Shown here: piece by piece, positions 1 through 53,909 of the stretch | How the letters are laid out: each line of letters starts with the position of its first letter | Numbering within the stretch: position 1 is the stretch's first letter | Assembly: GCA_021847795.1 (NCBI GenBank) | Contig: JAJZPZ010000002.1 | Span: 1-53,909, forward strand | DNA from: Nitrospirota bacterium | GTDB taxonomy: Bacteria; Nitrospirota; Thermodesulfovibrionia; Thermodesulfovibrionales; Dissulfurispiraceae | Length of the DNA: 53,909 nucleotides | Reading direction: 5' to 3' | Position numbers and translations under genes: made by a program | Notes under the pieces: model-generated | Database searches by the model: none | The model's input: only the letters and a program-made list of their open reading frames with translations | Told to the model about the DNA's origin: nothing

Positions 1-176
1 GACTCGAATAACATATTTGGCAGGGCTACGGCAGGGACAAAGAAACTACAGGCAAAAAGGATTACTCTTTTTGGGGCACTTTAGATTACCACCTACACTA
101 CTCTATTTACGGCAATAATAAAGCTTACTGAATCGAATAATTTACACCCCCCGCATTTTCATGTTACGATAATTCC

Positions 177-569
177 ATGAAAAATACTGTTAAGAAAAGC
201 GGGTTGGACAGGCTGCTGCAAAAAGCATCGGGGGATCCGGATACCCTTGCGGTGATCTTGTTCGGCAGTGTGGCAAGAGACGAGAGCAGTTCTTTGTCTG
301 ATATGGATATATGCATCATACTGAATAAAAAATATGACCCCGCCGCATTGTCACAAAAAAAATTAGAATATTTAAGTGTGGCCGATTCTGACATAAGTAT
401 TTATCAACAGCTTCCATTGTATATAAGGCATAGAGTTTTAAAGGAAGGAAGAGTATTGTTTTGCCGAAATGATGATATGCTTTATGAACTTGCATTCAAA
501 ACAGTAAAAGAATTTGAAGATTTCAAACCTCTATATTACGAATATCTTGAGGAAGTGGCCCGTGGTTGA
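177..569 (+). CDS. mntA: MNT-type nucleotidyltransferase (MntA-like antitoxin)
   Basis: GSVARDESSSLSDMDI matches the GSx10DxD minimal nucleotidyltransferase motif; overlaps downstream HepT-like gene. Confidence 0.85.
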   Translation: MKNTVKKSGLDRLLQKASGDPDTLAVILFGSVARDESSSLSDMDICIILNKKYDPAALSQKKLEYLSVADSDISIYQQLPLYIRHRVLKEGRVLFCRNDDMLYELAFKTVKEFEDFKPLYYEYLEEVARG

Positions 570-978
570 TAGGGAAAGAGTACTCACAAAGATAGACGAA
601 CTCCAGGGATACCTGAAAGAGCTGGAAGAAATAGTCCCTGAGGATTACAATCTTTATCTTTCGTCCATTGAGAAAAGAAGGGGCTGCGAAAGACTTTTAC
701 AGATTTCAGTCGAATGCGTAATTGATATATGCAGTCTCTTTGTATCAGGGTTCCGGTTAGGTCTTCCATCCGAGGAGAGCGACCTGTTTGAAAGGCTCTT
801 TAAAAACAACCTTATTTCAGCGGAGATGAAAGAGATCCTTAAATCAATGAAGGGATTCAGAAATATACTGGTGCATGACTATGCCGGAATAGACAATACC
901 ATCGTTTATGAAATAGCGACAGCTCGCCTGACTGATTTTGAAAGGTTCGTTAAGGAGGCGCTTAATGCGTTACGGTGA
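562..978 (+). CDS. hepT: HepT-like HEPN ribonuclease toxin (DUF86)
   Basis: RNILVHDY = RX4HXY HEPN motif; likely GTG start at 562 overlapping the mntA stop. Confidence 0.85.
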
Positions 979-1354
979 AAAGAAAATAGGCAAGGCCAAA
1001 CTTGAGATATGGGACAATCCCCATCCGGAAAGGGATTATGATATATCCATCACCTTCCCTGAATTTACCTGCCTCTGCCCGCGATCGGGCTACCCGGATT
1101 TTGCAACCATCAGAATAAATTATGTCCCCGACAAAAAGATTGTCGAACTCAAGGCCCTGAAGCTGTACCTCAATTCATTCAGGGACATTCATATATCCCA
1201 TGAAGAATCCACAAATAAGATTTATGCCGAGCTTCAGAAGGCGCTTAAACCGAGGTTTATCGAAGTCATTGGAGATTTCAACCCCAGGGGGAATGTCAAA
1301 ACAGTCATACGAATTAATTCCGGGGACACCTTACTTAATTCCAAGAAAACCTGA
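965..1354 (+). CDS. queF: NADPH-dependent 7-cyano-7-deazaguanine reductase QueF
   Basis: [48 protein letters not shown] are QueF signatures; last residues are encoded by a REP-like palindrome. Confidence 0.93.
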
Positions 1355-1383
1355 AGTGAATTAAGTAAGGTGTCCCCGGAATT
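1316..1383. repeat. REP-like perfect 26-bp inverted repeat with 16-nt loop
   Basis: aattccggggacaccttacttaattc (1316-1341) and its exact reverse complement (1358-1383). Confidence 0.92.
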
Positions 1384-1987
1384 CACTTTTGGCCTTTTCA
1401 ATAAACCGTTTCATTTTTTTAAGGTTCTTTTTCCCCTTCCTTTCCTCAATCCCGCTGCTGACATCCACGGCATAGGGCCTGACCCACTGAATGGCCTTTT
1501 CAACATTCTCAGGATTGAGCCCGCCGGAAAGGATGATCTTGCCGAATCTTTTTGCCTCAACCGCGATGTCCCAGTTAAAAGTCTGCCCGGTTCCACCGAA
1601 CTGTTCAGGGGAATAGGTATCCAGAAGGAATGCAGAGACCCTAAAAACCTGAAGCGGGTTCAGATCCGTAAGATTGCTTACCCTTATGGCCTTGATGACA
1701 CGCCGCCAGGAGGCGCATGTTTCGGGGGGCTCATCTCCGTGCATCTGGGGAATATCTATACCGGCAAGGCCCATAATCTCCTGCATCGCTTCAGGTGTTT
1801 CGTTCACAAAGACCCCAACGGTTGTGATAAAGGGAGGCAGATAGGAGATGATCTCCCGTGCCTTTTCCGGCGCTATATACCTGGGGCTCTTTTTGAAAAA
1901 TACGAATCCAAGCACATCGGCTCCGTAATCAACGGCAGAGAGCGCATCTTCGGCATTTGTAATACCGCAGATTTTAACCTTGACCAT
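1361..1987 (-). CDS. trpF: phosphoribosylanthranilate isomerase
   Basis: [38 protein letters not shown]; TrpF family. Confidence 0.95.
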
Positions 1988-2137
1988 GCTCTCATTATAT
2001 CACGGGCAGCCCTGCAAATGACTCTCTTATTCGTCCCATAGAGCGCCTCAAAGCACTAAACGACATATAATCTATGATATAATAGCAAATCCTGAAAAAT
2101 TTACGAAAAACGCCTTGCAATTCTTTAGGAGGACACG

Positions 2138-3334
2138 ATTAAAAAGCTGCCTGACAGGAAGGGATATTTCGGCTCATACGGGGGAAGATTTGCCCCTGAG
2201 ACCCTTATGCCCGCTTTATTCGAGCTCGAAAAAGCGTATGCGCAGGCAAAAAAAGACCGCTCTTTTCAGGAAGAACTGAAACGTTTGCAGGCAGCTTATG
2301 TTGGAAGGCCCACCCCTTTGTACCATGCAAAACGGCTTTCCGAGAAACTCGGCGGAGCAAAAATATATCTGAAACGTGAAGACCTGGCGCATACCGGCGC
2401 CCACAAGATCAACAACGCCCTCGGGCAGTCGCTCCTTGCCAGGCGGATGGGGAAAAAAAGACTTATTGCTGAGACCGGGGCAGGACAGCACGGAGTGGCG
2501 ACAGCCACAGGGGCCGCACTGGTCGGGCTCGAATGCGACATCTACATGGGAGCCGTTGATATCCAGAGGCAGGCATTAAATGTCTTCAGGATGAAACTGC
2601 TCGGCGCCCGGGTTATCGAGGTGAACATCGGATCGAGGACACTGAAAGATGCAATAAACGAGGCCATGAGGGACTGGACAGCACATGTACGGGACACTCA
2701 TTACGTCCTGGGCACTGCTTTTGGGCCCCACCCCTTTCCGGCCATGGTGAGAGATTTCCAGTCGGTAATCGGAAGAGAGGCCAAGAAGCAGATAACAAAA
2801 GCGGAAGGCAGGCTGCCCGATTATTTGATCGCCTGCGTGGGCGGCGGCAGCAACGCAATAGGCTTATTTCACGAATTCCTCAACCATGATATCCAGATGA
2901 TCGGGGTTGAGGCCGGGGGGACGGGCATCAGGAGCGGCGAACACGCAGCCCGCTTTGCCGGGGGCTCCATCGGGGTGCTCCAGGGATGCAAGACCTATCT
3001 CCTCCAGGATGATGATGGGAATGTCCTCGACACCCATTCGGTTTCCGCCGGTCTGGATTATGCTTCGGTAGGACCCGAGCACTCCTTTCTCAAGGATTCA
3101 GGCAGAATTCACTACACCTACGCCACTGACGACGAGGCATTATCCGCCTTTGAAATGCTTTCCAGGACCGAAGGGATAATCCCTGCACTGGAATCAGCAC
3201 ACGCCCTTGCAGAGGCGATAAAGCTTGCCCCGACCCTGTCACAGGACAAAATTGTTCTTGTAAATCTTTCAGGCCGCGGGGACAAGGACGTGCAGCAGGT
3301 GGCAAAGATCAAAGGGATAAACCTCTGCGCCTAG
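2138..3334 (+). CDS. trpB: tryptophan synthase beta chain; likely ATT start
   Basis: In-frame N-terminal [33 protein letters not shown] lies upstream of the tracked start; AGGAGG at 2127-2132; PLP motif [13 protein letters not shown]. Confidence 0.93.
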
Positions 3335-3335
3335 T

Positions 3336-4121
3336 ATGATGAAAAAAACAAGGATAGCAGCTACATTCGAAAAACTGAAGACCGGAAAGAAAAAGGCCTT
3401 TATCCCTTATATAATGGCCGGAGATCCGGACATGGAAAAGACAATGGAGCGCGTGCTCATGCTCGAACGCTCCGGCGCTGATATTATAGAGCTGGGAGTG
3501 CCTTTCTCCGATCCCCTTGCAGACGGCCCGACAATACAGAAGGCAGCAGGGCGGGCGATACAGGCAGGCACGACGCTGAAAAAGGTAATTTCCGCGGTAA
3601 GGGAACTGAGGCATCACACCGGGATTCCCATAATCCTGATGACCTATTACAACCCCATCTTTAAATACGGGGAGGCCCTCTTCATCGAGGAGGCTTCAGC
3701 AGCAGGCGTTGACGGCATTATAGTCCCGGACCTGCCCCCTGAAGAAGCAGGGGGCCTCATACGGCTTTCCCGGGCCGGCACGGGCCTCGACACCATCTTC
3801 CTCGTAGCCCCGACATCGACTGAAGAGAGGACAAAGAGCATTGTAGCGGCATGCAGCGGATTCGTGTATTATGTCTCCCTGACCGGGATAACAGGAGCAA
3901 AGCTGTCGGTCAATGAGGCCTTCAAAAGCCATTTCAATGCTGTCAGGAGATTAACGGGCAAGCCTATTGCAGCGGGGTTCGGCATTGCAACTCCGGAAGA
4001 GGCGCAGGCAGTAGGACAAATTGCCGACGGCATTATTGTCGGGAGTGCAATTGTAAAAAAGTTTCATGAGGAACCCGGAAGCGCTGAGGAGTTCATAAAA
4101 AATCTGAGGGGGACGATTTAA
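3336..4121 (+). CDS. trpA: tryptophan synthase alpha chain
   Basis: GADIIELGVPFSDPLADGPTIQ, VDGIIVPDLPPEE signatures. Confidence 0.96.
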   Translation: MMKKTRIAATFEKLKTGKKKAFIPYIMAGDPDMEKTMERVLMLERSGADIIELGVPFSDPLADGPTIQKAAGRAIQAGTTLKKVISAVRELRHHTGIPIILMTYYNPIFKYGEALFIEEASAAGVDGIIVPDLPPEEAGGLIRLSRAGTGLDTIFLVAPTSTEERTKSIVAACSGFVYYVSLTGITGAKLSVNEAFKSHFNAVRRLTGKPIAAGFGIATPEEAQAVGQIADGIIVGSAIVKKFHEEPGSAEEFIKNLRGTI

Positions 4122-4123
4122 AA

Positions 4124-4195
4124 ACAGTTTCAGCCGTTCAAGCCTTTTAAACGGTTTGAACAGTTTAAACAGCTTAAACGGTTTGAGCGATTTGA
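4124..4195. repeat. 9-bp tandem repeat, 8 degenerate units (consensus approx. RCMGTTTRA)
   Basis: acagtttca gccgttcaa gccttttaa acggtttga acagtttaa acagcttaa acggtttga gcgatttga. Confidence 0.85.
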
Positions 4196-4198
4196 CAT

Positions 4199-5050
4199 AT
4201 GGCTTGGTTTAAAAAAATAAAAGAGGTTAAGGCCGATAAAAAAATTAAGATACCCGAGGGGTTGTGGGTAAAATGCGACAGCTGCAAAGAGATCATCTAC
4301 AAGAAAGAGATCGAGAAAAACCTCCAGGTGTGCCCCAAGTGCAATTACCATTTCAGGATCAGTGCAGCAGAGCGCATCAAATTTATAGCTGACGAAGGGA
4401 GTTTTTCGGAATTAGACAACGAACTGATTACCAATGACCCTCTGGAGTTCAAGGATACCATCCCTTACAAGGAGAGGCTTGAAGAAAACAGGAATAAAAG
4501 CACTCTCAAGGAAGCTGCCATCTATGGGGATGCCTTAATCAACGGCAGGCCGACGGTGCTTGCCATTATGGATTTCTCCTTTATGGGCGGCAGCATGGGG
4601 TCCATAGTCGGAGAAAAGATAGCACGGGCAGCGGAGAGGGCGCTGGAAAGCAGGACACCCCTGATAACCGTCTCCTCATCAGGCGGGGCAAGAATGCAGG
4701 AGGGCATGTTCTCCCTGATGCAGATGGCAAAGGTGTCTGCTGCCATTGCACGGCTGAAGGAATCGGACATACTGTACATATCCATACTTGCCGACCCCAC
4801 CTTCGGCGGCGTGACCGCCAGCTTCGCAATGCTGGGGGACATAATCATTGCAGAGCCCAAAAGCCTTATAGGGTTCGCAGGACCACGGGTGATCGAGCAG
4901 ACGATCAAGCAACTGCTGCCGGAAAACTTCCAGAGAGCGGAGTTCCTGCTTGAACACGGCATGATCGACCTTGTCACAGACCGGAAAGCCCTGAAAAGCA
5001 CCATTTACAAATTGATCGAGCATTTTATGCCGTCCCCCCCTGAGCCATGA
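4199..5050 (+). CDS. accD: acetyl-CoA carboxylase carboxyltransferase subunit beta
   Basis: Zn-ribbon CDSCKEIIYKKEIEKNLQVCPKC and SSGGARMQEGMFSLMQMAK. Confidence 0.95.
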   Translation: MAWFKKIKEVKADKKIKIPEGLWVKCDSCKEIIYKKEIEKNLQVCPKCNYHFRISAAERIKFIADEGSFSELDNELITNDPLEFKDTIPYKERLEENRNKSTLKEAAIYGDALINGRPTVLAIMDFSFMGGSMGSIVGEKIARAAERALESRTPLITVSSSGGARMQEGMFSLMQMAKVSAAIARLKESDILYISILADPTFGGVTASFAMLGDIIIAEPKSLIGFAGPRVIEQTIKQLLPENFQRAEFLLEHGMIDLVTDRKALKSTIYKLIEHFMPSPPEP

Positions 5051-6528
5051 GCTATACCGATGCAATCGATTACTTATACGGCCTTCAGAAATACGGGATC
5101 AAGCTCGGCATCGATAAGCCCGAAAAGATCCTGTCCGCACTGGGATCTCCGCACAGGGATTTCCTATCCATCCATGTTGCCGGCACGAACGGGAAGGGCT
5201 CTGTCTCGGCAATGGCCGCCTCCATCCTCATGGCGCACGGGTTCAAGGTCGGACTCTTCACTTCCCCTCACCTGGTGAGCTTTACAGAAAGAATCAGGAT
5301 CAACAACAACCTGATCACCGAATCCGAGGTAGCAGCTCTCACGCAGGAAATTAAATCCAGGCTGAAAGGCCTGCGCCCGGAAATTCCTGAGCCGACATTC
5401 TTTGAATTCGTAACTGCCATGGCTTTCCTCTACTTTCAGCGCAACACTGTCGACTGGGTGGTTGTTGAAACAGGTATGGGAGGACGGCTGGATGCAACAA
5501 ATATAATTGTGCCGGAGGTTTCCGTACTCACCAGGATAGGATATGACCACAAAGAGTTCCTCGGCAGCACGTTGGCGGACATTGCGCGGGAAAAGGCGGG
5601 AATCATTAAAAAAGGAGTTCCTGTTGTCTGCGCAAAACAAGAGAAAGAGGCCGAGGATGTAATACAGGCGACAGCAGCAGACAAAGCAGCGCCATTGCTT
5701 GTGTACGGCAAGGACTTCAACGGCACGATGGAGGCTTCCGGGCTGGAAGGAGTAACCTTTTGCTATCACAACGGCTCACAATCGCTTGGCGGCCTGCACA
5801 CCCCGCTGAAAGGGGAGCATCAACTCGAAAATTCCTGCCTGGCAATAAAAGCGGCAATGCTCGCACTGAAAGGCAGTAACAAGTTAATAGTAACAAGTAA
5901 CTCTAACGACAGTAACGAGTTACAAGTAACAAGTAACGAGTTAAAGACTAACGACAAAGACTCGTCACCGTCTTCAGATCCTTTACTTGTTACTCGTTAC
6001 TCGTCACTTGTTACTAAAGAGGTTACTCGTCACTCGTTGCTTAAAAAGGGTCTTGCCTCAACAAAGTGGCGGGGCAGGCTCGACCTGGTGAGCGACAGTC
6101 CCCGGATCATGATTGACGGGGCGCACAACCCTGACGCAGCAAGCGCGCTTGCTGCCTTCATCAGGGACCACCTCAGCGGGGACAAAATCATCCTGATTGT
6201 GGGCATTATGGCGGATAAAGACATCGCAGGGATTCTTGGCCCCCTTGTTCCCCTTGCTTTACACGTAATCTTCACAGCCCCTGACTATGGGAGGGCAGCC
6301 CCTCCGCAGAAGCTTGCAGAACTCTCGTCAACATCGGCAATAAGCAATGCTCATCAGGCGCCCGCATTAAAAGAAGCCATCGAATCGGCAAAGAAAATAT
6401 ACGCGGACATAACGAAGGACCGCGCCTCCGCGCTGATCCTGATAACCGGGTCTTTCTATACCATAGGAGAGGCCATGGAGATACTGGGAGAGAGGGCAAT
6501 TCTCGGGGACCTGAGGGAGTCGCTATGA
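5047..6528 (+). CDS. folC: folylpolyglutamate synthase/dihydrofolate synthase with repeat-derived internal insertion
   Basis: HVAGTNGKGSVSAM, ETGMGGRLDATN, MIDGAHNPDAA; insertion SNKLIVTSNSNDSNELQVTSNELKTNDKDSSPSSDPLLVTRYSSLVTKEVTRHSLL. Confidence 0.93.
   Translation: MSYTDAIDYLYGLQKYGIKLGIDKPEKILSALGSPHRDFLSIHVAGTNGKGSVSAMAASILMAHGFKVGLFTSPHLVSFTERIRINNNLITESEVAALTQEIKSRLKGLRPEIPEPTFFEFVTAMAFLYFQRNTVDWVVVETGMGGRLDATNIIVPEVSVLTRIGYDHKEFLGSTLADIAREKAGIIKKGVPVVCAKQEKEAEDVIQATAADKAAPLLVYGKDFNGTMEASGLEGVTFCYHNGSQSLGGLHTPLKGEHQLENSCLAIKAAMLALKGSNKLIVTSNSNDSNELQVTSNELKTNDKDSSPSSDPLLVTRYSSLVTKEVTRHSLLKKGLASTKWRGRLDLVSDSPRIMIDGAHNPDAASALAAFIRDHLSGDKIILIVGIMADKDIAGILGPLVPLALHVIFTAPDYGRAAPPQKLAELSSTSAISNAHQAPALKEAIESAKKIYADITKDRASALILITGSFYTIGEAMEILGERAILGDLRESL
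5875..6041. repeat. 7-bp-period inverted repeat element (agtaacR class), copy A, inside folC
   Basis: Left arm agtaaca/agtaacg heptads, right arm ttacttg/ttactcg heptads; about 51-nt core shared with copy B with 1 mismatch. Confidence 0.85.
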
Positions 6529-8777
6529 GAGGCAGTAACTCTAAAGGCAGTAACAAGTCACAAGTAACAAGTAACCATAAAAACAGTAACAAGTTAATAG
6601 TAACGAGTTACAAGTTAAAGACTAAAGACAAAGACTCGTCACTGTCTTCAGATCCTTTACTTGTTACTCGTTACTCGTTACTTTTTACTGATAAGGTTGC
6701 TCGTTGTTTGTTACTGATACTGGCTTCTGTCCTCTGTTCTCTGTCTTCTGAAGTTTGGGCCACCAACATTACAGCCGATTATCTCGAACACTTCAGGAGT
6801 GAGGACAAGTATGTAGCCATCGGCAACGTAAAGATCGAAAAAAACGGTACCGTGCTGTATGCGGACAAAGCAATTCTTTATCAAAGATCGTCCGATGCCG
6901 AAGCTACAGGTCATGTGGTTTATGAAGACAATAAGGCCCTCATAAACAGCGAGCGCATGGAAATAAATCTCGACACCAAAACCGGCAAGCTCTACAACGC
7001 CCTTATTCTGCTGAAAAGCCGGAAGAGTCTGAAAAAACAAGGTGTGAGCAGCAATAATCTACAAGCGAAAAATGAAATAGTCGATTATTGGATAAAAGGC
7101 GAAGACGTTCAGAAGATAAAAGAGGACCACTATCATGCGGCAACTGCAATTTTCACCACCTGCAATGCCAAATCATTTACCGGGGAACTCCCTCTCAGCA
7201 CTGCTGAAGGCAGGATATTCGAAGCCGGGAGCCCGGATTGGTGCTTTAAGGGCAGTGATGTGGATTTGCAGGTAGGGAAAAGGATGACTGCCCACGATGC
7301 GACCTACAGGGTTAAGGGCCTGCCGGTTTTGTATTCCCCCTATATCTGGGCGCCGATGAAAAACAAGCGCGAGACCGGATTCCTTTTCCCGCTAATAGGG
7401 AACAGCACGACAAAGGGTTTTCAGTTCAGCCCCTCCTTTTTCTGGGCAATAGACGAGAACAAGGACGCAACTTTCAACGCTGATTACTACAGCAAACGCG
7501 GCCTCGGGAAAGGAGCTGAATACAGATATCTTGATTTCGATGACAGAGGCGCATGGTCCGTCTATCACCTGAAGGATTCTGAATTAAAAAAGACCTTTTT
7601 TGAGTTCAAAGGCATGCACGAGCAGCAGCTCGGAGATATCAGGGGGTTTGTTGACATCAATTATGCAAATGATGTGAATTTTTACCGGGAGTTCGCAGTG
7701 AAACGGGACGTGCAGGTCCAGCGTTTCCTTCAATCGACGGGCGAAATTTCCCTGCCGCTTAAGAATTCCCGGGCTTATCTCCTCGGCCAATACTGGGTGG
7801 ACCTTCAGGATGAGAATGCGCATGTGCCGCAGAGGCTGCCTGAATTGGGATATGTGGTAAACACCTCTGCAATAGGGCCGCTCATGTTTTACATGCCGTC
7901 CAGTATTACCAATTTCGCAAGGGACACGGGAACAAGCGGGCAGAGGGTTGATATCAATCCGACATTCTCTCACTCGTTCGGGAATTGGGTCCGGATATTT
8001 CAGTCCCTTTCCCTGAGAGAGACTGCCTACAACCTGAAAAATGCCGCCCCGTTCAGCGCCTCACTGCACAGAGAGACCTTTGAATACAAGCTGAATGCCC
8101 TGACACGGCTTGTCAAACATTATGGGTCGGCAACTCATATTATAGAGCCTTCGGTATCCTATGATTTTGTTCCGGAGACTCACCCTACGCCTCTTTTTGA
8201 TTCCCTTGACACCCTTGATAAATCTTCGGTTGCCTCGTTCGCAGTTTTGAATACCTTATATTTGAGGAATCTCACCCTCGGCGCCCGCATAACGCAGCCC
8301 TATGATTTCAATGCCGCAACGAACACGCTGCCGCCCGCCACTCTGGAAGCGTGGGGCGCAAGCGGACCGTTCAGCCTGAGCATGAGCATGCTGCAGAATT
8401 TCAATACAATGCGGACCGAGTCGCTCAACCTCACGCTGAATGCCGCTATATTAAAGGAAACGACCTTAAACTTCAGCGGATACTACACAAGGGCGGGCAA
8501 TACCATGCAGTACAATGTCGGGGTACTATCCGGTATTACAAAGAAATGGTACGTGGACGGCAGTGTCGGATATGATGCAAAGGGCCAGGGAGTGCGGGAC
8601 CTGACACTGCATAACATATACAGGGAGCAATGCTGGGCAATAGATCTTGTGCTCTCAAGAAAGCCAGGGTACCTGGCAAGGCCCTCGGAATACGGTTTTA
8701 CCCTGATGTTTGAATTAAGAGGACTTGGTGGAATAAGAGCTTATGAATTTAGTAGTATGTCTCAACAAAAAACTTAG
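6525..8777 (+). CDS. lptD: LPS-assembly protein LptD/OstA-like
   Basis: N-terminal OstA-type domain (ADYLEHFRSEDKYVAIGNVKIEKNGTVLYADKAILYQ) followed by a beta-barrel-like region; ATGA overlap with folC. Confidence 0.85.
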   Translation: MRGSNSKGSNKSQVTSNHKNSNKLIVTSYKLKTKDKDSSLSSDPLLVTRYSLLFTDKVARCLLLILASVLCSLSSEVWATNITADYLEHFRSEDKYVAIGNVKIEKNGTVLYADKAILYQRSSDAEATGHVVYEDNKALINSERMEINLDTKTGKLYNALILLKSRKSLKKQGVSSNNLQAKNEIVDYWIKGEDVQKIKEDHYHAATAIFTTCNAKSFTGELPLSTAEGRIFEAGSPDWCFKGSDVDLQVGKRMTAHDATYRVKGLPVLYSPYIWAPMKNKRETGFLFPLIGNSTTKGFQFSPSFFWAIDENKDATFNADYYSKRGLGKGAEYRYLDFDDRGAWSVYHLKDSELKKTFFEFKGMHEQQLGDIRGFVDINYANDVNFYREFAVKRDVQVQRFLQSTGEISLPLKNSRAYLLGQYWVDLQDENAHVPQRLPELGYVVNTSAIGPLMFYMPSSITNFARDTGTSGQRVDINPTFSHSFGNWVRIFQSLSLRETAYNLKNAAPFSASLHRETFEYKLNALTRLVKHYGSATHIIEPSVSYDFVPETHPTPLFDSLDTLDKSSVASFAVLNTLYLRNLTLGARITQPYDFNAATNTLPPATLEAWGASGPFSLSMSMLQNFNTMRTESLNLTLNAAILKETTLNFSGYYTRAGNTMQYNVGVLSGITKKWYVDGSVGYDAKGQGVRDLTLHNIYREQCWAIDLVLSRKPGYLARPSEYGFTLMFELRGLGGIRAYEFSSMSQQKT
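6532..6712. repeat. 7-bp-period inverted repeat element, copy B, in the lptD 5' coding region
   Basis: Core gacaaagactcgtcactgtcttcagatcctttacttgttactcgttactcg as in copy A. Confidence 0.85.
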
Positions 8778-9651
8778 CATAACATCACACGATGCCGTTT
8801 CAGCGGTCAAAAAGACATTCAAGGTAAGAAAGGCCGGTCATACAGGGACCCTCGACCCTGCAGCAACAGGGGTTCTGCTTGTATGCCTTAACGAGGCGAC
8901 CAAAATTACCGGATACCTGTCCGATCTTGATAAGGAATACGTCGTCACGGCAAAACTGGGCGAGTCAACAGACACCTATGACTCCGAAGGCATTGTGACT
9001 AAAAGGGCCGGGGCCTTTCATATTGCGGAGAGCGAGCTGGAGGATATTATCAAGGAATTCACCGGAGATATCGAACAGGTGCCTCCCATGCATTCTGCCA
9101 TCAAAGTAGCCGGCAGGCCCCTCTATGAGCTGGCCAGAAAGGGCATCGAGATTGAGAGGAAACCAAGACGGATAAGCATCAATTCCCTGGAGATATTACG
9201 TTTTGAAAGTCCTTTCCTCACTCTGAGGGTCGGGTGCTCAAAGGGCACATACATACGGTCCCTCTGTAATGACATAGGCAATGCACTCGGCACCGGGGCC
9301 TATGTGACTGATCTGTCGCGGACAAAAGTCGGAAGCTTCACCATCGAGGGCTCTGCAGCACCTGACGAGTTGCCTTATAAAACAAAGGCCCTCTACACGA
9401 TAGACTCGGCCTTAGCGCATTTACAGGAGATAGCGCTGGATTCCGATGCAAGCAAACGCGCAAAAAACGGCAATCCCGTGAGATTGGACCAGCAGACCGG
9501 GCCGCATGACAGGTCTTCCCCCCCCCGGACTTCCGGACCCCCGGCCCCTCGCTCTCCTTTTGTCAGGCTTAAGGACCATGGGGGCAGGACTTTCGGGATA
9601 GGAAAAATCAACAAGGATTTCATTAAAATAGAACGGTTATTTAATATATAA
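8743..9651 (+). CDS. truB: tRNA pseudouridine(55) synthase
   Basis: KKTFKVRKAGHTGTLDPAATGVLLVCLNEATKI; overlaps lptD by 35 nt. Confidence 0.94.
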   Translation: MNLVVCLNKKLSITSHDAVSAVKKTFKVRKAGHTGTLDPAATGVLLVCLNEATKITGYLSDLDKEYVVTAKLGESTDTYDSEGIVTKRAGAFHIAESELEDIIKEFTGDIEQVPPMHSAIKVAGRPLYELARKGIEIERKPRRISINSLEILRFESPFLTLRVGCSKGTYIRSLCNDIGNALGTGAYVTDLSRTKVGSFTIEGSAAPDELPYKTKALYTIDSALAHLQEIALDSDASKRAKNGNPVRLDQQTGPHDRSSPPRTSGPPAPRSPFVRLKDHGGRTFGIGKINKDFIKIERLFNI

Positions 9652-9748
9652 GACCGTTACGGCGTTTATGGCGTTGAGCGTTACAGCATGAAATAATAAA
9701 CAGGCTTTTGCGCAATAAACGCTGCAACGCTTTTCACAAGGAGGATTT

Positions 9749-11047
9749 ATGATAGAACGGTACACACGCCCGGAGATGGGAAAACTCTGGGCGCCTGAGA
9801 GCAGGTTCCGCAAATGGCTTGATGTCGAGATTGCAGCATGCGAGGCCTGGGCCGAGCTTGGGGAGGTCCCGAAAAAGGCACTGCACGTAATAAAGAAAAA
9901 AGCGGGCTTTGATATCAAGCGGATCGATGAGATAGAAAAAACGGTAAAGCATGATGTGATTGCCTTCCTGACATCTGTCGCCGAATTTGTCGGCCCTGAG
10001 TCAAGGTTCATTCACAAAGGGCTCACCTCATCAGATGTAGTAGATACAGCCCTTTCGCTCCTTATGCGTGAAGCAGCGGATATCATTATCGGCGATATCG
10101 GGGAAATGATGGCTGTCCTGAAGGCACAGGCTTTCACCTATAAAGACACTCCGTGCATGGGAAGGAGTCATGGTATCCATGCAGAGCCCATGACCTTCGG
10201 GCTCAAATTCGCACTCTGGTACGAAGACGCAAAGAGAAACCTGAGGAGGATGGAACAGGCGAAAAGTGTCATAAGCATTGGGAAGTTCTCCGGCGCGGTC
10301 GGCACATTCTCCAATATCCCGACTGAGATCGAGAGTAAGGTATGCAAAAAACTGGGGCTTGCTCCTGAACCTGTAGCAACCCAGGTCGTACAAAGAGACA
10401 GGCATGCAGAATACATGACTGCCCTTGCGCTGGTGGCAGCCTCCATCGAGAAGATAGCTGTCGAGATGCGGCACCTGCAGAGGACGGAAGTGCTGGAAGC
10501 CGAGGAGCCGTTCACTGAAGGACAGAAGGGCTCGTCAGCTATGCCCCACAAGAGGAATCCCGTGGGAAGTGAGAACCTCTCCGGCCTTGCAAGGGTCGTC
10601 CGGTCCAATGCGCTTGCAGCACTCGAAGATATTGCCCTCTGGCACGAAAGGGACATCTCCCACTCCTCTGTGGAAAGGGTTATCATTCCCGACAGCACGA
10701 TTTTGGTTGACTATATGCTGAACAGGCTGACAGGCATTCTCAGGAACATGCACGCATATCCCGCGAGAATGAAAGCAAATATGGACAGGAGCTATGGCTT
10801 ATACAATTCACAGGGGGTAATGCTTGCCCTTGTCGGGAAAGGCCTGACCCGGGAGAAGGCTTATGCGCTGGTCCAGAAAAACGCCATGGAAAGCTGGAAA
10901 AAGGGGATCGGGTTCATGGAACTGCTTATGGAAGACAGCGAAATAACAGGACATCTCTCCAGGGCTGAAATAAAGAAGATATTCGACCTGAAATATTATC
11001 TCAGGAATGTTAATTACATATTCAAAAGAGTCTTCGGCGGGAAATAG
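9749..11047 (+). CDS. purB: adenylosuccinate lyase
   Basis: GSSAMPHKRNPVGSENLSGLAR signature, KGLTSSDVVDTA. Confidence 0.96.
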   Translation: MIERYTRPEMGKLWAPESRFRKWLDVEIAACEAWAELGEVPKKALHVIKKKAGFDIKRIDEIEKTVKHDVIAFLTSVAEFVGPESRFIHKGLTSSDVVDTALSLLMREAADIIIGDIGEMMAVLKAQAFTYKDTPCMGRSHGIHAEPMTFGLKFALWYEDAKRNLRRMEQAKSVISIGKFSGAVGTFSNIPTEIESKVCKKLGLAPEPVATQVVQRDRHAEYMTALALVAASIEKIAVEMRHLQRTEVLEAEEPFTEGQKGSSAMPHKRNPVGSENLSGLARVVRSNALAALEDIALWHERDISHSSVERVIIPDSTILVDYMLNRLTGILRNMHAYPARMKANMDRSYGLYNSQGVMLALVGKGLTREKAYALVQKNAMESWKKGIGFMELLMEDSEITGHLSRAEIKKIFDLKYYLRNVNYIFKRVFGGK

Positions 11048-11095
11048 GCAAGGGCTTCACCTTAAAAGGAATGTGGCAGGTACCAATAATGCCGG

Positions 11096-13027
11096 TCAGA
11101 ACTGCATTTGCGAGACCGGCAGGTAAACGCAAAAGGTTGTGCCGATCCCCAGTTCCGACTCTACCGTAATGTGCCCGTCGTGGTTTTTAACGATGGAGTA
11201 ACAGATTGCCAGCCCGAGCCCTGTGCCTTTCCTGCTCCCTTTCTTTTTGGTCGTAAAATAAGGGTCGAATATTTTCTGCAAATGACCTTCCGGCACTCCG
11301 ATGCCCTGGTCCGTTATCGATACCTTCACATATTTCCCTTCCCTCAGCGGCAAGCTATCCTTGGCATTTACCGGAACATTTTCAGCGCAAATCCTGATTG
11401 TCCCTCCCCTGGGCATGGCTTCCCTCGCATTGATAAACAGGTTGTGGATCACCCTGCTGATCTGGCCCCCGTCGACTTCGACAGGCCAGAGGCCGGCCGG
11501 GATAGCAAGCTCGTAATCCGCTTTCAAATCATCCGGGGAAAAACTGATGGAGTCCCTGATTAGTTGGGCAATGGCCGTTATCCTTCTTACAGGCTCGCCG
11601 ATTTTTGCAAAAGTGAACAATTGCTGGGTCAGGTCCTTTGCCAGCCGCGATGCTTTTTCAGCCATGGACAGGCTTTCCAACACCGTGTCCTTGCTTTCCA
11701 TGCTCGACCTTGCAAGGGAAATGCAATTGAGAATGCCGGCAAGCAGATTATTGAAATCATGGGCAATGCCTCCGGCAAGGACGCCGATGGATTCGAGTTT
11801 TTGGGATTTGAGAAACTCATCTTCCAGCTTTTTGCGGTCAGTAATGTCCTGGGACATCAATACGAATCCGGCGAGGCGCCCGCTGTTGTCCAGTATCCCG
11901 GACACCTTTGAGGCGATATAGCGCGTGCCCTCATCTTTTTTCTGCTCAATAGTATATGTGTATTCACCCTCCCTCCGGACTATCTCAAAAGCCTCTCTGA
12001 AATGAAAGGGGCAGGTTTTCTCTTCAATGCCGATCTCGGTTATTTCCCGTCCTATGACCTCTTCCGCCCTGCAGCCGAATATCTTTTCAGCCACCGGGTT
12101 GTAATATACAATGTTAAAGCTCAGGTCCACGGCAATGATTGCCAGGTCCGTAGAGGAGCGCAGGATGTTCTCGAGCACCACCTTTTCACTCAGGATCTTC
12201 TTGGTCTTCTGGAGGACTTCTTCCTTACCGCGAATGATTTCCTTCAGGAACTCTATATACCTGTCCTCGATCTGCCTGACTATATCGTGCTGGGTAATCA
12301 GTCCCGCAATAATCCCGAGTTGGTCAACCACCACGAGCCTGCGGATCCTTTCATTGCTCATAATCATGGCCGCTTCATGCACAGAGGCATCGGATGATAC
12401 GGTCCGCACAGGGCGGCTCATTACCTCTCCGATGGCAACATCACCCCTGTTCCCTTCCTTTCGATACAGGCGCACGACATCGCGTTCAGTCAGGATGCCG
12501 ATCGGGTGTTTGCCTGCTTCAACAACAATACAACTTATTGAATACCTGGCCATATACGATACGGCATCCTTCAGCAGATATTGTTTTTCAACGGCAACCA
12601 CGTTCTTGGTCATGATCTTCGAAATGTTCTTCACTTCGACAAAATACTCGATGCCTAGGCTTCTCATGATATCGGACTGGGTTACCAGCCCCGCCAATTC
12701 GCCTTTTGCGCCTACGATCACAAGATGACGGATTTTATTTGATTCCAGCAGGTTATATGCCTCATAGATATTGGCGCTGCTGCCTGCGGTAATTACGGGA
12801 CTGCTCATCAGCTCCCTGATTTCTATCTTGCTGGAATGAACGCCGCGGGAGACTGCCTGGACAAAATCTCTCTCGGTAAATATCCCGGCAGGCTTCTTGT
12901 TCTCTACAATCACCATGCAGCTTATCCTGTTTTTCTCCATAATGGCGATCGCGTCGGAAACACTGGTTTCAGGAGGGACGGAAATTACCTTTGAGGTGAA
13001 TATTTTCTTAAGAGACTTTCTCTTCAT
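11096..13027 (-). CDS. sensor histidine kinase with four CBS domains and a PAS domain
   Basis: Four CBS repeats (MTKNVVAVE..., GILTERDVVR...), PAS, phosphoacceptor GVLAGGIAHDFNNLL, HATPase GTGLGLAICYSIVKNHDG. Confidence 0.9.
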   Translation of the reverse strand: MKRKSLKKIFTSKVISVPPETSVSDAIAIMEKNRISCMVIVENKKPAGIFTERDFVQAVSRGVHSSKIEIRELMSSPVITAGSSANIYEAYNLLESNKIRHLVIVGAKGELAGLVTQSDIMRSLGIEYFVEVKNISKIMTKNVVAVEKQYLLKDAVSYMARYSISCIVVEAGKHPIGILTERDVVRLYRKEGNRGDVAIGEVMSRPVRTVSSDASVHEAAMIMSNERIRRLVVVDQLGIIAGLITQHDIVRQIEDRYIEFLKEIIRGKEEVLQKTKKILSEKVVLENILRSSTDLAIIAVDLSFNIVYYNPVAEKIFGCRAEEVIGREITEIGIEEKTCPFHFREAFEIVRREGEYTYTIEQKKDEGTRYIASKVSGILDNSGRLAGFVLMSQDITDRKKLEDEFLKSQKLESIGVLAGGIAHDFNNLLAGILNCISLARSSMESKDTVLESLSMAEKASRLAKDLTQQLFTFAKIGEPVRRITAIAQLIRDSISFSPDDLKADYELAIPAGLWPVEVDGGQISRVIHNLFINAREAMPRGGTIRICAENVPVNAKDSLPLREGKYVKVSITDQGIGVPEGHLQKIFDPYFTTKKKGSRKGTGLGLAICYSIVKNHDGHITVESELGIGTTFCVYLPVSQMQF

Positions 13028-13100
13028 ATTTTACCGGACCCCGCGCGGCAGCATGTTTCCATGCAGTTAAATTAGTCGAATGCACGCTTCCTGTCAAGAC

Positions 13101-13658
13101 TTACTCCCAGCTTTCATAAAAAACGCTCTCACTAAGGGGCTTCCTCGGAGATGCCCCTGTTTTCTCCTCAGCAGGATACCCGAGGGGGAAAAGGCCTACA
13201 ATACGGATATTTGACGGAACCTTCAGTAGACTTCGGATCTTTTCCTCTTCAAACACGCCCACGAAAACAGTGCCGAGCCCGAGGGCGCGTGCCGCAAGCA
13301 TAAGGGTCTGCGAAGCAATCCCCACGTCAGTCATATAGTAGGGCTGGTCCCATAAGGTCCCTGACTGCTTCGGATCAGCACAAGCGACAATCACAACCGG
13401 GGCTTCAGCAATGCCTTTTTTCGCAGGGTTTGCCTTGTACCCGAGGGGGGAAAAGAAATTCTCGACATAGGAAAGCTCGCTGATCTTTTCCTTCACTGAA
13501 GGGTCTCTGACAACAACAAACCTGCAGCATTGGAAGTTCGCCCACGAGGGGGAATGCCGGACAGCTTCGAGTATTGTATGCAGCTTCTCATCTTCTACCG
13601 GCTTATCGGTAAATCTGCGGATGCTTCTTCTGGTCCGTATAACATCAAAGACATCCAT
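13101..13658 (-). CDS. nitroreductase family protein
   Basis: [43 protein letters not shown]...; likely start at 13658. Confidence 0.9.
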
Positions 13659-13778
13659 AATGCCCTCCTCTGTCTGGGGGTTTATATACTGTTTGCCAAT
13701 GGAGCGCTTGCCGGAATAATAATAAGGCATTGAAGTTTTTTTGTAAATCTAATTTATCGTGCAGCACGGAGGGCAGGT

Positions 13779-13970
13779 TCAGCCCTTTAACCCGGGAATG
13801 AACCGGGGGACCCTTTTCATGTATTCACGATATTCAGTCCCGAAGCTTTTCTTCAGGCGTTTCTCCTCAGCCATTGCCCCGTATATAAAATACAGATCGG
13901 GATGTAGGGGAAAAGAAGGAATACGGGGGGCAACTTTCAGGAGGTTTGGTCTTTTGCTGTTGTTGTGTAG
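13779..13970 (-). pseudogene. C-terminal remnant resembling an isoprenylcysteine carboxyl methyltransferase family protein
   Basis: LHPDLYFIYGAMAEEKRLKKSFGTEYREYMKRVPRFIPG; N-terminal part replaced by repeat-derived sequence. Confidence 0.5.
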
Positions 13971-14165
13971 TGAGTTGTCATTGCCGCGCTTCGCTCGCAA
14001 TGACGGACGAACACCGACGCGTTATGAATCGTACTCTGTTCTATAAAATCAGACCGCTATTCGCTCCCTTTCAGGAAGAAGCAGTTGGTCATTTTACTGG
14101 GGCTAAGAATCCAGTAGGGGCCGACATATTCATAAGATATTTCCTGCCTATTTTCCAGAAGCCAA

Positions 14166-14336
14166 TTAGGGCAGTGCTTTCTTTCTGTGCTTTGTTAGAT
14201 TTATAATCTGCCCATCATCGAAAATATAAAAAGGAGTTCGAGTTTTTACCGCCAACTCCCTTGCCTTCTTCGCTGCCCTCTTGAGAGCTTTGTCAACCTT
14301 GGCAAAGTCTGTGTCTTTCGGCAGGTTCTTTTTCAT
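14166..14336 (-). CDS. small protein, putative partner of zeta-like ATPase
   Basis: MKKNLPKDTDFAKVDKALKRAAKKARELAVKTRTPFYIFDDGQIINL; start overlaps the upstream stop. Confidence 0.6.
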   Translation of the reverse strand: MKKNLPKDTDFAKVDKALKRAAKKARELAVKTRTPFYIFDDGQIINLTKHRKKALP

Positions 14337-14860
14337 TTCTTTTTCCCCCAATCCAGAAGTATCGGTGTGCTGCCGGAATTGTCGTATAGTATCCAGGCAT
14401 CAACGATATCCTTGTAAGTTTTTTCAAAATTTCGCAGGCCTGCGCTGAATCTCCGTCGAATAACGTTTTCAGCCACATTATGTCCACCTTGTGCAACCCG
14501 AGCAGCCACCCTGGCTGCGGCCATCTCAGAATTCGGTAGACTCAAAAAGATAAGCTCAACATAATATCCAATGGACTGCCATTGCAAAATATCATGCGCA
14601 TAGGCCCGACCACTAAGGGTAGTCTCAAATGAGAAGCTTCGCTGTTGACGAACGCGTGTTTTGATTTCTTCAAGCATAAGTCGCCCCGCTCGCAAGGAGG
14701 CAGTTTCAGGGCGAAAAGGTGACAGCCCGGCAGCTATAAAATCAGCATTGATGAAATCCGGGCAACCGGCCTCGTTTGGCAAAAACTCCTTTGCAAAAGT
14801 AGTTTTGCCTGCTCCATTGGGGCCTGCTATGATTATGATCTTTAACTCTTTTTTAGGCAT
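14333..14860 (-). CDS. zeta-toxin-like AAA/P-loop kinase
   Basis: IIIAGPNGAGKTTFAKEFLP Walker A, INADFIAAGLSPFRPE, SFSFETTLSG: zeta toxin family. Confidence 0.85.
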   Translation of the reverse strand: MPKKELKIIIIAGPNGAGKTTFAKEFLPNEAGCPDFINADFIAAGLSPFRPETASLRAGRLMLEEIKTRVRQQRSFSFETTLSGRAYAHDILQWQSIGYYVELIFLSLPNSEMAAARVAARVAQGGHNVAENVIRRRFSAGLRNFEKTYKDIVDAWILYDNSGSTPILLDWGKKK

Positions 14861-15262
14861 AGTAAAATTATAACATGATCAATAAGCGAATCGTCGCTGA
14901 AATAAGAAGATTAGTCGCGGAAGGTCTGCATCAAGGACCCGATGGTCTGGAGGGGTGCTTGCATGTAAATACTGATTTCTACTCCATAGTGCCCTTCGTA
15001 CTATTCCGAATTGTATCAGAATGTTATTCGCGGAAGGGGGCTGCGTTCTCCAAACGGGCCTGTTTTAAAGAGCGCCCTTATTTCCCGGCTCTCGGGCCGG
15101 CACAAAAAACATCTCATAGCTTTTGTAACCGCACGGCAGTGCGACGGCGGACTCGGAGGCCTTTACATTCTCCTGCGGTAGGAATTTACATAGAAGCGCC
15201 GAATCACAAAATGAAACAACAGGATACTCCGGGCTTATCGTCTGATATCCGGTGTTTGTGCC

Positions 15263-15493
15263 TTACTGTATCAAGGAACGACCTCTAAGTTCCTTTACCA
15301 TCCGGTCAAACTCTTCCCTATGCCTGTATCCAAGCTCCACGATGGCATCGTACTGTTCCATCTCTCCCCCTGGGTCGGCTAAAGGCAGGAACCTGTTGAA
15401 TAAAGATATGAAAACATCTCTCTTCCCTGCTTCGAAATACAGGTCCTCAAACGCAGCAATGATCTTAAAGGCAGTATCTTCTATTTCCGCCAT
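15263..15493 (-). CDS. hypothetical protein (76 aa)
   Basis: Open frame with upstream AGGAGGTGCTGTCAA (minus strand); acidic/helical composition. Confidence 0.5.
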   Translation of the reverse strand: MAEIEDTAFKIIAAFEDLYFEAGKRDVFISLFNRFLPLADPGGEMEQYDAIVELGYRHREEFDRMVKELRGRSLIQ

Positions 15494-15644
15494 TTGACAG
15501 CACCTCCTTCATGTATAAACGAATTATAACAGAAAATTACTTTACGGGATGGCTGGACCCCTTCCTCCTCAGGGCAAACGCATCAAAATAGCAATTCAAT
15601 AGAAAACAACGAGATTGCTTCAGGATACGACCCTTCGCAATGAC

Positions 15645-15755
15645 GGGGTCCCCGGAAGACGAAGACTTGTGGGGTGGATTGGGGGTCCCCGGAAGACGAA
15701 GACTTGTGGGGTGGATTGGGGGTCCCCGGAAGGCGAAGACTTCTGGGGTAGAATG
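15645..15755. repeat. 37-bp tandem repeat x3
   Basis: ggggtccccggaagacgaagacttgtggggtggattg repeated at 15645, 15682, 15719 (third copy with 4 mismatches). Confidence 0.92.
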
Positions 15756-15959
15756 ACAGTCATTGCGAGTCCCGACACGCACCGGGATAAACTCCGCGCG
15801 GCAATCTCAAGGACTTATAAGTTCACCCGACCTTATCATGCAATTGCCCTGCCTTCCTCCTGCCATTGCGGGCAGAGCAGAGGAGCAGCGATCCCGCCGT
15901 TTTTGACCAGGAATTCTATTGCATGCGGTTGCCCTGGTTCGGTGCCGGGCGGACCGGGG

Positions 15960-18230
15960 TTAAATGGTCAACCTCCGGTAAATCTCGGTAATCCTGTTCG
16001 GAAGTTTGCGGATTTCATCGATCACGATATAGTTTGTCTCGCCGTACATATGCGACAGATATGAACCGGCCTCTTTGTCTATCGTGATGCAGAAGGGGTG
16101 GATTCCCCGCTCCCTTGCCTCGATCAATGCCTTGCGGGTATCCTCGATCCCGTAATCTCCCTTATAGGCCCCCCAGTCCTCCGGCTTTCCATCACTAAGT
16201 GTGATCAGGAGCTTTGTCTTTGCCTCAACTATATTGAGAATGGAAGCCGAGTGGCGTATCGGAGCCCCCATTCTCGTGTAATCTTTCGGGGCTATCCCGG
16301 CAATCCGCCCCTTTACCGAATCCAGGTAGGGTTCATCAAAGCTCTTGATTTTATAATACTCGCATCGTGTCCTCGACATGCCTGAAAAGCCGTAAATGGC
16401 ATACCTGTCCCCAAGCGCCTCGAGGGCCTCACACATAAGAACAAGGGCCTCCTTTTCTGCATCATTGATCCATCCCTTGGTCGAGCCGCTCATATCAATA
16501 AGAAAAAGCACTGCGATATTCCGCTCCTGCCGATCTGTTCTGACAAAAAGGGCCTCTTCGGGAGACAGTCCTGCGCGCATATCGGAAAACGCCTCAACCG
16601 CAGCGTCAATATCAATGCAATCGCCGTCCTTCTGCCTCCTGAGCATCTTGGGCACTGTCCTGATGATTTCGAACCTCTTTCTTAATGCCGCTATATATCC
16701 CCCATGGCGCTTTCTCACCAGTTCGACAAAAGGCTCCTCTCCGGGCTGGATCTCGACTTCGAAAAGGCTGCACCACTGCCTTTTATAATCCCCCCTCTTG
16801 TAATCCCATTCGTCGTACTTTACTCCTGCGCCTTTTGCCTGCGGCTCATCTTCCTCATCAGTGAGGTCCTTAAGGGTTACGTAGGTGCTTCCGCTCTCCA
16901 CATCGCTCCCCTTGACGAGAACACCCCCGGGGACCCCTCCGAGCTCCTTGATCCGGCTGTTTATTTCCTCGTCGAGGGCCACAATCTTCCCCTTAATGGC
17001 AAGGTATTCCTCGTCCTTCCTGACCGGCTTCGCACGGACCGCGGGCCCGTCGGAACGATGCCTGCGGGGCTCAAAATCCGGCATGTTCATCAGTTTTGTT
17101 ATCACACCCTCAAGCTTTTTCATCGCCTCTTCCCTCTTTGCTTCCAGGCGCCGGGAGACCCGCTCAGGTTTAATTGTCCCGAGGAAAAAAACAGGACGCT
17201 GGGGCTTATAGTCCCCTTTCAGTTCTTTCGCTGCATCGTATGCGGCGAACAAGACTCCGACAATTTCATTGGGGTCGGTTGCACCTCGCAAGGACAGGAT
17301 TTTATCGCGCATTTTCGCCAACGCCTCCGGGGCAGTCCCCTTTGAATTTCCGGAAAGATAGTAGTGGTATATTCCCTCCGCAAAGGCGGACTTCTCGGAA
17401 AGATCTTCGAGCCGGGGCCTTTCGCTGAAGATTTCAGCTTTCAGGCCTTCTGCCTTGCTCATGAGCCCGGGGAGTTCCTTCCGGAGAAAGGAATCGAGCA
17501 TAAATGCCTCAAGAAGGGAAAAGAGGTCAACAGCAAACGCCCTTTCAGGAAATTGCCTGAAAAGCGCCTCAATGCCACGGGGGCCGGCCTCGTCGTCTTC
17601 CGGGCCGGACGTTCCAGGACCTTCAGGCGGCGCCTCATGCAAATCGACCATTAAAGTACCGCATGCTATCTGGCCCCATTTATGAGCAGCCATAAGAACA
17701 TAGAGGAGCAGGTTTTCCTGCGGGACGCGTGACCGGCTCAGGACAGGGGGCAGATAAACGGTATCAGTATCAGTGTAGGGTTCGCTGTCAGTTCCAATCG
17801 TAAGGTCCAGCCCTGAGATTCCCATGAGATACGTCTCAAGCAATCCCGTCACCTCCCTGAGCCTCAGGCGCTCAGGCTCCATAAAGGGTTCCAGGCCATC
17901 TTCGGGAACCTTTGCGACAAAATCTATGAAGGGATCGATCCCTTGCGATTCAAGGATATCGGCAGCATCATCGAACCACCTTTCCATTTCTTCAGGTTCA
18001 AGTTTCTGGGCAGCCGTACTTATTCGTTTAAGCGTATTGGACACAAGCGACGAGCTTGCATGGGAAAGGGCGAAACAGAGCGCAAGGACTTTCTGCCTGA
18101 GGTGACGGTCAAAGGAATCGATGGCATCAATGACCGCAATAATTTCCTCGTTCTCGAAAAAATCGAGACGCATGTTCTTGATAATCTCTTCCATCAGGTG
18201 TTCGCTGTTCGGCTGAGAGGTATCAGGCAT
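15960..18230 (-). CDS. VWA-domain protein, CbbO/NorD-like
   Basis: IAVLFLIDMSGSTKGWINDAEKEALVLMCEALEALGDRYAIYGFSG (MIDAS DMSGST); directly downstream of CbbQ/NorQ-like ATPase. Confidence 0.87.
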   Translation of the reverse strand: MPDTSQPNSEHLMEEIIKNMRLDFFENEEIIAVIDAIDSFDRHLRQKVLALCFALSHASSSLVSNTLKRISTAAQKLEPEEMERWFDDAADILESQGIDPFIDFVAKVPEDGLEPFMEPERLRLREVTGLLETYLMGISGLDLTIGTDSEPYTDTDTVYLPPVLSRSRVPQENLLLYVLMAAHKWGQIACGTLMVDLHEAPPEGPGTSGPEDDEAGPRGIEALFRQFPERAFAVDLFSLLEAFMLDSFLRKELPGLMSKAEGLKAEIFSERPRLEDLSEKSAFAEGIYHYYLSGNSKGTAPEALAKMRDKILSLRGATDPNEIVGVLFAAYDAAKELKGDYKPQRPVFFLGTIKPERVSRRLEAKREEAMKKLEGVITKLMNMPDFEPRRHRSDGPAVRAKPVRKDEEYLAIKGKIVALDEEINSRIKELGGVPGGVLVKGSDVESGSTYVTLKDLTDEEDEPQAKGAGVKYDEWDYKRGDYKRQWCSLFEVEIQPGEEPFVELVRKRHGGYIAALRKRFEIIRTVPKMLRRQKDGDCIDIDAAVEAFSDMRAGLSPEEALFVRTDRQERNIAVLFLIDMSGSTKGWINDAEKEALVLMCEALEALGDRYAIYGFSGMSRTRCEYYKIKSFDEPYLDSVKGRIAGIAPKDYTRMGAPIRHSASILNIVEAKTKLLITLSDGKPEDWGAYKGDYGIEDTRKALIEARERGIHPFCITIDKEAGSYLSHMYGETNYIVIDEIRKLPNRITEIYRRLTI

Positions 18231-19042
18231 TAGAATATGGATTGTATGATTTCAGAAAGTGCCCTGATCATTTCATGGTCATCCGTAAGCGTCCCTGAGA
18301 TCGCAACCTCGCAGGCGATTTTCGGATCTACCCCTGAATGTATCAGTTTCGCGGCATGAATAAGAAGCCTCGTGCTTGCGCCTTCGGAAAGGCCTGCGCT
18401 GACAAGGTTCCTGGTCTTGTCCCCGAAACTGACAAGCCGTCCCGCAGTAGGAGCGTCGATTTCAGATTCATGCTTTATGATCTCTGTTTCGAGCTCCCTT
18501 CCGGGGTACGTGAATTCAAGAGCGAGAAAACGTTGCCGTGTGCTTTGCTTCAGGTCTTTAAGGACACTCTGGTATCCTGGATTATACGATATCACAAGGA
18601 GGAATTCAGGCGCGGCATGCAGCATTTCGCCCCTTTTTTCAATAGGGAGGATTCTCCTGTGGTCCGCAAGGGGATGGATAACAACAGTAGTGTCTTTTCG
18701 CGCCTCAACAATCTCATCCAGATAGCAGAACCCCCCCACTTTGACAGCCCTTGTGATCGGGCCGTCAACCCAGACGGTTTCTCCTCCTTGTACAAGATAC
18801 CTGCCTACGAGGTCCGAGACCGTGAGGTCATCATGACAGGAGACTGTTATCAAGGGTCTCTTGAACCTCCATGACATATACTCCATGAATCGTGTCTTTC
18901 CACACCCGGTAGGTCCCTTCAGGAGTACGGGGATGCGGTTTCTGTAAGCCGCCTCGAAAAGCGCTTTTTCCTTGTCCACTTCCAGATAATACGGTTCTTC
19001 CTCAACCAGGTATTCTTCTATTTTTATCGTTTTCTTTTCCAT
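18230..19042 (-). CDS. MoxR-type AAA+ ATPase, CbbQ/NirQ/NorQ-like
   Basis: VLLKGPTGCGKTRFMEYMSWRFKRPLITVSCHDDLTVSDLVGRYL, FCYLDEIVEARKDTTVVIHPLADHRR. Confidence 0.9.
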   Translation of the reverse strand: MEKKTIKIEEYLVEEEPYYLEVDKEKALFEAAYRNRIPVLLKGPTGCGKTRFMEYMSWRFKRPLITVSCHDDLTVSDLVGRYLVQGGETVWVDGPITRAVKVGGFCYLDEIVEARKDTTVVIHPLADHRRILPIEKRGEMLHAAPEFLLVISYNPGYQSVLKDLKQSTRQRFLALEFTYPGRELETEIIKHESEIDAPTAGRLVSFGDKTRNLVSAGLSEGASTRLLIHAAKLIHSGVDPKIACEVAISGTLTDDHEMIRALSEIIQSIF

Positions 19043-19163
19043 TATTAAATTGTACTGAAATTATTTCCAACAGTAAACCACAGCGGACCCGATGAAACAA
19101 TTCAAAAGATACGCTATTGTTTGCAACAGGATCATGCCATCCCAAGCACATTGCATCCGACCT

Positions 19164-19350
19164 TCAGGGGCAGCGGGGCAGTCTGGCTGGAAGGCTTTCT
19201 CCGCGATACCTTTAAAAGTATTCGCCAACCCCGCTGATAGCTTCACTGAAAACCACTTCTCTTATCTCAGGGGAACATAACTGGCCGGATCATAATGTGT
19301 CTTTTATCGCGTTAGAAAGCCTTCCAGCCAGACTGCCCCGCTGCCCCTGA
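19164..19350. mobile_element. MITE-like element with perfect 37-bp terminal inverted repeats
   Basis: tcaggggcagcggggcagtctggctggaaggctttct (19164-19200) vs exact reverse complement 19314-19350. Confidence 0.75.
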
Positions 19351-19365
19351 CCATGCCCCCCGGAC

Positions 19366-19393
19366 TTGACAAAATATATGCAAACATTATTAT
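19366..19393 (+). promoter_or_regulatory. putative sigma70-type promoter for arsR-dsrE operon
   Basis: TTGACA (19366-19371), 16-nt spacer, TATTAT (19388-19393), repeated ATATATGCA motifs nearby. Confidence 0.5.
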
Positions 19394-19424
19394 ATATGCA
19401 TGCATCTACTCAGGAGGGATCAAC

Positions 19425-19766
19425 ATGCGTTCATTAGGCAATAAAGTCGAACTGCTGAAGATAATCGCCCATCCCGTTCGCATAAGCATCCTCGAAGAGC
19501 TGACTAAAGGCGTAAAGTGCGTCAGTGATTTCGAGGAATTTCTCGCCATAAGCCAGCCCAATGTGTCCCAGCACCTATCTCTCCTCAGAAGGCATGGCGT
19601 TATTGATTATTACGTTGACGGGAGGCTCAGGTGCTACTTCCTCAAAGATGCGCTGATACCCGATATTATTGAACTCCTGAAAAAAGACTATGCAGAGGAG
19701 TTGCCCGCCCCTGCCTGCTGCCCCATCATGAAGAAAGGAACCTATCTAGGAGAAAGGAGAAGATAA
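19425..19766 (+). CDS. ArsR-family transcriptional regulator
   Basis: HPVRISILEELTKGVKCVSDFEEFLAISQPNVSQHLSLLRRHGVIDYYVDGRLRCYFL wHTH; AGGAGG upstream of 19425. Confidence 0.9.
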   Translation: MRSLGNKVELLKIIAHPVRISILEELTKGVKCVSDFEEFLAISQPNVSQHLSLLRRHGVIDYYVDGRLRCYFLKDALIPDIIELLKKDYAEELPAPACCPIMKKGTYLGERRR

Positions 19767-20086
19767 TGAAACTCGGCATTGTCATTTATTCAAATGACCC
19801 TGAAACCGTATGGAATGCCTTCAGGTACGGCGCTTTTGCCATTAAAGAAGGCGATCAGGTGAAGGTTTTTTTAACCGGCAAAGGAGTGGAGGCGGAAGCC
19901 CTCGACACCGACAAATTTGCGGTCACCCAGCAGATGAAGGGATTCGTCGAACTCGGTGGGAAAATATACGCCTGTGGGACTTGCCTGAAAATAAGAAGCG
20001 CCGGGCCGACAGAGGTCTGTCCGCTTGCGGGGATGAAGGATTTGCGGGCGATTATTACGGAGAGCGACAGGGTTATAACATTTTAA
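19766..20086 (+). CDS. DsrE-family sulfur relay-like protein (CxxC)
   Basis: MKLGIVIYSNDPETVWNAFRYGAFAIKEGDQVKVFLTGKGVE...GGKIYACGTCLKIR. Confidence 0.85.
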   Translation: MKLGIVIYSNDPETVWNAFRYGAFAIKEGDQVKVFLTGKGVEAEALDTDKFAVTQQMKGFVELGGKIYACGTCLKIRSAGPTEVCPLAGMKDLRAIITESDRVITF

Positions 20087-20105
20087 ATTTGAAGAGGAGG
20101 GGAAA

Positions 20106-20450
20106 ATGCAAAAAGAGATCGTGTTTTTTCTTTCGACAACTCCTTACAGTTTTGAAAACACACACACTATTTTAAGGCTGGCGGATTCTGCCTTGAAAAA
20201 GGGACAAAAAGTCAGGCTTATCGCTTCCGGAGATGGTGTTTTCTCCATTGTTAAGGGGCAGGTCCCTCAATCGCTTTCAGCCCTGGAAGACCTTGTAGGC
20301 AGGGGGCTTAAGGTGGACATATGAACAGGCTGCATGCAGACCCGCGGTCTTGCGGCTGACGATTCCGTTGACGGTGGCGACATGAGTTCGCTTAAAGGAC
20401 TTTTCAATGTGATCAAAACCCAACCTGTTTTTTTGAATTTCGGCGTATAA
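20106..20450 (+). CDS. DsrE-like protein with in-frame UGA; candidate selenoprotein (114 aa, U73)
   Basis: MQKEIVFFLSTTPYSFENTHTILRLADSALKKGQKVRLIASGDGVFSIVKGQVPQSLSALEDLVGRGLKVDI-U-TGCMQTRGLAADDSVDGGDMSSLKGLFNVIKTQPVFLNFGV; TGA at 20322-20324; frame open to TAA 20448-20450 before the next SD. Confidence 0.8.
20336..20353 (+). promoter_or_regulatory. putative bacterial SECIS hairpin
   Basis: GCAGACC-cgc-GGTCT(t)GC, beginning 11 nt after the TGA; G at loop position 2. Confidence 0.55.
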
Positions 20451-20460
20451 GGAGGAGCAG

Positions 20461-20814
20461 ATGGAAAGCATAAGCATCATCTTAAGGCGGCCGCCGTATG
20501 GGACCATTGATGCGCCTGAAGCCATACGCCACGCGCTTGGTGGAGCAATCGAAGACATGGCAGTCAAGCTGATCCTCCTGGGTGGCGGGACAAACACGGC
20601 CAGAAAGGAACAGGACACATCAGCCACCGCATATCTTAATATGGAGGCAGGTATTAAGGATTGCATCGACATGGGAGTCGAGGTCTACCTCGATAAGTCC
20701 GCGCTGCAGGAAGAACGCCTCGAAGAGAGCGACTTTATCGAGGGGATAACCATAGCGACAGGCCCGGAGATCGCTGCAATCATAGCCGGTACAAATACAA
20801 CCATGATTTTCTAA
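20461..20814 (+). CDS. DsrF/DsrE-family protein
   Basis: ISIILRRPPYGTIDAPEAIRHALGGAIEDMAVKLILLGGG; SD aaggagg; follows DsrE-like genes. Confidence 0.8.
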   Translation: MESISIILRRPPYGTIDAPEAIRHALGGAIEDMAVKLILLGGGTNTARKEQDTSATAYLNMEAGIKDCIDMGVEVYLDKSALQEERLEESDFIEGITIATGPEIAAIIAGTNTTMIF

Positions 20815-20826
20815 AAAGGGGGACCC

Positions 20827-21108
20827 ATGCTGGTGATCATCAAAAGTGCGCCTGATGTGCCTGAAGGCAAACAGGGGGTTAAACTTGCCAGGGATATGGC
20901 TGCTGATATTTGTCTTATACAAAATGCCGTCTATTTTGCACATAGGGAAAGGCTGGAGGGGTTTCCCGGCGCTGTGTATATTCTGGATGAGGATTGCAGC
21001 CTCAGAGGGCTAAATAGCAAACAGCTCAATAAAAATATAAGAAAGCTGGACTATGGCGGCCTTATTGACATAATGGTTAGGGAAGATAAGGTTATCGGAG
21101 CATTTTAA
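20827..21108 (+). CDS. DsrH/TusB-like protein
   Basis: MLVIIKSAPDVPEGKQGVKLARDMAADICLIQNAVYFAH...VYILDEDCSLRGL; ~93 aa in DsrEFH-like order. Confidence 0.75.
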   Translation: MLVIIKSAPDVPEGKQGVKLARDMAADICLIQNAVYFAHRERLEGFPGAVYILDEDCSLRGLNSKQLNKNIRKLDYGGLIDIMVREDKVIGAF

Positions 21109-21127
21109 ACAGATAAAGGGGGGCTCT

Positions 21128-22315
21128 ATGACGAGGATTGTTGTACTTGGGGGATCGTTCGGTGGACTGACGGCAGCGCTTGAACTGCGAAGATTACTCG
21201 GCAAAGAAGCGGACGTTACCGTTATCAGCGATGATGACAAGTTTACTTTTATGCCTTCGCTTCCCTGGCTGATCATGGGGTGGAGGGCGCCGGAGGACAT
21301 AACGCTCGGAGTTGATGGAATCCTCAGGCCCAAGGGGATCAGCTTTATCCATGAGATCGTAAACAGTGTTGATCCTGAGAAATCAAAGGTTGCTACAGCA
21401 AACAAGGAAATATCCTATGACTATCTTGTAATTTCAACCGGGCCGCATCTTGCATTTGACGAGATCCCGGGCATGGGGCCCGAAAAGGGACACACGGACT
21501 GTACCTTTACTCTCGGGCATGCAATCAAGACAGGGCAGACGTGGAAGAAGCTAATCGAAAATCCCGGCCCGGTAGTTATAGGTTCGGCGCAGATGGTAAG
21601 CTGCTTCGGCCCCTCCTATGAGCTTGCATTTGAAATGCATACGGAACTCAAGAGGAGAAAAATGCGGCACAAGGCGCCCATTATTTACCTCACCTCGGAA
21701 CCCTATCTCGGGCATATGGGGGTTGCCGGCCTGGGAAATTCCAGGAGATTTTTCGAGGACGAATTCGCAGCGAGTGAAATCAAAGCTGTTGTAAACCAGG
21801 CCATCGAGGAAATAACGCCGGGGGAAATCAGGCTCAAAGACGGCTCCAGGCTCCCCTTTAAGCTGGCGATGATAGCGCCTCCGTTCAAAGGGGTGCCTGC
21901 GGTTGCTCCGCTCGGGAACCCGCGGGGGTTTATTGCTGTCGATAAAAACTACCGCCACACAAAATACCGGAACATTTTTGCGATCGGGGTTGCAATGGCC
22001 ATAGCGCCGCCGGAGCCCACGCCTGTACCCGTAGGGGTTCCGAAGACAGGATTCATGACAGTTAAAATGGCAAAAACCGCTGCAGCAACAATTTATTCGG
22101 ACATCAAGGGAAGCATCCCGCCTCCTGAGAGCGCACTGGAGGTTGTCTGTCTTATGGACATGGGGCACACGGCAGCGCTCATGAAGGCCTCTCCGGTGCT
22201 TCCTCCAAGGCAGGATTCCTATACGAAAAAAGGCATGTGGGCCAAGTGGCTTAAAGTATCTTTTGAAAAGTATTTCTTATTCAAGATGAAACACGGATTG
22301 AGCAATTTACCATAA
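21128..22315 (+). CDS. FAD-dependent oxidoreductase, sulfide:quinone oxidoreductase-like
   Basis: RIVVLGGSFGGLTAALELRR (GxGxxG-like), VSCFGPSYELAFE, NIFAIGVAMAIAPPEPTPVPVGVPKTGFM. Confidence 0.87.
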   Translation: MTRIVVLGGSFGGLTAALELRRLLGKEADVTVISDDDKFTFMPSLPWLIMGWRAPEDITLGVDGILRPKGISFIHEIVNSVDPEKSKVATANKEISYDYLVISTGPHLAFDEIPGMGPEKGHTDCTFTLGHAIKTGQTWKKLIENPGPVVIGSAQMVSCFGPSYELAFEMHTELKRRKMRHKAPIIYLTSEPYLGHMGVAGLGNSRRFFEDEFAASEIKAVVNQAIEEITPGEIRLKDGSRLPFKLAMIAPPFKGVPAVAPLGNPRGFIAVDKNYRHTKYRNIFAIGVAMAIAPPEPTPVPVGVPKTGFMTVKMAKTAAATIYSDIKGSIPPPESALEVVCLMDMGHTAALMKASPVLPPRQDSYTKKGMWAKWLKVSFEKYFLFKMKHGLSNLP

Positions 22316-22341
22316 CAACAAACAGGAGCAGGAGGTTTTGC

Positions 22342-24669
22342 ATGGGCAGTAAAAGGTTCTCTTTAGTCGAATTCTCAGTAGATCATCCGAGGCTTATTGT
22401 GGCGCTGACCATCATCATAACCCTGGTATTCATGACTCAGTTTCCGAAGATAAAGATAGACACGAACCCTAAAAACATGCTGCCCGCCACCTCAGACGTA
22501 AGGGTGTGGAACGATGCGGTGGACAAGAACTTCGGTCTTTACGAGGATATGATCGTGGTCGGGATGGTGAACGAAAAGGGGATTCTCAACAAGGAGAGCC
22601 TTGCCAGGGTCCAGCGGATAACCGATGAAATACTCAGGCTCAAGGGCGTAGCCGCGCGGGATGTAAACAGCTTCCCGACCATCACCAATGTCACTGCTGA
22701 AAACGGCACGCTCAATGTGGCTCCCCTTATGACCGAGGCGCCGAAAAACGATGGCGAGATAGCCGCGCTCCGGAAGATGCTCTATGACAATCCGCTTTTT
22801 ATGAACCGCATTATTTCCAAAGACGGAAAGACCACCGCCATATACGTCCCCCTTGAGAAGGGCTCGAACGGCAAGGAAGTTGCCGACAAGATACGGGAAA
22901 TCGTAAAGAAAGAAAAAGGCGATGAGAAGTATTATGTCGCAGGCGACCCCGTAGCAAGGGACACCTTCGGCGCCGAGATGTTTAAGCTCATGGCGGTATT
23001 CGCACCGATTGCCGGCATGGTCATGCTCCTGGTGAGATATATCATGTTCAGGGATCTCTTCCTCTCCGTCACGCTGATGATGGACGCAATGATCAGCATC
23101 GTCTGGAGCATGGGGCTTCTGATAGCCCTGGGGTTCCCCGTACATATTATGAGCTCGATGGCCCCTGTCTTTTTGATGGCCATTGCGACAGACAGCATCC
23201 ATATCTTCAATGAATTCTATTTCCGCTTCAGGGAAAAAAAGGACAAAAGAGTCGCAATCATCGAGACCATGCAGGCAGTAAGCCGGCCGGTGCGCTATAC
23301 TGCCTTGGCGACCGCTGCCGGGTTTGCAGTGCTCCTATTCATGAATATAGTCCCGGTAAGGGTCTTCGGAGGCCTTATCGCATTCGGCACGGTGATTTTG
23401 CGGGTTTTAAGCTTCAGCTTTATCCCCGCGATGTTCACCTTTGTAAACGAGGGGAAAATAGCGAAAATCGCCCAGGCCGAAGACATCGAATCGAGCAGGA
23501 CATCACAGTTTCTTAAAAAACTTGCCGGACTGGGGATTCATAACCCGAAGGCAACGGTACTTGTCGGGCTGCTGCTTTTTGTCATAGCGAGTGTAGGTAT
23601 ATCAAAAACAGTGGTCAACAACAACATGGTAGGGTGGTTCAAGAAAAACAGCGATATCCGTGTTGCCGATACGGTCATGAACCAGTCGCTCGGAGGCACA
23701 TCTCTGGGGTATGTCGTAGCGCTGTCGAAGGAAGAGGACTTTATTAAAACCCCCGGCGCAATGCGTTATATTGAAGGTCTCCAGCGGCATCTTGAAAAGC
23801 TGCCGGTGGTCGGCAAGACGACTTCGGTAGTCGACTATGTAAAGAGGATAAACCGCGTCATCCATGATGATGATCCGGCATACGACAAAGTGCCCGACAC
23901 CAAAGAGATGATAGGGCAATACCTCTTCCTCTTCAGCATGTCGGCAAAGCCCTCGGATCTCGACAACGTGGTCGATTATCCATTCAAGAAGGCAAATATC
24001 TGGGTGCAGCTTAAGACCTGGGATGCACGGGCTATGGGAAAAGTCATCGAGGCGGTATCCGAGTATCAAAAGGCCAACCCTATCCCAATGGAATTCAAGC
24101 CGGCCGGCATCGCCTATTTCAATCTTGTCTGGAATCACGAAGTGCTGTGGGATATGGTGAAGGGGTTTGTCCTCGCCTTAATAGTTGTTCTGGCGATTCT
24201 TGCACTTGATTTCCGGTCCGTAAAATGGGCGATAGTCGGATACACCCCCCTTCTGTTTACAATCTTTCTCATATACGGAGTTATCGGCTATACGGGCAAG
24301 GATTTCGATATGCCGATATCGGTGCTTTCCTGTCTTTCGCTCGGCATGGCCGTGGATTTCGCCATTCATTTTGTGAGCAGGTTCAGGCAGAGGCTGGCGG
24401 AAGTCAAGGCTTCGGAGGGCAAGGCCCCCAATGAAGCAGCAGTGGCTGATGCGCTCTTATGGACAGCTGCGCGACCGGGCAAAGGGATAATGCGCAATGC
24501 AGTGCTTTTCGCGGCATCCTTTGCCGTCATGATCTTTGCGCCGCTTACGCCTTACATAACGGTCGGCGCCTTCATTGTCAGCATGATGCTGTTGAGTGCG
24601 GTGATGACGATAATTTATCTTCCCGCACTGATCACACTACTGCAAAAAACCCTGCTCAAGGAAGCATAA
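22342..24669 (+). CDS. RND/MMPL-family transporter
   Basis: Two SSD/MMPL-type TM bundles; ATDSIHIFNEFYFRFRE, SLGMAVDFAIHFVSRFRQR. Confidence 0.9.
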   Translation: MGSKRFSLVEFSVDHPRLIVALTIIITLVFMTQFPKIKIDTNPKNMLPATSDVRVWNDAVDKNFGLYEDMIVVGMVNEKGILNKESLARVQRITDEILRLKGVAARDVNSFPTITNVTAENGTLNVAPLMTEAPKNDGEIAALRKMLYDNPLFMNRIISKDGKTTAIYVPLEKGSNGKEVADKIREIVKKEKGDEKYYVAGDPVARDTFGAEMFKLMAVFAPIAGMVMLLVRYIMFRDLFLSVTLMMDAMISIVWSMGLLIALGFPVHIMSSMAPVFLMAIATDSIHIFNEFYFRFREKKDKRVAIIETMQAVSRPVRYTALATAAGFAVLLFMNIVPVRVFGGLIAFGTVILRVLSFSFIPAMFTFVNEGKIAKIAQAEDIESSRTSQFLKKLAGLGIHNPKATVLVGLLLFVIASVGISKTVVNNNMVGWFKKNSDIRVADTVMNQSLGGTSLGYVVALSKEEDFIKTPGAMRYIEGLQRHLEKLPVVGKTTSVVDYVKRINRVIHDDDPAYDKVPDTKEMIGQYLFLFSMSAKPSDLDNVVDYPFKKANIWVQLKTWDARAMGKVIEAVSEYQKANPIPMEFKPAGIAYFNLVWNHEVLWDMVKGFVLALIVVLAILALDFRSVKWAIVGYTPLLFTIFLIYGVIGYTGKDFDMPISVLSCLSLGMAVDFAIHFVSRFRQRLAEVKASEGKAPNEAAVADALLWTAARPGKGIMRNAVLFAASFAVMIFAPLTPYITVGAFIVSMMLLSAVMTIIYLPALITLLQKTLLKEA

Positions 24670-24821
24670 GGGTCGGCTTGCTTATGGAGGCGGCGGACTC
24701 GTACGCACATAGGAGTTTTATCCGACCCGGCAGGCATACTATATCCCCGGGGGAATTCCCGATGGGAGCTTTTGAGATTTGCATGAACATGAAAAAAAGA
24801 ATTTTAAGAGGAGGATCTAAA

Positions 24822-25646
24822 ATGGTTCCGGATGGGAAAAATAAAAAAGCATGCATCTCGCTGGTAATTATGGTTGTGTTTCTGCTGATGTCGGGTGTTT
24901 TTGAAGCACGTGCCATAACGCCGAACGAGGTGATGAAAAAGTCTCAGGGGGCCTTTCTCTATCAGGGCAAGGATTTCAAGGCACGCGTTATGATGAAACT
25001 GATAAGCAAGGGCGGACAGGAAAGGGTAAGGGAACTCACCATGCTGAGGAAGAATTCCGGAGAAGTCGGAGGCAACCAGAAATACTTCATCTACTTCTAC
25101 CAGCCGGCCGATGTAAAGGACATGACCTTTATGGTTTACAAATATCAGGGGAAAGATGCCGACAGGTGGCTTTATGTTCCGGCAATCAACATGGTAAGGA
25201 GGATCGCCGCCCGGGATAAATACTCCAGCTTTGTGGGCTCCGACTTCACCTATGAGGACGTCTCCGGACGGAACCTGGAAGACGATACTCATGCCCTGGT
25301 CAAAGAGGAAAAGGTCGGGGGAAAAGATTGTTATGTAGTCAAAAGTACGCCGAAGGTACAGGATGTGGATTACAGCTACAAGCTCTCCTGGATAGATAAA
25401 ACCAATTTCCTGCCCCTTAAAGAAGAGTATTATGACCGTCGCGGTGAGCTTTACAAGTTATTTTCCGCTGATGAAGTCAAGGAGGTCAAAAGCATCCCTA
25501 CCGTGACCAAAAGGACCATGAAGAATCTCCAGAGCGGTCACAGGACCGAAGTCAGCTATTCGAAAGTCGACTACAATATCGGGATTGAAGACAGTCTCTT
25601 TTCAGAGAGATACCTCAAGCAGCCGCCGAAGAGATGGATTAAATGA
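24822..25646 (+). CDS. outer membrane lipoprotein-sorting-like protein (LolA-like fold)
   Basis: Signal peptide; ITPNEVMKKSQGAFLYQGKDFKARVMMKLISKGGQERVRELTMLRKN, DRWLYVPAINMVRRIAARDKYSSFVGSDFTYEDVSGR; SD gaggagg before 24822. Confidence 0.85.
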   Translation: MVPDGKNKKACISLVIMVVFLLMSGVFEARAITPNEVMKKSQGAFLYQGKDFKARVMMKLISKGGQERVRELTMLRKNSGEVGGNQKYFIYFYQPADVKDMTFMVYKYQGKDADRWLYVPAINMVRRIAARDKYSSFVGSDFTYEDVSGRNLEDDTHALVKEEKVGGKDCYVVKSTPKVQDVDYSYKLSWIDKTNFLPLKEEYYDRRGELYKLFSADEVKEVKSIPTVTKRTMKNLQSGHRTEVSYSKVDYNIGIEDSLFSERYLKQPPKRWIK

Positions 25647-26977
25647 AAAAACAGTATCCGGAAGGCAGAAGCCGGGGCACGGAGAACAGGTTTTATTTTA
25701 CCGCGGACCTGTTTTCCGTCTTACGCGCCCTGCCCCCCGGCTTCTGTCTTCTGTCCGTTGTCTTCTGCTTTCTGGTGTTTTCGGACGTTGCATACGGGAT
25801 CGATACATCTGTGCATGGATTCCTGCAGGGCAACTACTCAATGGACACTGCCGCAAGGAACCCCGACGGCGGCAACTTCAAATGGGCTGAAGAGCGGTTC
25901 CAGCTGAAACTTGATGCCTCGAAAGACCCCTTCCACCTCATGGTGAAGACCGATGCATTTTACAAGCATAACGATGAAAAAGGAGATGTTGAATTAAGAG
26001 AAGGCTATATTGATTACACTGCGGGCAAATGGGATGCAAGGGTCGGAAGGCAAATCATTACGTGGGGGCTTGGGGATTTATTGTTCATCAACGACGTGTT
26101 CCCCAAAGACTACGAGGCTTTCTTTTCCGGCAGGCCGCTCGAATACTTGAAAAAGGGCATTGATGCAGTAAAGGTCGGCCTCTATCCGGAGTTTGCATCT
26201 TTTGAGCTTATCGTTGCACCTTTTTTCGAGCCGAACCGTTTCCCTGACCCGAAAAGATTCCGGCTCTTCGACCCGATGCCGGGAGTAACGGACAGGGAAA
26301 AAGCAAAACCGGCAACAAGCCTCGAAAACACCGAAGCGGCGGTGAGGGCGTACAGGGATGTGGCAGGCTTCGATGCCTCCGTGTATTTCTACAGAGGATT
26401 TTGGAGGCAGCCTTCCATGCTTCCCGACAACCTCCTGGCGCCTTCCCGAATAGCTCTTTTCTACCCTGAACTCAACGTTTACGGGGCAAGCCTTCAGGGG
26501 AGAGCCCTGGACGGCGTGATTAGCCTTGAAGGGGGCTATTATGACTCAAGGCAGGACAGAAAAGGCACAGACTCCCTCATACCGAATTCCCAGACAAGAT
26601 TCCTGGCGGGGTATCAACGGCAGCTGTGGGAGGACTTTACGGCAGGGCTTCAGTATTACGGCGAATACATGCATGATTATGGGGCATACAAAAAAAACCT
26701 GCCGGCAGGATTCCCGCAGGAGAAGAAACTGCACCAGCTTACAACTATACGGCTGACCCAATTCCTGATAAACCAGACACTGAAGCTCTCGCTTTTCACT
26801 TTTTACAGCCCCTCTGACAGGGACTACATGCTGAATCCCGAGATGAAATATAACTTCACCGACCATATATGGGCGGCCCTTGGGGGCAACATTTTCGGGG
26901 GCGGAAAGCCATGGACCCAGTTCGGGCAGCTGGACAAGGATGATAACGTTTATCTCCAGACGAGATACGAGTTTTAG
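25643..26977 (+). CDS. outer membrane beta-barrel-like protein (DUF1302-like)
   Basis: Signal peptide ending DVAYG, alternating-pattern strands, C-terminal YLQTRYEF with terminal Phe. Confidence 0.75.
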   Translation: MKKQYPEGRSRGTENRFYFTADLFSVLRALPPGFCLLSVVFCFLVFSDVAYGIDTSVHGFLQGNYSMDTAARNPDGGNFKWAEERFQLKLDASKDPFHLMVKTDAFYKHNDEKGDVELREGYIDYTAGKWDARVGRQIITWGLGDLLFINDVFPKDYEAFFSGRPLEYLKKGIDAVKVGLYPEFASFELIVAPFFEPNRFPDPKRFRLFDPMPGVTDREKAKPATSLENTEAAVRAYRDVAGFDASVYFYRGFWRQPSMLPDNLLAPSRIALFYPELNVYGASLQGRALDGVISLEGGYYDSRQDRKGTDSLIPNSQTRFLAGYQRQLWEDFTAGLQYYGEYMHDYGAYKKNLPAGFPQEKKLHQLTTIRLTQFLINQTLKLSLFTFYSPSDRDYMLNPEMKYNFTDHIWAALGGNIFGGGKPWTQFGQLDKDDNVYLQTRYEF

Positions 26978-27089
26978 TGATCGGCTTTCATTTGCTTTTC
27001 TTTTCGCGTGCAACCCCGAATTATGCCCAGGTGGTAAATTCCCCTATTCCTTCCTGACCCCGAAGAACCGAAGAATGTGTCCGGACATG

Positions 27090-27353
27090 CTACATCATTT
27101 TTAATGGAAACCGTCCGGGGTGTTCTATAATCTCAATGGTAAGATCTATATCTAAATCCGGCCAGTAAAAATGTCCGGGATGAGGTTGCTCAATATTAAG
27201 AATCTTTCCGACCGGCGCATCTTTAAACCAGGGGAAATCCTCATATGACATAAACAACTCTTTGTCCCCGGCCAAAAGCCACACTCCATTGCCGGAAATA
27301 TGTGTAATCTCAACCCCTGCGGTGGTTTTCCCAGGCGGTTTTAAACTCGTCAT
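27090..27353 (-). CDS. DUF2442 domain protein
   Basis: VEITHISGNGVWLLAGDKELFMSYEDFPWFKDAPVGKILNIEQPHPGHFYWPDLDIDLTIEIIEHP. Confidence 0.85.
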   Translation of the reverse strand: MTSLKPPGKTTAGVEITHISGNGVWLLAGDKELFMSYEDFPWFKDAPVGKILNIEQPHPGHFYWPDLDIDLTIEIIEHPGRFPLKMM

Positions 27354-27549
27354 AATGCACCTCGATGATGTTTTCTATTTCCTTTAACTGCACCCGTGAT
27401 AGGTTGTGATTTTTCGCCAACTCAATACCCGGGGTCAACCAGAACTTAGCTTCTCCGTCTGAACACACGACATGAACATGCATTCGGGTCTCCTCACGGG
27501 AGAAGAAAAAGAAGCGATACCCTTTTTCTCTTAATATTGTCGGGCTCAT
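27310..27549 (-). CDS. DUF4160 domain protein
   Basis: MSPTILREKGYRFFFFSREETRMHVHVVCSDGEAKFWLTPGIELAKNHNLS. Confidence 0.88.
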   Translation of the reverse strand: MSPTILREKGYRFFFFSREETRMHVHVVCSDGEAKFWLTPGIELAKNHNLSRVQLKEIENIIEVHYDEFKTAWENHRRG

Positions 27550-27624
27550 CTGTTGGTTATATTTTAACGAATAACACTTATTTTTGGTAGCGCAATGCAC
27601 AATTCAAGACGCAACCCCATTTGT

Positions 27625-27651
27625 CCCTTTACCTCCTTCAAGGTAAAAGGG
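27625..27651. terminator. putative hairpin terminator for the minus-strand arsR operon
   Basis: ccctttacct-ccttca-aggtaaaaggg, followed by another G/C hairpin. Confidence 0.5.
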
Positions 27652-27681
27652 GGAGGCATTTGCCCCCCCGTGTGCTTTTAA

Positions 27682-27795
27682 CTACTTCTTGGCATCCGTA
27701 CATCCGCAACCGCATCCGCAGCCGGATGTCTTGATTTTACGTACAACAGTGCTTGATGATTCGCTTTTTTTCGTGTCTTTTTTAGTATCTGCCAT
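27682..27795 (-). CDS. 37-aa Cys-rich peptide with CGCGCGC motif
   Basis: MADTKKDTKKSESSSTVVRKIKTSGCGCGCGCTDAKK*; SD aggagg upstream on the minus strand; below the ORF-track length cutoff. Confidence 0.75.
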   Translation of the reverse strand: MADTKKDTKKSESSSTVVRKIKTSGCGCGCGCTDAKK

Positions 27796-27797
27796 GA

Positions 27798-27989
27798 TTA
27801 TTCACCTCCTTTCCCGGCATTATCAGCCGACTTTAATTTAGTGTTGACTGCTATAAGTTCCGTCTTCAGCTTCTTTTTGTATTCCTTTAAATTTATAAGC
27901 AGTTCCTCTTTGCCCGGCGTTTCCCCTCCACGGCCAGACGTGCAGGCACAATCTCCTTCGGCTCCTGTCGGAATATTTCTTATGCACAT
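27798..27989 (-). CDS. 63-aa Cys/coiled-coil small protein related to the ArsR C-terminal tail
   Basis: CACTSGRGGETPGKEELLINLKEYKKKLKTELIAVNTKLK resembles ArsR tail CACGCELGRKRKSSETKEALSEYKKQLEKELKQVEEKIK; SD AGGAGG. Confidence 0.7.
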   Translation of the reverse strand: MCIRNIPTGAEGDCACTSGRGGETPGKEELLINLKEYKKKLKTELIAVNTKLKSADNAGKGGE

Positions 27990-28048
27990 GGACGCCCTCC
28001 TATTAAGTTTATTCGCATTTACTTATATTAAAAAGAAAAAAATACGGG

Positions 28049-28444
28049 CTATTCTCCCTTTTTTTCACATGCTTTGATCTTTTCTTCCACCTGTTTTAAT
28101 TCTTTCTCAAGCTGTTTCTTATACTCCGACAGGGCCTCTTTCGTTTCGGAGGATTTCCTCTTCCTGCCGAGTTCGCAGCCGCAGGCGCACACTTTTTTCA
28201 ATCCCTGCTGATATTTGTCCAGCTTGTCTTTGTTCAACGAATAATAAATGTAATAGCCTTTTCGTTCATCCGAAACCAGGCCTGCCTGTTTCATTATCCG
28301 GAGATGCTGGGATACTGCGGACTGGCTGACTCCCAATGCCTCGGCTATCGTATTTACAGAAAGCGGCCCCGCCTTGAGCAGTTCAATAATTTTTATTCTG
28401 CTTTCAACCGACAGCACCTTGAAAGATTCCGCCTCGGTTTTCAC
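28049..28444 (-). CDS. ArsR-family regulator with Cys/coiled-coil C-terminal extension
   Basis: SVESRIKIIELLKAGPLSVNTIAEALGVSQSAVSQHLRIMKQAGLVSDERKGYYIYYSL; CACGCELGRKRK tail; GTG start. Confidence 0.9.
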   Translation of the reverse strand: MKTEAESFKVLSVESRIKIIELLKAGPLSVNTIAEALGVSQSAVSQHLRIMKQAGLVSDERKGYYIYYSLNKDKLDKYQQGLKKVCACGCELGRKRKSSETKEALSEYKKQLEKELKQVEEKIKACEKKGE

Positions 28445-28455
28445 ACGAAACTCCT

Positions 28456-28477
28456 TAAGTATAATTTAATATACTTA
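28456..28477. promoter_or_regulatory. putative ArsR operator palindrome
   Basis: TAAGTATA-atttaa-TATACTTA, perfect 8-bp arms, 12 nt upstream of the arsR GTG. Confidence 0.6.
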
Positions 28478-28618
28478 TACGCTACATCGGTTGAAACAAA
28501 ATGTCAAGTTTTTTCGGAGCCGGAGGTGGAAACTTCAGATTTACATTCACCTTTCACTTTTACAATCCATTCCTTATAATTAAACATTACAGCCACGAAG
28601 GCAAAGGAGGCAACAGGA

Positions 28619-29665
28619 GTGGATATTAAGCTTACGGAACTTTCAAGCTGCGCGGGTTGAGCGGCGAAATTCAGTCCTTCGGACCTGTCCCACGTGCTGG
28701 GGCAGCTACCTAAAATCATTGATCCGAACGTGCTTGTGGCCACTGCCAATGCGGATGATGCCGGAGTTTACCGCATAAGCGATGATATTGCGGTTGTCCT
28801 AACCACCGACTTTTTTACGCCTATTGTCGACGACCCTTACTGGTTCGGCGCAATTGCCGCGGCAAACGCGCTTTCTGATGTATACGCCATGGGCGGCAAG
28901 CCGGCAGCTGCATTGAATATTGCCATGCTCCCGAACAATCCCGATTTTTTCCCGCTGCTGAAAAAGATCATGCAGGGCGGCATAGACAAGATGGCCGAAG
29001 CAGGGGTGCCTATCATAGGGGGGCATACCATAAGGGATAAAGAGCCGAAATATGGGTTTACTGTTATGGGAACCATCCACCCTGACAGGATTCTCGACAA
29101 CTCAAAGGCCCGGCCCGGAGATGCCCTGGTCCTCACAAAACCTATTGGAACCGGGATTATTGCAACCGGCGTAAAAGCAGGCCTCTGCAGCAGTGCCGTA
29201 ATAGAGTCCTTCACGCAGACGATGGCAACGCTCAACAAAAGGGCCGGCGAACTCATGCTCGAGATCGGGGTCAGCACGGCAACGGACATAACAGGGTTCG
29301 GACTTCTCGGGCATCTTCATGAAGTGCTTTCCGCAAGTGACTGCCGGGCGCAACTCTCTGCAAGCCGCATGCCCTTTTTCGAAGAGGCTGTCAGGCTTGC
29401 CGGGATGAATGTCATTCCCGGAGGCACCATAGACAATTTCAAAAACTACAGCCAATACATTGAGTGGAGCGAAGATGTGCCGGACACGCGGAAGATATTG
29501 ATGAATGATGCCCAGACATCCGGCGGACTTCTCATCTTTGTGCCGGCAGATAAAAAGGATGCGCTCATTGGCGCCCTTCGGAAGGAAAACATCCCGGCAG
29601 CTCATGTAGGGGATGTCGTCGATAAAGGCTCGCGCGGCAACAAGCGGATATTCGTGGACGCGTGA
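28619..29665 (+). CDS. selD: selenide, water dikinase; candidate Sec-containing SelD (in-frame TGA 28658-28660)
   Basis: VDIKLTELSSCAG-U-AAKFSPSDLSHVLGQLPKIIDPNVLVATANADDAGVYRI; GTG start at 28619 with SD aaggagg; Sec at the conserved Cys/Sec position. Confidence 0.9.
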
Positions 29666-29958
29666 TGTCTCCGGCCTTTTCCCTATTCCTTCTTTCCGTC
29701 GGGGCAGCAGTCGGGTTTCTCTCAGGACTGCTGGGGATCGGGCTCTTCTCCTCTTCAGCCGGGCTTGCCGGAAAGGTAGCTACTGCGCAGGTCCCTTTTC
29801 ATATGGCATGGCCCCCTCGTTCTCGGGGCAATCCCCCTGGCACGCCTCGGCGGACTGGTCGGGAAAAGCGCAAAAACGCAATCCAATCCCTGCGCTGGCT
29901 GCTCGCCCTGATTATCCTTGCAACCGCGATAAAGGTCTGGTACGGCATTTTCCTGTAA
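29665..29958 (+). pseudogene. TauE/SafE-family permease remnant
   Basis: LSVGAAVGFLSGLLGIGLF start and LLALIILATAIKVWYGIF end of the family, most TM segments missing, apparent frameshift in the middle. Confidence 0.5.
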
Positions 29959-30108
29959 TCCTTTGTTTTTCTTGGCAAATATTTTTATAGACTCCCCTGT
30001 GCAAATCGTATAATATATATTTACCTTTTTGGATACCCTGCAAGCCCGGCAAAGCAGGAGGAGGCACAAAAATACAATAGGCACATAAACCCTTCGCCCA
30101 TAAAATCC

Positions 30109-30138
30109 TTGACAAGAAATCCATTTTTACTGTATGAT
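30109..30138 (+). promoter_or_regulatory. putative sigma70-type promoter upstream of speH
   Basis: TTGACA (30109-30114), 18-nt spacer, TATGAT (30133-30138). Confidence 0.5.
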
Positions 30139-30198
30139 TTATAGCTTAAGGTAAGGAGCATATGCTCCTTCGATTCTAAACTGAATGGGGGTAGTGAA

Positions 30199-30606
30199 TT
30201 GTATGCTTTAGGTACCCATCTTTTGGTGGAATTGAGAGATTGCAATCCGGAAGTTCTGAAAGACCTCGGCAAAGTCAAAGAAGCACTGGTTTCCGCTGCA
30301 AAGGAAGCCAAGGCGACAATCGTTGATGTATCCTTCCATGAATTCAACCCGTTCGGAATCAGCGGTATGGTAGTAATCGCAGAATCGCATCTATCCATAC
30401 ATACCTGGCCCGAGTACGGCTATGCTGCGGTAGACATCTTCACCTGCGGGGACATCATAAAACCTGAAACCGCGGCAAGCTACCTGATTACAAGCTTCGA
30501 GAGCAAAAACCCATCCATTGTTGAAATGAAAAGAGGTATCATCTCCTGTTCAAATGAGAAACTACCCCACAAGATATGTGATACCGAACTCCAGATGGCA
30601 TCTTAG
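30199..30606 (+). CDS. speH: S-adenosylmethionine decarboxylase proenzyme (SpeH type); TTG start
   Basis: ESHLSIHTWPEYGYAAVDIFTCG with the processing Ser motif. Confidence 0.95.
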   Translation: MYALGTHLLVELRDCNPEVLKDLGKVKEALVSAAKEAKATIVDVSFHEFNPFGISGMVVIAESHLSIHTWPEYGYAAVDIFTCGDIIKPETAASYLITSFESKNPSIVEMKRGIISCSNEKLPHKICDTELQMAS

Positions 30607-30631
30607 GCGCCGAACAGACCACAAGAACAAA

Positions 30632-30672
30632 AAGGGGTGACTTCCCGTTACAGGAAGCCACCCCCTTTTTTA
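30632..30672. terminator. rho-independent, probably bidirectional terminator between speH and pgk
   Basis: aaaaaggggtgacttcc-cgttaca-ggaagccacccccttttttt-like hairpin with T/A tracts on both sides. Confidence 0.8.
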
Positions 30673-30692
30673 CATCTTTCCTTATACTGCTT

Positions 30693-31922
30693 CTATTTTT
30701 TATCCGTGAGAGCCGATATGCCCGGAAGGTCCTTGCCCTCCAGCAGTTGCAAAGAGGCGCCGCCGCCTGTAGAGATAAAGGTTATTGCATCGCTCACCCC
30801 TGCCCTGTGGACAGCGTAATCCGTGTCTCCTCCCCCCACGATCGTCAGCGCATAGGCGTCAGCAACAGCGCGGGCGACTGCAAAGGTCCCCCGCGAAAAA
30901 GCATCTATCTCGAAAACTCCCATAGGGCCGTTCCATATAATGGTCTTTGCATCCTGGATAGCCTCGGAAAAAAGCTTGAGAGATGCGGGTCCGATGTCCA
31001 ATGAGCGCCAGCCCTTCGGTATTTCCTGGGTGGTCACGATCTTGGTTTCCGCCCCCTGCTCCAGGCTCTGGGCAATCACACTGTCGACAGGCAGATAGAA
31101 TTTCACATTGTTCTTCCTGAGCTTGTCCATAATATTTCTCGCGAGGTCCATCATCTCGTTTTCCACGAGCGAATCCCCGATTTCATACCCCATGGCTTTT
31201 ATGAACGTGTAGGCCATGCCGCCGCCGACGATTACCTTATCGACCTTATTGACAAGGTTTTCGAGCACGCCTATTTTCCCGGACACCTTTGCGCCGCCCA
31301 GGATCGCAACAAAGGGCCTGACAGGATTCTCCACCGTGCCCTTCAGGTACTCTATTTCCTTTTTCATGAGAAAGCCGGCTGCGGAAGGAAGGAGCTTTGA
31401 GATCCCGACAGTGGATGCGTGTGCCCGGTGAGCTGCTCCGAAGGCATCATTTACGTAATAGTCGGCAAGCCTTGAAAGAGACCTCGCGAAATTCTCATCG
31501 TTTTTCTCTTCCTCGGAATGGAACCGCAGATTCTCGAGCAGGAGCACATCGCCTTCTTTCATCCTGGACACAAGGTTCTCCGCCTGGGGCCCTACACAAT
31601 CGGGAGCGAAAAGCACCTCCTTGTTCAGAAGCCTCTGGAGTCTTTTGACCACAGGCGCAAGGCTGAACCGGGGTTCGACCTTGCCCTTCGGCCTGCCCAG
31701 GTGCGAAGCAAGGATTATCTTTGCGCCTTCATCTATAGCATAGTTGATTGTCGGAAGCGTGGAGCGTATCCTGCTGTCGTCGGTTATAACCAGATTATCG
31801 TCGAGGGGAACATTAAAATCCGCCCTGATAAAGACCCTCTTTCCCTTGACCGGGAGGTCTTCAATAGTGAGCTTTCCTAATATATCCTTTATTTCAGCAG
31901 ATATATTGTTCCTCTTCGCCAT
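30693..31922 (-). CDS. pgk: phosphoglycerate kinase
   Basis: [34 protein letters not shown]; start at 31922. Confidence 0.96.
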
Positions 31923-31924
31923 GC

Positions 31925-34214
<2,290 letters not shown>

Positions 34215-34644
34215 CTAGTTTGTGTAATTCATATTGTTCAAAATTGTCTTGTTGTTTAATACGGACAAGAGTGAAGTTATTTATATTAGCATTTTAACGC
34301 TGTTAATTCAATCGCCGTTTGTCATTACTGCGCATCAGAAGCAGCTCTCTGCAACAATGAGATACGGACCCCTCTTCCCGGTCCGGGAAAAGCTCATCAA
34401 GCGGAGCATGGGTTTTTTATTCCTTACCGGGTGAGTGCCGTATTCTTTCAGTGCGGCTCATCCGCTTACCGCGCCGGGTCAGCAATCACCAGGGAGAAAA
34501 AGCGCGGCTCGCTCACCGGCCCCTGCAATCCCGGGGCATTGTAATCTGCATGCTCCCTGCCCGCAGCCGCATAGGAAGGCACAGCTTCAGGCTGCACGAT
34601 CTTTACGAGAAACGCATCGCACAGGGGGCCACTGTCCGCCCCCT

Positions 34645-35124
34645 TTAACTGCCGGACCTCTTGCTGCTGTCTTTAAGCTCGAACAGCGCCTTCACCTCTT
34701 CCATCAGGTCGTTGATGTCCTTGAATTGCCGGTAGACCGAGGCAAATCTCACGTAGGCGACCTTATCAAGCTCTTTAAGGGCCGACATGATCTCCTCGCC
34801 TATCCAGGAGCTGTTTATCTCCTTTACGCCAAGGCCGATGAGTTTTTTTTCGATATTATTTGCGGTTTCCTCGAGTGTTGTAATGGGGATGGGGCGTTTT
34901 TCGCATGCCTTTTTCAGGCCGGTAATGATTTTATGCCTGTCGAAGAATTCCCGGCTGCCGTCCTTTTTGATGACCATGGGCAGCGGATCTTCCACCCGTT
35001 CGTAAGAAGTAAAACGCTGCGTGCACTTGAGGCATTCCCTTCTTCTGCGGATAACATCTCCCTCCTTGCTCGTCCTGGAGTCGATGACCTTATCTTCAAT
35101 GCTTCCGCAGAAGGGGCACTTCAT
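34645..35124 (-). CDS. nrdR: transcriptional repressor NrdR
   Basis: [45 protein letters not shown]. Confidence 0.96.
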
Positions 35125-36365
35125 GATGCATAAATAGGAAATTTATCGCAGAGGTCTTTGGCCTTTTTGTTCATTGCTTCTATTCCAGCAGAATCGTTTA
35201 TGTTCCGGACAACATATGAGATTATCCCGGCTATCTCCTGCATTTCGGCTACTCCCATGCCTCTCGTCGTCACGCAGGGGGTGCCGAGCCGCATGCCGCT
35301 TGTTATGGCCGGAGGCTTGCTGTCATAAGGGATAGCATTCTTATTGAGGGTGATTCCTGCCCTGTCCAGGGCCTCTTCAGCCTCTTTCCCGGTAACGTTC
35401 GTGTTGCTCAGGTCAACAAGCATGAGGTGGTTATCCGTGCCTCCTGATATGATCCTGAACCCTCTTTTCATTAATTCTTCGGCAAGCGCCTTTGCATTCT
35501 TCACAGCTTTTTCCTGGTAATTCCTGAATTCCTGGCTCAGGGCCTCTTTAAAGGCAACTGCTTTTGCCGCAATCACATGGACAAGCGGGCCGCCCTGTAT
35601 GCCGGGGAAGATAGTTTTGTCGATTGCCCTGGCGTATTCCGCCTTGCACATGATCATACCGCCCCTCGGCCCTCTCATTGTCTTATGGGTCGTAGTGGTG
35701 ACGAAATCCGCATAGGGAACCGGTGACGGGTGCTGCCCGGCAGCAACCAGTCCGGCTATATGCGCGATATCTGCGAGCAGGTATGCTCCGGACTCCTTCG
35801 CTATATCGGAAAACGCCTTGAAATCGATAATGCGCGAGTACGCGCTTGCGCCGACAACGATTATCCTGGGGTTGTGCTTTTTTGCAAGGTCTCTCACCTC
35901 ATCCATGTCGATGCGGCCGGTTTCCCTGTTCACCCCATAGGATGCGACTTTGTACAGCAACCCGGTAAAATTGACCGGAGAGCCGTGGGAAAGGTGTCCG
36001 CCATGGCTCAGATTCATGCCGAGAATCGCATCCCCGGGTTTCAGGAGAGAGAAATATACAGCCATATTCGCCTGGCTTCCTGAATGGGGCTGCACATTCA
36101 CATGCTCTGCGCCGAAGATTGCCTTGGCCCTTTCAATGGCGAGTTTCTCAGCCATGTCGGCATATTCACACCCGCCGTAATACCGCCTGTTGGGGGAACC
36201 TTCGGCATATTTATTGGTAAGTATCGAACCCTGCGCCTGGAACACGGCAGGGCTTGCATAGTTCTCAGAGGCGATCAGGAGGATCTTGTTCCGCTCCCGC
36301 TCTGTCTCCTTGATGATCGTATCGTATATTTCCGGATCAATCGATTTCAGCTGCTCAAAATTCAT
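35121..36365 (-). CDS. glyA: serine hydroxymethyltransferase
   Basis: [36 protein letters not shown]. Confidence 0.97.
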
Positions 36366-36390
36366 TGCACGTTACCTGATAGGGTCCACA

Positions 36391-36867
36391 TTAAGGCTTA
36401 CGCCTTCCGGTGGGCGCATTTGCTATCATTCTCCCTTCGATAAGCCGTATCTTTTCAAGTCTGTTGCTATGTCTTCCGCCTTCGAAAGGCGTGGTCATCC
36501 ATGTCTGGACGATCTCTTTTGCAAGGTCCTTCCCGATAATCCTGCCCCCGAGGACAAGGATATTGGCGTCGTTATGAAGCCTGCTCATTTTTGCCGAAAA
36601 AAGCTCGTTGCAGAGGGCTGCGCGGATATTGGAGAACTTATTGGCAACAATGGACATGCCGATTCCCGTTCCGCAGATCAGTATTCCCCTGTCTGCATCG
36701 CCTTTTGACACGGCATCGGACACTTTTTCGCCGAAGTCGGGATAATCAACGGATTGCGCCGCATTCGTGCCATGATCATGCACTTCATACCCCAACGCCT
36801 TTACTACTGAAATTACCTCTATTTTCAGGTCCAGACCGGCATGGTCGGAGCCTATTGCAATACGCAT
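36391..36867 (-). CDS. rpiB: ribose 5-phosphate isomerase B
   Basis: MRIAIGSDHAGLDLK, GILICGTGIGMSIVANKF. Confidence 0.95.
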   Translation of the reverse strand: MRIAIGSDHAGLDLKIEVISVVKALGYEVHDHGTNAAQSVDYPDFGEKVSDAVSKGDADRGILICGTGIGMSIVANKFSNIRAALCNELFSAKMSRLHNDANILVLGGRIIGKDLAKEIVQTWMTTPFEGGRHSNRLEKIRLIEGRMIANAPTGRRKP

Positions 36868-37064
36868 CGGACCCCCTGAATAAAAATAAGCAATTAATCG
36901 GAATATCTTATATAAGAGCCGGGATTTTAGTCAAGAAAACTTAGGGAACGGGCATAAATCCCTGGCGCCGGATCACAATCTTCTACTGAAACAGGGGGTT
37001 CTTCTTGTCTTATGTGAGATTTGGAGCTTGGGACCAGAAATTTACGCATAAGCCCGCTGTGCAC

Positions 37065-37970
37065 TCAGCGGAGGAGGAACTCCAGGAGCGCCTTCTCTGT
37101 ATGCAGCCTGTTTTCAGCCTGATCAAGCACCGCGCTGTGCGGCCCATCAATAATCTCATCGGTGATCTCCTCACCTCTATGGGCGGGAAGGCAATGGAGG
37201 ACAACGACATCATTTTTCGCGCACTCCAGCAGTCGGCTGTTTATCTGATAGCCACTGAACTTTGCTTTTTTCCTTTCAGCCTCCTGCTCCTGTCCCATAC
37301 TCACCCACACATCGGTATAGAGCACGTCAGCCCTTCCGGCCGCCTCTCTGGGGTTCCTGAGAATAAGGACCTCTCCTGAAGATTTGCCCCTCGCCCTTTC
37401 AAGGACATCGGGATCAGGGTCACAGCCTTCAGGACAAGCGATAACAATATCCATCCCTGTCAGGGCTGCGGCCTCGATCAGCGAATTGGCAACGTTATTG
37501 CCGTCTCCGATATAGGCAAGGCGTACACCTTCCAGCTTTCCTTTCCTTTCGACAATTGTCATCAGGTCCGCAAGCGCCTGGCACGGGTGATGGCGGTCGG
37601 AGAGGCCGTTGATCACCGGCACGGTGGAGTGGACCGCAAACTCTTCAACCGCAGCATGGGAATAAGTCCTTAAGACAATACCGCTCAGGTAGCGGGCAAG
37701 CACCCGCGCGGTATCTGCAATTGTCTCACCTCTGCCCAATTGTATTTCTTTGGGGTTGAGGTAAATGGATTGCCCGCCGAGCTGATAGACGCCGGCCTCA
37801 AAAGACACCCTGGTCCGGGTGGAAGGCTTCTCAAAAAAGAGGCCTATGCTTTTGCCTGAAAGAGGGCGCTTGTCTGCGCCGGCCCCTGCTTTCAGGTCTA
37901 TTGCCCTTTGCAGCAAACCCTCTATTTCGTCTTTTGTGATGTCCCTGATAGCAAGAAAATCCCGTTTCAT
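37065..37970 (-). CDS. argF: ornithine carbamoyltransferase
   Basis: FFEKPSTRTRVSFEAGVYQLGG, HPCQALADL, HCLPAHRGEEI. Confidence 0.96.
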   Translation of the reverse strand: MKRDFLAIRDITKDEIEGLLQRAIDLKAGAGADKRPLSGKSIGLFFEKPSTRTRVSFEAGVYQLGGQSIYLNPKEIQLGRGETIADTARVLARYLSGIVLRTYSHAAVEEFAVHSTVPVINGLSDRHHPCQALADLMTIVERKGKLEGVRLAYIGDGNNVANSLIEAAALTGMDIVIACPEGCDPDPDVLERARGKSSGEVLILRNPREAAGRADVLYTDVWVSMGQEQEAERKKAKFSGYQINSRLLECAKNDVVVLHCLPAHRGEEITDEIIDGPHSAVLDQAENRLHTEKALLEFLLR

Positions 37971-39178
37971 AGTGATTTCCCCAACAGTTCATCCAGCGCT
38001 TCCACCAGATGATCTATGTCTTTTTCCTCAACAGTCAGGGGCGGCATGAACCTGAGGACATTCCCTCCACCGGTACAATTGATTAAAATCCCCCTTTCAA
38101 GGCATGCCTTCACAATCGGCATCCCATCCCTTGTAAGTTCCATGGCTATCAGCAGACCCTTTCCCCGTATTGCAACAACCTGCTCGCAATACTCCTTGAG
38201 CTGCTCCAGCCTTTCGATAAAATACCCGCCCATCCTGTTGCAATGGTCGAGAATAAACCCGTCCTCGAGAATGGTTTCGAGCGTTGCTATTGCTGCTGCG
38301 CATACCAGCGGGTTCCCCCCGAATGTAGAGGCATGATTGCCGGGCTTGAATCCCGAGGCGACCTTTTCCGTGGCGAGCATCGCCCCTATAGGCACTCCTC
38401 CGCCCAGGCCTTTGGCAAGGGTCATGATGTCGGGAGTTATCCCATAATGCTCATAGGCAAAAAGTTTCCCGGTCCTGCCTATTCCTGTCTGGACCTCGTC
38501 CAGCATGAGCAGTATCTCATGTTTGTCGCAGAGCGCCCTGACTTTCCGGAGATAATCGTCCGCCGGGATCTTTACCCCTCCCTCTCCCTGGATAGGCTCG
38601 AGCAGAACAGCGCAGGTGCTCTTCGTGATTGCCGCCTCAAGGGCGTTAAAATCGTTGAAGGGCACATATTTAAATCCGGGCACAAGAGGCTCGAATCCCC
38701 TTTGGAATTTCTCCTGGCCCGTTGCGGTCACCGCGGCAAGCGTCCTTCCGTGGAAGGAGTTTATTGCAGTAATGATTTCAAACCGGTCTTGGTTATGATG
38801 CTGAACGTGGGACTCTTTTGCGTATTTCCTTGCAAGCTTTATCGCAGCCTCATTTGCCTCTGCCCCGGAATTGCAGAAGAAGACTTTGTCGGCGAATGAA
38901 TTGGTAACAAGGAGCTTGGCAAGTTTTATCTGAGGTTCGATGTGATAGAAATTTGACACATGGATCAGCCTCTGCGCCTGCTTCTGGATGGCCACAACGA
39001 CCTTTGGGTGACAGTGCCCAAGGACATTTGCGGCAACACCCCCGACAAAGTCAAGGTACTCCTTGCCATCGGCGCTCCAGACCCGTATCCCCCGCCCTTT
39101 CCTGAGCACAACAGGAAAACGGTTATAGGTGTGCATTAAATAACGCTCTGAATCTTCTATAATTTTCCTTAATTCCAT
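37967..39178 (-). CDS. argD: acetylornithine aminotransferase
   Basis: FCNSGAEANEAAIKLARKY, LMLDEVQTGIGRTGKLFAYEHYGITPDI. Confidence 0.94.
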   Translation of the reverse strand: MELRKIIEDSERYLMHTYNRFPVVLRKGRGIRVWSADGKEYLDFVGGVAANVLGHCHPKVVVAIQKQAQRLIHVSNFYHIEPQIKLAKLLVTNSFADKVFFCNSGAEANEAAIKLARKYAKESHVQHHNQDRFEIITAINSFHGRTLAAVTATGQEKFQRGFEPLVPGFKYVPFNDFNALEAAITKSTCAVLLEPIQGEGGVKIPADDYLRKVRALCDKHEILLMLDEVQTGIGRTGKLFAYEHYGITPDIMTLAKGLGGGVPIGAMLATEKVASGFKPGNHASTFGGNPLVCAAAIATLETILEDGFILDHCNRMGGYFIERLEQLKEYCEQVVAIRGKGLLIAMELTRDGMPIVKACLERGILINCTGGGNVLRFMPPLTVEEKDIDHLVEALDELLGKSL

Positions 39179-39235
39179 GGGAGTTAATATAATAACACAG
39201 AGCAAAACAGCAGGGCAATAACAACGAATAAAAAT

Positions 39236-39323
39236 AGTGATGAGTGATGCGTAATGAGTGATGAGTTAAACGGCAAAGAGTCTTTGTCCTTCAACTCATC
39301 ACTTCTCACTCATTACTCTTCAC
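39236..39323. repeat. 7-bp-period inverted repeat (gtgatga class) in argD-cooC intergenic region
   Basis: gtgatga gtgatgc gtaatga gtgatga ... tcatcac ttctcac tcattac heptads in inverted arms. Confidence 0.8.
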
Positions 39324-39397
39324 GGCCTTTATGGTATTCTATAATAATGTGGTTTGATTGGTATAAACAATAACCTATGGTGATATGATTTAAAAAT

Positions 39398-40180
39398 ATG
39401 AAGATAGCAATTACAGGAAAAGGAGGGGTTGGAAAGACAACCCTCTCTGCAACACTGAGCCATCTCTTTGCAGCAGCAGGCAAAAGGGTCATTGCCGTTG
39501 ATGCAGACCCCGACGCCAACCTTGCACAGGCGCTCGGCGTCAAGCCGGAGGACATTGAGAAGATCCGTCCCATTGCTGAAATGGGGGAATTAATCGAAGA
39601 GAGGACCGGCGCCAAGCCGGGTAACATGGGCGGCATTTTCAAGCTGAATCCCAGGGTTGATGATCTGCCTGAGGGCTTTGGATATAAGCTGAAAGACATT
39701 ACCCTCCTTATCATGGGAAAATCGAAATCTGCAGGATCCGGGTGTTACTGCCCTGAGAGCATCTTCCTGAGAAGGCTGCTTAAACATCTGTTTGTCGAAC
39801 GGGACGAGGTTGTGATTGTCGATATGGAGGCAGGGATAGAACACCTTACCAGGGGCACTGCTGAAGCAGTGGATGCCTTCATTGTCGTCGTAGAGCCCGG
39901 GCAAAGGAGCATCCAGACTGCCAATACCGTCAAGGACCTGGCTAAAGGTCTGGGGGTGAAGAATGTCTTTATTGTCGCCAACAAAGTCAGAAGCGGCAGC
40001 GACGTTTCCTTCCTGACGGAGCACATAAAGGGGATGGAACTCTTAGGGACTATGCACTTCAGCCAGTCAGTAATGGATGCCGATATCAGCGGCAGCGCGC
40101 CTTTTGAAAAGGCGCCTGAGGTTGTCGATGAAGTCAGGAAGATAAAGCAAATGATCGAGGAACACCTGGACGGCCGGTAA
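39398..40180 (+). CDS. CooC-like CODH accessory ATPase
   Basis: MKIAITGKGGVGKTTLSATLSHLFAAAGKRVIAVDADPDANLA; GSGCYCPE; VDMEAGIEHLTRGTA. Confidence 0.88.
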   Translation: MKIAITGKGGVGKTTLSATLSHLFAAAGKRVIAVDADPDANLAQALGVKPEDIEKIRPIAEMGELIEERTGAKPGNMGGIFKLNPRVDDLPEGFGYKLKDITLLIMGKSKSAGSGCYCPESIFLRRLLKHLFVERDEVVIVDMEAGIEHLTRGTAEAVDAFIVVVEPGQRSIQTANTVKDLAKGLGVKNVFIVANKVRSGSDVSFLTEHIKGMELLGTMHFSQSVMDADISGSAPFEKAPEVVDEVRKIKQMIEEHLDGR

Positions 40181-40770
40181 TGGAAAGCCCTGCATTTCCT
40201 GATAAGGCCCGCCTGCGAAAGGACATCCTCAGCCGCAGGGATTCGCTGACCCGGGACTCGAAAGAAGCAAAGGACAGCCTGATCAGGGAACGCATAACAG
40301 GGCTCCCGGAGTTTACATCTGCCCGTTCGGTCCTTTTGTATGCATCGTTCAGGAGCGAAGCAGATACGATCGGCCTGATACGCTATTGTCTTCAAAACAA
40401 CAAGGTTACCGTGCTGCCTAAGGTCAACAACGGCGAACTGCTGCTTTATCGCATCAACAAAATGGACGAACTCCTTCCGGGCAACTGGGGGATACCCGAA
40501 CCCTTCGTGCCTGAGGACAGAAGAGTGGACGTGCGTGATGTAGATCTCGTTATTGTCCCCGGGTCAGCTTTTGATGAACAGGGCAACAGGCTGGGATACG
40601 GCAAAGGATTTTATGATAAACTGTTGAAATCGAAGCGATCGCCAGCTATTGCGCTGTCGTATGAAGACCAGATAGTCCCGGCCCTTCCGGCGGAATCGCA
40701 CGATGTGCGGATGGATAAAATCGTAACGGACAAAAGGATTATAGACTGCAATGAACAACAAGAAGATTGA
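40180..40770 (+). CDS. 5-formyltetrahydrofolate cyclo-ligase
   Basis: [26 protein letters not shown]. Confidence 0.93.
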
Positions 40771-41311
40771 AAGAGGCGTTAAACTGATCCTCGAAGGCAT
40801 AGGTGAGGAGATTGACCGGCCCGGCCTCAAAGACACACCAACCCGTGTGGCAAAAATGCTCAATGAAATTTTCGCGGGTCTCGAATCCCCTGCAGAAGAC
40901 CTGCTGAAGCCTATCGAGGGCGAAAGCCACGAAGAACTCGTGCTCCTGAAAGACATCCCCTTTTATTCCGTATGCGAACATCACCTGCTGCCCTTTATAG
41001 GAAAGGCGCATATCGCCTATATCCCCTCGGGCAAGATCGTAGGGCTCAGCGAACTTGCAAAAGCCCTTGAACACCTTGCCAAAAGGCCCCAGGTGCAGGA
41101 ACGCCTTACAGCACAGCTTGCCGACATGATCATGGATAAGCTCAAACCGCGGGGCTGCATGGTCATCATCAATGCCGAGCACCTGTGCATGAGCATGCGG
41201 GGGATCAAAAAGCCCGGGTCAAAGACCGTAACATCAGCAGTAAGAGGAATATTCAGAAGCAAGCAGAGCACGCGTGAAGAGCTGCTCGAATTGATAAAGA
41301 AAAACTACTAA
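40751..41311 (+). CDS. folE: GTP cyclohydrolase I
   Basis: [31 protein letters not shown]-like signature; [14 protein letters not shown]. Confidence 0.96.
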
Positions 41312-41324
41312 TCAGGAGGTCAGC

Positions 41325-42233
41325 ATGTCAGCAAAAATCATAAGCGGCACTGAAATCGCCGCCCAGATCAGAGAGGAACTCAAAAAAGAAGTTACGGAGC
41401 TGAAAGAAAAGCACGGGGTTGTGCCCGGGCTGGTCACCATCCTGGTGGGTAAAAATCCCGCCTCGGTCAGCTATGTTACGGGCAAGCAGAAGACAGCGCA
41501 CGAGCTCGGTTTTAATTCGATCCAGGATGATCAGCCGGAGGACATTTCCGAAGCAGACCTGCTCAAACTCGTCGACAAGTACAACAAGGACCCCAAGATC
41601 CACGGTATTCTTGTTCAGCTCCCGCTCCCCAAGCACATTGACGAGAAAAAGGTCCTGAACGCCATCGACCCTGACAAGGATGTCGACTCCTTTCACCCGG
41701 TCAATGTGGGACGCCTGATGATCGGCGGCAAGGAGGCGAAGTTCCTGCCCTGCACGCCTGCGGGAATCCAGGAGTTGATCGTACGTTCAGGCTATGAAAC
41801 CTCGGGGGCCGAAGTAGTGGTTGTCGGCCGCTCGAATATCGTGGGCAAGCCCATTGCCAATATCATGCTCCAGAAAGGCAAGGGGGCCAACTCCACGGTC
41901 ACGGTTGTCCATACCGGGACAAAAAACATGGAGGCCCATTGCAAACGGGCGGATATACTGATCGTTGCCGCCGGAGTGCCCGGCCTCGTAAAGCCTGAAT
42001 GGATCAAGCCCGGCGCCTGCGTTATCGATGTGGGCGTCAACCGCGTAGGCGAGAAGAAGAGCGAAAAGACCGGCAAGATGGTGCCTATTCTAAAGGGTGA
42101 TGTTGACTTCGATGCTGCCAAGGAAATAGCAGGGGCAATAACCCCTGTGCCCGGAGGCGTCGGGCCGATGACCATAACCATGCTCATGAAAAACACCGTC
42201 ACTTCAGCAAAGCTGCACGCAGGGATAGCATAG
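41325..42233 (+). CDS. folD: methylenetetrahydrofolate dehydrogenase/cyclohydrolase
   Basis: GILVQLPLPKHIDEKKVLNAIDPDKDVDSFHPVNVGRL, PVPGGVGPMTITML. Confidence 0.97.
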   Translation: MSAKIISGTEIAAQIREELKKEVTELKEKHGVVPGLVTILVGKNPASVSYVTGKQKTAHELGFNSIQDDQPEDISEADLLKLVDKYNKDPKIHGILVQLPLPKHIDEKKVLNAIDPDKDVDSFHPVNVGRLMIGGKEAKFLPCTPAGIQELIVRSGYETSGAEVVVVGRSNIVGKPIANIMLQKGKGANSTVTVVHTGTKNMEAHCKRADILIVAAGVPGLVKPEWIKPGACVIDVGVNRVGEKKSEKTGKMVPILKGDVDFDAAKEIAGAITPVPGGVGPMTITMLMKNTVTSAKLHAGIA

Positions 42234-42263
42234 CATACAGAACTGAGCCTTATTGCGCGATCC

Positions 42264-42285
42264 GAGGGGGGGACGTACCCCCCTC
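42264..42285. terminator. putative hairpin downstream of folD
   Basis: GAGGGGGG-gacgta-CCCCCCTC. Confidence 0.5.
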
Positions 42286-42288
42286 AGG

Positions 42289-42356
42289 GCTGACCGGCCA
42301 GGTTATAATGTGTCTTCATCGCGTTGTAAAGACTTTCCGGCAGACCGCCCCGCTGT
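42289..42356. repeat. diverged copy of the right half of the 19.2-kb MITE-like element
   Basis: ctgaccggccaggttataatgtgtcttcatcgcgttgtaaagactttccggcagaccgccccgctg vs ctggccggatcataatgtgtcttttatcgcgttagaaagccttccagccagactgccccgctg. Confidence 0.65.
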
Positions 42357-42383
42357 CAACCCCTATAAAACTTTTGTATTTCT

Positions 42384-43655
42384 TTATCTCGGCGACCAGC
42401 TTGCCCTGCTTGCAGGAAGGCTTTTCGGGGTGATCCGCATCAGGCCCTCCCCGTTGCTCCTCATGATATACACGCCTTTTGTCCCGTCCCTGTTGGAAGT
42501 GAATACCAGATACCTGCCGTCAGGGGAAAAAGACGGGTCCTCATTGTTCCCCCTGTCAGTCAGTTGCATAAGGCCCGTGCCGTCCGGCTTGATGGTGAAT
42601 ATCTGGTTTTTCCCGCTGATCATGCTTGTATATACAATCCTGTCTCCCAGGGGAGACCAGGCAGGAGCGGTATTGTAGGAGCCCTGGAAGGTAAGCCTCC
42701 TCGTCCCGTTTCCATCCTTGTCGGCAATATAAAGCTGGGGCGCCCCGGAACGGTTGGAAACAAAGATAATGGAGCTGCCGTCTGCCGATACGGAAGGCGA
42801 AACATCGATCCAGGGGGATGAAATGATCTTTCTGCCCATGACACTGACCGCATCCGCGACATAGATATCAGGAGATCCGTCCTTTGAAGAGGTGAAAATG
42901 AATTCCCTGTTGCCCGGGAAGAAATTCCCGGCTATGTTCAATCCCCTGAGCATGACGATCAATCTCTCCTTCATGGTATTCATATCAAGAATATAGAGGC
43001 CCCACTGGCGGTATCTCTCGGCAGAATAGAGCAATTTGCTTTTATCGCTTGCCCAATGGGGGATAAGGAGGATGCTCCCGGTCACTTTCAGCCCCTGCAT
43101 GCGGCGGCCGTCCCAATCCATCAGGTAAATTTCACGTTTTCCGCCTTTCTCGCCGATAAAGGCTATTTTTGTCCGGAATATTCCCTGCTGCCCGGTGAGC
43201 ACGGCGTAAACATCGTTCGCAATGGAGTGGGAAACCAGTCGCATAAGGCTTTGTGATGAAGCGTATTCCTTCCTGAGGATCTCCTTTCCGTCGGATACGT
43301 CATATGCGGATACCGTGACCGACAGCCCCCGGTCTGTTGACACGACCTTGCCCTTGACAACGAATTCAACCCCTATCCCCATCCATCCCGCGGGCTGGAA
43401 AGGCTGGTCAGGCCTCTCGATCTGGGCTGCCGGGTCAATGCAGGTGAAAAGGCCTGTAAAGTTCAGGTCATCCTTTATGATATCGGACATATCCTTGCCC
43501 CCGGTGAAATCCTGGATGGCAATGGGCAATTTTCTTACTCCGGGCGAGGTTACGTCAATATATACCTTGGCATGAGCAGGGGGAGCGGCGAGTAACGAGT
43601 AACAAATAACAAGTAAGCAAATAAGAATCCTGAATTTGGAAATTTCTTTTCTCAT
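42384..43655 (-). CDS. tolB: Tol-Pal system beta-propeller protein TolB
   Basis: Repeated WSPLGDRIVYTS / FSPDGRYLVFTSNRDG propeller blades; signal peptide encoded by heptamer repeat; last gene of tolQRAB cluster. Confidence 0.92.
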   Translation of the reverse strand: MRKEISKFRILICLLVICYSLLAAPPAHAKVYIDVTSPGVRKLPIAIQDFTGGKDMSDIIKDDLNFTGLFTCIDPAAQIERPDQPFQPAGWMGIGVEFVVKGKVVSTDRGLSVTVSAYDVSDGKEILRKEYASSQSLMRLVSHSIANDVYAVLTGQQGIFRTKIAFIGEKGGKREIYLMDWDGRRMQGLKVTGSILLIPHWASDKSKLLYSAERYRQWGLYILDMNTMKERLIVMLRGLNIAGNFFPGNREFIFTSSKDGSPDIYVADAVSVMGRKIISSPWIDVSPSVSADGSSIIFVSNRSGAPQLYIADKDGNGTRRLTFQGSYNTAPAWSPLGDRIVYTSMISGKNQIFTIKPDGTGLMQLTDRGNNEDPSFSPDGRYLVFTSNRDGTKGVYIMRSNGEGLMRITPKSLPASRASWSPR

Positions 43656-44359
43656 GGTCTGAATCTCACTCCTATTTCTATTTCCTGCGGCGGCGGCGGC
43701 AGGGGGCTTGCTTTGTTTATAGCGCTTAAAACGGACCTGTCAAAGAGCCTGTTGCCGGAACTCCTTTCGATCCCCTGAATGGTTACGCTCCCGTCTTTCG
43801 CTATCCTGATGGAGACCGTTGCCTCAAGGTCCTTATCAAGACTATCCGGGTATACCCACTGCTGCCGTATTCTGCCGACAATTGCCGAGTAGTAGTCCCC
43901 GCCGCTGCCTGACGATGTTCCGCCTGTGCCATGCCTGCCGGGCCTGGCCGCAGCAGATGATGACGCACCGGCCGGGGCCGCCTTGTGATTACCGATATCT
44001 ATCACTTTCCTGAGGGCCGCCAATCGTTCTATTCTCTTTTTTGCCAGCAGTGCGCTGATCCTGTCGCTGACTCTCTGGGTGTCCTGCCTGGTCGGCTTCT
44101 CGATGGCGGGGTTCTGGTTCTGGACAGCCCGGGTTTCTGTTTTTGCCGCGGGCTGCGGGGCTGTTTCGACCTCTGCTGTTTTTGCCCTGGGGCCGGCTGC
44201 AGGCCCTGGTGCGCCTGATGTATCAACCAGAGAGACGATGTAGGGAGAAGGCATCCTGTAGATGCTTGTATGTCTGGCGACTATCCCTGTGACGATGAGG
44301 AGGAGGACATGGAAAAAAAGAGACCCGGTGAAGGCACTGTACATGCCCTGCTCTTTCAT
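43652..44359 (-). CDS. tolA: TonB/TolA C-terminal domain protein
   Basis: N-terminal TM, charged linker, YYSAIVGRIRQQWVYPDSLDKDLEATVSIRIAKDGSV. Confidence 0.85.
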   Translation of the reverse strand: MKEQGMYSAFTGSLFFHVLLLIVTGIVARHTSIYRMPSPYIVSLVDTSGAPGPAAGPRAKTAEVETAPQPAAKTETRAVQNQNPAIEKPTRQDTQRVSDRISALLAKKRIERLAALRKVIDIGNHKAAPAGASSSAAARPGRHGTGGTSSGSGGDYYSAIVGRIRQQWVYPDSLDKDLEATVSIRIAKDGSVTIQGIERSSGNRLFDRSVLSAINKASPLPPPPQEIEIGVRFRP

Positions 44360-44757
44360 GGCAGCGATACTTTTGGCTCGGTGATCATTCCCAATTTTTC
44401 GATTCCGGATTCTTTTATCTCCCCCATCACCTCAACCACCATTCCATATGGCACGGAGCTGTCAGCCTTGAGAAACACATTGGGGTTGAGTTTGCTGAGC
44501 GCCGAAAGCTTTTTCTTCATCTCATCCATGGAAACGGCATTGTTGTTCAGGGACATACTGCCGCCTTTTTTTATAACGATGGTGACCCTTTCTTCAGGGG
44601 GCAGGTCCTTGCCCTTTGCCTTAGGCAGATTGATATCAATTCCCTGCTGGAGGAGCGGGGCGGTGACCATAAATATGATGAGGAGCACCAGCATGACATC
44701 AACAAGGGGGGTGACGTTGATTTCCGACATGGCCGCTCTGTTCCGGGAAGTTTTCAT
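44356..44757 (-). CDS. tolR: ExbD/TolR family protein
   Basis: MSEINVTPLVDVMLVLLIIFMVTAPLLQQGIDINLPKA. Confidence 0.95.
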   Translation of the reverse strand: MKTSRNRAAMSEINVTPLVDVMLVLLIIFMVTAPLLQQGIDINLPKAKGKDLPPEERVTIVIKKGGSMSLNNNAVSMDEMKKKLSALSKLNPNVFLKADSSVPYGMVVEVMGEIKESGIEKLGMITEPKVSLP

Positions 44758-44763
44758 TGACCC

Positions 44764-45390
44764 TTACTGCCTTAAAATGTAATCGACCAGTTCCTCTGAA
44801 AAGTCTTCCATCTCGATTATCATGCGGTTTGCCCTGCTGAGATAGTAGTTGTAGGCGATTACCCCGGGGATTGCCGCAGCAAGGCCCACTGCCGTGGTGA
44901 TCAGGGCCTCTGCAATGCCGGGGGCAACTACGGCCAGGGATGCTGAACCGGCAGCTCCGATGCCCCTGAATGCATTCATGATGCCCCATACGGTCCCAAA
45001 GAGGCCGATAAAGGGGGTTGTTGAGCCCGTTGTCGCAAGGAAGTTCAGATAGCGCTGCAGCTTGGTGGCCTCAAGGGTGGAATATCTCCTGAGCATTCTC
45101 TTGAGTTCATCCTGCTCATTATAGGTTTTTTCGGAATATACAGCCTTGAACAGCGCGGAAAGAGGACTTGTCAGGTATTTTTTCGAAGTGGCGAACAGGT
45201 CTTTTGGGTTGTGCGTTGCCTCGTAAATCCGCAGAAAATCGTGGGTCTCTTTGTCGGCATTTGAAAAGTGGCGCCACTTCTGGAAAATGATTGTCCAGGA
45301 TATAACGGAGAAGGAAAGAAGGATCGTGAGTATTGCTTTTACAACGTATCCTGCCTGTAGTATCAGTTGAATTGCCGAATGCTGCTGCAT
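44764..45390 (-). CDS. tolQ: MotA/TolQ/ExbB proton channel family protein
   Basis: ATTGSTTPFIGLFGTVWGIMNAFRGIG, ITTAVGLAAAIPGVIAYNYY. Confidence 0.95.
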   Translation of the reverse strand: MQQHSAIQLILQAGYVVKAILTILLSFSVISWTIIFQKWRHFSNADKETHDFLRIYEATHNPKDLFATSKKYLTSPLSALFKAVYSEKTYNEQDELKRMLRRYSTLEATKLQRYLNFLATTGSTTPFIGLFGTVWGIMNAFRGIGAAGSASLAVVAPGIAEALITTAVGLAAAIPGVIAYNYYLSRANRMIIEMEDFSEELVDYILRQ

Positions 45391-45483
45391 AACTATTAAA
45401 CTTTAAATAATCCGGCTCCAAAAAGTCAAACAGGCCCGTCCTTACTTGCAACTTCTCCGGTGAATAAGTTATTTTTTCTATAC

Positions 45484-46470
45484 ATGGATTTTGTAAAGAT
45501 CATCAATTCTTTTACAGGCAAGCGGGTGCTGATCATCGGGGACCTGATCCTCGACCGGTACATATTGGGGAAGGTCAGCAGGATATCCCCCGAGGCCCCT
45601 GTCCCGGTTGTCGAAGTCACCGATGAGTCCTTCCTCCTGGGCGGCGCCGCCAATGTGGCGAATAATATCATAGCCCTTGGCGGAAAGGTCTCGATTGCAG
45701 GCATCATAGGCAAGGACACAGCCGGAGGGATTTTAAGGGAATTGCTGGAGAAAAGAGGAGTGAATACCGAGGGCATTATTGAGGACAGGCGCCCGACCAC
45801 CGTAAAGACACGGGTCATTGCCCACAACCAGCAGGTAGTCAGGTTCGACAGGGAAGACCTCAAGAAACTGGAAGGCAGAAATCTTGAGAACCTCCTTGGC
45901 TATGTGAAGAAGGCGATGCAGGGGCATGACGCCGTAATCGTCTCCGATTACAAGAAGGGCGTCATCACCCCGGCGCTCATAAAGGCGCTGGTGCTCTATG
46001 CAAAATCCCGGGGCGCCTTTATAGCCGTCGACCCCAAGGTGGGGCATTTCCATTTTTACAAGAAAGTATCCGTGATCACCCCGAACCTTATGGAAGCATC
46101 CCAGGGCTCCGGCATCGAGATAAAGGACGAGAAGAGCCTTATGAAGGCCGGCAGGGCGCTTATGAGCAGGCTTTCCTGCAAGTCGGTACTCATAACCCGT
46201 GGCGAGGACGGCATGAGCCTCTTTGAAAAGAGCGGGGCGCGGGAAGTCAAATCAACACATATCCCCACAGCGGCAAAGAAGGTTTTTGATGTCACCGGCG
46301 CCGGAGATACGGTAATTGCAACCCTGGCCCTGGCCCATACTGCAGGCGCCACCCTCGAAGATGCCGCCCGCATAGCCAACCATGCCGCAGGGATCGTCGT
46401 GGGTGAAGTGGGGACAGCAGCGGCAACTCCGGACCTGCTGGTCAAATCACTCAAAGGCACAAAGAAGTAA
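45484..46470 (+). CDS. rfaE1: D-glycero-beta-D-manno-heptose-7-phosphate kinase
   Basis: VLIIGDLILDRYILGKVSRISPEAPVPVVEV, FDVTGAGDTVIATLALA. Confidence 0.93.
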   Translation: MDFVKIINSFTGKRVLIIGDLILDRYILGKVSRISPEAPVPVVEVTDESFLLGGAANVANNIIALGGKVSIAGIIGKDTAGGILRELLEKRGVNTEGIIEDRRPTTVKTRVIAHNQQVVRFDREDLKKLEGRNLENLLGYVKKAMQGHDAVIVSDYKKGVITPALIKALVLYAKSRGAFIAVDPKVGHFHFYKKVSVITPNLMEASQGSGIEIKDEKSLMKAGRALMSRLSCKSVLITRGEDGMSLFEKSGAREVKSTHIPTAAKKVFDVTGAGDTVIATLALAHTAGATLEDAARIANHAAGIVVGEVGTAAATPDLLVKSLKGTKK

Positions 46471-46583
46471 ATCTCAAGCTCCAGGCGCCAAATTGCAAAC
46501 AAATTCCAAATCCCAAATTTTAAATTCCGGAAATGAAAGTCCCTCATTTTGAGTTTGTGATTTGATGCTTGGGATTTGTTATT
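46471..46583. repeat. 7-bp-period inverted repeat (caaattc class)
   Basis: ccaaatt gcaaaca aattcca aatccca aatttta ... attttga gtttgtg atttgat gcttggg atttgtt. Confidence 0.75.
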
Positions 46584-46592
46584 ATATAAGGC

Positions 46593-47633
46593 ATGGCAAA
46601 GGCAATAGCGCTCTATTCAGGAGGTCTTGACAGCACCCTTGCGATCCTCGTTGCAATGAAGCAGGGGATCGAGGTGACTGCAGTGACCTTTCTCACTCAC
46701 TTCGGGTGCGACATTTCCGACAAATCTTCCTGCTCCAAAAATCCTTTCTCAGCCGCGGAGAAGTTCGGCTTCGAGGTAAAGCTCTGCCACCTGGCCGACA
46801 AATTCATAGAGATCGTAAAAAGACCGAAGTTCGGGCACGGCAAAAATATGAATCCCTGCATAGACTGCCGCATCCTCATGCTGAAGGAGGCAAAAGAACT
46901 GATGGCCATGCGGGGCGCTGATTTTATCATCACCGGGGAGGTGCTGGGGCAGAGGCCCATGAGCCAGAGGAGAGACACCTTCCCGAAGATCGACAGGGAG
47001 TCGGGCCTTGCAGGGTATGTGCTCAGGCCCCTGAGCGCAAAACTGATGAAGCCGACGATCCCCGAGCAAGAGGGAATTGTCGACAGGGAAAGGTTCTGCG
47101 ATTTTCACGGGAGGTCACGAAAACCCCAGATGGCCCTTGCCGGGGAGTTTGGCCTTACCGATTATCCGCCCCCTGCAGGCGGATGCCTCCTGACAGACCC
47201 GATATACTCACACCGCCTGAGAGATCTGCTGGACCATAGCCCTGCTCATGCGGTAAAGGATATCCAGCTCCTGAGAGTGGGCAGGCATTTCAGGGTCCCT
47301 GACAGCGGGAAAATAATCGTTGGTAGAGATGAGGGGGAGAACGCTGTCATTCAGTCTGCGGCGGAGACCGGTGATTCCCTTTTGTGGGTGGACGGCTTCG
47401 GAAGCCCGCTTGCCCTTGTGTGCGGCAGCGCGACGGATGAAACCCTGGGACTTGCGGCTTCCTTATGCGCGCGGTACTCTGATGCCAAGAAGCTGCCCCT
47501 TGTGGAAGTCTCCGGCCTTAGTAACGGAACGGCGCTTAAGTTCCAGGCAAGCCCGGCCACGGAGGCAGAACTTTCTCATTATATGATCCGCCTGCCGGAC
47601 AAGGCAGGCAGGGAAGAGGAGATGAGCAGATGA
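46593..47633 (+). CDS. PP-loop (MnmA/ThiI-like) thiolation-type protein
   Basis: AIALYSGGLDSTLAILVAMKQG PP-loop SGGxDS; GKNMNPCIDCRILMLKEA; GGCLLTDP. Confidence 0.83.
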   Translation: MAKAIALYSGGLDSTLAILVAMKQGIEVTAVTFLTHFGCDISDKSSCSKNPFSAAEKFGFEVKLCHLADKFIEIVKRPKFGHGKNMNPCIDCRILMLKEAKELMAMRGADFIITGEVLGQRPMSQRRDTFPKIDRESGLAGYVLRPLSAKLMKPTIPEQEGIVDRERFCDFHGRSRKPQMALAGEFGLTDYPPPAGGCLLTDPIYSHRLRDLLDHSPAHAVKDIQLLRVGRHFRVPDSGKIIVGRDEGENAVIQSAAETGDSLLWVDGFGSPLALVCGSATDETLGLAASLCARYSDAKKLPLVEVSGLSNGTALKFQASPATEAELSHYMIRLPDKAGREEEMSR

Positions 47634-48238
47634 AAAAGGCCTTTCTTTTGGTTGTGTTTTTTCTGGTGTCCTGTGCAAGTGTCGTCAATTACCCGCTGAC
47701 CCTTTCCTATCCCCCTGCAACGCAGCGCGAAAAGACAGGGGGCGCAGCCGTTGCCGTGGCATTGCTTGCCGATAAAAGAGCGGTGGCTGACAAGAGATCC
47801 CTAGGAATGGCGGACGGCGAGACCGCCTTTATCTCATTGCTGGATGGGCCGCCGGTTGCGCTTGCAAAGGCCTTTGCCGCAGCCCTGGAGAACAAAGGAT
47901 ATGCCGTCAGGAGACTCGATACCGTATGGGACGGCACGGCCCAGACCCTGATCCCCGAATGGGGCAAGGCAGTGATAGGAGGGGTTCTGGAGGACTTCTC
48001 CATAAACGTCAAGAGCAGCAATCTCGTAAAGACGGAGTACGTATGCTCCGTCAAGCTCACCCTTATGTTTGCAGATGCGCCGGCAAAGGAGATAAAGCAC
48101 CAGGAGAGATTTGAAGTCTCGAACTCCTATGTTACGGTGAACTTCAGCAGGAGAAAGGCTGAGGACCTGATCAACAGCGCCATGGCGGAAACCGTGGAGA
48201 GGGCCGTGGCCAGTGTGGACAAGAGCCTTAAGCAATAG
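47630..48238 (+). CDS. putative lipoprotein (YajG-like)
   Basis: MKKAFLLVVFFLVSCASV lipobox (LVSC); overlaps upstream stop. Confidence 0.65.
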   Translation: MKKAFLLVVFFLVSCASVVNYPLTLSYPPATQREKTGGAAVAVALLADKRAVADKRSLGMADGETAFISLLDGPPVALAKAFAAALENKGYAVRRLDTVWDGTAQTLIPEWGKAVIGGVLEDFSINVKSSNLVKTEYVCSVKLTLMFADAPAKEIKHQERFEVSNSYVTVNFSRRKAEDLINSAMAETVERAVASVDKSLKQ

Positions 48239-48521
48239 CCCTGAACCGCCCGCTTTCGTCATGATGTAATGGCCCATGGCAAATATCGCTGCCGGATATT
48301 TAAGACCCGGGATGGTATTAAACAGCGATGTCTAAGATTTCAACGGACGGTTCCTGCTGTATGCAGGATGGATTGCCGGATGCCTGCACAGGAAGACTGG
48401 GCCTGGACCCGTGAGATGTACGCCGCCCCTGAAGACTCACTGGGGGAAGTGGAACAGTTTATCGCTGCATTTATCCGGAAGGCATGAGAAGCCGGCGTCC
48501 CAGGCGTTTTCCGGCAGCCCG

Positions 48522-49361
48522 CTAGAGCCTTACAGGGACCCCTTTTGATTTCAGGTATTCCTTGGCCTCCCTGACCGTGTATTCCCTGTAATGAAAGATG
48601 GAGGCTGCAAGCACGGCATCTGCTTTGCCTTTCACGATGCCTTCATAGAGGTGCTCTAAATTGCCCACACCGCCGGAGGCGATCACCGGTATGGTAACTG
48701 CCTCGGCAATTGCGCGGGTCAGCGCAATGTCATAGCCGTCTTTTGTACCGTCCTTGTCCATGCTGGTGAGCATGATCTCACCGGCCCCGAGTTCTTCCAT
48801 CTTTTTCGCCCATCTCACGGCATCGATGAGCTTCATCTTCCTGCCCCCATGGGTTGAAAGCGCCCATGCCGGGCCGGCGGCAGGAAGGGTGAGGCAAACG
48901 CCTTTGAGCGCCGGATCGGCGGACCAGCCTTCACCGGTCGCTTCGGCCATGTTGTTGTCCACCCGCTTTGCATCTATTGCCACGACAATGCACTGGCTCC
49001 CGAACTTCTCCGCAGCCCGGCTGATGAAATGCGGGTCCTTTACCGCTGTCGTGTTTATCGAAACCTTATCGCAGCCGGCATGCAGCAGGTTGCTGATGTC
49101 CTCTATGGTTTTAATGCCCCCGCCCACAGTGAGGGGCATGAATACATCATCAGCCGTCTTTTCCACGACATCGAGTATGATTTTCCTTTTCTCGTGCGAG
49201 GCTGTTATGTCGAGGAATATGAGTTCATCCGCGCCCTGCTCGTCATAGAAGATCGCGTTTTCAACAGGATCTCCCGCGTCCCTGATATTGACGAAATTCA
49301 CGCCTTTCACGACCCGGCCGTCCCTTACATCAAGACAGGGAATAATTCGTTTAGCCAACAT
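48522..49361 (-). CDS. hisF: imidazole glycerol phosphate synthase subunit HisF
   Basis: [36 protein letters not shown]. Confidence 0.97.
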
Positions 49362-49379
49362 ATTGCTGAAAACCTCTCA

Positions 49380-50105
49380 TTACGTAGTGCGTGTGGTGAG
49401 CTCTATTGCGCTCTTCAGATCGAGTGAGCCGGAATAGATCGCCTTTCCGGTGATTGCTCCCCAGAGGCCTTTTATCCCGAGCAGCCTCCTGATGTCATCT
49501 ATGGAGGATACGCCCCCGGAGGCAATGACAGGGATATTCAGGGCTTCTGCGATCCCGCGCGTTGCCCCGATATTCGGCCCGGTCATCATCCCGTCTTTTG
49601 AAATGTCCGTATAGATGATGCCCGCAGCCCCGTAATCCTGCATCTTCAGGGCAAGGTCCGTTGCCTTTACCCGGGTGACTTCGACCCATCCTTTAACGGC
49701 AACGAGCCCGTCCTTCGCGTCAATGCCGATGATCACCTGCCCGGGATATTTCAGGCACGCCTCTTTGACGAGTTCCGGTTTCTCAATGGCAACAGTGCCC
49801 AGGATCACCCTGTTGATGCCCAGGGAAATGAGCCGGTCTATTCTTTCGATGTCGCGTATCCCGCCCCCCACCTCGATCTCCATGGACACGGATTCCCTGA
49901 TCTGCCTGATGCTCTCGAAATTTTTCTGGCTGCCGGTAAAGGCGCCGTCAAGATCAACCACGTGCAGGAGTTTTGCGCCGCAGGATTCCCATTTCCGCGC
50001 AGTAGCGCCCGGGGCGTCGGAATATACCGTGGCATCCTCCTTTTTCCCCTGGAGGAGCCGCACACAGAGGCCGTCTTTCAAATCTATTGCTGGAATTATG
50101 ATCAT
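49380..50105 (-). CDS. hisA: phosphoribosylformimino-5-aminoimidazole carboxamide ribotide isomerase HisA
   Basis: [44 protein letters not shown]. Confidence 0.95.
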
Positions 50106-50148
50106 ACGGTAATATAACATAATATTTGAGCGGGGAAACAGAAGTGAA

Positions 50149-50928
50149 ATGGTAAATTATATTTTGAAAGCCCACAGGCAGGCCCTCTCTGCATATGCCG
50201 GAATTGTATGTCTTCTGGTCCTTTTTGCAAGCATGTCCGAGGCCATGTCTTTCAGCGTGCCTGAAAGGCTGGACTACAATCTCACCTGGGCGGGCATCAA
50301 AACAGGCGAAGCTGTTCTTGAAGCCAGAAAGGACGGGCCGACGATTCAGTTCATATCAAAGGCAACCTCCTCGGCGTGGGTCTCCCTGTTTCACAAAGTC
50401 GATGACCTTGTAGTCAGCACTCTCAAAAAAGGAGAAGGCGGCACTCCCTACGATAAGTTTATCGGCATCCCCACCAGCTATAAAATCAAACTGAAGGAAG
50501 GAGGCTACCGGAGAGATAAGGAATTCACCCTTGATCACACAGCAAAGAAGGCCGTCTATGTAAATCATCGCACCGGGGAAAAACTGGTCATGAATATAAA
50601 CGGGCCGGTTCTGGACCCCCTTGCAAGCTTCTACTACATCAGGACCCTTCCCCTGGAAGTGGGGAAGTCGGTCTTCGTTGATGTGATCGACAGCAAAAAA
50701 CTGTACAAGGCTGAGGTCCGGGTAATCAGAAAGGAAGTGGTCGAAACCCCGGCAGGCACTTTCAACACGATCCTCATAAAACCGATCATCAAATCGGACG
50801 GCATCTTCCACAGGAGAGGCAATATCTTCATCTGGCTCACTGATGACAAGCAGAGGATCCCTGTATTGCTGAAGACAAAGGTTGCGCTCGGCTCTGTCAA
50901 AGCGGTCCTTGCAGGAGGCAAGTACTGA
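50149..50928 (+). CDS. DUF3108 domain protein
   Basis: [52 protein letters not shown]. Confidence 0.87.
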
Positions 50929-51671
50929 TACCCGTATCTGTTGTCATCGTTGCAAAAAACGAAGCGGCAAATATTGGCGAAGCGCTCCGCAGCGTGCAGG
51001 ACTTTGCCGAGATCATTGTTATCGACGACTTCAGCACTGACGGCACTGCAGAGATCGCAAAGAAATTCAATGCAAAAATATTCGAGGTCCCCTGGCAGGG
51101 CTATGCAAAGCAGAAGCAGGCGGGCATAGACAGGGCAGCCCAGCCGTGGGTCCTGGTCCTTGATTCGGACGAGCGGGTTACGGAAGCCTTGGGAAAAGAT
51201 ATTGCGGCTGCGGTTTCGGGCGCCGAATACAGGGGCTATTACATCCCGAGGAAAAATTTCTTTCTCGGTAAATGGATACGCTACGGCGGCTGGTGGCCCG
51301 ATTATACCCTCAGGCTTTTCAGGAAAGACTCCGCTCATATGGAGCAGCGGGAGGTGCATGAGAAGATCGTGGTCAACGGCGATACAAGCCGCCTCAAAAA
51401 CCCCATGGAGCACTTTACCTACCGGACGATCTCAGACTACGTCAAAAAGATGGACAACTACTCCACTCTCGCTGCACGGGAGTTGAAGGGAAAGGGCGTT
51501 TCGTTTAAACCCTGGCATCTCTTTCTAAAACCCCCGGCCACGTTCCTGCGGATGCTACTGCTCCAGCAGGGCTTCAGGGACGGCTTCTACGGGCTCATCC
51601 TCGCCATGCTGTATAGCTTTTACACCTTTCTCAAATACCTGAAACTCCGGGAGATGCAGAAAAACACGTAG
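50925..51671 (+). CDS. glycosyltransferase family 2; likely CTG start
   Basis: (L/M)[53 protein letters not shown] 50913-50918 six nt upstream. Confidence 0.85.
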   Translation: MIPVSVVIVAKNEAANIGEALRSVQDFAEIIVIDDFSTDGTAEIAKKFNAKIFEVPWQGYAKQKQAGIDRAAQPWVLVLDSDERVTEALGKDIAAAVSGAEYRGYYIPRKNFFLGKWIRYGGWWPDYTLRLFRKDSAHMEQREVHEKIVVNGDTSRLKNPMEHFTYRTISDYVKKMDNYSTLAARELKGKGVSFKPWHLFLKPPATFLRMLLLQQGFRDGFYGLILAMLYSFYTFLKYLKLREMQKNT

Positions 51672-51750
51672 TCCAACAGGGCTGGTTGCTTCGCCTGCCT
51701 GCTATTGCCTACAAAGATAACTGTTTGCTATACTATAACTTCACCTTAGA

Positions 51751-51824
51751 GGCGGTGTAGCTCAGCTGGTTAGAGCATGCGACTCATATTCGCAGTGTCC
51801 GGGGTTCGATTCCCTGCACCGCCA
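51751..51824 (+). tRNA. tRNA with CAT anticodon (elongator Met, or Ile2 if lysidine-modified)
   Basis: GGCGGTG acceptor / CACCGCC, D-arm GCTC..GAGC, anticodon arm TGCGA-CTCATAT-TCGCA, T-loop TTCGATT. Confidence 0.95.
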
Positions 51825-52024
51825 TATACTTTTTTGTTACTTCCCCCATAACCTTGCCGCTTCGGCAAACTAGAAACATACCTATACAATATCCCCCTGA
51901 GTGAACTCTGATAACTGCTCCCTTTTAAGGGCGATGCAGAGGGCTTGGGGGCAAATATGAAACTTGCCCGTAGGTAATGGTGACTCACAGTAATTGATAC
52001 CATTAAAGAGACAGCTTGCCCTGA

Positions 52025-52258
52025 GTGTTTCAAATCGAGATTGATGGGTTGGCTAAATGCACAAATGCAAACCCGACCCCGGACTCTCCTATCCTCTCTC
52101 TTCCGCTGAGCAAATTTTTGCGTAAACAAGGGTTTGTAATAAGAACAGACCGCAAAACAGGACAAACAGTAGGATCATGGATGGCCGCTTTTCAGCCTGG
52201 AACCGAATATGACGAACTGAAAGAGATACTGAAAGAAATGCTGGTAGATCTCCCATAA
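52025..52258 (+). CDS. hypothetical small protein
   Basis: LSLPLSKFLRKQGFVIRTDRKTGQTVGSWMAAFQPGTEYDELKEILKEMLVDLP, followed by a terminator. Confidence 0.45.
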   Translation: MFQIEIDGLAKCTNANPTPDSPILSLPLSKFLRKQGFVIRTDRKTGQTVGSWMAAFQPGTEYDELKEILKEMLVDLP

Positions 52259-52277
52259 CACTCCTTCCCCCCCATTC

Positions 52278-52308
52278 GGCGTACTGGTTTCCGGTACGCC
52301 TTTTTTTT
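52278..52308 (+). terminator. rho-independent terminator
   Basis: GGCGTAC-tggtttccg-GTACGCC followed by T8. Confidence 0.85.
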
Positions 52309-52423
52309 GATGGAGGGGTAAATTTTCCTTAAAAACTAAGCACAAAAAGATATTTTTGTTGCTTTTTGTTTCAACATATGCTAATTTGATAATTAACGTA
52401 GGTTCCCGATAAAACCAGAATAT

Positions 52424-53077
52424 ATGAAATTTATACTCGATAACTTCTCCATTGTGATTCTCGCAGAATCACACAATCCAAGTATTTTAAATCCCGACTT
52501 TTTGAAAAACGAGGGAATCGTTGATCCTTCTTTTACTGCCACCAATATCTTCTGCACACAACCTGTTTCCCAGATCGCATACCAGGAAGGAATTATAATC
52601 ACAACAGAATTTGAAAAACTACAGCTGGTAGATGCGGTTTCTTCACGTATTCCCTTCGATTCTCCGATCCCAGACATTGCCACCAAATATGTCAGGAAAT
52701 TACCCTTTGTCAGATATAAAGCCGTGGGCCTCAACTTTACCGGCCACTACGGATTCACCGACCCAAAGGCAGCCATTAACTACCTCCCAAATTTCTTTCT
52801 CAAAGAAGGTAAGTGGTCTTCATACGGAGCCGGGATGCCAATGATAGGGATAAAGTTCACCTACTCCTTCCCGACTTATAAATGCCTCATCTCCGTGGAT
52901 ACTGCTGAAACAATTCCACCGGACCAGACCGAAAAAGGCGCCGTCATTGTTACAGCAAACTACCACAGTGACCTGAATAACCTCGACGATATCGCTGCCT
53001 TCATTGACGACTGGAAAAAACACTACAATCATTTGGGCAAAATCATCGATGATACCTTTCCGGAGAAGAAACTATGA
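52424..53077 (+). CDS. hypothetical protein (TIGR04255-like, tentative)
   Basis: MKFILDNFSIVILAESHNPSILNPDFLKNEGIV...VRYKAVGLNFTGHYGF; overlaps the next gene by 4 nt. Confidence 0.6.
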   Translation: MKFILDNFSIVILAESHNPSILNPDFLKNEGIVDPSFTATNIFCTQPVSQIAYQEGIIITTEFEKLQLVDAVSSRIPFDSPIPDIATKYVRKLPFVRYKAVGLNFTGHYGFTDPKAAINYLPNFFLKEGKWSSYGAGMPMIGIKFTYSFPTYKCLISVDTAETIPPDQTEKGAVIVTANYHSDLNNLDDIAAFIDDWKKHYNHLGKIIDDTFPEKKL

Positions 53078-53616
53078 CAACAACACTTGCCACTCCCGAT
53101 TATACAAAGGTACACAATAAAGTAATGAGCCAATTTTTTGAAAACTTGCAAAACAAATATGCCTACGATATACAAAAAACAACACCAGCCCATGAATCGA
53201 CCATCGGCTTTCTGTGGCACACATGGGAAGCTTTTGCGGTGAGCCTTCCGATAGCACTTACTCTTCCGGCCTATTCTCTTACACAAACAGTTCCTGAGAT
53301 GCCAGCCATCTACGAATACTGCAATGCCCTGTTTAACCGCGAGGTCCAGGAATTCTGCATACAGCACGGACTCCTTGCTGCGGCCAACCGCTACCACTGT
53401 CTTATCAAAAACACTTTTTGCAATATCCAAAGCATCTCTCCGTCAATCATACATGACCCTGAGATCGAAGATTATACAAAGCTGAGGTTCCTCGTGTCTC
53501 TTTCCGGTACAGTCGAACAAGTCTTTGAACAAGAAATCGTCTTTAAGAAAAGAGTCCGGGAAGAAATCGACCAAGAGCTGCGCCAATATTTTCTCCTGAG
53601 GTGCCAATTCGCCTGA
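53074..53616 (+). CDS. hypothetical protein in accessory operon
   Basis: ORF coupled (ATGA) to both neighbours. Confidence 0.6.
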   Translation: MTTTLATPDYTKVHNKVMSQFFENLQNKYAYDIQKTTPAHESTIGFLWHTWEAFAVSLPIALTLPAYSLTQTVPEMPAIYEYCNALFNREVQEFCIQHGLLAAANRYHCLIKNTFCNIQSISPSIIHDPEIEDYTKLRFLVSLSGTVEQVFEQEIVFKKRVREEIDQELRQYFLLRCQFA

Positions 53617-53909
53617 TGGAAGCACAAGACTTTCTCACGCTGGCATTAGAGTTGCAAAAATCAACTTCGGAAGCATCACTCCGCACTTCTATCGGCAGAG
53701 CCTATTACGCCATCTTCAACGAAATTTGTAAGTGTTTAAGAGAGGGTAAAATCAATCTCCCCAAAACATACGTTGCCCACGTAAAAGCACAACAATACCT
53801 ATCAGGCTGTGGAATCCCCGAGGCCGAAACCCTTGCCACCACCCTCGATGAACTCCGGGATGCGCGAAATGAAGCCGATTATCAACTGCAGGGAGTACAA
53901 GTAGAAGCC
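53616..53909 (+). CDS. HEPN-like domain protein (truncated by window end)
   Basis: MEAQDFLTLALELQKSTSEASLRTSIGRAYYAIFNEICKCL...LDELRDARNEADYQLQG. Confidence 0.65.
   Translation, partial: MEAQDFLTLALELQKSTSEASLRTSIGRAYYAIFNEICKCLREGKINLPKTYVAHVKAQQYLSGCGIPEAETLATTLDELRDARNEADYQLQGVQVEA

Follow-up and report, generated by a model that had tools for sequence, protein, structure and literature searches.

An ArsR-family regulator and a small CGCGC peptide make up a conserved operon, a candidate soft-metal buffering system

The window analysed here is a stretch of 53,909 nucleotides from a Nitrospirota bacterium of the Dissulfurispiraceae (assembly GCA_021847795.1, contig JAJZPZ010000002.1, positions 1 to 53,909). 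On its minus strand, between positions 27649 and 28507, lies an operon of three genes encoding an ArsR-family protein, a 63-aa protein with cysteines and a coiled coil, and a 37-aa peptide with a CGCGCGC motif. The first gene (28049-28444, GTG start) specifies a putative repressor of 131 aa that passes the winged-helix tests for HTH_5 (PF01022, E 2.4e-16) and HTH_metalloreg (NF033788, 91 bits against a cut-off of 55). It is preceded by a -35-like TTGACA (28502-28507) and a -10 TATAAG (28474-28479), and the -10 region is overlapped by a 26-mer, operator 1 (28454-28479), which contains a perfect 8+8 inverted repeat, TAAGTATA-N6-TATACTTA as read on the minus strand (28456-28477). At the level of sequence, this overlap between inverted repeat and arsR promoter is the arrangement seen in ArsR/SmtB metalloregulators. 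With a promoter spacer of 22 nt in the window (28474-28507), compared with 16-18 nt in the relatives and 17-18 nt in the close ones, the arsR promoter may be weak here.

Past the arsR stop codon there is a T-tract (T7CT5, 28030-28042), whose T7 ends 10 nt before the core (28004-28025) of a near-palindrome, TAAGTAAATGCGAATAAACTTA, that occupies 28002-28027 between arsR and the small genes (operator 2). The gene for the 63-aa protein (27798-27989, minus strand; MCIRN..CAC..LKEYKKKLKTEL) is followed by that for the peptide (27682-27795, minus strand), whose near-perfect Shine-Dalgarno sequence, AAAGGAGGTGA (27802-27812), overlaps the 3' end of the 63-aa ORF. The four cysteines of the CGCGCGC motif (C26, C28, C30 and C32) are encoded at 27700-27720, and a G+C-rich, terminator- or attenuator-like hairpin follows at 27649-27669 (RNA MFE of 27640-27681, -18.4 kcal/mol, z -2.9). 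The original prediction had described the palindrome, the ArsR protein with its tail, the 63-aa ORF, the 37-aa ORF with its Shine-Dalgarno sequence and the hairpin, and all of them were found in place on the minus strand. It had taken the palindrome for the single operator, however, and had missed operator 2, which is added here together with the T-tract at a fixed distance before it and the CopD-like third gene that relatives carry.

Several neighbours of the operon deserve mention in their own right. A DUF4160 and DUF2442 pair, a small module resembling toxin-antitoxin systems (27090-27600, minus strand), occupies the position that the CopD-like gene has in relatives. On the plus strand, DsrE, DsrH, an SQR-like flavoprotein, an HAE3-type RND protein, a LolA-like/DUF1329 protein and a DUF1302-like barrel are encoded in a row (20461-26977). 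Also on the plus strand, selD (28619-29665) has an in-frame TGA at residue 14 of its GTG-started ORF (..TELSSCAGUAAKF..), and the SelD encoded near the cassette thus appears to be a selenoprotein itself.

The conserved core of the operon is the ArsR gene with the peptide gene, usually joined by a CopD-like gene. Among 61 whole genomes (that of the window and 60 relatives), an ArsR of the cassette type (E below 1e-30) was encoded in 11, the peptide was found in exactly those 11, and neither was found in the other 50; weak peptide matches in this set (E 0.02-0.08) lay mostly inside long frames. In a second set, made up of 80 related loci from the GTDB species set, 75 carry, at most 700 bp downstream of the ArsR gene, a short ORF that encodes CGCGC or a close variant (CxCxC); none of 71 matched segments upstream of ArsR and none of 38 taken around other ArsR genes has one. 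The five exceptions are a locus with a Cys/coil ORF instead (L099), one in which the peptide is frameshifted in an A-run (L083) and three without the peptide (L054, L100 and L111). When 296 genomes of the phylum were searched with the peptide alone, 25 genomes were recovered, and all genuine loci adjoin a CxCxC ArsR gene; the two exceptions were a contig end still showing operator 2 and a spurious match inside a 216-aa frame. Co-occurrence, chosen beforehand as the test on which the cassette would stand or fall, therefore holds for the ArsR-peptide pair in both the loci and the genomes. The original prediction had proposed a cassette of three ORFs; its ArsR and peptide are conserved, but only a subgroup has the 63-aa ORF. 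Nor is the 37-aa ORF decaying in relatives: besides being kept in those 75 loci, it has a dN/dS below 1 in every pair tested (e.g. 0.127/0.514, 0.033/0.252) and is under purifying selection. The hosts belong mostly to the Nitrospirota (Thermodesulfovibrionia), Desulfobacterota and Nitrospinota; the cassette also turns up in single MAGs labelled Actinomycetota, Spirochaetota, Schekmanbacteria and others, and some of these may be mis-binned. No relative of the cassette was found in the viral contigs searched.

The cassette peptides are 28-43 aa long and have 3-4 cysteines. Across 54 homologues only the start Met and the three cysteines of CxCxC (the last three of the window motif) are invariant, and the glycines are nearly so. 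Neither the window peptide nor those of the relatives matched any Pfam or NCBIfam model, the metallothionein models included, and this small, CxCxC-bearing peptide is predicted to bind metal through its thiolates. The exact match of its Shine-Dalgarno sequence to the 16S tail has a median length of 10 nt, 10-11 nt being commonest, compared with a median of 4 for other genes of the same loci, a contrast somewhat inflated because the peptide starts were picked for the best Shine-Dalgarno match. In 69 of 72 loci the 60 nt past the peptide fold into a strong hairpin (MFE below -12 kcal/mol). Both features are consistent with a peptide produced in larger amounts than the product of the next gene, and the peptide is apparently strongly translated.

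A related motif is found in the regulator. In a set of 62 homologues extending to 50% identity, no cysteines of ArsR are invariant except C86, C88 and C90, which form a CxCGC motif (C86-A-C88-G-C90, 28175-28189, minus strand). AlphaFold places this motif in a disordered, low-confidence linker directly after helix alpha5 (residues 72-84). In the window protein one long helix then follows (residues 98-130; 28055-28153, minus strand), forming a coiled-coil tail specific to a subgroup, whose sequence reads VCACGCELGRKRK and then continues as helix. The nearest solved relatives are NmtR, SmtB and CzrA, and when the ArsR profile was aligned to SmtB, C88 was reached at the end of SmtB alpha5, which we take to be the position of the alpha5 metal site of SmtB and CzrA. 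The window ArsR scored 42.9 bits with the BigR model, whose cut-off is 155 bits. As a separate observation, two ArsR-family matches (L030, at G045:C1:126241-126576, and G047:C78:2221-2556) read through one TGA, and may reflect a selenocysteine-containing ArsR or a frame artefact.

The distribution of the 63-aa protein follows the tail of the regulator. All 15 loci with a coiled-coil-tailed ArsR have a Cys and coil ORF, which either separates arsR from the peptide or replaces the latter, whereas only 1 of the 65 loci without the tail has one (L109). This association (Fisher p 2e-15, uncorrected for ancestry) is found in at least two separate lineages. In two loci (L040 and L042) the coil ORF continues in frame into the peptide, making a fusion, and a heptad stretch of the LxEYKxxLxxEL type is common to the ArsR tail and the small coil protein. 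That the 63-aa protein tracks the tail strengthens the idea that the two pair, as a lineage-specific trait; the simplest reading would be a heteromeric coiled coil beside the sensor cysteines. The window protein matched no Pfam or NCBIfam model, DUF5320 included, and the homologues from L103 and L109 reached 14.9 and 19.3 bits against this family's gathering score of 27. Four loci (L103, L105, L109 and L099) encode a variant partner, MCQ..CTCGCCGCGCG..coil, with a sub-threshold resemblance to DUF5320 that may link the cassette to the wider DUF5320 proteins.

In 49 of the 80 loci the third gene encodes a half-CopD protein with 4 TM segments that matches PF05425 above the gathering score (38.6 and 40.5 bits against 32.1), and in 31/80 no CopD was detected. 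Within the whole-genome set, the CopD-like clade (E below 1e-60) occurs in 8 of 11 genomes with the cassette and 0/50 without it; a genome search did not find it in the window genome or its congener. Besides PF05425, the protein matches the C-terminal half of NF033808, likening it to CopD, PcoD and YcnJ, but it is half their size, has 4 TM segments, scores 47 bits against the equivalog cut-off of 195 for NF033808 and is not encoded with copC. Its invariant residues include H13 and H107, and its AlphaFold model (pLDDT 84) matched no fold in the PDB with E below 0.3.

Both operators recur in the relatives. The symmetric motif TATAAGTATATnCGnATATACTTATA, trained on the flanks of the loci themselves, exceeds the 99th percentile of shuffles upstream of 80 of 81 ArsR genes and between arsR and the peptide in 77 of 81, with both operators in 75 of 80 loci. 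Because of this training, it is a genome scan that provides the independent check. When up to one mismatch was allowed, the pattern hit one or both operon sites in every one of 11 genomes, and both in most, while sites outside the operon were no more frequent than those given by a reversed control pattern. The regulon thus looks confined to the operon, and no wider one was found in these genomes. In 60 of 79 scored loci, a -10-like hexamer near or in operator 1 follows an exact TTGACA at 16-18 nt. Runs of at least 6 T occur within 22 nt of the arsR stop in 66/80 loci, compared with 8/378 after other genes. In 54 of 70, 10 or 11 nt separate the end of the run from the core of operator 2. An intrinsic terminator at the T-tract was rejected, as no hairpin lies upstream (median MFE -0.65); a sigma70 promoter at operator 2 is a weak candidate, with mostly 2-3 of 6 matches at -35; and DNA looping between the operators is unsupported, their spacing varying from 341 to 478 bp with no helical phase. 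One explanation would be that ArsR bound to operator 2 stalls RNA polymerase at the U-tract, causing roadblock termination; alternatively, this region may contain a weak, atypical or non-sigma70 promoter.

No description of an ArsR/CGCGC/CopD system was found in the open-access literature, and the cassette is apparently undescribed as a unit. Its closest counterparts combine an ArsR/SmtB regulator with a metallothionein. In bxmR-bmtA of Oscillatoria brevis, the repressor and a small Cys-rich protein share one operon, but BxmR uses alpha3N and alpha5 sites, whereas the cassette ArsR has CxCGC after alpha5; the cassette also differs in its small protein of 28-43 aa outside the Pfam and NCBIfam models, its second operator and its CopD-like third gene. 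In smtB-smtA of Synechococcus and azuR/nmtA of Anabaena, an ArsR/SmtB repressor released by metal acts through inverted repeats on a metallothionein gene, a scheme predicted for the cassette too; there, however, the genes are divergent or unlinked, the operator sequence is another and CopD is missing, while the window peptide matches no Pfam metallothionein model. AfArsR of Acidithiobacillus ferrooxidans likewise has a ligand site of three closely spaced cysteines on a single chain, but it is an As(III)/Sb(III) sensor, and we know of no CGCGC peptide or CopD-like partner for it. CruR (DUF2946) resembles the cassette in that a small Cys-motif ORF precedes a copper-linked membrane gene and the intergenic gap may be regulatory; it differs in that the cassette peptide has neither homology to it nor the CXXC-45-RAPP spacing, and in that the cassette has an ArsR gene of its own. 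Our verdict, by analogy, is that the cassette probably works like an ArsR-metallothionein operon such as bxmR-bmtA or smtB-smtA, though built from unrelated parts, with a peptide outside all family models searched and a different ligand motif in the regulator.

The reading that we favour, to which we give an even chance, is an autoregulated operon for soft-metal buffering, Cu(I) being the likeliest ligand, that consists of a sensor and a mini-metallothionein. An ArsR/SmtB-type dimer would repress its own promoter at operator 1, within which the -10 lies, and the downstream small genes at operator 2. A thiophilic metal would occupy the CxCGC motifs where alpha5 ends, and ArsR would release the DNA. 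The strongly translated CGCGC peptide would then be made in excess and bind metal through its like CxCxC motif, as a minimal metallothionein or chaperone, so that the signal is lowered. In most relatives the 4-TM CopD-like membrane protein would, as the third product, handle transport at the membrane; the window lineage would do without it. In the coil-tail subgroup the Cys/coil protein of about 60 aa would probably pair with the ArsR tail and present metal to, or receive it beside, the sensor cysteines. Repression, metal binding, Cu(I) and the heteromer are what we infer here. The compact, self-regulated thiol or metal cassette first proposed is thus borne out by the three-Cys motif in sensor and peptide, the inseparable pair and operators confined to the operon, but it has two operators and a core without the 63-aa protein. 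Some observations sit less easily with a copper metallothionein: CopD is linked to copper uptake in the literature, a poor fit with derepression by copper, and 3 or 4 cysteines per peptide are few for a metallothionein unless it oligomerises. The lack of a detected CopD in the window genome, which has a CsoR of its own, and in 31/80 loci also speaks against copper, as does the SQR/RND/LolA module near 14 of the 80 loci. The distribution of CsoR and CopA was uninformative as a copper clue, since every one of the 60 relatives has CopA and CsoR is rare with or without the cassette.

Other ligands have to be weighed against Cu(I). A sensor-metallothionein pair of the Zn/Cd/Ni type (SmtB-SmtA-like), with the CopD-like protein as a frequent neighbour only, would suit the kinship with NmtR, SmtB and CzrA and the profile alignment to SmtB, which runs through the end of alpha5, but ArsR has no conserved His/Asp/Glu alpha5 site, only cysteines, and CxCxC favours thiophilic ions, making this unlikely. 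CxCGC could also be a trithiolate metalloid site in an As(III)/Sb(III) (or Hg) sensor, with the peptide scavenging metalloid. In AfArsR, three cysteines close together on a single chain sense As(III)/Sb(III) (PMC11212059), and the three invariant cysteines of the cassette ArsR are likewise clustered after alpha5. The partner conserved in the cassette is CopD-like, however, and the annotated neighbours (not all are annotated) include no arsenic efflux, methylation or reductase gene, so that we consider a metalloid sensor rather improbable. The recurrent SQR/DsrE/RND/LolA/DUF1302 neighbourhood lends a little weight to a sensor of sulfane sulfur, persulfide or thiol redox state, in which cysteines of ArsR and the peptide would be persulfidated or oxidised and the peptide would be a sulfur acceptor or carrier. 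Besides the window, 14 of 80 loci lie within about 6 kb of a member of the SQR-like/DsrE-DsrH/RND/LolA/DUF1302 module, in several orientations; the LolA-like gene of this module, whose apparent character is sulfur or lipid, occurs in 9 of 11 cassette genomes compared with 18 of 50 others, and the hosts include sulfur-cycling lineages. Persulfide sensors of the SqrR/BigR type have one Cys in alpha2 and one in alpha5. Such a sensor is disfavoured because no ArsR cysteine besides C86, C88 and C90 is invariant, leaving no alpha2 partner. Adjacency to the module is also a minority trait (among nine relatives with both cassette and module, the two are adjacent only in the window genome), and the obligate partner clade is CopD-like, all of which makes a sulfur sensor improbable.

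The peptide might instead be a nascent-chain leader like CruR (PMC9426467), with copper on its cysteines during translation controlling termination at the next hairpin and CopD expression. Many peptides do have Pro-Pro after the Cys motif, a strong hairpin follows, and CopD lies about 70 nt downstream. Yet the presence of PP and of CopD are unassociated (Fisher p = 0.81), the gap from Cys to PP is 1-2 residues compared with 45 residues from CXXC to RAPP in CruR, many loci have the peptide but no CopD, and the window peptide has no PP; with no DUF2946 match found among the window and relatives' proteins, we regard such a leader as very unlikely. Membership in the CruR leader peptides, judged by DUF2946, CXXC and a C-terminal RAPP, was rejected.

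Returning to soft-metal buffering, a more specific joint reading, which we hold to be unlikely, is an undescribed system in which operator 2 and the fixed upstream T-tract would form a repressor-roadblock terminator, metal controlling whether transcription continues past arsR into the genes for the peptide and CopD, while the ArsR coiled-coil tail and the Cys/coil protein would form a heteromeric sensor whose small partner loads or titrates metal. Because sensor and peptide carry the same three-Cys motif and always occur together, the cassette most probably represents a minimal soft-metal buffering system of a new kind, with copper the probable metal. It is an operon conserved over several phyla, mostly in uncultured anaerobes, and its central peptide of about 30-40 aa has no family model in Pfam or NCBIfam and is short enough to drop below the usual gene-length cut-offs. 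With a T-tract at a fixed distance from operator 2, a specific hypothesis of roadblock termination can be tested, and sensor and buffer form a minimal, testable pair that shares one metal motif. A 2020 review named BxmR as the single Cu(I)-sensing ArsR; if Cu(I) were confirmed as the ligand, the cassette ArsR would join BxmR as a Cu(I)-sensing member of the family.
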